The translations under genes and the position numbers were made by a program. From a bacterium CG2_30_37_16 (GTDB lineage: Bacteria; Patescibacteriota; CPR2), in the NCBI GenBank assembly GCA_001872945.1, contig MNYC01000049.1, positions 1-38,410 of the forward strand: a stretch of 38,410 bases of DNA. The letters are read 5' to 3'. Positions 1 through 38,410 of the stretch are shown one piece after another. How positions within the stretch are numbered: position 1 is the first letter of the stretch; every line of letters starts with the position of its first letter. Under the pieces are notes generated by a model. The model was not told the origin of the DNA. It saw only the letters and a list, made by a program, of their open reading frames with translations, and searched no databases.

Positions 1-1
1 G

Positions 2-193
2 TATAATGACTATATGCCTCCTTACGAGAAACTGAAATCTCTTCCTAATGCCAGCCAGTATTTAAAGGATGGTAACACCTTTGAGGAGTTGGATAAAACA
101 GCCTACCAAGCGAGTGATAATGAGGCCGCCAAAGTAATGCAAAAAGAGAAAGAAAAGTTATTTAAAATAATGAAAAGAAAGGAGAATTTCTAG
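2..193 (+). CDS. C-terminal fragment of an unidentified protein truncated by the window edge (...YNDYMPPYEKLKSLPNASQYLKDGNTFEELDKTAYQASDNEAAKVMQKEKEKLFKIMKRKENF*)
   Basis: Open frame from the left edge to TAG at 191-193; no family recognised. Confidence 0.4.
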   Translation, partial: YNDYMPPYEKLKSLPNASQYLKDGNTFEELDKTAYQASDNEAAKVMQKEKEKLFKIMKRKENF

Positions 194-269
194 TAAGAAT
201 TTTCCTGCACCAAAACACTCCGTTTAGTCCGATTATTGGATTAGAATTGACTTGTTAACAAGGTATTAT

Positions 270-1184
270 TTAAACGTTTAAAATCTTGCCATCTAACCGC
301 TTGTAGCCGTTTGCAAAAGCTGCATGGTCCATTTCTTTTCTGCCGGATGGCTGGATAAGTAAGATCCTTAAATAGTAGTCACTTGCAGAAACAAAAATCT
401 CATTGCATTTTATTGTAATTTGACCAGGTTTGTTTGAAGGAATATTCGACATTTCCGCTTTCTTAATAATTAATTTAAGGTTATCCATGTTAGTAAAACA
501 TGTTGGCCAATTGGCGAAGGCTTTAATTTTAGCGTTAATAAGGTGGGCTTTTTCATTCCAATTAATTAGACCGTCATTTTTAGAAATAATTGATGTCCGG
601 CTTGCCATTTTTTCATTCTGTAATAAGGGCTTAAGTTTTTCAAAATCTTGCATCACTTCTTTTAATAACTTACCGCCATCTACGGCTAATTTGTGACTTA
701 ATGTGGTATAGTTATCATCTGAAGATATTTCTATTTTCGATTGTTTAAATATGGGGCCGGAATCGAGTTTACTCGTAATTTTAATTACCGAATTTCCGGT
801 TACTTTGTCTTCGTTTAGAAGAGTTTGTTGAATAGGCGAAGGGCCGCGATATTTGGGGAGGAGAGAAGGATGTAAATTTAGTGACTCCGAGCGCGGCATT
901 TTTAAAATATCATCAGAAATAATTTGTCCGAAAGCTGCTACCACAAAAAAATCGCAGGGTAACTTTTCCAGCTTTTCTTTATCCGAGTTAATTTTGGGAC
1001 TTTTTATAATTTTTAGGTTGGCATTATTTGCAAAAGTGGCTACCGGATTGGGAGATAAAGTTAAAGATCTTCCTTTGGGCTTGTCCGTCTCCGTAATGAC
1101 AGCCTCAATTTTAAAATCTTTTAGCAAAATTTCTAAAACAGTCTTTGAAAAATCACTAGAACCGAAAAAAATGATAGATTTCAT
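270..1184 (-). CDS. fmt: Methionyl-tRNA formyltransferase
   Basis: IIFFGSSDFS N-terminus, NLHPSLLPKYRGPSPIQ(Q) motif; adjacent to def. Confidence 0.96.
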   Translation of the reverse strand: MKSIIFFGSSDFSKTVLEILLKDFKIEAVITETDKPKGRSLTLSPNPVATFANNANLKIIKSPKINSDKEKLEKLPCDFFVVAAFGQIISDDILKMPRSESLNLHPSLLPKYRGPSPIQQTLLNEDKVTGNSVIKITSKLDSGPIFKQSKIEISSDDNYTTLSHKLAVDGGKLLKEVMQDFEKLKPLLQNEKMASRTSIISKNDGLINWNEKAHLINAKIKAFANWPTCFTNMDNLKLIIKKAEMSNIPSNKPGQITIKCNEIFVSASDYYLRILLIQPSGRKEMDHAAFANGYKRLDGKILNV

Positions 1185-1185
1185 G

Positions 1186-1707
1186 TTATAGCATCTTCAT
1201 TTGTTTATTAATTAGTGTTCCATCCTTTGACAAGGTGTATATTTTATCTTCGTCTGTAATATAATCTATGAATAAAATTCCATTTAGATGGTCAATCTCA
1301 TGTTGTAAAATTCTGGCCATTAGTCCATCCATGCTTAAGATTAAATTTTCCCCTCTAAGATTTTGAGCACTAACTTTTACTTTTTTAGGCCTCATTACGA
1401 ACCCGTATTTTTGAGGCACGCTCATGCATCCTTCTAGGTCCTCTTCCGCCGTTTTTGACTTTTTTACAATCTTCGGATTAGCAAGGGCAATGTATTCGTC
1501 ATCTTCCTTAAGCACAATTAGTCTTACCGGATAGCCAATTTGAACTGCCGCCAAAGCTACGCCCGCTTCATTTTGATTGCCATAAGATCCAATCGTATCA
1601 GCCATATCCAAAGCAATTTTTTCTATGTCCTTATTAAAAACCTTAATTTCTGAAGATTTGTTTCTTAATGTGTCGTCTGGAATTGTGATAATTTGTTTTT
1701 TTGGCAT
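1186..1707 (-). CDS. def: Peptide deformylase
   Basis: GVALAAVQIG, EGCMSVP and QHEIDHLNGILFID motifs. Confidence 0.97.
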   Translation of the reverse strand: MPKKQIITIPDDTLRNKSSEIKVFNKDIEKIALDMADTIGSYGNQNEAGVALAAVQIGYPVRLIVLKEDDEYIALANPKIVKKSKTAEEDLEGCMSVPQKYGFVMRPKKVKVSAQNLRGENLILSMDGLMARILQHEIDHLNGILFIDYITDEDKIYTLSKDGTLINKQMKML

Positions 1708-1709
1708 AA

Positions 1710-3671
1710 TTAGTTAAGTAAATTTGTTGGATCAACATCTACAGAACCAGAAACGTTCTTTAAGAAATCCCAATCGGTTTTGGTGTATTTGTCAAATTTT
1801 AATATTAGTATATATCTATATTTATTATTAACTCTGGGAATAAATGACGGTACGGGTCCTTCAACATTGATCCCACTACTTTGCAGATAATTAAAATCTT
1901 TAAGGGCACTTTTGAGTGCAATGTTTTTATCCTCATCATTATATGATATTTTGACAAATTTAGCAAAAGGCGGGTAATTGTGTTTTTTCCTGTTTGAAAC
2001 CTCGAAGTTATAAAAATTTTCAGTATCATATTTGGCGCTTGCTATTATGGCCAAATTGTCCGGACAATAGGTCTGAATAACAACTTCGCCTTCATCTCCC
2101 TTTTTTCTGCCGGCCCTACCTGATACCTGCACCAATAATTGGTGGGTTTTTTCCTCAGCTCTAAAATCCGGCAAATATAATGCATTGTCTGCATTAATGA
2201 CACCTACAAGTGATACGTTGCCGATATCCCATCCTTTAGCGATCATTTGAGTTCCTATTAAGACGTCAATTTTGTGATTTAAAAAATCATGATAGATTTC
2301 CCCATGTGAGCCTCTTTTTGACGTAGAATCTTTATCCATTCTCTTAATTATCGCATCGGGAAATAATTTATTTAGTTCATATTCGATTTTTTGGGTTCCT
2401 TTGCCGTAATATTTTATTGAATAGCTCTTACAAATTAAACATGAGGACGGAATATTTTGAGTAACCCCGCAGTGATGACAAATCAGCTTATTTGAATCGA
2501 GATGGTATGTAAATGGTATGTCGCAAGCGGGGCATTTATAGACCCAACCGCAATCTTTGCATGAAATATATGTTGATGCGCCGCGTCTGTTTAAAAAAAG
2601 CATTATCTGTTTTTTGGAGCCTAAGGCTTCTTCCATTTTTTCTTGAAGAATTGATGAAAATGGGCCATAATTTTTGTTTCGAAATTCATCTTTTAAGTCC
2701 ACGACGGTAATTTTAGGCGGTTTATTTTCGGTTACCCGCTTGGGAAGCTTTAATAATTTATATTTACCGCTGGTAGCTTCGGAATATGTGTCTATGCTTG
2801 GAGTGGCCGAACCCAACACCAAAGTTGATTTTGTTATAGAGGCAATCTTTTCGGCAACTGTTCTGGCATGATAGCAAGGAGCTTGATCCTGCTTAAAGGA
2901 ACTTTCTTGTTCTTCGTCAATAATTATGATTCCCAAATTTTCCAGCGGCGAAAAAATGGCTGATCTGGAGCCAATTACTATCGTTTTCTTACCGGACTGT
3001 AGTTCCTGCCACATTGAGTGTTTTTCAGTTTCTTTAAGGTCGGAATGCCAAAGGGCAACTTTGCCTTGAAATCTGTTCTCGAAATAATTAAATGTTTGGG
3101 GGGTTAAAGAAATTTCCGGTACTAAAACAATGGCTTTCTTGCCCTTCTTTAGCGTTTCGCTAATTAAATGAGCATAAATTTCAGTCTTACCGGAACCGGT
3201 AACTCCAAAAATTAGAAACTTGCTTTGTGTATTACTGTTTAAACTTTCGTTAATTGTGTTAAAAACAGCCGATTGATCCGGAGTAAGTTCTTTTAAATCT
3301 ATAATCTTCTTTTCACCTTTCTTTTTATCGGAAATTGCTCTTCTGTTTTTTGTAAAAAGATTAAGGGGAATAACGGATGATAGCGCAGATCCGTATGAGG
3401 TTATATAATATTCGCTAATGAAATCAATGATTTTAAGTAAATGGTCAGGAACCTTATCGTTTAAGAGAACTTTCTCCAATTTTTTTGTTGTGAAAGGAGG
3501 TTTTGTCTTTGTAACCTCTAGTACCAGGCCGGCAATTTTTTTATTTCTAAACGGAACTAAAACAATTTGTCCGACATTAATTTGACCGAACAGTTCTTTC
3601 GGAATTTCGTAAGTATAAGAACCGCCCGAGCTCTTTATGTTAACACCAACAGCAACTTTAGCAAAAATCAT
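1710..3671 (-). CDS. priA: Primosomal protein N' (replication restart helicase PriA)
   Basis: GVTGSGKTEIY, DEEQESSFKQ, CDCGW..C zinc cysteines, GTQMIAKGWD(I) helicase motifs. Confidence 0.96.
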   Translation of the reverse strand: MIFAKVAVGVNIKSSGGSYTYEIPKELFGQINVGQIVLVPFRNKKIAGLVLEVTKTKPPFTTKKLEKVLLNDKVPDHLLKIIDFISEYYITSYGSALSSVIPLNLFTKNRRAISDKKKGEKKIIDLKELTPDQSAVFNTINESLNSNTQSKFLIFGVTGSGKTEIYAHLISETLKKGKKAIVLVPEISLTPQTFNYFENRFQGKVALWHSDLKETEKHSMWQELQSGKKTIVIGSRSAIFSPLENLGIIIIDEEQESSFKQDQAPCYHARTVAEKIASITKSTLVLGSATPSIDTYSEATSGKYKLLKLPKRVTENKPPKITVVDLKDEFRNKNYGPFSSILQEKMEEALGSKKQIMLFLNRRGASTYISCKDCGWVYKCPACDIPFTYHLDSNKLICHHCGVTQNIPSSCLICKSYSIKYYGKGTQKIEYELNKLFPDAIIKRMDKDSTSKRGSHGEIYHDFLNHKIDVLIGTQMIAKGWDIGNVSLVGVINADNALYLPDFRAEEKTHQLLVQVSGRAGRKKGDEGEVVIQTYCPDNLAIIASAKYDTENFYNFEVSNRKKHNYPPFAKFVKISYNDEDKNIALKSALKDFNYLQSSGINVEGPVPSFIPRVNNKYRYILILKFDKYTKTDWDFLKNVSGSVDVDPTNLLN

Positions 3672-3770
3672 AGGCTTATTTTAACAGGTTGGCACAATTT
3701 TCCAAGATTAAGCTTTACTTTATACCCTTTTTTACCTATTATTATGGAGATTAAAAATAGGTAGAGTTAC

Positions 3771-5075
3771 ATGAAGAGAAAATGGTTAAAATTGTTTCTT
3801 ATTTTTTTATTGGCCTCAGGCTGCCTTATTGCTGTTGTGCCGAAAAAATATAGAGATAAAACTAGGATCAAATTGCCCAGTGATGTCAAAATTAAGCTCG
3901 GCTTGGATTTGCAGGGAGGCTCTCATATAGCCTATGAAGCTGATTTGGGTAAATACAATGCGGCGAACGATAAAGATAAAGCTATGGAAAGCTTGCGCAA
4001 TGTAATTGACAAAAGAGTCAACGCGTTGGGAATTGCAGAACCCAATATTTACACAACGGCTTTTGGAAATACGAGAAGAATTGTAATTGAGTTACCCGGT
4101 GTTGACGTGAATCAGGCTAAGGATTTAATTGGAAAAACAGCCAATTTAGAGTTTAAAGTTCCTTCTACCGATAGTTCGGCATGGGTAACGTCTAGTCTTA
4201 CCGGGAAAAACTTAAAAAAAGCGAATGTTGTTTTTGACCCGCAAACTAATGCGCCTCAAGTTTCGATTCAGTTTGATTCTGAAGGTGGTAAAATGTTTGC
4301 CGATATGACAAAAGCGAATGTTGGTAAAAATATTGGTATATTTCTTGATGGAGAGCTTGTTTCCGCGCCGACGGTTCAAACAGAAATTGTTGACGGTAAT
4401 GCTGTTATCACCGGCGGTTTTGACTACAAAGAAGCTAATAATTTAAAAATACAATTAAATGCGGGAGCTTTGCCGGTTAACGTCAAGCTTGTTGAAGAAC
4501 GTACGGTAGGAGCTACTTTGGGGCAGGAATCAGTCAAAAAAAGTTTATTTGCCGGTTCTTTAGCTTTGCTGTTCGTTTTCTTATTCATGACAGTTTACTA
4601 TCGTTTGCTGGGCTTCATTGCTTCAATTGCTCTTATAATATATACCTTAATAGTCATAGCCATTTTTAAAGGGGCATTATTTATCTTTCCGCCGGTTACT
4701 CTAACTTTGGCCGGTATAGCAGCATTTATTTTGTCAATTGGAATGGCGGTAGATGCTAATATTTTGATTTTTGAAAGGATGAAGGAAGAATTTAGATCCG
4801 GCAAAGGTTATGCAGCGGCTCTTGAGTCCGGTTTTAAAAGAGCTTGGCCATCTATTAGAGATTCAAACACCTCAACGCTCATTACCAGTGTGATCTTAAT
4901 TGCTTTTGGTACTACCGCAATTAAAGGCTTTGCTTACACGCTACTTATTGGTGTTGGCGTCTCAATGTTCACGGCAATCATAATAACCAGAACGCTTCTT
5001 AAGTCGATAATTAATACCCGTTTTACTAAAATACCAAAGCTGTTTGGGTTTCATGTTTTAGGAGGTGACAAATGA
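3771..5075 (+). CDS. secD: Protein translocase subunit SecD
   Basis: LGLDLQGGSH motif, C-terminal RND-type membrane domain, followed by secF with an ATGA overlap. Confidence 0.96.
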   Translation: MKRKWLKLFLIFLLASGCLIAVVPKKYRDKTRIKLPSDVKIKLGLDLQGGSHIAYEADLGKYNAANDKDKAMESLRNVIDKRVNALGIAEPNIYTTAFGNTRRIVIELPGVDVNQAKDLIGKTANLEFKVPSTDSSAWVTSSLTGKNLKKANVVFDPQTNAPQVSIQFDSEGGKMFADMTKANVGKNIGIFLDGELVSAPTVQTEIVDGNAVITGGFDYKEANNLKIQLNAGALPVNVKLVEERTVGATLGQESVKKSLFAGSLALLFVFLFMTVYYRLLGFIASIALIIYTLIVIAIFKGALFIFPPVTLTLAGIAAFILSIGMAVDANILIFERMKEEFRSGKGYAAALESGFKRAWPSIRDSNTSTLITSVILIAFGTTAIKGFAYTLLIGVGVSMFTAIIITRTLLKSIINTRFTKIPKLFGFHVLGGDK

Positions 5076-5965
5076 ATATCATAGGTAAAAGAAAGTATTT
5101 ATACTTGCTGTCTCTTATAGTAATTATTCCCGGCGTAATTTCTTTATCAATTTGGAAGTTAAAACTTTCAATAGATTTCACGGGTGGTTCAGTAACGGAA
5201 GTATCCGGAACTACTAACCAAGATAAGGTTCGAGCTATCGCCGATAAGAATGGTTATCAAAATATTATAATTGCTGCCTCTGACAAAGTTCTTATTATGA
5301 AGACTAAGGAAATTCCCGATGCAAATCACAGGAAATTTATGGCTGAACTAATTAAAGAAATACCGACTGCTAAGGAAAACCGTTTCGAAAGTGTTGGCCC
5401 GTCAATTTCTAAGACTTTAGAGCGAAATGCTTTTTATACGGTGGCACTCGCTTCAGTCTTTATCGTGATTTTTCTTTCAATGGCTTTTAAAAAGGTTTCA
5501 AAACCATTAAATTCATGGGAATTTGGTTTGATGGCCGTAGTTGCATTGATTCATGACGTAATTGTGGTCGTGGGAATCTTTTCCATGCTTGGCCATTTTT
5601 TCGGTATAGAGATTGATAGCATGTTTATTACGGCTATATTAACCATTATTGGATTTTCGGTTCATGACACCATTGTTGTGTATGATAGAATTAGGGAAAA
5701 GGCTATAAAAGAGGGTGTGGATAATTTTGAACAACTGGTAAACAAAAGTTTGCTTGAGACTCTCACCAGATCAATTAATACTTCATTAACGGTAATTCTA
5801 ACTCTTCTTATTTTATTCTTGTTTGGCGGCGAATCAATTAAAATTTTTGTTCTGGCATTGCTCGTGGGCATAGCTACGGGGACTTATTCATCAATATTTG
5901 TGGCAAGTGCATTACTCGTAGACTCCTTTAAATTGAAAGGTAAATTAAAGACTAAAAATGCTTAA
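5072..5965 (+). CDS. secF: Protein translocase subunit SecF
   Basis: IDFTGGS motif, HDTIVVYDRIRE membrane domain. Confidence 0.96.
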   Translation: MNIIGKRKYLYLLSLIVIIPGVISLSIWKLKLSIDFTGGSVTEVSGTTNQDKVRAIADKNGYQNIIIAASDKVLIMKTKEIPDANHRKFMAELIKEIPTAKENRFESVGPSISKTLERNAFYTVALASVFIVIFLSMAFKKVSKPLNSWEFGLMAVVALIHDVIVVVGIFSMLGHFFGIEIDSMFITAILTIIGFSVHDTIVVYDRIREKAIKEGVDNFEQLVNKSLLETLTRSINTSLTVILTLLILFLFGGESIKIFVLALLVGIATGTYSSIFVASALLVDSFKLKGKLKTKNA

Positions 5966-6632
5966 TAATTTGGATGGATGCGATAAGGGTCAGCTGTATC
6001 ACAACTTAAAGCCGGACGAAATATCGCATGTGCTTTCGAGTTTAATATCTAAAGAATATAAAAAAGGGCAAACAGTTTCTTCTTCGGAAAATGCGCCAGC
6101 TAAAATTTTTATTCTAAAAAAGGGAATGATAGAAATCTCTCAGCTCTCCAAAGAGGGTAAAAAGGTAATCATAGAGATTGTCAGGCCAGGAGGCATATTT
6201 GCAAATACTTCTTTTTCCTTTGAGGAAGATGAGGAATACAGCGACTTTGTTGAAGCGACATTGCCCTCGATTGTTTGTGAAATATCCAAAGATGATTTTA
6301 AAAAACTTGTTTCAAAAATTCCTCAACTGGCTATTAATTATATCAATATCATAGGCTTAAAATTGACAATGTCCGATGTTAGAATTAGGGATTTGGCTTT
6401 GCTGGATATTAAGAGTCGTTTAAAGCATGAATTAACTCACATGGCCAGGACTGTTGGCTTTGATAAGGGTGAATACTATGTTATACGGGGAAAAGTAACT
6501 CACGAGGACCTAGCTTCAATTATTGGAGCTTCAAGGGAGACCGTAACTAAGGCACTTCACAAATTAAAAGATGAGGGCTTTATTGACCACGATAAACTAA
6601 ACAGATTAATAGTAAGAATAAAAAAGATGTAA
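5958..6632 (+). CDS. Crp/Fnr-family transcriptional regulator
   Basis: N-terminal cNMP-binding-like domain; C-terminal HTH THEDLASIIGASRETVTKALHKLKDEGFI. Confidence 0.9.
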   Translation: MLNNLDGCDKGQLYHNLKPDEISHVLSSLISKEYKKGQTVSSSENAPAKIFILKKGMIEISQLSKEGKKVIIEIVRPGGIFANTSFSFEEDEEYSDFVEATLPSIVCEISKDDFKKLVSKIPQLAINYINIIGLKLTMSDVRIRDLALLDIKSRLKHELTHMARTVGFDKGEYYVIRGKVTHEDLASIIGASRETVTKALHKLKDEGFIDHDKLNRLIVRIKKM

Positions 6633-6699
6633 TTTTTGTGATATTTCTCATAGACTAAACTTAATTAATGCCCTATTATGATCTTAACTAATCTTTACT

Positions 6700-6890
6700 A
6701 GGGGTTTTAAAAGATCCGTCAAATAAGGATAGAAAGATTCGATCTTCTTGGGCCGTCGTGGCGACTCAGGGGTAGAAAAAAAGTGCTTTTAAGGGGTCTT
6801 AACTAGCTCTTAGGAAGATTGGTATGTAAAAAATATCCGAAAGGAGGGGGCTCAAAGCTTCGGCTGGACTACATGCCGGGGCTTTTTTGT
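6700..6890 (+). ncRNA. Candidate structured noncoding RNA or leader upstream of recJ, ending in a terminator-like element
   Basis: No ORF. ATCTTCTTGG (6742-6751) can pair with TTAGGAAGAT (6810-6819) with wobbles; it encloses GTCG-TGG-CGAC. Local hairpin AAGAT-TCG-ATCTT. The region ends with CGGC-N10-GCCG GGGCTTTTTT. Family not identified. Confidence 0.5.
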
Positions 6891-6925
6891 TTGATAAAAA
6901 AAATATTAATGGTTATACTTACGAT

Positions 6926-8626
6926 ATGCAAAAAATAAAAGCGAAAAAATGGATAGTAAAGCTGAGGCCTTCCATAAACAAGTTAGCTAAAAAATACGAT
7001 GAAATTACCGCAATGCTTCTGTATAACAGAGGAATCGAGTTAGAGGAGCTTGCACAAGAGTTTTTAGATCCTGATTTCTATAATATACCCAATCCCATGA
7101 TTATTCCCGGTATGAAAAAAGGAACAGCTAGAATTATTCAGGCAATAGATAAAAAGGAAAAAATTTGTATTTATGGCGACTACGATGTGGATGGTGTAAC
7201 GGCAACAGCGCTTCTTATGAGTTTGTTTTCTAAAATAGGGATGGAAGTCGAATATTATATCCCATCTCGTATTGATGAAGGCTACGGCTTGAGTAAAAAA
7301 GTAATTCAAGAATTGGCAAAGAGCGGGGTCAACCTAATTATTACTGTTGATTGCGGTATCACAGCAGTTGATGAGGTTGGGGAGGCTAATTCTCTAGGTA
7401 TAGATGTTGTTATAACCGATCATCACGAACCTCCAGCAAAGCTTCCACAAGCAGTTTCCATTATTCATCCGGCGCTAAAGGGTAGTAAATACCCAACGAA
7501 AAATTTAGCCGGCGTGGGTGTTGCTTATAAGTTCGCCCAAGCTATTATGGAACAAATTAATTATTCAAAAAAGGTTGAGTTTTTAAAGTGGTCGCTTGAC
7601 TTAGTTGCTTTGGGAACGGTAGCAGATTTAGTGCCCTTACTTGGCGAAAATAGGGTGCTCGTTTATTACGGTTTAGTCGTTTTATCGAAGACAAATAGAA
7701 TCGGACTAAGGAAATTGTTTGAAGTTTCTTCAATTGACCCCATGGAGATGGACAGTTATAAAATTGCATTTCAACTAGCGCCAAGGATAAACGCTGCCGG
7801 AAGACTTTCTCACGCAAAAGAAGGATTAGAGCTTCTTTTAACGGATGACGAAGAAAGAGCAAAAGTATTAGCGGAGCATTTGTCAAAGCTAAATAGCGAG
7901 AGGCAGAAAAAAACTGAAAAAATTTTAATGGAGGCTTTTGGCAAAATTGATAATTTACCCGAAGACATGAAATTTATTGTATTACATTCGCCATTATGGT
8001 CCAGCGGAATTATTGGAATAGTCGCATCAAAAATTGTTGAGGCTTATGCTAGGCCGGTAATATTGCTTGAGGAAAACGGAGATGTATTTCATGGCTCCGG
8101 CAGGTCTATAGCAACCGTTGACCTATATAAAATATTGTCCAAATTGGAATCTCATTTTGTAAATTTCGGCGGTCATAAAATGGCAGCAGGAGTAACAATA
8201 AATAAAGCAAATTACGAAAATTTTCTTGAGCAACTGCATAAAATATGCAGCCAATCGATTAATAACGAAGACTTGGTTAATTTGGTTAAGATTGAGGCCC
8301 AGATAAACTTCAATCAAATTGATTATTCATTGCTTAAGACGATAGATAAGTTTAAACCCTTTGGAAATGAAAATCCGGCTCCAATTTTTATGACCGAAAA
8401 ACTGTTTGTAAAATATTTTGATTTAGTCGGTAAAAATAAGAACCACATTAAGCTATCATTGGTTGATGAATCAGGACTATCTTTTCATGCTATTGGTTTT
8501 GGCATGGGCGACGTCGAAATATCGTCCGGGGACGTAGTGGATATTGCATACAAACTCCATTTAAATGAATGGAACAATATGAAAAATATCGATTTAGTTA
8601 TTGAAGACATATGTGTAAAGAAATAG
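6926..8626 (+). CDS. recJ: Single-stranded-DNA-specific exonuclease RecJ
   Basis: DYDVDGVTATALL, DHHEPP, APRINAAGRL, GSGRS motifs. The track ORF starts at 6887; ATG at 6926 (MQKIKAKKWIV) looks like the more likely start. Confidence 0.95.
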   Translation: MQKIKAKKWIVKLRPSINKLAKKYDEITAMLLYNRGIELEELAQEFLDPDFYNIPNPMIIPGMKKGTARIIQAIDKKEKICIYGDYDVDGVTATALLMSLFSKIGMEVEYYIPSRIDEGYGLSKKVIQELAKSGVNLIITVDCGITAVDEVGEANSLGIDVVITDHHEPPAKLPQAVSIIHPALKGSKYPTKNLAGVGVAYKFAQAIMEQINYSKKVEFLKWSLDLVALGTVADLVPLLGENRVLVYYGLVVLSKTNRIGLRKLFEVSSIDPMEMDSYKIAFQLAPRINAAGRLSHAKEGLELLLTDDEERAKVLAEHLSKLNSERQKKTEKILMEAFGKIDNLPEDMKFIVLHSPLWSSGIIGIVASKIVEAYARPVILLEENGDVFHGSGRSIATVDLYKILSKLESHFVNFGGHKMAAGVTINKANYENFLEQLHKICSQSINNEDLVNLVKIEAQINFNQIDYSLLKTIDKFKPFGNENPAPIFMTEKLFVKYFDLVGKNKNHIKLSLVDESGLSFHAIGFGMGDVEISSGDVVDIAYKLHLNEWNNMKNIDLVIEDICVKK

Positions 8627-10743
8627 AAAGAAAATTAAATCAAAAAAAAATTGCATACGATCCAAACGTTTTAGCGAAAGCTTGTGATTTTGCGGGAAAG
8701 GCGCATGAAGGTCAAAAAAGAGCAACCGGAGATCCCTATATTGCTCATCCTTTAGCTGTTGCTGAGATACTGGCGGATATGGGCATGGAATTTCATACTA
8801 TTATAGCGGCACTTCTTCATGACACCGTTGAAGACACCTCAATTTCACTAGATGAGATAGAAAAGCAGTTCGGCAAAGATATTAGAAGTTTAGTTAACGG
8901 CGTTACTAAATTAAGCGAAATTGAGTTTTCCAGGCAATATCAATTAGAATCACTTACTGAGCGTCAGGAAATGGAAGTAGAGAATTTTAGAAAGTTTTTT
9001 TTAGCAATAGCTGAGGATTTAAGAGTGGTTTTAATAAAATTGGCCGATCGTTTGCATAATTTAGAAACCTTAGGTGCGAAATCGCCTGCTAGTCAAAAAA
9101 GGGTTGCCCAAGAAACGCTGGAAATATATGTTCCTCTTGCGGACAGGCTCGGTATTGGTCAATTAAAGGTTGATTTAGAAGACTTGGCATTCCGATATTT
9201 TATGCCGGACGAATATCAAAAAGTCCGTTTACTGGTTTCTGAAAAAATTGATGATCGCAAAAAAAATGTGAATATACTGCAAAAAAGTATTCCTCGACTT
9301 CTAACAAAAAATCAAATAAAAGTCATTAAAATAGAGGGCAGAGCAAAGCATTTTTACAGCATTTATAAAAAATTAAAAAAAAGCGATGGGGATATCGATA
9401 AAATTTATGATTTGATGGCCATACGTATTATCGTGCCGGAAGAATCTGACTGCTACAAGGTTTTGGGGGTTATTCATCAACAATACAAACCGTTAATTTA
9501 CAGGATAAAGGATTATATCGCCGTGCCCAAACCTAATGGCTATAAATCGCTTCATACGACCGTTTTTGGTTTGGATGGTAGAATAACGGAAATACAAATC
9601 AGAACTCCCAAGATGCATGATGAGGCAGAAATGGGAATTGCCGCTCATTGGCATTACAATCAGTCAAAATCAAAAATATTTTCGGTTTTTACTCGTTCTT
9701 CGTATGCACCGAAAAATGATTTGGAATGGGTTAAGCAACTTGCAGAGGCCCAAAAAGGCTTTAATGATAAAGAACTGATAGAAAATTTAAAGATAGATTT
9801 TTTTCATAATAGAATTTTTATTTTTTCCCCAAAAGGAAATATTTTTAATCTTCCGGAAGGAGCAACTCCGATAGATTTTGCGTATCTAGTGCATACCGAA
9901 ATTGGTAATCATTATGTTGGCGCCAAGGTAAATGGTAAGATCGTAAATTTAAACTATAAATTAGAAAATCGAGATATAGTAGAAATATTGACTTCTCCTA
10001 AAGCAAAACCTAGTAGGGATTGGCTTAATTTTGTTAAAACTAGTGGCGCCTCCCAAAATATAAGAAGTTGGTTTCGAAAAGAGTCTAGAGAAGATAATTT
10101 AAAATCGGGCGAAGAAACGTTAGTTTCAAAATTAAAAGCTGTCGGCTTGACGTTGTCTGACATCGACGAAAGAATTTTATCTTTTTTTAACGTCAAAAAT
10201 ACAGATGACCTCTTTGTTCTTATCGGAGAAGGCCAGATAACGTCTAGGCAAGTAACTAATAGGATTCTAGATCCGGGAACGGAAAAACAAAAAAGACCGT
10301 CAAAAACAAAAAGAACTGAGTTGGTTATAAAAGGAACGGAAGGAATGCCGTATCGGCTCGCAAAATGCTGTCAACCTTGTTACGGCGATAAAATTACCGG
10401 TTATGTTACTCAGGGCCAAGGAATAACAGTTCACAGGACAAACTGCGCCAATATTATAAGAAATAATCCAAATAAATTGACGGAAGTTAGCTGGCAATCG
10501 GGTAGTGCTATCTATCAAATACCGATTTTGGTTAAAGCCAAAAACAGAATCGGTCTCTTAAAAGATATTACATATTTGCTTACAGATAAAAAAATTAATA
10601 TAGGTTCAATAAAAAGTAAGCATGAGGGAGATATGACTGTTATTGAGATGCTAATCGAAATTGAAAAGATGGTATTATTACCGATTGTAATTAATAATCT
10701 TTTGGGCATTAAAGATGTCTATGAGGTTAAGCGCTTAAGATAA
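8611..10743 (+). CDS. relA/spoT: Bifunctional (p)ppGpp synthetase/hydrolase RelA/SpoT family
   Basis: HD motif (HDTVEDT), synthetase KPNGYKSLHTTV, TGS (GATPIDFAYLVHTEIG), C-terminal ACT. Confidence 0.96.
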   Translation: MCKEIERKLNQKKIAYDPNVLAKACDFAGKAHEGQKRATGDPYIAHPLAVAEILADMGMEFHTIIAALLHDTVEDTSISLDEIEKQFGKDIRSLVNGVTKLSEIEFSRQYQLESLTERQEMEVENFRKFFLAIAEDLRVVLIKLADRLHNLETLGAKSPASQKRVAQETLEIYVPLADRLGIGQLKVDLEDLAFRYFMPDEYQKVRLLVSEKIDDRKKNVNILQKSIPRLLTKNQIKVIKIEGRAKHFYSIYKKLKKSDGDIDKIYDLMAIRIIVPEESDCYKVLGVIHQQYKPLIYRIKDYIAVPKPNGYKSLHTTVFGLDGRITEIQIRTPKMHDEAEMGIAAHWHYNQSKSKIFSVFTRSSYAPKNDLEWVKQLAEAQKGFNDKELIENLKIDFFHNRIFIFSPKGNIFNLPEGATPIDFAYLVHTEIGNHYVGAKVNGKIVNLNYKLENRDIVEILTSPKAKPSRDWLNFVKTSGASQNIRSWFRKESREDNLKSGEETLVSKLKAVGLTLSDIDERILSFFNVKNTDDLFVLIGEGQITSRQVTNRILDPGTEKQKRPSKTKRTELVIKGTEGMPYRLAKCCQPCYGDKITGYVTQGQGITVHRTNCANIIRNNPNKLTEVSWQSGSAIYQIPILVKAKNRIGLLKDITYLLTDKKINIGSIKSKHEGDMTVIEMLIEIEKMVLLPIVINNLLGIKDVYEVKRLR

Positions 10744-10784
10744 ACTTGTTTTACATGTAAAAGTGTGTTATTTTTTTAAACGTA

Positions 10785-12065
10785 ATGGCAAAAAAAATCA
10801 TTCAAAAACCAAGAGGAACTCAGGATATTCTTCCAGCTGACCAGAAATACTGGAATTTTGTAGTTGATAATTTTAGGAACGTTTTGGAGGGTTGCGGTTT
10901 CGGCAGAATTATTACTCCAACATTTGAAGATACGGCATTATTTGAAAGGGGTATAGGAACATCTACGGATATTGTTGAAAAAGAAATGTATACTTTTAAA
11001 GACAAATCCGATAATTCGATAACATTGAGGCCGGAGGGTACGGCTTCCGTGGTAAGAGCATATTTAGAGGATGGTATTTCATCATGGCTGCAACCGGTCA
11101 AATTATATTATATTAATGCATTATTTAGGTACGAACGGCCGCAGGCAGGACGTTTTAGGGAGCATCATCAAATAGGAGCGGAAATTATTGGTGATCCCAG
11201 TCCGTTAAGAGACGTTGAAATGATTGCGTTAATAAGTAGATGCCTAAAGAGGCTTCATTTGGACAACGTTTCTCTTCAGCTTAATTCAATTGGTTGTCAA
11301 GTTTGTCGTCCTCAGTATATGCGTTCTCTCAAGGCTTATTACAAGGAGCACTTAAATAGCGTTTGCGAAGATTGCACCCGAAGATACGACAAAAACCCCT
11401 TGAGGCTACTTGATTGTAAGGAGAAGGCTTGTCGTTTAGTGGCCGATAATGCTCCTCAGCTGATTAATACTCTTTGCCCCGATTGTCACGAACATTTTAG
11501 AACAATATTAGAATTTTTAGACGATTTGGGGGTTTCTTATGAATTAAATACAAAGTTAGTAAGGGGCCTTGATTATTATACGAGAACAGTTTTCGAATTT
11601 TGGTATGTTGATGATAACTTTGGTTCGCAAAATGCAATTTGCGGTGGTGGGCGTTATGACATGCTTGTAGAAATATTGGGCGGAAAACCAACTGCAGGTA
11701 TCGGCTTTGGCGTGGGAATAGAAAGGTTAATGCTAGTTTTAAAGAATGAAGAGAGCGTTTTAGTGCCGGAACTGAATGCGCCCAAAATTTACCTTGCTCA
11801 GTTAGGCGGAGCGGCTAAGAAACAGGCATTTATGCTTGCACAGTCTCTTCTAGATAACGATATACCTATTGCTTCCAGATTCGATAAAAAGTCTGTTGGT
11901 GAGCAGCTAAAAGAGGCAAGCGACCTGAAGGTTCCTTATGCAATTATTATTGGACAGAAGGAAACTATTGATGGTACTGCCATAGTTAAAGATATGTATA
12001 CCGGTTTTCAGGAAACATTACCACAGGAAATGTTGGTTAGTGAAGTAATCAAGAGGCTTAGTTGA
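10785..12065 (+). CDS. hisS: Histidyl-tRNA synthetase
   Basis: KPRGTQDILP, RPEGTASVVRAYLE, RGLDYYTRTVFEF motifs. Confidence 0.97.
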   Translation: MAKKIIQKPRGTQDILPADQKYWNFVVDNFRNVLEGCGFGRIITPTFEDTALFERGIGTSTDIVEKEMYTFKDKSDNSITLRPEGTASVVRAYLEDGISSWLQPVKLYYINALFRYERPQAGRFREHHQIGAEIIGDPSPLRDVEMIALISRCLKRLHLDNVSLQLNSIGCQVCRPQYMRSLKAYYKEHLNSVCEDCTRRYDKNPLRLLDCKEKACRLVADNAPQLINTLCPDCHEHFRTILEFLDDLGVSYELNTKLVRGLDYYTRTVFEFWYVDDNFGSQNAICGGGRYDMLVEILGGKPTAGIGFGVGIERLMLVLKNEESVLVPELNAPKIYLAQLGGAAKKQAFMLAQSLLDNDIPIASRFDKKSVGEQLKEASDLKVPYAIIIGQKETIDGTAIVKDMYTGFQETLPQEMLVSEVIKRLS

Positions 12066-12501
12066 CGAAAATCTGTTTTATAAACTATGGCTGCCGGCTA
12101 AACACTGCCGAGAGCGAAGAACTAAAAAGGGATTTAAACCCTATTGAGCAAATATTTAATTCAAGAATATGCGACTAAAAAGATTGTTGCTGGTTCGTAT
12201 CTAAGCATTTATAAAAGACCCCTAATTAAGATTCAGGATGGATGCAAGAACTATTGCAGCTATTGCATTGTTCCTTATTTACGAATGAAAGAATATAATA
12301 GGCCGCTAAAAGATATAGTTGGAACGGCAAAGAAATATGAACAAAATAATTATTCGGAAAAATAAAGACAATTATTATATTGGAACTGCTTCTAACTTTT
12401 CTGAAGTGAGAGTAAAAACAAACCAGCCGCTTGATCGTCAGATTTGTGATGTACAAATCCTACAAGCGGCTGATTCTTATTTACTAGGGAATTTACTTTA
12501 G
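12062..12501 (+). pseudogene. Decayed MtaB/MiaB-type radical SAM methylthiotransferase with internal deletions and frameshifts
   Basis: Three remnants in order but in different frames: LTKICFINYGCRLNTAESEELKRDL (N-terminus), RPLIKIQDGCKNYCSYCIVPYLR (radical SAM CxxxCxxC), NYYIGTASNFSEVRVKTNQPLDRQICDVQILQAADSYLLGNLL (C-terminal TRAM-like). Confidence 0.88.
12405..12472 (-). terminator. Probable intrinsic terminator of the lytic transglycosylase gene, formed from the mtaB remnant
   Basis: Perfect nested inverted repeats CAGCCGCTTG (12424-12433)/CAAGCGGCTG (12463-12472) and GATTTGT (12441-12447)/ACAAATC (12453-12459). On the minus strand the hairpin is followed by GTTTGTTTTTACT. Confidence 0.8.
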
Positions 12502-13134
12502 TCCAAGACTATTTGCGATGCCTAATACGTGATTAACATAGGATAATGAATGGTTATATCTGTATAGGGCATTTACAACGTTACCGTTGGCTGCACCGTT
12601 AGCTCTTAGGTAGTTGGCACCGGTATAGACCGCATCATAAACGTTGTTTATAGCGGAATTACCATCATTGTTACCGTCTTGACTGTAGGCCCTATAGGTA
12701 CTCGGTAAGAACTGCATGGGGCCAACTGCACCGGCATAAGAAGTGACATTGGTGGTATTTGATTGATGGGATTCAACTACGTGAACTGCAGCAATTACCT
12801 GCCAAGGTACCTGATATTTCTCTGAAGCCTTCTGGTAAAGAGTAGCAAATTCAGTTTTATATCCGGCTTTCTTAAGCGCCTGTTCGATCGAAAGACTTTT
12901 TTCGATGGTTACTTGGTGCTGTTCAATTTTACCCTTCATGTTGTCAAGGGATTGTTTCTTGAAGATTTGAAGTTGGTAGTTGTAACGCTGTTCAACTTCG
13001 GTTTTTCGATCCACAACATTTATTATTGATATTGGTAATTTCAAGTTTTTTTGTCTGGAAGAACTAGCAGCTTCAGCATAATTCCCGTTAGTGATTAGGC
13101 CCAAGATTATTAGGACCATTACTAATTTCTTCAT
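12493..13134 (-). CDS. Secreted lytic murein transglycosylase (SLT-like)
   Basis: Signal peptide; VPWQVIAAVHVVES, GAVGPMQFLPSTYRAYSQDGNNDG, ALYRYNHS motifs. Confidence 0.92.
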   Translation of the reverse strand: MKKLVMVLIILGLITNGNYAEAASSSRQKNLKLPISIINVVDRKTEVEQRYNYQLQIFKKQSLDNMKGKIEQHQVTIEKSLSIEQALKKAGYKTEFATLYQKASEKYQVPWQVIAAVHVVESHQSNTTNVTSYAGAVGPMQFLPSTYRAYSQDGNNDGNSAINNVYDAVYTGANYLRANGAANGNVVNALYRYNHSLSYVNHVLGIANSLGLK

Positions 13135-13199
13135 TGTTTTAAATCCTCTCTTTTCACCCTCTTAAGGGTCAAATTACTCTAACCCTCAGATCGAGAAAC

Positions 13200-13228
13200 A
13201 TTTTATCATAAAAACGTTCAAATGTCAA
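13200..13228 (-). promoter_or_regulatory. Sigma70-type promoter for the lytic transglycosylase gene
   Basis: Minus strand TTGACA - 17 bp - TAAAAT. Confidence 0.7.
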
Positions 13229-13239
13229 GTACTTTTTGA

Positions 13240-13380
13240 GTATGTACTCACTAGGTCCATCAATTTGTCATCCCGCACTTAGATGCGGGATCCATTCTTC
13301 CTGGATTCCAGATCAAGTCTGGAATGACACTGTAGTCACATAGAAATCTTACATAAAATAGGGGTCTAGTGAGTAAATAC
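13240..13380. mobile_element. MITE-like element with terminal inverted repeats and an internal double-hairpin palindrome
   Basis: Left end GTATGTACTCACTAGGTCC (13240-13258); the reverse complement of the right end (13362-13380) is GTATTTACTCACTAGACCC, 16/19 identical. Interior palindrome at 13266-13329. Confidence 0.6.
13266..13329. repeat. REP-like double-hairpin palindrome TGTCATCCCGCACTTAGATGCGGGATCC...GGATTCCAGATCAAGTCTGGAATGACA
   Basis: Two hairpins (CCCGCA/TGCGGG and ATTCCAGA/TCTGGAAT) bounded by TGTCAT/ATGACA; same architecture as 33765-33827. Confidence 0.85.
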
Positions 13381-13432
13381 CTTTTTGATGAAACCACTAT
13401 CATCCAGGCGGTTTATGCAGTATAATTGATCC

Positions 13433-13780
13433 ATGAATAACTGTATATTTTGTCAAATCGTAGAAGGAGAAGTTCCGGCTAAAAAAGTCTTCGAGTCAGA
13501 AGAAATTTTAGCTTTTTGGGATATAAATCCGGTTGCCCCAATTGATATTTTGATAATCCCTAAAAAGCATATTGGAAATTTATTTGACGCAAAAGAAGAA
13601 GACTTGATAGCGTTAGGGTATCTATTAATGGCTGCAAAGGAAGTGGCCATTAGTCATGGTCTTTTGAACTCCGGTTTTCGCTTGGTCATTAATAATGGTA
13701 AAGATGCTGATCAAATAATTCCTCATCTTCATGCGCATGTGCTTGGCGGGAAAAATTTGGGCAGCAAAATAATCGCCTAA
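13433..13780 (+). CDS. HIT-family protein (histidine triad hydrolase)
   Basis: CIFCQIVEGEVPAKKVFE N-terminus and HLHAHVLGG triad. Confidence 0.96.
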   Translation: MNNCIFCQIVEGEVPAKKVFESEEILAFWDINPVAPIDILIIPKKHIGNLFDAKEEDLIALGYLLMAAKEVAISHGLLNSGFRLVINNGKDADQIIPHLHAHVLGGKNLGSKIIA

Positions 13781-13855
13781 GTTAAAACAGTCTTGAAAAA
13801 TATAATTAAATATTATATAATCATATTGAAATTTCCATAAAAGGAGGTGAGTTTT

Positions 13856-14065
13856 TTGGCTGAAGTTACTAGAAAAGAACAAGAGTCATTCGAGAATCTG
13901 CTTCGAAGATTCAACCGAAAAGTTCAGCAATTTGGCATTCTGCCGGTCGCAAGAAAAAAAATGTATTTCAATAAACCGCTTTCCAAACGGGAACAGCGCG
14001 AAATTGCTATAAGAAAAAAGATCAAAAAAGACGCTAAGCTAAAACAGTTAATTAGGGGTTTCTAA
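13856..14065 (+). CDS. rpsU: Small ribosomal subunit protein bS21
   Basis: AEVTRKEQESFENLLRRFNRKVQQFGIL. TTG at 13856 is better placed relative to AGGAGG than the track start at 13847. Confidence 0.93.
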   Translation: MAEVTRKEQESFENLLRRFNRKVQQFGILPVARKKMYFNKPLSKREQREIAIRKKIKKDAKLKQLIRGF

Positions 14066-14500
14066 TTGATTAAAGAAACTATCGACAAGGAGCTGGTAAG
14101 TGCTCTGAAAAATAGAGATACGCTAAGATTAGGCGTTTTTAGACTGCTTAAGGCAGCCTTCAAAAATGAGGAAATTGCAAAAAAGCATCCTTTAGCCCTC
14201 GAAGAGGAAATTATAATCCTTGACCGTCAGGCGAAGCAAAGAGAGGATGCTATTTTGATTTATGAGAAGGCGGGAAGAAACGATTTGCTTTTGAAGGAAA
14301 AAGACGAGTTGTCAGTTATTAATGAGTTTAGACCCAAAAAAATGACCGAAACTGAAATTAGAACTTACGTAAAGAATCTTATCGGTAAGGCTGAAGATAA
14401 GACCTTTGGTTCAATTATGAAGCAGGTCATGAGTGATTTGAAGGGTAAGGCCGATGGATCAATCGTATCTAAGGTTGTAAAAGATGAGATTGGGGAATGA
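14066..14500 (+). CDS. GatB/YqeY domain protein
   Basis: RLGVFRLLKAAFKNEEI; KQREDAILIYEKAGR; GSIMKQVMSDLKGKADGSIVSKVVK. Confidence 0.94.
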   Translation: MIKETIDKELVSALKNRDTLRLGVFRLLKAAFKNEEIAKKHPLALEEEIIILDRQAKQREDAILIYEKAGRNDLLLKEKDELSVINEFRPKKMTETEIRTYVKNLIGKAEDKTFGSIMKQVMSDLKGKADGSIVSKVVKDEIGE

Positions 14501-14922
14501 TTGAATATATAATAAATGATTCTTCAAAAAAAATTGATCATTCAATTATCAAAAGAATAGGTGAAAATTTAGAGACTGAAAACAATAAGCTTAATATTGA
14601 GCTTAATTTTATTTCTAGGGAAGAAATTAGGAAACTAAATTTAAAATATCTAAAAAAAAATAAGCCTACTGACGTTTTATCATTCAATTCCACAGGCGAT
14701 GTTATTGTTGGTCAAATCTTTATATGTTACGATATAGCTGTAGAACAAGCCAAAGAGTACAATTGGACACTAGAAAATGAGGTTGCATTGCTAGTCATTC
14801 ACGGAACGTTACATATTCTAGGTTGGGATCACGAAAATATGAATGATGCTCGAAAAATGATCGAAAAAGAAAACGAAATTCTAAATACATTGAATTTAAA
14901 GGAGTATGATGCAGAGGCTTAA
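14497..14922 (+). CDS. ybeY: Endoribonuclease YbeY
   Basis: KPTDVLSFN and HGTLHILGWDHE metal-binding motif. Confidence 0.96.
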   Translation: MIEYIINDSSKKIDHSIIKRIGENLETENNKLNIELNFISREEIRKLNLKYLKKNKPTDVLSFNSTGDVIVGQIFICYDIAVEQAKEYNWTLENEVALLVIHGTLHILGWDHENMNDARKMIEKENEILNTLNLKEYDAEA

Positions 14923-15544
14923 TTTAATAATTTTTGGCCCTCCCGGGGCCGGTAAAGACACTCAGGTTGAGAAAATCCTAGAGCATTTTAATACTGATCC
15001 AATTGAAACCGGTGCAATTATAAGGGATCTCGTAAAAAGTGACACTCAAATTGCCAGGCAAATCAAAGATACTATTGCAAGAGGCGATTTGGTTAATGAT
15101 TCCATCATGGAAGCCATTATTAAGGATAGATTGAAAAAAGTATCAGCGCAAAGTGGTTTGATCATGGATGGATATCCCAGAACTATCAAGCAAGCCGAAA
15201 CATTCAATTTGCTTCTTACTTTTATGGATAGAAAACTTGACTATGTTGTTTTTCTTGATGTTCCTGAAGATGTTTTGGTAAGTCGTCTTTCTCAGCGAAA
15301 GATTTGCTCTATTTGCGGCAAGACAGCGTTTCCTCAAGAGGAGAATTGTTCAAGTTGCGGAGGCGCATTGGAAAAGAGAATTGATGATAACTTGGAGTCA
15401 ATTAAAAAAAGAATAATCAATTATAACGAAAAAACGGCTCCAATCATAAATTTTTATAGAAAAAGAGGGCTGCTTCTTCATATAGATGGAAATAAAAGTC
15501 CGGATGAAGTTACAAAAGAAATTTTTGAAGGTCTAAAGTCTTGA
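14906..15544 (+). CDS. adk: Adenylate kinase (zinc-lid type)
   Basis: GPPGAGKDTQ P-loop, DGYPRT, lid cysteines CSICG...CSSCG. Confidence 0.95.
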   Translation: MMQRLNLIIFGPPGAGKDTQVEKILEHFNTDPIETGAIIRDLVKSDTQIARQIKDTIARGDLVNDSIMEAIIKDRLKKVSAQSGLIMDGYPRTIKQAETFNLLLTFMDRKLDYVVFLDVPEDVLVSRLSQRKICSICGKTAFPQEENCSSCGGALEKRIDDNLESIKKRIINYNEKTAPIINFYRKRGLLLHIDGNKSPDEVTKEIFEGLKS

Positions 15545-16281
15545 TTCCTTTAAAAAATGCAAGCGATGTAAATAAAATGAAAGAGGGCGGCAAAATATTA
15601 CACGAAGCCCTTAAATCTTTAGAAAATGAAGCTGTTGTAGGAATGAGTTTATTAGAACTTGACAGGCTTGCTTCTGATTTTATATTAAAAAATAATGCAA
15701 AACCGTCTTTTTTGGGGTATGAAAATTTTCCCAATTCAATTTGCACGTCGGTTAATAGCGTTGTTGTCCATGGAATTCCAGATGAATATATATTAAAAGA
15801 TGGTGATATTATTTCTATAGACGCGGGTGTGTTTTATAAGGGTTTTCATACAGATTCGGCCATTACTTTTGGTATCGGAAAAATTGATAAAAAAGCTCTA
15901 GATTTGATAGATACTACTAAGAAATCCCTTAATGAAGCTATAAAATTAGTTCGTCCCGGTATTCGTCTAGGAGATATTTCCTTTTGTATCCAAGACTATG
16001 TTGAAAAAAAAGGATTTGGAATTGTGAGAGAACTTGTTGGTCACGGGATAGGGCACAATGTACACGAGTTACCACAGATACCCAATTACGGCAAAAAAGG
16101 AAGTGGAATTGAATTAGAAGAAGGTATGGTTTTGGCTATTGAACCCATGGTTACAGAGGGAGATCATCATATTAAAATGTCTGATGATGGCTGGGGAGTA
16201 GAAACTAAAGACGGTAAACTTTCTGCTCATTTTGAGCATACTGTAGCTGTTGTAAAAAATGGCAGCATAATATTAACTTGA
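15541..16281 (+). CDS. map: Type I methionine aminopeptidase
   Basis: NSVVVHGIPDE, DAGVFYKGFHTDSAITF, GHGIGHNVHELPQIPNYG. Confidence 0.97.
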   Translation: MIPLKNASDVNKMKEGGKILHEALKSLENEAVVGMSLLELDRLASDFILKNNAKPSFLGYENFPNSICTSVNSVVVHGIPDEYILKDGDIISIDAGVFYKGFHTDSAITFGIGKIDKKALDLIDTTKKSLNEAIKLVRPGIRLGDISFCIQDYVEKKGFGIVRELVGHGIGHNVHELPQIPNYGKKGSGIELEEGMVLAIEPMVTEGDHHIKMSDDGWGVETKDGKLSAHFEHTVAVVKNGSIILT

Positions 16282-16296
16282 AATTACTAAATTGTC

Positions 16297-16325
16297 TTGG
16301 CATTTTACTATAAAATGTCTATAAT
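16297..16325 (+). promoter_or_regulatory. Sigma70-type promoter for ftsA
   Basis: TTGGCA (16297-16302) - 17 bp - TATAAT (16320-16325). Confidence 0.75.
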
Positions 16326-16346
16326 TTAGATTAAAGGAGTAATTTA

Positions 16347-17567
16347 GTGACGCCCAAAGAACAATCATACGTCGGCATCGATGTTGGTAGCACAAAAATT
16401 AACGTGGTTGTTGGCATAATTGAGGAACCCGGAAAACCTTCCGTAATTGGAGTTGGTTCTTACCCGACAAGCGGTCTAAGAAAAGGCGTTGTTATCGATG
16501 TCGAGGAGACGGTTAGCAGTATTTCAGGGGCAGTTGAGCTTGCCGAGAGAAGCGCAGGCGTTCATATTTCCAATGCGACTATTAATATTGATGGTTCCCA
16601 CGTAGCGTCTTTAAATTCTAGGGGCGTTATTGCTGTTGGGCGAGCGGATTCCGAAATTACTTTTGAAGATACAATTAGGGCAACTGAGGCGGCGCAAGCA
16701 ATTTCCTTGCCCTCAAATAAAGAAATTATTCATGTTATCCCTAGGGAATATACAGTTGATGGTCAGATTGGTATTAAAGATCCAATTGGAATGAGTGGTG
16801 TTAGACTGGAAGTAGAAACTCATATAATAACCGGTTCGCAGCCTGCAATTAGAAATTTATATAAATGTTTTACACAAGCAGGATTGAATATTGATGATCG
16901 AATTGCGACTCCGCTTGCTGCGGCCAAAGCTGTTCTAACCAAAAGGCAGAGAGAACTTGGTTGTGTTCTAATTGATATAGGTGGTGGAACAACCTCCATA
17001 GCCGTATTTGATGAAGGAAATGAGCTCTATACGTGTATATTGCCGATAGGTTCGGGTCATGTTACTAATGATATTGCTATTGGACTTAGAAGCTCAATAG
17101 ACATAGCGGAAAAAGTAAAACTTAAATATGGATATGCTTCGCCCATTGAGATTCCGGAGAAAGAAAAGATTGATTTAGCAGAATTTGGTGGCGAAGGAAC
17201 GACATTTAAAAGGCAAGTTGCTAAAATAGTAGAAGCGCGTCTTAAGGAATTATTTGACTTAGTGAGAGACGAGCTAAGAAGAGTCGGTAAAGATGCTATG
17301 CTTCCCGGAGGGGCAGTTATATCTGGGGGCGGAGCAAACATGCCGGGAATTGTTGGGCTTGCCAAATCTATTCTTAAGTTACCTTGTGAAATTTCCAGTC
17401 CTAAAGGACTTCAAGGCTTGGTTGAAAAAGTATCAGCGCCTGAATATGCAACTGCTTTGGGTTTAATGCTTTATTCTATGGACAAGCAACGGACGCTGGG
17501 CGGCAATGAGAAATTAGCCAAGGCCTTTGAGAGAATAAAAAAATTAGTCAGAATATTTTTACCTTAG
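16347..17567 (+). CDS. ftsA: Cell division protein FtsA
   Basis: YVGIDVGSTKINVVVG, GCVLIDIGGGTTSIAVF; directly upstream of ftsZ. Confidence 0.96.
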   Translation: MTPKEQSYVGIDVGSTKINVVVGIIEEPGKPSVIGVGSYPTSGLRKGVVIDVEETVSSISGAVELAERSAGVHISNATINIDGSHVASLNSRGVIAVGRADSEITFEDTIRATEAAQAISLPSNKEIIHVIPREYTVDGQIGIKDPIGMSGVRLEVETHIITGSQPAIRNLYKCFTQAGLNIDDRIATPLAAAKAVLTKRQRELGCVLIDIGGGTTSIAVFDEGNELYTCILPIGSGHVTNDIAIGLRSSIDIAEKVKLKYGYASPIEIPEKEKIDLAEFGGEGTTFKRQVAKIVEARLKELFDLVRDELRRVGKDAMLPGGAVISGGGANMPGIVGLAKSILKLPCEISSPKGLQGLVEKVSAPEYATALGLMLYSMDKQRTLGGNEKLAKAFERIKKLVRIFLP

Positions 17568-17711
17568 TTATTCAGGATATCCACACAATCCCTGAATAAT
17601 TATATATAATTGATCTCAAATTGAATAAATCACTTACTCTAACAAAATGCTATTTACATTTGAACAAATATTATATACGATTATCTCGAGATCTTAAGCA
17701 AGGAGGTCCTC

Positions 17712-18806
17712 GTGGAAATAAAACCACAAGTTGAGACTTTTGCCAGAATAAAAGTCGTTGGCTTAGGTGGAGGTGGTTCGAATGCAATAAACAGAATGAT
17801 CGCCGCCAACTTAAAAAGCGTTGAGTTTATTGCAATTAATACTGACGCGCAAGCGTTGCATTATAGCGATGCTTCAAAAAAAGTTCATATCGGAAAAACA
17901 ACGACTCGTGGACTAGGTGCTGGTTCTGATCCTGACGTAGGACGAAAGGCCGCCGAAGAATCTTCTGAAGAGATTTATGAATCTCTAAAGGGGGCTGATA
18001 TGATCTTCCTAACTTGTGGCATGGGTGGTGGCACAGGTACGGGAGCCATAACAGTTGTTGCCAGCCTGGCAAGAGAGGTTGGTGCATTAACGGTAGCCAT
18101 CGTTACTAAACCGTTTTCATTTGAAGGTCAAAAAAGAATGCGGATTGCCGAAGAAGGAATGGATCTTTTAAAAGATAAGGTAGATACCTTGATTACTATT
18201 CCAAACGATAGGTTGCTCGCGATGATTGACAGAAAAACTACAATGCTGGATGCCTTTAATGTTGTTGATGACATTCTAAGACAGGGAGTGCAGGGAATAT
18301 CTGATCTTATTACCGTTCATGGTGTCATTAACGTTGATTTTGCAGATGTTAAGGCAATTATGTCAAATGCCGGATCGGCTCTTATGGGGATTGGAAGAGG
18401 AACGGGAGAAAGTAGGGCAGTTGAAGCCGCAAAGATGGCCATAAACAGCCCTCTCTTAGAAGTTTCTATTGATGGTGCAAAGGGAGTATTGTTTAACGTT
18501 GCCGGTGGCCAAGATCTTGGAATGTATGAAATTGATGAAGCGGCCAAAATCATTACTCAGGCAGTAGATCCTGATGCTAATATAATATTTGGTTCCGTTA
18601 TCGACCCAAATATTACCGGTGAGATCAAAATAACCGTAGTGGCAACCGGATTTACATCGGACAAGCCATCCACACCCCTTGTTGAGACAAGAAGAATTGA
18701 GCCCGAACCTGTAAGGTCATATTCTACATTTAATAAGCCAGAGGAGACAAACGAAAAAGATGAAGAATTAGACATCCCGGCATTTATTAGACACAGAGTG
18801 GAATGA
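17712..18806 (+). CDS. ftsZ: Cell division GTPase FtsZ
   Basis: [22 protein letters not shown] tubulin signature, C-terminal [11 protein letters not shown]. Confidence 0.99.
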
Positions 18807-18832
18807 CGTTGTTAAAAAATTGTTGATATCTT

Positions 18833-18871
18833 AAAAAGTGGATAATTCCATGTGGAATTAACACTTTTTTT
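18833..18871 (+). terminator. Intrinsic terminator downstream of ftsZ
   Basis: AAAAAGTGgataATTCCatgtGGAATTaaCACTTTTTTT. Confidence 0.85.
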
Positions 18872-18909
18872 GTATTGTAAGCCTAAAAATATTGTGGACA
18901 AAAAAACGA

Positions 18910-18963
18910 TTGACACGCTATATGTAGTGGCCTTAATCTAGTATATACCGCTACATATAGCTT
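18910..18963 (+). promoter_or_regulatory. Promoter overlapped by two NrdR-box-like palindromes
   Basis: TTGACA at 18910-18915 with TAATCT at 18934-18939. Boxes ACGCTATATGTAGTGG (18915-18930) and CCGCTACATATAGCTT (18948-18963), centres 33 bp apart. GCTATATGTAG and CTACATATAGC are perfect inverted repeats. Confidence 0.85.
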
Positions 18964-18983
18964 AGGAGGAATTGGATGATTGG

Positions 18984-19457
18984 ATGAAATGTCCCGAATG
19001 TAAAAAATCTGAATCAAAAGTGATAGAATCGAGAGAGCTTTATGATGGGGAATTGATTAGGAGAAGAAGGGAATGCCTTAAATGCCAAATGCGTTTTACT
19101 ACTTATGAAAGAATTGAACAGCCGGTAATTATGGTAATAAAAAGAGATGGTAAAAGAGAGCAGTTTTCTAGAAATAAGATCGCCAACGGTGTGTACAGGG
19201 CCTGCGAAAAACGAAATATACCGGAGACGGAAGTTGAAGAAGTGGTAAGTTCGATTGAAAAGAAAATACGGGCGAGGGGAGAAAATGAGATTTCGTCGAT
19301 TGAAATTGGGGAGCAAGTCCTTAAAGAATTGTCAGGCTTAGATGATGTTAGTTATATCCGTTTCGCGTCTGTATATCAGTCTTTTATCGATATAAACAGC
19401 TTCCATGAGATTATTAAAAATATGAAAAAGAAAGATAAGGGGAGTGAAAATGAATAA
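18984..19457 (+). CDS. nrdR: Transcriptional repressor NrdR
   Basis: MKCPECKKSESKVIESRELYDGELIRRRRECLKCQMRFTTYERIE zinc ribbon plus ATP cone. The track ORF begins at 18972. Confidence 0.97.
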   Translation: MKCPECKKSESKVIESRELYDGELIRRRRECLKCQMRFTTYERIEQPVIMVIKRDGKREQFSRNKIANGVYRACEKRNIPETEVEEVVSSIEKKIRARGENEISSIEIGEQVLKELSGLDDVSYIRFASVYQSFIDINSFHEIIKNMKKKDKGSENE

Positions 19458-21054
19458 TGAGGACGCAAAGGTGGAAAACAATATTTCAGATCCTAAATTT
19501 AATAGCTTATATAATAGCAAAATCGAGCCGGTTGCAATTGATAATGCTATCAATCTCTTAATTGAAAAAGCAATAAAACAGGAAAAATTTTATAATACTA
19601 CATTAAATTTAGATAACATTAAAAGAGAGTTTGTCAGCATAATAAACAGGTTAAATTTTCTTCCTTCAAAAAAATTCTTGGATCGGGAGCTGGGAATAGA
19701 GACAAAAGAGGAAAATACTCAGATGACAGAGTTAACGTATGAAGACGTTGGTATGAGTACTTTACAGAATTCGTATATGTCCGTCAGCGATGAATATCTT
19801 CAGAAACTTAGCTTAAATGATTTTATTTTACTAAAAAAAGATGATGGAACGGAGCAAAAAAAGAAATCCGAAGAAGTGGCAAGGGAGCTACTTATCGAGG
19901 CTAAGAAATATAGAATTAAAGGTTTTGTATTTATAGACGAAGTTGAAAGATTCAATCCTTTAGGAAAAAAGTTTAAGCTTTCAGAAATTTTGTCATCAAG
20001 CCAGTTGGCTACCGAAAGAGAGGAGATTGCTGAGGGGTTTATTAATTTAGCAAACTTTATAAACGACAATAAAGTTAACTTTGACGAATTAAAACATACT
20101 ATATATATCGCTGTGCGCTTTTTAGATAACATAATTGATATTTATGACTACCCCACCCTAGAAATTGAAGGTCAAACAAAAAAAGCCAGAAAAATTGGTC
20201 TTAGTATTTGCGGGTTCGGCGATGCCATTGGTAAATTGGGTATTAGCTATGAGTCCAAAGAGGCCATTAAGCTTTTAGGAGAAATCTCTAGGTATGTAGA
20301 TACAGAAGCTAAAAATGCCAGTTCTGAGCTTGCAAAAGAAAGAGGCGTTTTTCCATTATTTAATGAGGGTATTTTTGATAACACAAAACCCTTAAGAAAT
20401 GCTAGTCTTACTTGTTTAAATGAAAATTCTGAGATTGCCAAATATTTTGACGTTTCCCCCGGCATCAAGGAAATAAATAAAGAGGCTTCTCCGGAATGGC
20501 AAGTTAGAATGCAAAGAGAATCACAGAAATATACGGATCTTGTAAGTATTAAGAACATCTTAATATCTCCGGAAGTTGATGGCGATGAAATGCTGAGTAT
20601 TTTTAGGCTTGCATCCGGGCTTGGTATTAAAATACTAAAGTTTAAACTGACAAATGCTGTTTCTATTAGGATGAATGGCAGCGAGAAGGATGAAGCCGTG
20701 GAAGAACAAAAATTAAGCGAAAGGCCATTAATTTTAAATGGTAAGACTGTTCGTTTTCAGTCGAATGGCAGTGATATCTATATAACAATAAATTATTCTA
20801 GTGACCTAAAACCAGTAGAAGTCTTGCTAAGTAAGGCTACCGTTTCCAACTGTGAAGCAATTATTATAAATTTAGTTAATATTATGCTAGGAAAAAACAT
20901 TTTGCTATCGGAAATCATAGAAATATTAAAACAAAATGTTGTCAGTGATGAATGCGCATGCGGGTGTGGGAACATTTTAAATGTCGTCGAAGCATATGAA
21001 ATTTTAAAAAATGATAGTTTAGACGAAAAAGAAAAGAAAATACAACTTGGATAA
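19444..21054 (+). CDS. Degenerate class II (NrdJ-like) ribonucleotide reductase homologue with TSCPD-like C-terminal domain; predicted catalytically dead
   Basis: NrdJ-like blocks: SVSDEYLQ, GFVFIDEVERFNP, FINLANFINDNKVNFDELKHTIYIAVRFLDNIIDIYDYPTLEIEGQTKKARKIGLSICGFGDAIGKLGI, RNASLTCL, VRMQRESQKYTD, and RPLILNGKTVRFQ...YITINYSSDLKPVEVLLSKA. The NPCGE active-site motif is absent. Confidence 0.82.
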   Translation: MKMNNEDAKVENNISDPKFNSLYNSKIEPVAIDNAINLLIEKAIKQEKFYNTTLNLDNIKREFVSIINRLNFLPSKKFLDRELGIETKEENTQMTELTYEDVGMSTLQNSYMSVSDEYLQKLSLNDFILLKKDDGTEQKKKSEEVARELLIEAKKYRIKGFVFIDEVERFNPLGKKFKLSEILSSSQLATEREEIAEGFINLANFINDNKVNFDELKHTIYIAVRFLDNIIDIYDYPTLEIEGQTKKARKIGLSICGFGDAIGKLGISYESKEAIKLLGEISRYVDTEAKNASSELAKERGVFPLFNEGIFDNTKPLRNASLTCLNENSEIAKYFDVSPGIKEINKEASPEWQVRMQRESQKYTDLVSIKNILISPEVDGDEMLSIFRLASGLGIKILKFKLTNAVSIRMNGSEKDEAVEEQKLSERPLILNGKTVRFQSNGSDIYITINYSSDLKPVEVLLSKATVSNCEAIIINLVNIMLGKNILLSEIIEILKQNVVSDECACGCGNILNVVEAYEILKNDSLDEKEKKIQLG

Positions 21055-21078
21055 ACATAAAAATAAAAGGAGGAAAAA

Positions 21079-23193
21079 TTGAGTGATCGTTCTGAAATGC
21101 AGCAAGAGCCTTTAAAGTTGGATAAGGAGAGTTTACAGAAAAAAACATTCACCCATATCATAAAAAGAAATGGTGATTTGGAAAAATTTGATACCTTAAA
21201 AATAGACGAGGCCATACTTAAGGCCGGAAGTGCAACGGCTGAATTAAATGAAAAGCTGGCCCATAAACTTTCCCTAAAAGTTGTCTCAATTCTTTATAAA
21301 AAATTTGAAAATATTTCTCCGAATGTGGAGCAAATTCAAGACATTGTGGAACATGTTTTAATTGACTCTGTGTTTGAAGAAACTGCCAAAGCTTATATTA
21401 TTTACAGAAGAAAAAGAGCAGAAATAAGAGAAATAAAAAAAATTCTCGATGTTGAAGGATTAATGGAGGATTATTTAAACGAAACCGACTGGAGAGTTAA
21501 AGAAAATAGCAATATGAGTTATTCTCTCCAAGGGCTTAACAACTATATTAGTTCGTCGGTAACAGCCAAATATTGGCTAGAAAAAATGTATCCCGATAAT
21601 ATCAAAAAAGCTCATATTGAAGGCGATATCCACATTCATGACTTATATTTACTCGCCGCTTATTGTTCTGGGTGGGACTTAAAGGATCTCTTGCTTAGAG
21701 GCTTTGGAGGTGTAAGAGGAAAAATTGAAAGCGCTCCGGCAAAACATTTCCGCGTCGTTTTAGGCCAAATAGTTAATTTCTTCTATACTTTGCAGGGTGA
21801 GGTTGCCGGTGCTGTGGCTTTTTCTAATTTTGATACATATCTGGCCCCTTTCATTAGATACGACAAGTTAACTTACGATGAAGTTAAGCAATGTCTTCAG
21901 GAGTTTGTATTCAATATGAATGTACCAACAAGGGTTGGATTTCAGACACCGTTTACTAATATTACGATGGATTTAACTCCATCAAAGCTCATTGGCGAAG
22001 AAAATGTGATAATTGGTGGTGAGCTGAAAAAAGAAAAATACAAGGATTATCAAGAGGAAATGGACCAGCTAAATAGAGCATTTGCCGAAGTAATGATGGC
22101 AGGCGACTCTAAGGGAAGGGTTTTTACTTTTCCAATACCAACCTACAATATTACGAAAGATTTTAATTGGGAGAATCCGGTTTTGGATCCGGTTTGGGAA
22201 ATGTCGGCTAAATATGGTATCCCGTATTTTTCAAATTTTGTAAATTCCGACATTGATCCTGATGACGCAAGAAGTATGTGCTGTCGCCTTAGAATTGATA
22301 ATAAGGAACTCCGAAAAAGAGGCGGCGGATTATTTGGCGCTAATCCTCTTACCGGAAGTATTGGCGTTGTTACCATTAATTTAGCTCGTGTTGGATTTCT
22401 GTCTAAAACAAGAAAAGAATTCTTCGAAAGGCTCGAATACCTAATGAATGTTTCTCATGAAAGTCTGGTTTTGAAAAGGAAAACTGTGGAAAAGTTTACT
22501 ACTGAGGGGTTGTATCCATATGCGCGAGTTTATTTGGATAACGTTGCTAAAAGGTTCGGCAAATATTGGCAGAATCATTTTTCCACAATTGGTATTCACG
22601 GCATGAACGAAGCCATGATCAATTTTATGGACAAAGACATGGGAGACGTGAAAGCGCGAAATTTTGCCATAGAAGTCATGGATTATATGAATAAGAGAAT
22701 ATTGGATTTTCAGCACGAAACAGGAAGCCTATATAATTTAGAGGCTACTCCGGCAGAAGGAACCACATACCAATTTGCCCGAGCCGATAAGAAAAAATAT
22801 CCCGAAATTAAAGTTGCCAACGAAGCAGCCTTTAAGGATGGAGCCGAACCATACTACACTAACTCATCATGGCATCCGGTTGGATATACCAGCGACATAT
22901 TCGAATTATTAGATGCTCAGGAAGAATTCCAGATACGCTATACGGGAGGAACGGTTCTACACAATTATCTTGGTGAGAGAATTAATGACCTCAAGGCCTA
23001 TAAGAAACTGGTTAAAAAAATTGCTGAAAGCTATAAGCTCCCGTATTTTACGCTTACTCCAACTTTTAGCATTTGTCCCAAACATGGCTATTTGGCTGGC
23101 GAGCATAAATTCTGTCCCAAATGTGATGAGGAAATAGGGTATAAGGAGCAGCTAAACATAAATTTAAATACAAAAAGCAAAGTAAAGGTATAA
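21079..23193 (+). CDS. nrdD: Anaerobic ribonucleoside-triphosphate reductase NrdD, main polypeptide lacking the glycyl-radical segment
   Basis: N-terminal ATP cone; HDLYLLAAYCSGWDL; RSMCCRLRID; zinc site CPKHGYLAGEHKFCPKCD. Terminates 20 residues after the last zinc-site Cys with no RVxGY motif. Confidence 0.95.
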   Translation: MSDRSEMQQEPLKLDKESLQKKTFTHIIKRNGDLEKFDTLKIDEAILKAGSATAELNEKLAHKLSLKVVSILYKKFENISPNVEQIQDIVEHVLIDSVFEETAKAYIIYRRKRAEIREIKKILDVEGLMEDYLNETDWRVKENSNMSYSLQGLNNYISSSVTAKYWLEKMYPDNIKKAHIEGDIHIHDLYLLAAYCSGWDLKDLLLRGFGGVRGKIESAPAKHFRVVLGQIVNFFYTLQGEVAGAVAFSNFDTYLAPFIRYDKLTYDEVKQCLQEFVFNMNVPTRVGFQTPFTNITMDLTPSKLIGEENVIIGGELKKEKYKDYQEEMDQLNRAFAEVMMAGDSKGRVFTFPIPTYNITKDFNWENPVLDPVWEMSAKYGIPYFSNFVNSDIDPDDARSMCCRLRIDNKELRKRGGGLFGANPLTGSIGVVTINLARVGFLSKTRKEFFERLEYLMNVSHESLVLKRKTVEKFTTEGLYPYARVYLDNVAKRFGKYWQNHFSTIGIHGMNEAMINFMDKDMGDVKARNFAIEVMDYMNKRILDFQHETGSLYNLEATPAEGTTYQFARADKKKYPEIKVANEAAFKDGAEPYYTNSSWHPVGYTSDIFELLDAQEEFQIRYTGGTVLHNYLGERINDLKAYKKLVKKIAESYKLPYFTLTPTFSICPKHGYLAGEHKFCPKCDEEIGYKEQLNINLNTKSKVKV

Positions 23194-23204
23194 GGGAGAG
23201 TATT

Positions 23205-23372
23205 ATGTCAGAAGAAGTTAACAAAATTGAAGCATTGCGTCAGCCTTGTGAAGTTTTTTCCAGAGTTGTTGGCTACATAAGGCCGGTTCATCAATGGAAT
23301 AAAGGCAAACAATCAGAGTATAACGACCGAAAAATGCTTAACTTGAGGCTTGAGAATGAGGAAGCCTGTTAG
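23205..23372 (+). CDS. Separate 55-aa glycyl-radical polypeptide of NrdD (not in the supplied ORF track)
   Basis: ATG 23205 to TAG 23370-23372: MSEEVNKIEALRQPCEVFSRVVGYIRPVHQWNKGKQSEYNDRKMLNLRLENEEAC. GGGAGAG lies upstream. The frame differs from nrdD by 2. Matches the canonical NrdD C-terminus. Confidence 0.93.
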   Translation: MSEEVNKIEALRQPCEVFSRVVGYIRPVHQWNKGKQSEYNDRKMLNLRLENEEAC

Positions 23373-23374
23373 AA

Positions 23375-24067
23375 ATGAAAATAGGGGGATTCCAGAAAAC
23401 TACGCTTATCGATTATCCGGGTAAAATTGCAGCCTCAATATTTACAGTGGGCTGCAATTTTCGTTGTGGATATTGTCATAATCCTGATTTAATTGATGGT
23501 AGAAATATCATTTTAGAGGATGAAGCGAAGGTTTTGGAGTTCTTTAAAAAAAGAAAGAATACCCTAGAGGGAGTTGTCATATCGGGCGGAGAACCTCTGC
23601 TGCAAAAAGACTTGCAAGATTTCATTATGCAAATTAAAAATCTGGGGCTTTTGGTAAAACTAGATACTAACGGCTCGAATCCGCAAAAACTAAAAAAATT
23701 ACTTGACCAGAAATTAGTGGATTATGTAGCCATGGACATAAAAAATAATTTAAGCAGCTATGACCAAACAACAAATATTAAGGGAAGCGGCAAGAATATT
23801 GCGGAAAGTATCGATTTAATTATAAACTCATATATAAATTACGAATTTCGGTCCACAGTTTTGCCGGATCTGCATAATGAAAAAAATATCGAAGAAATTG
23901 GAATAATGATCAAAGGCGCCAGGAAAATGTATCTGCAAAGCTTTAGATCAGGAGTTACTTTAGATGAAAAGTATGCCACGAAAAGAAGCTTTGCTGAGAC
24001 CGAAATGGAAAATCTAAAAACACTGGTATTAAAAAATGTCCTGAGCTGTGATATAAGATTTTATTAA
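23375..24067 (+). CDS. nrdG: Anaerobic RNR activating protein, radical SAM
   Basis: TLIDYPGKIAASIFTVGCNFRCGYCHNPDLI (CxxxCxxC); starts 2 nt after the glycyl-radical ORF. Confidence 0.95.
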   Translation: MKIGGFQKTTLIDYPGKIAASIFTVGCNFRCGYCHNPDLIDGRNIILEDEAKVLEFFKKRKNTLEGVVISGGEPLLQKDLQDFIMQIKNLGLLVKLDTNGSNPQKLKKLLDQKLVDYVAMDIKNNLSSYDQTTNIKGSGKNIAESIDLIINSYINYEFRSTVLPDLHNEKNIEEIGIMIKGARKMYLQSFRSGVTLDEKYATKRSFAETEMENLKTLVLKNVLSCDIRFY

Positions 24068-24104
24068 GTTTAATTGCGCATCAATCCATGATATAATTAT
24101 TTAT

Positions 24105-24368
24105 ATGAAAATTCTTGTGTTTTCAAAAAAGGACATATCGGTTATTGAAGAAAATTATTTGAAAGATTTTTATGATACCCTTCAAAGAGATAATTACGAA
24201 GTTGTACCCGTTGATACCGAAGAAGTTGATGGCATCGCCAAGGCTGAAATATACGATATTTACTCTACGCCTTCCGTGGTCGTTACCACAAATGACGGTA
24301 CCTTTATTCAGGGATGGAAGGGCGAAATTCCTCCATTATCAGAAGTTAAATATTATCTACTCACTTAA
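24105..24368 (+). CDS. Small thioredoxin/glutaredoxin-fold-like protein without cysteines
   Basis: 87 aa; Trx-like IYDIYSTPSVVVTTNDGTFIQGWKGEIP block with cis-Pro-like TPS; no Cys in the translation. Confidence 0.6.
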   Translation: MKILVFSKKDISVIEENYLKDFYDTLQRDNYEVVPVDTEEVDGIAKAEIYDIYSTPSVVVTTNDGTFIQGWKGEIPPLSEVKYYLLT

Positions 24369-24378
24369 ATGAAACTAA

Positions 24379-24636
24379 ATGAAACCATTTTTACATAATT
24401 TTTTAGACGTATCAGCCTCAAGCTTAATTGTACTTATGTTTATAAGAGCTATCCTGTCGTGTTTGCCGAATGCCAGAGGCAGAATAAGCGATTTTATCGT
24501 CCAAATAACAGATCCCATGCTTAATCCAGTAAGAAAATTTGTACCCGTAACCGGTGGAGTGGATTTTTCACCTCTAGTATTTTTCTTTTTAATAAAAGTA
24601 TTGCATGAGATTTTGGCAGCTTTAATCGGTACCTAA
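24379..24636 (+). CDS. YggT-family membrane protein
   Basis: Hydrophobic N-terminus, ITDPMLNPVRKFVPVTGGVDFSPLVFF motif. Confidence 0.9.
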   Translation: MKPFLHNFLDVSASSLIVLMFIRAILSCLPNARGRISDFIVQITDPMLNPVRKFVPVTGGVDFSPLVFFFLIKVLHEILAALIGT

Positions 24637-24641
24637 ATTAA

Positions 24642-24875
24642 ATGAGAATTAATGTTAAGGCTTATCCAAAGTCGCATACTAATTTAATCTATGAAAAAGA
24701 CGGAACTTATATTGTCAGAACAACAGCACCGGCAGCGGGCAACCTGGCTAATAAAGCAATTATAAAAATGATTTCCGATAAATTTAGCATAGGTATAAGT
24801 AATATTAAAATAATTTCAGGTCAAAATTTTAGGGAAAAAATTTTAGAGCTTAAGGAGACTAAAAGTGACCAATGA
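24642..24875 (+). CDS. DUF167/YggU-family protein
   Basis: RINVKAYPKSHTN...TTAPAAGNLANKAIIKMISDKF...IKIISGQNFREKILEL. Confidence 0.9.
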   Translation: MRINVKAYPKSHTNLIYEKDGTYIVRTTAPAAGNLANKAIIKMISDKFSIGISNIKIISGQNFREKILELKETKSDQ

Positions 24876-25872
24876 AAGGCCAGTCGGCCTTAAAAGTGTT
24901 TTGTCGGCCGTAATTGGAAATTTTTTGGTTGCATCACTTAAAATAGTGGGTTTTGCCTTCTCGGGTTCAGCGGTTATGCTTTCAGAAGGTATACACTCGA
25001 TTGCTGATACTGCAAATCAAGCCTTGCTGATGGTTGGTATTAAACGGGGCGAAAAGCCGGCTGACGATAAATTTAATTATGGCTATAGGCAGGAAAGATT
25101 TTTTTGGGCGCTTATTTCGGCTTGCGGAATATTTTTCCTTGGCGCCGGCGTTACCACTTATCATGGTATAAATGCTTTAATTCTCCACGAAAAAGCCCAT
25201 CTATCCTCATGGTTATTTTTGATTCTCTTTTTATCTTTTATTTTTGAATCTTACACCCTATATGTTGCTTTTACCGAACTTAAAGCTCATGGGAGAAAGG
25301 GTTCTTTAATCAAGCATCTAAAAAATTCAGCTGATCCGACTATCCTAGCAGTAATTTGTGAAGACTCGGTTGCATTAATCGGTATCGTTATTGCCTTTAT
25401 GTCTTTGATTCTAACCGAAATAACCGGAATCTATTATTTTGATGGGATTGGTTCCGTTCTTATTGGTTTGTTACTCGGATTTATGGCGATAATGCTTATT
25501 AAGCTTAACAGGGATTATCTTTTGGCTAAAGCGGTACCCAAACATGTACAAAAAGAGATATCCACAATTTTAAAACGACAATCTCTCATTGAATCTGTAC
25601 ATGATTTAAAAACTGCGGTAATTACTACGGATGGTTATAGAATAAAGGCGGAAATAGAAATAGATGGCAGGGTTTTGGCTAAAAAAATACTTAGATCGAG
25701 GGATTTTAAGAAAGAATTTGATGAAATCGATACATATCATGATTTCGTAAAGTTTTGCTCGGAGTTTGCCGATGAAGTAACAAGAACTCTCGGCAAAGAA
25801 ATTGACAGCTTGGAATGCACTATTTGCGCGGAGGTTCCGGCTATAAAACACATAGATTTGGAGACAAATTAA
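24865..25872 (+). CDS. Cation diffusion facilitator-family transporter
   Basis: SGSAVMLSEGIHSIADTANQALLMVG (metal-binding TM2) and the six-TM pattern. Confidence 0.92.
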   Translation: MTNERPVGLKSVLSAVIGNFLVASLKIVGFAFSGSAVMLSEGIHSIADTANQALLMVGIKRGEKPADDKFNYGYRQERFFWALISACGIFFLGAGVTTYHGINALILHEKAHLSSWLFLILFLSFIFESYTLYVAFTELKAHGRKGSLIKHLKNSADPTILAVICEDSVALIGIVIAFMSLILTEITGIYYFDGIGSVLIGLLLGFMAIMLIKLNRDYLLAKAVPKHVQKEISTILKRQSLIESVHDLKTAVITTDGYRIKAEIEIDGRVLAKKILRSRDFKKEFDEIDTYHDFVKFCSEFADEVTRTLGKEIDSLECTICAEVPAIKHIDLETN

Positions 25873-25890
25873 AATGTTTTTTCAAACTTA

Positions 25891-25919
25891 TTGATTTTTC
25901 TCTTTTTCCCTACTATACT
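25891..25919 (+). promoter_or_regulatory. Promoter of the atp operon
   Basis: TTGATT - 17 bp - TATACT. Confidence 0.65.
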
Positions 25920-25940
25920 ATCTGTGGTTAAAAATTTGGG

Positions 25941-25968
25941 TACCACCTTGTCCAAGATGGTATTTTTA
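25941..25968 (+). terminator. Terminator-like (attenuator?) hairpin in the atp leader
   Basis: TACCACCTTGTCCAAGATGGTA followed by TTTTTAG, between the predicted promoter and the first gene. Confidence 0.55.
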
Positions 25969-25978
25969 GATTGGTTTC

Positions 25979-26206
25979 TTGAAGATGAGTGGAAATAATA
26001 AAGAAAACTTGGCGCTAACTCCAATTTTTATCGAAATTGGATGGAGAATTAGTTTGCCGCTTGCCTTAATGGTTATTGCTGGTAACTGGATAGACACAAA
26101 GCTGCAAACTAAACCAACATTCATATTTGTTGGTATTTTTTTATCGCTTTTTATGTCTTCTTATTCCATTTATAGGATGATTAAAAAATTTACGAAAGAA
26201 GATTAA
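25979..26206 (+). CDS. AtpI/AtpZ-like small membrane protein
   Basis: 75 aa, two TM segments (IEIGWRISLPLALMVIAGNWIDTKL), first gene of the atp operon. Confidence 0.75.
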   Translation: MKMSGNNKENLALTPIFIEIGWRISLPLALMVIAGNWIDTKLQTKPTFIFVGIFLSLFMSSYSIYRMIKKFTKED

Positions 26207-26956
26207 GTGCATATTTCAATTTCTGCAGAACCGATATTTCATATAGGATCATTTCCTTTTACCAATAGCATGCTTGCGGCATGGTTAGTATTCGGGATTT
26301 TAAGCATTTTGGCGTATTTTGCAACAAAAAGAATGGAACAGGTGCCTAAAGGCATTCAAAATATTTTTGAATATATTATAGAAGCGTTGTTTAATTTAAC
26401 TAACGGCATCATGAAGGATAGAAAGTTAACCAAGAAAATCTTTCCTTTAATTGCTACATTTTTTATTTTTATATTATTAAATAACTGGATGGGGCTTATT
26501 CCGGGATTCGGTTCCATCGGGTTTCATGAAACAAATGCTGAAGGAAAGAATGTATTGGTTCCCCTGCTTAGAGCCGGAACAGCCGATTTAAATACAACTA
26601 TAGCTCTAGCCGTAGTTACTGTCATTACTGTTCAAATCCTAGGAATTACCGCAATTGGAATCAGAAAATATGCTGGAAAGTTCATTAATTTTTCGTCACC
26701 TGTAAATTTCTTTGTTGGGATTATTGAGCTGGTATCGGAAGTATCAAGAATCATTTCATATTCCTTTAGGTTATTTGGCAATGTTTTTGCGGGAGAAGTT
26801 TTACTTGCAGTTATGTCAACATTGGTTCCATATGTTATTCCGTTACCCTTCTATATAATGGAGATTTTTGTTGGGGCTGTTCAGGCGCTTGTTTTCACGA
26901 TGTTATCTATAGTTTTTATGTCTATGGCAACAGTTGCTCATAGTGAGAGTCATTAA
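26207..26956 (+). CDS. atpB: F1Fo ATP synthase subunit a
   Basis: SRIISYSFRLFGNVFAGE motif. Confidence 0.96.
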   Translation: MHISISAEPIFHIGSFPFTNSMLAAWLVFGILSILAYFATKRMEQVPKGIQNIFEYIIEALFNLTNGIMKDRKLTKKIFPLIATFFIFILLNNWMGLIPGFGSIGFHETNAEGKNVLVPLLRAGTADLNTTIALAVVTVITVQILGITAIGIRKYAGKFINFSSPVNFFVGIIELVSEVSRIISYSFRLFGNVFAGEVLLAVMSTLVPYVIPLPFYIMEIFVGAVQALVFTMLSIVFMSMATVAHSESH

Positions 26957-26964
26957 ATAAATAA

Positions 26965-27213
<249 letters not shown>

Positions 27214-27222
27214 GGAATATAT

Positions 27223-27726
27223 ATGGACGCATTACACAACTTGGGAGTTGATCCTAAGTTACTCATTGCTCAAGGTATTAATTTTGGTCTTCTGCTTTTT
27301 ATTTTATATAAATTACTATATAGGCCGATTTTAAAGATACTTGAGGATAGGTCAAAAAAAATTGAAAAATCACTAGAGAATGCTGAAGAAATCGAAAAGA
27401 AACTAGTAGATATTAAAGAAACGGAAAAAGAAGTAATAGGAAAGGCAAAAGGGAAAGCAACCGAGATAATAAGCGAAGCCAGAGAAGCGATTGAAGAGAC
27501 TAAAGCCTCTATGATTAAAGATGCTGGTATTAAAGCAAAAAAAATTATCGAGAATGCAGTAGACGAGGCTGAAAAAGAGAAACTAGCAATACTTGCAGAA
27601 GTCAAAAACGAAATAGCAGGTGTTGTGGAAAAATCTGTGATAGCTTTTATGGAAGCGGATTATAAAAATGTTAATCTAAAATTAACTGAAGATGCACTTA
27701 GCGATGCAAAAAAGGTTGGGATTTAG
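27223..27726 (+). CDS. atpF: F1Fo ATP synthase subunit b
   Basis: Single TM followed by a charged coiled coil (LLYRPILKILEDRSKKIEKSLENAEEIE). Confidence 0.94.
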   Translation: MDALHNLGVDPKLLIAQGINFGLLLFILYKLLYRPILKILEDRSKKIEKSLENAEEIEKKLVDIKETEKEVIGKAKGKATEIISEAREAIEETKASMIKDAGIKAKKIIENAVDEAEKEKLAILAEVKNEIAGVVEKSVIAFMEADYKNVNLKLTEDALSDAKKVGI

Positions 27727-28104
27727 ATGCTTGGATCAACAGAAATTGCTAAGGTTTTAATTAGAGAATCGTTCGGAAAAGATGCTGCTGATTTAAAAGG
27801 ATATGCAGCTAGGATCGCCAAGCTTTATCCAAACAAAATCAAATCAATTATAGGCAGCATCAAAGACCAGAACGAATTTGACTTGAGTTACGTCGAAATT
27901 ACAAGCGCTAAGGAACTTTCCGAATCCGAAAGAAGTGAAATTATCAAGTCCCTGAAGATTAAAGACCCTATAAATGTAAAATTTGGGGTTAATTCTGAAA
28001 TTATTGCGGGCATAATAGTAAAAATTGGCGAAACGGTTGTGGATGGTAGCGGCAGGGAAAGAATTAATCAAATAATAGAAAGAATCATAAATACGAAGCT
28101 TTAG
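27727..28104 (+). CDS. atpH: F1Fo ATP synthase subunit delta
   Basis: Operon position; C-terminal INVKFGVNSEIIAGIIVKIGETVVDGSGRERI motif. Confidence 0.9.
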   Translation: MLGSTEIAKVLIRESFGKDAADLKGYAARIAKLYPNKIKSIIGSIKDQNEFDLSYVEITSAKELSESERSEIIKSLKIKDPINVKFGVNSEIIAGIIVKIGETVVDGSGRERINQIIERIINTKL

Positions 28105-28112
28105 GAGCATAA

Positions 28113-29615
28113 ATGATAAACAGTAAAGAATATTTAATAAAAAAACTTGAAGAAGAATTATCCGGAATTAAGACTGATCCCAAAACATATAAAACCGGAA
28201 AGGTAATTTCGGTCGGTGATGGAATTTGTAAGGCTATCGGCTTGTCGGAAGTGATGTCCTTTGAGATGGTTCAATTCAAATCCGGAGTTTACGGCATTGC
28301 TCTAAACCTTGAGGAAGATGCTGTAGGCATAATGATTATGGGAGAGGGTAATAGTGTTAATGAGGGGGATGAGGTAAGAACAACAGGAAGAATCTTAGAA
28401 ATTCCGGTTTCTGATGAGCTAAAAGGACGAGTAGTAAGTCCTCTTGGAGAATCTATCGATGGCAAGAGCGAATATAATGCAAAAGAATTTTATCCGGTAG
28501 AAAAAATTGCTCCGGGCGTTATTTCTAGAAAATCGGTCACCGAACCGTTGCAAACAGGCATTAAGGCAATAGATTCTGCGATCCCAATCGGCAGAGGGCA
28601 AAGAGAGCTTATTATCGGCGACAGGCAAACGGGGAAAACTGCCATTGCCATAGATGCCATAATTAATCAAAAAGATTCAGATGTAATCTGTGTTTACGTG
28701 GCTATCGGTCAAAAAAGATCAAAAGTGGCTAAAATGGTTGCTATTTTGGAAGAAAATGACGCCTTAAAAAATACAATTATTGTCGTGGCAAGTGCTTCCG
28801 ATCCGGCGCCATATCTATACATTGCTCCATATTCGGGCGTTACTATCGCCGAATACTTTATGGATCAGGGCAAAGACGTTCTTATAATTTACGATGATTT
28901 GTCAAAGCACGCTTGGTCATATAGACAAGTTTCTCTGCTGCTTAGAAGGCCGCCGGGACGAGAAGCCTATCCCGGAGACGTTTTTTATCTTCATTCAAGA
29001 CTTTTAGAAAGAGCTTGTAGAAGAGATGAAAAGTATGGCGGCGGCTCAATTACCGCATTTCCAATTATAGAAACTCAGGCCGGCGATATTTCGGCCTATA
29101 TTCCTACAAATGTAATTTCTATTACTGATGGTCAAATATTCTTGGAAAGTGATTTATTCTATCAGGGCATAAGGCCAGCGCTAAATGTTGGCTTGTCAGT
29201 TTCCAGAGTTGGTTCTGCGGCACAAAAAAAATGTATGAAAAAAGTTGCGGGAAAACTACGATTAGAACTTGCTCAGTTTAGAGAATTACAGTCATTTGCC
29301 CAATTTGCTTCCGATTTAGACGAGGAAACCAGAAAACAAATTGAAAGAGGAAAAAGGCTGGTGGAAATATTAAAGCAGGATCAATATGTGCCACTTGCAG
29401 TTGAAAAGCAGGTTGCCATTATATATGCCGGAACAAACGGATTTCTAGACGACACGGAGTTAGATAAGGTTAAATTATTTGAGAATAATCTTTTCGATTA
29501 TTTAGACGGTAAGGGTAAAGATTTTGCGGGAAAACTAGCTAAAGAAGGCGATCTAACAGAAGAAATAGAGAAAGAATTAATAAATATTCTTAAAAAAGTG
29601 ACAGAGGAGTTTTAG
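28113..29615 (+). CDS. atpA: F1Fo ATP synthase subunit alpha
   Basis: [40 protein letters not shown]. Confidence 0.98.
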
Positions 29616-30463
29616 TGGCTTCAGCAAAAGAGGTTAGAAGAAGAATCAAGTCAGTCGTTAGTACCAAGCAGATAATTAAGGCGATGGAACTTATTTCGGT
29701 TATAAAAATGCAAAAGGCGATTGCCATAAACGCAGCATCTAGAAATTACAGCGAAGCGGCTGAGGCTATTCTTTGGAATTTAGTAACTGATATAAATGAG
29801 GCTGATCATCCCTTTTTATTACCCGACAACGAGGCAACAAAACAATTGGTGGTTATAATTACCTCCGATAGAGGTTTATGCGGGGGTTTAAATTCGAAAG
29901 CAATTCGAATGGTATTAGATTTATCGAAAGATAGAGATACGGACTTTTTAACCATAGGAAGAAAGGGTCGGGACTTGCTTAGGGTTTTGGGAAAAAATAT
30001 AATCGCTGATTTTACAAAAATTGAGGAAAAACCAGAAATTAAGGATATTTTACCAATAAGCAAAATAATTACAGACGATTTTGTTTCCGGAAAATATAAG
30101 GGAATTAAATTGGTTTACACGCATTTTGTGTCAACTCTTGCTCAAGAGCCAACAGCAACTAAGCTATTGCCGCTTGAAAACAAACAAAAGAGTTTAAGTC
30201 AGGAAAGAATTGTTTTTGAGCCGGAAAAGCACGCATTACTGGACGATTTGATTCCAAGGCTCATGGAAATTAAAATTTGGCAATCAATGTTGGAATCAAT
30301 AGCGTCAGAACATTCGGCCAGAATGATGGCCATGAAAAATGCCAGCGAAAATGCGGTTGAATTAATAGATGACTTAACGCTTGCCTATAATCAAACAAGG
30401 CAGGCAACCATTACCAGAGAAATTGCCGAAATTTCCGCAGGCAAAATGACGCTAGAAGGGTAA
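29615..30463 (+). CDS. atpG: F1Fo ATP synthase subunit gamma
   Basis: EVRRRIKSVVSTKQIIKAMELIS; SDRGLCGGLN; NQTRQATITREIAEI. Confidence 0.97.
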   Translation: MASAKEVRRRIKSVVSTKQIIKAMELISVIKMQKAIAINAASRNYSEAAEAILWNLVTDINEADHPFLLPDNEATKQLVVIITSDRGLCGGLNSKAIRMVLDLSKDRDTDFLTIGRKGRDLLRVLGKNIIADFTKIEEKPEIKDILPISKIITDDFVSGKYKGIKLVYTHFVSTLAQEPTATKLLPLENKQKSLSQERIVFEPEKHALLDDLIPRLMEIKIWQSMLESIASEHSARMMAMKNASENAVELIDDLTLAYNQTRQATITREIAEISAGKMTLEG

Positions 30464-30469
30464 GGAGGG

Positions 30470-30537
30470 AAATGTCAAATTACAAATTTCAAATGCCAAA
30501 TGAAATCCTAATTTTAAATTTTCTAAATTTGACATTT
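30470..30537. repeat. AT-rich intergenic palindrome between atpG and atpD
   Basis: Perfect 12-bp inverted repeat AAATGTCAAATT (30470-30481)/AATTTGACATTT (30526-30537). Confidence 0.8.
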
Positions 30538-30577
30538 GGATTTATTAATTAAGGGAATAGAACAAATTTATAATTAA

Positions 30578-31954
<1,377 letters not shown>

Positions 31955-31974
31955 GGGATTATAGGTCAAAATAT

Positions 31975-32400
31975 ATGAAGAAATTTAAAATACAAGTTAC
32001 GACGCCCGAAAGAGTTATTTTTGAGGAAGAAGTTGAAGAAGTCACATTGCCTACCAAAGACGGGGAAATTACTGTTTTAGCAGGGCACGTTCCTTTAATT
32101 GGTGAAATAATTCCGGGCGAAATGATTGTAAAAAATGGCGAAGAGAAAAGAATCACCCTTCTTCTAGGCGGATTTGTTCATGTTGAGGAAGGCGGAAAAG
32201 TAATAGTTATAGCAGACAGCGCCGAGCATCTGCACGAAATTTCTGAAAAAGAGGCAATAGAAGCGAGAAAAAGGGCTGAAAAACTCATGCAGGAATCAAT
32301 TGATGATGCGGAAGGCTTTGCTGAAGCCGAAGCAGAGCTTATAAGAAGCTTAGCCAGGCTCAAAATTGTTAGGAAGCATCGCTCAGAATATAAAAATTGA
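31975..32400 (+). CDS. atpC: F1Fo ATP synthase subunit epsilon
   Basis: Beta-sandwich TTPERVIFEEEVEEVTLPTKDGEITVLAGHVPLI; last atp gene. Confidence 0.96.
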   Translation: MKKFKIQVTTPERVIFEEEVEEVTLPTKDGEITVLAGHVPLIGEIIPGEMIVKNGEEKRITLLLGGFVHVEEGGKVIVIADSAEHLHEISEKEAIEARKRAEKLMQESIDDAEGFAEAEAELIRSLARLKIVRKHRSEYKN

Positions 32401-32469
32401 TTAAATGCCAATAATTTGATAAAATACCACCTGAAATTAAGCACATTAACAAAAGGTGGTGTTTTTAAA

Positions 32470-32898
32470 ATGAGTGAAAAATGGCCGAAAGATGTGACCC
32501 ATCATTGTAACGTATGCGGAGCGAAATTAGATTCATTAGAAGAAGCGAATAAGCATTTTGAGGAAACAAGCAAGAGACAGGAAGGCGTGCTCAGTATCAA
32601 GCTATATGACATTATATTTGAGGAATTTTGGGGCAAAATAGGATTAACAATAGATATCCAAAAAGAAAGATTTACAGGGAACCATAAAAATATTCTAAAT
32701 TACGTTATAGGTATATTCGATCTATTTCTATTAAGCGTTGAGGATGATTTTAGGGATGATGTAACATTTGATGAGAGAGATATTAAAATTAATGATAAAT
32801 CTGTAAATGTCCTTGATTGTCTTTATAATTCAGAAAAAGAAATTGTTGTTGACGGTAGATGGCTGGAAAGTATTGTTGCGAAAAGTACAATAAAATAA
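32470..32898 (+). CDS. Hypothetical protein with an N-terminal C2H2-like zinc-binding motif
   Basis: MSEKWPKDVTHHCNVCGAKLDSLEEANKHFEE. The likely start is ATG 32470 (upstream AAAGGTGGTG) rather than the track start at 32416. Confidence 0.65.
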   Translation: MSEKWPKDVTHHCNVCGAKLDSLEEANKHFEETSKRQEGVLSIKLYDIIFEEFWGKIGLTIDIQKERFTGNHKNILNYVIGIFDLFLLSVEDDFRDDVTFDERDIKINDKSVNVLDCLYNSEKEIVVDGRWLESIVAKSTIK

Positions 32899-32915
32899 AA
32901 GGATGGTGTTAGAAA

Positions 32916-33137
32916 GTGGGAAAGAAATGGACGAAGACTTAAACATCTCAAGTAAAAATAAATGATGGAGAGCAATCATTTAGAGCAATCGAGTTCAGTT
33001 ATGAAAATGTCGATTGGAATGAAGGAGATGATGATGAAGATAAAATCATCTTGCTACATGTTGAGGAAATAATTAGAAAGATAATTTGTCTTTCTAAAAC
33101 ATATCTTGCCAAGTTATGTAAGCAGACAGAAGCCTAA
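32916..33137 (+). pseudogene. Short ORF interrupted by an early in-frame TAA
   Basis: GTG 32916: VGKKWTKT*TSQVKINDGEQSFRAIEFSYENVDWNEGDDDEDKIILLHVEEIIRKIICLSKTYLAKLCKQTEA*, TAA at 32940-32942, one frame throughout. Confidence 0.5.
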
Positions 33138-33173
33138 TAGAAGTCTAATAGATAACGATAAATTAATTTATCA

Positions 33174-33207
33174 ATAGGATTGCAACACTTGCAGTCCTAT
33201 TTTTTTG
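33174..33207 (+). terminator. Intrinsic terminator
   Basis: ATAGGATTGCAACACTTGCAGTCCTAT followed by TTTTTTG. Confidence 0.88.
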
Positions 33208-33222
33208 TGTTAAATTAATTAT

Positions 33223-33627
33223 ATGAAGGGAAAGAAGAAAAAAATATTATTATTGGTACTTACTGTTTTTGCGATATGGTATGTTGCGCAAGTCATTGAT
33301 AACAATTACAGCGGCTCTGTTATGGATGTAAAAGTAGAAATAAAGGACGTCAAAAAGGAAGAAATTGGTCCGGAAGCTTTAACTCCGATTATCGATTTGG
33401 GCGAAAGAGGAGCGACACTTCCTTTTATCTTTACATTCAGGGAACCTAAGGGATACGATTATTCAGCACTTTCTGTAAAAATGGAAGATAGTGATACTTT
33501 ACGACTAACCCCGATTTCAAAAAGATGCTTCCTGTGTAAACCTAAAAAGTATACTTTAAAGGCTGAGATTTTAGACTTACCGCCCGGAAATTACAAACTT
33601 ACAACAAATTATGGCGGGGGTTTGTAA
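33223..33627 (+). CDS. Hypothetical small membrane-anchored or secreted protein
   Basis: KGKKKKILLLVLTVFAIWYVAQVI N-terminal signal/TM; no family recognised. Confidence 0.55.
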   Translation: MKGKKKKILLLVLTVFAIWYVAQVIDNNYSGSVMDVKVEIKDVKKEEIGPEALTPIIDLGERGATLPFIFTFREPKGYDYSALSVKMEDSDTLRLTPISKRCFLCKPKKYTLKAEILDLPPGNYKLTTNYGGGL

Positions 33628-33675
33628 ATTGGCCGATAGATAAATGGGTTTATTGGTTATTAGTAGGAACAATTC

Positions 33676-33704
33676 TTGATATCTAAGTTATTTTTAGATA
33701 TAAT
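33676..33704 (+). promoter_or_regulatory. Promoter of the ileS T-box leader
   Basis: TTGATA (33676-33681) - 17 bp - TATAAT (33699-33704). Confidence 0.85.
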
Positions 33705-33764
33705 ATCATTATAAAAGCGTTCAAGTCCGGCCATCACCGGATTAGCTGCCGGAAGAACCCGTTC

Positions 33765-33827
33765 TGTTATTCCGAGCTTTGAACCGGAATCCGTATGAAT
33801 GGATTCTGAATCAAGTTCAGAATGACA
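33765..33827. repeat. REP-like double-hairpin palindrome inside T-box Stem I
   Basis: TGTTATTCCGAGCTTTGAACCGGAATCC-N8-GGATTCTGAATCAAGTTCAGAATGACA; same design as 13266-13329. Confidence 0.85.
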
Positions 33828-33900
33828 AGATAGCACTAGAACCGGTCGGATAAGCCCGTTAAAGCTGTAATCAAGTTGTCCCCAGACATAAAGAGACGAA

Positions 33901-33957
33901 GTCCTGAGCTTGTCGAAGGAAATTAAGGTGGTACCGCCCTGAGCATAGCCGAAGGGG
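33901..33957. repeat. Two copies of a short palindromic repeat (TCCTGAGCTTGTCGAAGGA / CCCTGAGCATAGCCGAAGGGG)
   Basis: 33901-33920 and 33937-33957; shared core CCTGAGCnTnGyCGAAGG. Confidence 0.85.
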
Positions 33958-33958
33958 T

Positions 33959-33990
33959 CCTTAAGAGAATTCTTAGGGATATTTTTATAT
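33959..33990 (+). terminator. Regulated terminator of the ileS T-box leader
   Basis: CCTTAAGA-GAAT-TCTTAGGG then ATATTTTTATAT. Its 5' arm CCTTAA is also the partner of TTAAGG (33923-33928) in the antiterminator. Confidence 0.85.
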
Positions 33991-34005
33991 AAAAAGAGAA
34001 CTTTG

Positions 34006-34105
34006 AAATTCTAATATCTAAGCATGAAATGCTAAACAAATTCAAATATCTAATGTTTAAAACCTTTGAATTTAGATATTGTTTAGTATTTAGATATTAA
34101 AATTT
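34006..34105. repeat. AT-rich large imperfect palindrome between the T-box and ileS
   Basis: AATATCTAA...CTAAACAA...ATATCTAA / TTAGATATTGTTTAG...TTTAGATATT can form a long interrupted hairpin. Confidence 0.7.
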
Positions 34106-34129
34106 AGGATTTAAAAAAAGGGAGTCATT

Positions 34130-37024
34130 ATGTTGAAACCAGTAAGTCCAAGACCAAATTTTCCGGAAATGGAAAAAGATATTTTAAAATTTTGGAATAA
34201 AAATAAAACATTCGAAAAAACGCTTTCTAAAAGGTCACATGAAAAATCGTTCTCTTTTTATGATGGCCCTCCATTCGCTACAGGTCTTCCGCACTATGGT
34301 CATTTGCTGGCTGGTACTATAAAAGACGTTATCCCCAGATATAAAACCATGCAAGGCTACAGAGTTGATAGAATTTGGGGTTGGGATACGCATGGCTTAC
34401 CAATTGAAAATATTGTTGAAAAGGAATTAGATATTAAAACTAAACTTCATATTAAAGAGATGGGCATTGATAAGTTTAACGAAAAATGCCGGGAAAAAGT
34501 TTTGGAATTTGCTCATACCTGGGAAAAAATTGTAGAAAGAACAGGTCGCTGGGTTGATATGAAAAATGCTTATATTACCATGGAGCCGGAGTATATGGAA
34601 TCGGTTTGGTGGGTATTTAAGTCTCTATGGGATAAAGACTTAGTTTATTCTGGTCATAAAGTAATGCCATATTGCCCAAGATGTGCTACCGGACTTTCGG
34701 CTTTTGAAGTGGGTATGCCCGGCACTTACCAAGATAAGCAAGATAAAGCTATCACCGTAAAATTCGAATCGTCAGATGAGCCAAATACTTTCTTTTTAGC
34801 TTGGACCACAACGCCATGGACGTTACCGGGAAACTTGGCTTTGGCAGTTGGTGGAAATATTGATTACATAAAAGTTCAAAATGAAAAAGAGAAATTTATT
34901 ATCGCAAAAGATCGTTTAGAGCATTATCAAGATATAATTGGAAATAATGTTGTAGAGACGTTTAGTGGACAAAACCTAAAAGGTAAAAAATATAAACCAA
35001 TATTTGATTATTATAAAGGCGAAGAAAAAGCTTTTGAGGTCATAACCGGCGATTTTGTAACCACCGGAGATGGCACCGGAATTGTCCACATTGCACCTGC
35101 TTTTGGTGAAGATGACTATAAGGTGGCTAAAGAAAACGACATTGCTTTTTTTATGCCGGTGAACGATATGGGGGAATTTGAAATTGAGGTGTCGGAATGG
35201 GCCGGTGAAAGTGTCATAAAATCAGAAACTAATTTAAAAATAATAGAAAATCTTGGCAATAAAGTTATAAAAGTTGAGGATTATAAACATTCTTATCCAT
35301 TTTGCTGGAGATGTGACACGCCTCTAATTTATAAGGCAATCGATAGTTGGTTTGTTAAAATGACAAATCTAAAAGAGCAAATGGCTAAAAATAACAATGA
35401 CGTTCATTGGGTTCCAGAATTTGTTGGGAAGGGCAGATTTGCTAATCTTATAGAAGGAGCACCGGACTGGAACATTTCTAGAAACCGTTTTTGGGGTGTG
35501 CCAATTCCCATATGGCGATGTAAGGATTGTGGCGAAAGTCAGGTTATGGGAAGCATTAAGGATTTAGAAGATAAAACGGATAGGAAAATTGGGGATATAC
35601 ATTTACATAAAATAATGGATCTAGAATTAAATTGCTCATGCGGCAGTAAGGCAAAATTAACCGGAGAGGTATTGGATGTATGGTTCGACTCCGGAAGTGT
35701 ACCTTATGGATCCATCCATTATCCCTTTGAAAACAAAGAAAAATTTGAGCGTGATTTCCCAGCCGATTTTATTGCCGAAGGTATCGATCAAACAAGAGGC
35801 TGGTTTAACTCTCTAATGATTTTAGGAACGGCGCTTTTTGGTAAGTCGCCATATAAAAATGTGGCAGTTAACGGAATCGTTCTAGCAGAAGATGGCCAGA
35901 AGATGTCTAAAAGACTCAAGAACTATCCCGATCCGACCGCTATTATGGATAAATATGGCGCTGATGCCATGCGCTTTTATCTTTTGTCCTCACCAGCCGT
36001 AAAAGGAGGCGATCTAAATTTTTCAGAAAAAGGCGTAGATGAAGTTATTAAAGGTCTTGTTTTAAAATTATGGAATTCATATTCTTTCTTTGTAACCTAT
36101 GCCTTAATCGCCAATTTTAAACCGGAGAATGTAGAAAATAAGGATATTCTTGATAAATGGGTTTTATCGCGGCTAAATAATACTATAAAAACGGTTACGG
36201 AAGAATTGGATAATTATGAATTGCCAATCGCCGCTAGAGCTATTGGAGATTTTATTGACGATCTTTCTAACTGGTACATAAGAAGAAACCGAAAACGTTT
36301 TGCAGCTCGGGATAAGGAGGCTTTAAATACCCTTTACGAAGTTTTGGTTAAACTTTGTCAATTGCTGGCGCCATATATGCCATTTGTAACAGAAGAGATA
36401 TACCAGAATCTGGTTTTAAATTTAGATTCCAAAGCAAATGAATCAATTCACTTATCGGATTTCCCCCTAGCTAGTAAGGATGTTATTGATAATAAATTAG
36501 AAGAAGACATGGACGTCTTGAGAAAATTTGTAGAAATGGGACTTTCTATTAGAGATAGGTCAAAAATAAAAGTCAGACAACCATTATCAAAAGTTTGGGC
36601 CACCTACGGTAAGGATCCCATTGTAAAAGACATGCAAAGGATTCTTCTTGAAGAGCTAAATATTAAGCTCTGCAGCTCTGATAATAAAAGCTATGTGCGT
36701 AAATCAGCCGAATCTTTGAATTATAAAAAAGGGCTAGATATTGTAATTGATATCAATATTACTAAAGAACTAGAGTCGGAAGGTTTAGCTAGAGAGCTTC
36801 TAAGGAAGATTCAGGTTTTAAGAAAAGAGATCGGTCTATCAATAGAGGATGAAATTATTTTAAGCTACGAGACTGACGATGAGGATTTAGTTAAGGCCAC
36901 GAACCATAAAGTTTTTATAGATGGAGCTAAAGTTAAGTTATTAAAAGAAAGTGATTTGGCTGATGAGGGAAAGAATTTAACTGTAAATGATAAAAAGATA
37001 AAAGTTGAAATAAAAAAAGCCTAA
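34130..37024 (+). CDS. ileS: Isoleucyl-tRNA synthetase (eukaryote-like/type 2)
   Basis: GPPFATGLPHYGHLLAGTIKDVIPRY, GWDTHGLPIE, GQKMSKRLKNYPDP. Confidence 0.97.
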   Translation: MLKPVSPRPNFPEMEKDILKFWNKNKTFEKTLSKRSHEKSFSFYDGPPFATGLPHYGHLLAGTIKDVIPRYKTMQGYRVDRIWGWDTHGLPIENIVEKELDIKTKLHIKEMGIDKFNEKCREKVLEFAHTWEKIVERTGRWVDMKNAYITMEPEYMESVWWVFKSLWDKDLVYSGHKVMPYCPRCATGLSAFEVGMPGTYQDKQDKAITVKFESSDEPNTFFLAWTTTPWTLPGNLALAVGGNIDYIKVQNEKEKFIIAKDRLEHYQDIIGNNVVETFSGQNLKGKKYKPIFDYYKGEEKAFEVITGDFVTTGDGTGIVHIAPAFGEDDYKVAKENDIAFFMPVNDMGEFEIEVSEWAGESVIKSETNLKIIENLGNKVIKVEDYKHSYPFCWRCDTPLIYKAIDSWFVKMTNLKEQMAKNNNDVHWVPEFVGKGRFANLIEGAPDWNISRNRFWGVPIPIWRCKDCGESQVMGSIKDLEDKTDRKIGDIHLHKIMDLELNCSCGSKAKLTGEVLDVWFDSGSVPYGSIHYPFENKEKFERDFPADFIAEGIDQTRGWFNSLMILGTALFGKSPYKNVAVNGIVLAEDGQKMSKRLKNYPDPTAIMDKYGADAMRFYLLSSPAVKGGDLNFSEKGVDEVIKGLVLKLWNSYSFFVTYALIANFKPENVENKDILDKWVLSRLNNTIKTVTEELDNYELPIAARAIGDFIDDLSNWYIRRNRKRFAARDKEALNTLYEVLVKLCQLLAPYMPFVTEEIYQNLVLNLDSKANESIHLSDFPLASKDVIDNKLEEDMDVLRKFVEMGLSIRDRSKIKVRQPLSKVWATYGKDPIVKDMQRILLEELNIKLCSSDNKSYVRKSAESLNYKKGLDIVIDINITKELESEGLARELLRKIQVLRKEIGLSIEDEIILSYETDDEDLVKATNHKVFIDGAKVKLLKESDLADEGKNLTVNDKKIKVEIKKA

Positions 37025-37057
37025 AGATTTTGGGATCTCGTGGTAGAATGAATAAAC

Positions 37058-38155
37058 ATGATCAATAAATATCTCAAAAATTTTGATTGGATATTATTTT
37101 CTGTTGTTATATTGTTGTTTAGTTTGGGAATATTGACGGTTTACAGTGCAACTTTTTCCATATCCGGCGGAGAAAATAAAGCCTTATCCCAACTGATGTT
37201 TGGTGCTATCGGACTATTTTTTTTCTTTATCTTAACCAGAGTTGACTACCGGCTTTTTAAAAGATATAGCGGTCTTATATACGTAATAATGCTCCTACTT
37301 CTTCTGGCTGTAGATCTTTTTGGTACGCAGGTTTTAGGTGCAAGAAGATGGATAGACCTTGGATTTTTTAGGCTACAGCCATCTGAAATTGCCAAAGTTT
37401 TTTCTATTCTTTGTCTCGCCAAATACTTTGCCGAGCATAATGAAGAAATGTGGAAAATAAGACACATTCTTATTTCGGCCATTTATATTTTAATTCCGGT
37501 AATTATGGTTATAATGGAACCGGATCTCGGGACGGCCATTATTTTATTTCTAATTTGGGCAGGAATGCTGTTTGTTTCTAATATCAAACGGTCCACTTTA
37601 CTAAAAATTTTTCTGATAATCCTCGCCATGCTTCCTCTTATGTGGTTTACCTTGCACGATTATCAAAGAAATCGAATTTCAACTCTTTTTAGTGGTTCTG
37701 CGAGCGACCCTTTAGACAAAGGTTGGAATGTTGAGCAAGCTCTAATTGCAATTGGGTCCGGGCAAGTTTATGGTAGGGGAATGGGTTACGGGCCACAGAG
37801 TCATTTAAATTTTCTACCGATGCAGCATACGGACTTTGCTTTTGCTGTACTAGCCGAAGAAATGGGATTTTTGGGCGCCGTCATTTTGCTTATGTTGTTT
37901 GCGGTCTTACTGTACCGCATGATTATAATTGCCAAACTTTCCAGAGATACTTTTGGCATGTTTATTGCTTCAGGAACGGCAGTAATGTTTTTTGCTCACG
38001 TTTTTATTAATATTGGCATGAATATTAGGATTATGCCCGTTACGGGTATACCCTTGCCATTTATTAGTGCCGGTGGAACAGCAATTATTGTGAACCTTAT
38101 TGCAGTTGGCTTACTAGAAAGCATTTATATCAGGCATAAAAAAATTGATTTTTAA
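37058..38155 (+). CDS. rodA: FtsW/RodA/SpoVE-family peptidoglycan polymerase, probably RodA
   Basis: Multi-TM; GARRWIDLGFFRLQPSEIAK; QHTDFAFAVLAEEMGF; GIPLPFISAGGTA. Confidence 0.93.
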   Translation: MINKYLKNFDWILFSVVILLFSLGILTVYSATFSISGGENKALSQLMFGAIGLFFFFILTRVDYRLFKRYSGLIYVIMLLLLLAVDLFGTQVLGARRWIDLGFFRLQPSEIAKVFSILCLAKYFAEHNEEMWKIRHILISAIYILIPVIMVIMEPDLGTAIILFLIWAGMLFVSNIKRSTLLKIFLIILAMLPLMWFTLHDYQRNRISTLFSGSASDPLDKGWNVEQALIAIGSGQVYGRGMGYGPQSHLNFLPMQHTDFAFAVLAEEMGFLGAVILLMLFAVLLYRMIIIAKLSRDTFGMFIASGTAVMFFAHVFINIGMNIRIMPVTGIPLPFISAGGTAIIVNLIAVGLLESIYIRHKKIDF

Positions 38156-38240
38156 AAGAGACCGTTGAAAAACAATTTATTTAAATCAAACTATCTCTAG
38201 TTTTGATAAGAGTGTTAATTAAGTAAGGAAAAGTTTGTTT

Positions 38241-38278
38241 TTAGGGCGGTTAGCCCTTCTAATTTGCTGTTTTTTTTG
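38241..38278 (+). terminator. Possible weak terminator downstream of rodA
   Basis: AGGGC-GGTTA-GCCCT hairpin, then TCTAATTTGCTGTTTTTTTT (T-tract is distal). Confidence 0.4.
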
Positions 38279-38410
38279 AGCTTTTTTTGATTTTAACCTT
38301 ACTTTCTCCTTTCATTAATTTTTCCTTAATGCCGAAATACCCGTTAAGAAGTAATTGGACCACTCTTAAGGCGTATCCCCGCAGTTATCTTTAATATCTC
38401 TTTTAGATTT

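Follow-up and report, generated by a model that had tools for sequence, protein, structure and literature searches.

The window, by which we mean the whole 38,410-nucleotide stretch of DNA that was analysed, comes from a member of CPR2 (Patescibacteria) whose genome is 97.75% complete. Its plus strand carries, in this order, ftsA, ftsZ, nrdR, an open reading frame of 536 aa, nrdD, an open reading frame of 55 aa and nrdG. The features of the locus are as follows.

18915..18930, no strand assigned: NrdR box 1, ACGCTATATGTAGTGG, a predicted site adjoining TTGACA
18948..18963, no strand assigned: NrdR box 2, CCGCTACATATAGCTT, a predicted site upstream of nrdR
18972..19457, plus strand: nrdR, likely ATG start at 18984 (TIGR00244, 181.7 bits against a cut-off of 124.65)
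19444..21054, plus strand: dead NrdJ-derived protein of 536 aa (PF02867 at E 3.3e-27, alignment, dN/dS 0.076)
19522..19668, plus strand: N-terminal all-alpha remnant, residues about 27-75 (alignment; 92% identity to the genus mate)
19669..20058, plus strand: part of the former catalytic barrel, residues 76-205 (strands A-D, redox Cys, specificity helices and NPCG deleted)
20059..20373, plus strand: helical core kept from NrdJ, residues 206-310, now under the tightest constraint (omega 0.02-0.03, windows 181-340)
20734..21012, plus strand: degenerate TSCPD-like C-terminal domain, residues about 431-523 (alignment, AF2 secondary structure)
21079..23193, plus strand: nrdD, a class III ribonucleotide reductase (RNR) without its glycyl-radical tail (PRK08270, 1020 bits against a cut-off of 548)
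23205..23372, plus strand: 55-aa frame with the NrdD glycyl-radical loop SRVVGYIRP, in a separate frame with its own ribosome site
23375..24067, plus strand: nrdG, the activase (TIGR02495, 209 bits against a cut-off of 131)

The original prediction described the 536-aa frame as an apparently inactive relative of the class II enzyme NrdJ, and was correct in its coordinates, frame and length. The frame starts at GTG 19444 or ATG 19450, overlapping the nrdR stop, and ends at 21054; the motifs that had been quoted from its product, SVSDEYLQ, FIDEVERFNP, RNASLTCL and ECACGCG, are all present. Residues 144-308 match PF02867 with an E-value of 3.3e-27 (95.7 bits against a cut-off of 23.9). The best matches of the protein are the NCBIfam models of B12-dependent RNRs, at 1.2e-54, yet these full-length NrdJ models score far under their cut-offs (TIGR02504, 130.7 against 399.95 bits; PRK08665, 185.8 against 961 bits). 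The nearest relative by sequence in the PDB is NrdJ from T. maritima (E=6e-23), and the structural comparison proposed with the prediction gave the same answer, with T. maritima NrdJ as the top Foldseek match (E=3e-21) of an AF2 model with a pLDDT of 75, a pTM of 0.67 and a core at about 90 or above. As the input alignment for AF2 consisted mostly of active NrdJs, the match in fold is partly built in, but the sequence match is independent of it. The frame is thereby confirmed to encode an intact protein derived from the class II (B12) ribonucleotide reductase NrdJ.

Two details of the prediction required amendment. The frame had been read as the second half of a class II RNR; while the homology to NrdJ stands, the N-terminal part is also there in shortened form, its LNFLPSKKF aligning with FDFLPNSPTL ahead of an internal deletion of barrel strands A-D. 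Likewise, the C-terminus is indeed a degenerate TSCPD-like domain, but its ECACGCG cannot be taken as a conserved redox site: the counterpart reads DCVCGSG in the genus mate and is absent from the sister genus, in whose protein the TSCPD match is itself sub-threshold.

These relatives are the CPR2 genome GW2011_GWC2_39_10, the genus mate, and GW2011_GWC2_39_35, a member of the sister genus in which the syntenic dead homologue has 610 aa and is 25% identical. The dead gene is intact and lies between nrdR and nrdD in all three genomes of the family, across two genera. A sequencing or assembly artefact was rejected, since three separate genomes agree. An active NrdJ in relatives at this locus would have pointed to recent loss in the window, but the genus and family relatives carry the dead protein, and an active NrdJ occupies the same locus only in other families of the CPR2 class.

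The lost and kept parts were read from an alignment with 38 active NrdJs, from which the region borders were also drawn. The predicted absence of the thiyl-radical Cys and its adjacent Glu was borne out: NPCG of the NPCGE radical motif is deleted at about residues 185-187, and the Glu has become S or N. The N-terminal barrel, as had also been proposed, is largely missing, and the first redox Cys was deleted along with strands A-D. The position of the second redox Cys is occupied by I, and by V and L in the dead relatives. A further deleted segment is one that, from general knowledge of class I and class II RNRs, we take to be the specificity-site helices. RNR helices A and B are named in PMC4390871. 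The PTGS loop for the substrate phosphate is replaced, the C-terminal Cys-rich tail is absent in all three dead proteins, and the domain profile search gave no match to an ATP-cone. An alternative catalytic Cys/Glu pair, which would have undermined the prediction, was not found elsewhere in the protein by the alignment of catalytic positions or by a check of conserved columns. The three dead proteins share no new invariant cluster of Cys or His, Cys504 being their only invariant Cys. Among NrdJ columns that are at least 95% conserved, the dead protein keeps 2/22 in barrel strands A-D and 2/10 in the finger loop, against 5/6 before the finger loop and 5/5 in the helical core. Judged from these sequence features, the protein should be incapable of catalysis by any chemistry known for the family.

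The gene is nevertheless under strong purifying selection. Between the window and its genus mate, the dead proteins are 78% identical without a single indel over 536 codons, and our own pairwise implementation of the GY94 codon likelihood gave an omega of 0.076 at a dS of 1.76 (LRT 258 against omega=1), far from the neutral value that would have signified decay. For the same pair of genomes, omega is 0.045 for nrdD, 0.046 for nrdR and 0.133 for nrdG. Neutral simulations, 200 at each of three distances spanning 0.5-1.76, accumulated 18-35 stops on average, and every run acquired at least one. Recent decay is therefore rejected by the dN/dS, the neutral simulation and the relatives, in agreement with the original view that so long an intact frame is not simple decay. 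No frame is broken in the three genomes and dN/dS is not near 1, as would be seen for a pseudogene; by homology, by loss of its catalytic residues and by retention of its gene under selection, the protein is an RNR pseudoenzyme.

This selection is unevenly distributed along the protein. When omega is followed along the sequence in sliding windows, residues 181-340 give 0.02-0.03 and residues 61-220 give 0.11-0.20, with a value of about 0.11 for the C-terminal part. In the one pair of dead proteins compared, with regions drawn from the alignment, core residues 206-310 are 90% identical and the former barrel 75% (odds ratio 3.2, p=0.0007), whereas the same core-versus-barrel odds ratio is 0.21-0.98 in 11 pairs of active NrdJs. 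The core is thus now the most conserved part, whereas in active NrdJs it ranks among the least conserved, and constraint has shifted to it from the former catalytic barrel. Over longer spans the protein has nonetheless diverged faster than its neighbours: in a comparison with the sister genus, it is only 25% identical, and NrdD 77%.

With respect to the operon, both NrdR-box-like sites are kept in the genus mate at a spacing of 31 bases, and similar palindromes, judged by eye, occur in other members of the CPR2 class. The paired sites upstream of nrdR make it very likely that the dead gene is co-expressed with nrdR and nrdD. Apart from the dead NrdJ, the genome yielded no RNR other than the product of nrdD with its separate tail. 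This NrdD is split: in nine genomes of the CPR2 class (the window genome, G001, G002, G003, G007, G008, G009, G013 and G015), the glycyl-radical loop occupies a separate frame of 50-75 aa that has its own start and separates nrdD from nrdG. Repair of NrdD by selenocysteine or frameshifting was rejected, because the tail is a frame with its own start in 9/9 class genomes that have NrdD. Across the phylum sample, the NrdD tail is found in a short frame of its own in about 28 genomes, and in seven it lies far off or on another contig. In 2015, a split NrdJ was called the only split RNR outside viruses (PMC4520616). Downstream of nrdG, at 24105-24368 of the window, is an 87-aa thioredoxin-like frame without CxxC that is conserved in G001 and G002.

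No other PF02867 gene was found by genome search in the three genomes of the family; a functional NrdJ elsewhere in the source genome, another point raised with the prediction, is accordingly rejected. Searches of the same three genomes for both CobA-type and PduO-type cobalamin adenosyltransferases also found neither, and CobA is present in 6/7 other CPR2-class genomes with NrdJ, the exception being G015 (64% complete). In the other families of the class, the nrdR locus exists in two versions: one has an active nrdJ followed by cobA (G004, G005, G011, G014), and the other has nrdD, its tail and nrdG (G003, G007, G008, G009, G015). nrdJ and nrdD thus alternate at one ftsZ locus, which is a swap locus, and since other families hold either gene at this position, the family of the window represents a stage at which nrdD is already in place and nrdJ, though disarmed, persists. 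An in-place replacement of one RNR class by another has in this way been caught, with relatives that carry nrdJ or nrdD and a family that carries both. The five genomes with nrdR, nrdD, tail and nrdG, from three other families of the class, have no dead NrdJ, and it is therefore dispensable there. G015, where no CobA was detected, encodes NrdJ and a split NrdD on separate contigs (G015:C5 and G015:C47) and is a possible intermediate of the class swap.

As to the origin of the dead proteins, the nearest matches of their profile outside the family, among 380 sampled genomes of the phylum, are active NrdJs. Viral and plasmid collections returned weak matches only, the named ones including active B12-dependent RNRs. 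The grouping of the three dead proteins as one clade depends on long branches, and they may stem from the NrdJ of their own class (AU test, p 0.21 for keeping them together).

A second lineage of dead NrdJs was found in the sample, in which 21 genomes have both NrdD and an RNR large subunit. One of these, G364, from a distant CPR family, encodes a dead NrdJ of 751 aa (L105:346-2598, corresponding to G364:C13:25165-27417, minus strand) that derives from a different, PRK07562-like type of NrdJ, and it has an intact class I RNR gene elsewhere in its genome. Its genus mate G380 (87% complete) has another dead NrdJ (C30 and C46; L112, L124), cut by a contig end, together with a class I RNR. Barrel strands A-D are deleted in both proteins, and NPCSE and the PTG motif are lost or rewritten. 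Their helical cores are 68% identical to each other and 73-75% identical to an active relative, with an omega of 0.02-0.03 where estimable, dS being saturated. In the active relatives, G381-G384, NPCSE is present and nrdJ has a gene for a PduO adenosyltransferase nearby; no adenosyltransferase gene was found in G364 or G380. As the borders of the deletion differ between G364 and G380, they may represent one or two conversion events. Together with the family of the window, there are at least two independent conversions of NrdJ in which the same modules were lost and kept. Retention of a dead NrdJ is therefore recurrent, in genomes where another RNR class is present, and the loss and survival of the same parts in so distant a CPR lineage suggests an enzyme scaffold with a second job.

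Several other proteins in the sample departed from expectation. Tandem RNR frames in G028 were considered as further pseudoenzymes and rejected for the copies examined: four NrdJ-like copies lie in tandem after ftsZ (G028:C12, L041:5374-13442, minus strand), all with NxCGE and one broken by a stop. Similar clusters of RNR matches occur in G048, G054, G081, G228, G363 and G372. The class I proteins of G331 and G059 that lack NxCxE were likewise not accepted as dead, since they carry QLCTE; class I large subunits of two CPR genomes have this sequence around the radical Cys, where NLCTE is usual (L092:1450-4065, minus strand; L093:120-2810, plus strand). NrdD frames of 1025-1557 aa with long stop-free inserts were seen in G073:C7, G205:C8, G122:C1, G220:C2, G238:C11 and G169:C11; the inserts break the NrdD family match, as inteins would.

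That the dead NrdJ is a selected, non-catalytic protein is very probable. To account for its retention, we propose that the helical core of NrdJ, with the C-terminal TSCPD domain, already had an additional role in binding protein. The takeover of dNTP synthesis by NrdD at the locus would have been followed by the loss of catalysis and of the B12 supply, with the binding role kept, leaving a putative adaptor or regulator of dNTP supply that is co-expressed with NrdR and NrdD. The most constrained piece to be retained is a helical surface joined to the TSCPD-like domain, which suggests that a protein-protein contact is still needed. By operon position the candidate partner would be NrdD. The occurrence of the same split NrdD without the dead NrdJ, and of a second lineage beside a class I RNR, raises the possibility that the partner is instead a shared component of dNTP supply, or NrdR; as the accompanying RNR class differs between the two lineages, no one partner suggests itself. 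To the whole statement, a functional non-catalytic protein from a class II RNR with the mechanism included, we assign a probability of roughly 0.5. A role as adaptor or regulator of dNTP metabolism stands, by itself, at about even odds, and a direct complex with NrdD is rather unlikely. The broader proposal, that the NrdJ core has a hidden non-catalytic function that outlives the enzyme, with a class II fossil serving as dNTP adaptor or regulator beside a class III or class I RNR, is tentative and falls a little short of an even chance.

Among the alternatives, the dead NrdJ could serve the class III enzyme as a specific subunit or in its assembly, its core binding NrdD, the glycyl-radical tail or NrdG and regulating activation. 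That its gene immediately precedes nrdD within one NrdR operon in 3/3 genomes is consistent with this, and with NrdD split, an extra partner is thinkable. Such a role is nonetheless unlikely, given that five genomes from three other families of the class have a split NrdD without the dead protein, that NrdD columns otherwise invariant in the class carry only seven changes common to the family, mostly mild, and that the second lineage has a class I RNR and its dead genes are not beside nrdD in the stretch read.

The original interpretation, in which an intact pseudoenzyme of the NrdR operon is not a product of decay, holds, but the suggestion that it acts as a nucleotide sensor is weakened. A sensor or co-repressor that reports dNTP levels to NrdR would fit the overlap of its start with the nrdR stop and its co-transcription with nrdR behind paired, predicted NrdR boxes. 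However, the specificity-site segment is deleted, the PTGS phosphate loop is substituted and no ATP-cone was matched, while NrdR has an intact ATP-cone of its own, and the role is improbable.

A decaying remnant at the site of nrdJ-to-nrdD replacement, its frame unbroken by chance, is a still more doubtful explanation. The two arrangements of relatives at the same ftsZ locus, the large in-frame losses and the fast long-term divergence are what it would lead one to expect, but the omega of 0.076 at high dS, the 536 codons free of indels and stops, the three intact genomes in two genera, the inversion rather than uniform relaxation of conservation, and the second lineage all argue against it. 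Finally, the old scaffold could have acquired a new enzymatic reaction. This would explain the strongly constrained, defined core, but with the central barrel half deleted and no invariant Cys/His cluster beyond Cys504 in the three proteins, it is the least probable of these explanations.

Should the proposed second role of the NrdJ core be true, a well-studied essential enzyme carries an unrecognised function in a defined segment, which can be tested in active NrdJs. To our knowledge, inactive RNR large subunits kept by selection are known only from betaherpesviruses. The literature searched, which was of incomplete coverage, yielded no report of an RNR pseudoenzyme in bacteria or in CPR, and the dead NrdJ is the first RNR pseudoenzyme of class II origin known to us, and a recurrent one.

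Of the known systems, dimeric class II NrdJ (T. maritima, PDB 1XJE/3O0O; PF02867) belongs to the same fold family by sequence and predicted structure, and the active NrdJs of the CPR2 class share the position directly after nrdR. Unlike T. maritima NrdJ, the dead protein has no thiyl-radical Cys, redox Cys, specificity site, phosphate loop or Cys-rich tail, and no cobalamin adenosyltransferase was found in its source genome. By description, a further known system likewise belongs to the ten-stranded barrel superfamily and has no function assigned to it; it has no known NrdJ origin or place in an RNR operon. The split class II RNR of Pseudomonas aeruginosa, NrdJa/NrdJb, includes a separate, non-catalytic C-terminal part of NrdJ, NrdJb (PMC4520616). 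The dead NrdJ keeps a related but degenerate C-terminal domain; NrdJb, however, carries out thiol exchange for an active NrdJa, whereas the genome of the dead NrdJ has no active NrdJ and the redox Cys is lost. A further parallel is with the inactive R1 homologues of betaherpesviruses (HCMV UL45, MCMV M45 and HHV-6B U28), RNR large-subunit proteins in which catalysis was lost and which are retained for protein binding (PMC5469499, PMC11772975). Those proteins are viral, derive from class I and act on host signalling, whereas the dead NrdJ is bacterial, derives from class II, has had half its barrel removed and resides in the cell's own RNR operon.

Follow-up and report, generated by a model that had tools for sequence, protein, structure and literature searches.

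Palindromic genomic repeats at helix tips of T-box leaders with an ultrashort Stem I in Patescibacteria

The leader of the isoleucyl-tRNA synthetase gene (ileS) in the analyzed window, a 38,410-nt stretch of DNA corresponding to contig C43 in a genome of 896 kb (98% complete, labelled G000), carries at the tip of its Stem II a copy of a palindromic repeat that is found throughout the same genome. Judged from its sequence, this leader is a genuine T-box of an unusual kind, in which an ultrashort Stem I is combined with an intrinsic terminator. We consider it probable that the T-box works, and that self-folding repeats at the helix tips of structured RNAs do so little harm that they are retained, one copy being swapped for another.

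Results

Anatomy of the ileS leader

The following features were recognized in the window, the transcript start being placed at about 33711 by the promoter:

13266..13329, + strand: intergenic copy of the double-hairpin repeat family found in Stem II, by pattern match and self-folding
33676..33704, + strand: sigma-70-type promoter, TTGATA-17-TATAAT, 11/12 consensus bases
33713..33747, + strand: ultrashort Stem I, a hairpin of about 35 nt with an AGC/GCT base and a TCCGG/CCGGA hairpin, both helices covarying
33749..33845, + strand: Stem II, CCGG (33749-33752) paired with CCGG (33842-33845), covarying, with the repeat at its tip
33765..33827, + strand: GTCATTC-type double-hairpin repeat at the tip of Stem II, TGTTATTC...GAATGACA
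33847..33858, + strand: Stem IIA, CGG (33847-33849) with CCG (33856-33858), covarying, 100% of cells paired
33903..33919, + strand: copy of a short repeat, CCTGAGCTTG[TC]CGAAGG, at the Stem III position, a weak hairpin
33925..33962, + strand: antiterminator, AAGG (33925-33928) with CCTT (33959-33962), apical segment CCCTGAGCATAGCCGAAGGGG
33957..33980, + strand: intrinsic terminator, a hairpin with a T run after it
33985..34125, + strand: A+T-rich palindromic stretch between terminator and ileS, with partial matches elsewhere
34130..37024, + strand: ileS, isoleucyl-tRNA synthetase, 964 aa (PF00133, PF08264)

The loop of Stem I consists of six bases (CCATCA, 33731-33736) and holds the specifier codon ATC (33733-33735), which matches the downstream gene. 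The T-box bulge TGGTACC (33929-33935; motif UGGN-ACC) lies inside the antiterminator. The CCTT that closes the antiterminator on its 3' side also serves as the 5' strand of the terminator hairpin, making the two pairings mutually exclusive. At the S-turn position Stem II has an internal loop of AAGAA and ACTAGAA, in which the GAA of the S-turn (GAA/AGUA) is present and the 3' strand reads ACTA versus the expected AGTA; the latter was found in the ileS leader of G001 and in the leaders of G002, two relatives of G000 in the same family (f1), and ACTAGA also occurs in leaders without inserts.

An initial annotation of this DNA had described a well-formed T-box with the palindrome at 33765-33827 in the apical region of Stem I. 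The T-box is real, but of an unusual kind with an ultrashort Stem I. Its score with the Rfam T-box model RF00230 was 34.6 bits, below the gathering cut-off of 93; this cut-off is a database threshold, derived from T-boxes with a long Stem I, and not a functional feature. The palindrome, in turn, was relocated: covariation and the promoter put it at the tip of Stem II, since a transcript starting at about 33711 leaves only the hairpin at 33713-33747 as Stem I. The Stem I placement given by Rfam was rejected because it would begin some 70 nt before the transcript start deduced from the promoter. The leader resembles the canonical transcriptional T-box of RF00230 in its bulge, its antiterminator/terminator switch, and its Stems II and IIA, and differs from it in having no long Stem I, and hence no room for contact with the tRNA elbow.

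As the anatomy and knowledge of the family suggest, the leader would respond to tRNA-Ile by transcription attenuation, using its ultrashort Stem I. When uncharged, the tRNA would pair both with the ATC codon of the Stem I loop and, at the T-box bulge, with UGGU, and this pairing would hold the antiterminator and prevent formation of the terminator at 33957-33980.

T-boxes with an ultrashort Stem I across the phylum

Five leaders gathered by similarity (L013, L031, L015, L032 and the L014/L074 leader) supplied the 5' cores for a covariance model (R1), and a search of 379 genomes of the phylum with this model detected R1-type leaders in 100. A total of 105 R1 leaders, drawn from separate sets (72 + 20 + 13), were read, the model builders being within the 105 and matching by construction. 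Among 80 named loci, 13 had R1 matches, 12 in records titled as Patescibacteria and one in an unplaced 'bacterium' MAG. It is from these named matches and from its relatives that G000 is assigned to Patescibacteria; in a contig scan its IleS had only relatives of about 50% identity or less. The covariance modelling proposed in the initial annotation upheld the core: in a model-fitted alignment of 74 R1 matches, 98.3% of the cells of the core helices were paired and 297 cells had changed on both sides, compared with a shuffled mean of 74 and a best slid version of 83.

The T-box bulge motif was present within 260 nt downstream in 103/105 R1 leaders; L274 and L282, which stay in the 105, had no such motif by pattern, and L282 may be a false match. 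A terminator-like hairpin with a U run followed within 65 nt of the bulge in 93/103 leaders (6-11/103 in five shuffles), and a promoter-like site lay within 60 nt upstream in 62/104 (11/104 shuffled). Thirty downstream ORFs were tested, 28 of which were synthetases (Ile 7, Val 11, Asp/Asn 9, Tyr 1), and the codon agreed with the synthetase in 28/28, a count that includes four codons read by eye (the automatic column being shifted) and four AAC cases before an Asp or Asp/Asn ligase, counted as agreeing. Together with the codon agreement, the bulge, terminator and promoter counts indicate, at the level of sequence, that R1 leaders combine an ultrashort Stem I with T-box control of transcription. 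Other gene contexts were also encountered: codon GTC before a shikimate-dehydrogenase-like ORF (L110), codon TCC before a phosphatase-like ORF (L094), and, in Candidatus Moraniibacteriota UBA11098 (L115, 1460-2490), a T-box followed by an ORF that reads as nucleotidyltransferase-like and then by ileS.

According to PMC7583486, T-boxes acting on transcription generally depend on a long Stem I that carries an elbow-binding motif, because their binding must be fast; most translational T-boxes have an intermediate or ultrashort Stem I, and the ileS T-box of Actinobacteria (class II) is translational with an ultrashort one. In PMC7778990, the class II model of TBDB is applied to Actinobacteria and to class I matches with a truncated Stem I. 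The Patescibacteria leaders resemble the Actinobacteria type in that a short Stem I, placed at the transcript start, presents the codon in its apical loop, a criterion of the ultrashort class, and in having a Stem II with a putative S-turn, Stem IIA, the bulge and an association with ileS. They differ in that ribosome-site sequestration, also a criterion of that class, was not found, an intrinsic terminator standing in place of the sequestrator; in their occurrence also before valS, Asp/Asn and Tyr synthetase genes; and, in some, in their repeat-derived helix tips. A literature search confined to papers outside subscription found no account of T-boxes from this phylum and none of a T-box combined with REP.

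The Stem II palindrome as a genome-wide repeat

The palindrome at 33765-33827 (63 nt) folded on itself with -28.7 kcal/mol (z -6.7; 0/200 shuffles as good), and the intergenic element at 13266-13329 also self-folded better than chance (z -4.4). Both were matched by a single pattern, GTCATTCN{9,20}GAATC, in agreement with the family relationship that the initial annotation had proposed for them. Hairpins of the GTCATTC...GAATGAC type numbered 56 in G000 (27 + 29; reversed-pattern control 0), where the initial annotation had named absence elsewhere in the genome as evidence against its reading. The same hairpins were counted in the family relatives G001 (69) and G002 (24) and in genomes outside the family (G011, 208; G013, 70; G151, 60; G237, 29; the L115 genome, 19), and the pattern found none in G006 and G060; the reversed-pattern control gave 0 or 1 over the counted genomes. 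A 236-kb sample of G000 contained 10 full GTCAT[TC]C...G[GA]ATGAC elements, 8 of them outside crudely called ORFs, while each of 20 shuffles gave 0 or 1.

Copies could also be traced by exact sequence. The second arm of the window element is identical over 25 nt to sequences at C29:14416 and C59:1265 of the same genome, and in each of the other five family leaders one arm is likewise matched by another copy in the genome of that leader, exact matches for repeat arms being 25-30 nt long.

REP/BIME elements carry a GTAG box and are associated with a RAYT transposase. The window repeat resembles them in being a short palindrome with many intergenic copies, often as inverted pairs, and differs in that the GTAG box is absent from the f1 element, which is bounded by GTCATTC/GAATGAC, and in that the link to a transposase is only a candidate one. 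A Y1 transposase (PF01797) was found in 11/14 genomes, and in 2/16 loci a Y1 gene and full repeats shared a stretch, about 1 kb apart. Pieces of Y1 genes were located at or near the ends of seven G000 contigs (C28, C29, C33, C34, C46, C47 and C48), where a multi-copy element therefore probably breaks the assembly.

Elements in Stem III and the antiterminator

The pre-antiterminator hairpin and the apical segment of the antiterminator had also been regarded as repeat-derived palindromes. The former, the Stem III element CCTGAGCTTGTCGAAGG, had five further copies in the 236-kb sample of G000 when up to 3 mismatches were allowed (against 0 in a single shuffled sample), but its hairpin was no better than chance (z 0.07); it is a short repeat of the CCTGAGC...CGAAGG type with poor self-folding. 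Its count comes from the sample search only, because the pattern CCTGAGCNTNGNCGAAGG, with a 5-base spacer, could not match an element whose spacer has 4 bases. The antiterminator palindrome CCTGAGCATAGCCGAAGG was single-copy by exact pattern, had two related sites in the sample, one with 3 mismatches and the other with 4 (shuffle: 1), and folded like its own shuffles (z -1.05), so that its reading as a repeat was dropped. Of the three repeats proposed for places where shape and not sequence matters, the large palindrome was substantiated, another makes a weak hairpin and the third was not shown to be a repeat.

In Stem III of the G002 ileS leader a second repeat is nested inside a palindrome of the TTGCGAG type, and both parts recur in G000, G001 and G002. 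By reading, the valS leaders of G002 and G000 have a Stem III of the same type; used as query, the G000 insert matched only itself in the sample at E 0.05, and with the G002 ileS copy as query TTGCGAG-type arms recurred in all three genomes. Stem III of the G001 valS leader is a plain hairpin.

Distribution among related leaders and other lineages

An element was present at the tip of Stem II in 6/6 ileS and valS leaders of family f1 (G000, G001 and G002), with differing arms. These leaders span two genera and two genes, and the six cases may share ancestry, reflecting one or two events. None of 10 class-sister leaders (families f3, f4 and f6) had a GTCATTC element in Stem II, a contrast that came from the sister-genome comparison suggested in the initial annotation. 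The class sisters G011 and G013 lack the element in Stem II despite their 208 and 70 hairpins genome-wide, and G007 has a long Stem II of other sequence.

Among the R1 leaders, 13/105 had repeat-type palindromes in Stem II, in at least four lineages (f1, f22, G151 and L115). Those of G151 (ileS) and L115 are of the GTCATTC type. In family f22, leaders of G294 and G378 carry GTAG-hairpin REPs, with elements reading GTAG-N2/3-hairpin and hairpin-CTAC; the 14-base hairpin GCCGATTTATCGGC had 22 copies in G294 and 7 in G378, T-box copies included (reversed-pattern control 0). REP pairs in Stem II of G107 and G202 and the Stem II palindrome CCCTTCGACTTCGCTCAGGG of G361 were assigned by likeness; the assignment of the repeats of L269, L112 and L270 is by likeness and not by an exact-sequence count, and for L279 and L115 the family, and not the exact copy, was counted in the genome.

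The valS leader of G000 (L031, G000:C46:7457-7645) has an ileS-type Stem I with CTAGTCA in place of CCATCA and the same CCGGATTAGC. Its core is 0.84 identical to that of the ileS leader, its insert only 0.56. It reads as a copy of the ileS T-box whose codon went from ATC to GTC, and in which the repeat would have been replaced since or the core converted; either way, high core identity against low insert identity suggests that the repeat has turned over.

Inserts in RNase P RNA

Palindromic inserts were also found in RNase P RNA, whose helices are named here after the standard RNase P map (P3, P12). In the RNA of G000 (L251, G000:C32:3727-4246) the P12 loop is enlarged by a palindromic insert of 147 nt; in that of G001 (L255, G001:C12) P12 is plain and a similar element occupies P3; and that of G002 (L257, G002:C2) is expanded by inserts at P3, at P12 and at one more site. 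The three scored 214.5, 197.2 and 167.3 bits, respectively (cut-off 100). Class sisters lack such inserts, the RNase P RNAs of G004, G005, G006 and G011 measuring 365-386 nt without them, and the model search detected no RNase P RNA in G007 and G013. The copy number of the A+T-rich elements was assessed by BLAST in the G000 sample only, where the P12 element had one partial match elsewhere (36 nt). The stretch at 33985-34125 matched three other places, one of them after the valS terminator (75%), and an element resembling it sits inside RNase P RNA.

On another contig of G001, a second, divergent RNase P RNA match (L258, G001:C14:18307-18706; 108 bits) was detected, which is maybe contamination or a second gene. 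By reading, the tmRNAs of G000 and G002 had no convincing repeat insert, and tmRNA scored below cut-off in G001, G007 and G013.

Predicted folding and conservation of the T-box core

In the predicted fold of the whole leader, the window repeat was paired with itself (0.81) and not outside (0.00), and the Stem II inserts of 6/6 family leaders had a predicted pairing with the rest of the leader of at most 0.05. Core pairing was better than with dinucleotide-shuffled inserts in 4/6 leaders (0 to 5 of 100 as good), an advantage that was absent from G001 ileS (23/100 shuffles as good) and G002 valS (93/100). Five Stem III inserts gave 4, 6, 12, 31 and 100 of 100 in the same test. Unconstrained folding missed the antiterminator in 5/6 family leaders (0.17 in the sixth) and found no core at all in the G002 valS leader, and was for these reasons rejected as proof of the T-box fold.

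Identity between family leaders was 0.67-0.84 for the core and 0.49-0.76 for the insert, the insert being less conserved than the core in 13/15 leader pairs. Specifier, bulge and terminator were intact in the 5 further family leaders (the codon of L074 by eye).

Discussion

Our preferred explanation is that of a working T-box with tolerated inserts. A copy of a genome-wide palindromic repeat would have come to lie at the tip of Stem II, where it folds on itself and its inverted ends extend the Stem II helix; because it does so, the tRNA-binding core would remain undisturbed and the repeat would be accommodated. Its effect would be neutral or nearly so, and it would have been kept through the divergence of the family and sometimes replaced by other copies. 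The general proposal of the initial annotation, repeats at helix tips where only shape matters, is borne out for the large palindrome by the six family T-boxes, by four or more lineages and by RNase P RNA.

That annotation had gone further and suggested that repeats were recruited into the riboswitch. The Stem II repeat is there, but selection for function is not needed by the data, which tolerated insertion explains equally well. Recruitment would mean that the palindromes add a function, by stabilizing Stems II and III or by delaying the polymerase so that tRNA binds before the terminator is made, a delay that would offset the tRNA-elbow contact missing from the ultrashort Stem I. We rate this as unlikely, while recognizing that the element has been kept in 6/6 family leaders across two genera and two genes, that Stem II palindromes recur in other lineages, and that the long Stem I, which according to PMC7583486 transcriptional T-boxes generally need for fast binding, is absent here. 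Yet 92/105 ultrashort leaders, and likewise the class sisters, are without a recognized Stem II repeat, and RNase P RNA has the same kind of insert while needing no delay, which points to plain tolerance. The number of independent lineages, in single digits, is little to tell tolerance from benefit. Mobile repeats might instead prefer hairpin tips, in which structured RNAs are rich; repeats nested in repeats (by reading, in G001 valS, G000 valS and G002 ileS), the different RNase P helices occupied in sister genomes (P12 in G000, P3 in G001, both in G002) and the presence of Y1 transposase genes would fit. This appears quite improbable, as insertions into the core would be lethal and go unseen, giving the same pattern without any preference; moreover, full repeats lie near a Y1 gene in only 2/16 loci, about 1 kb off, and the family has no empty site, so that a target duplication is unreadable.

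Degeneration of the leader, with constitutive ileS expression and repeats marking lost constraint, could account for the S-turn strand ACTA, the indistinct Stem III and the Rfam score below cut-off. It is very improbable given the intact specifier, bulge, promoter and terminator of the window, the intact specifier, bulge and terminator of the 5 further family leaders, and a core better conserved than the inserts; in addition, ACTAGA also occurs in insert-free leaders. Nor is it credible, beyond a trace of doubt, that the palindromes are ordinary native hairpins with an accidental likeness to repeats: the antiterminator hairpin, single-copy and folding like its shuffles, is compatible with this, but the 25-30 nt exact matches and the 56 copies against a control of 0 refute it for the Stem II element. 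Tolerated insertion into a working T-box is the reading we consider most probable.

Rickettsia palindromic elements are palindromic repeats inserted in genes and kept as extra folds, mainly known for proteins; they differ from the window repeat in sequence and phylum. Work by Vioque in 1997, cited in PMC2858038, reportedly described STRR repeats in cyanobacterial RNase P RNA, which are likewise genomic repeats within a structured RNA, and which differ in being tandem, not palindromic, and confined to RNase P.

A bolder reading, which we offer as a speculation and consider unlikely, is that Patescibacteria possess a large class of terminating ultrashort T-boxes in which, in several lineages, mobile palindromic repeats were exapted as interchangeable Stem II and Stem III helices, insulating the core, lengthening the leader and buying time for binding; repeats of the same kind would have given rise to expansion helices in RNase P RNA, and repeat capture would be a general route by which these small genomes make and remake structured RNAs. 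If true, terminating ultrashort T-boxes would represent a combination that present models deem too slow at tRNA binding. A transcriptional T-box with an ultrashort Stem I departs from the stated rule that in general ties transcriptional T-boxes to a long Stem I. Sister lineages, paralogues within the same genome and RNase P RNA provide the comparisons by which insertion, replacement and benefit become directly testable. The capture of genome-wide palindromic repeats at the helix tips of RNAs suggests that selfish-looking DNA may be built into working RNA machines.
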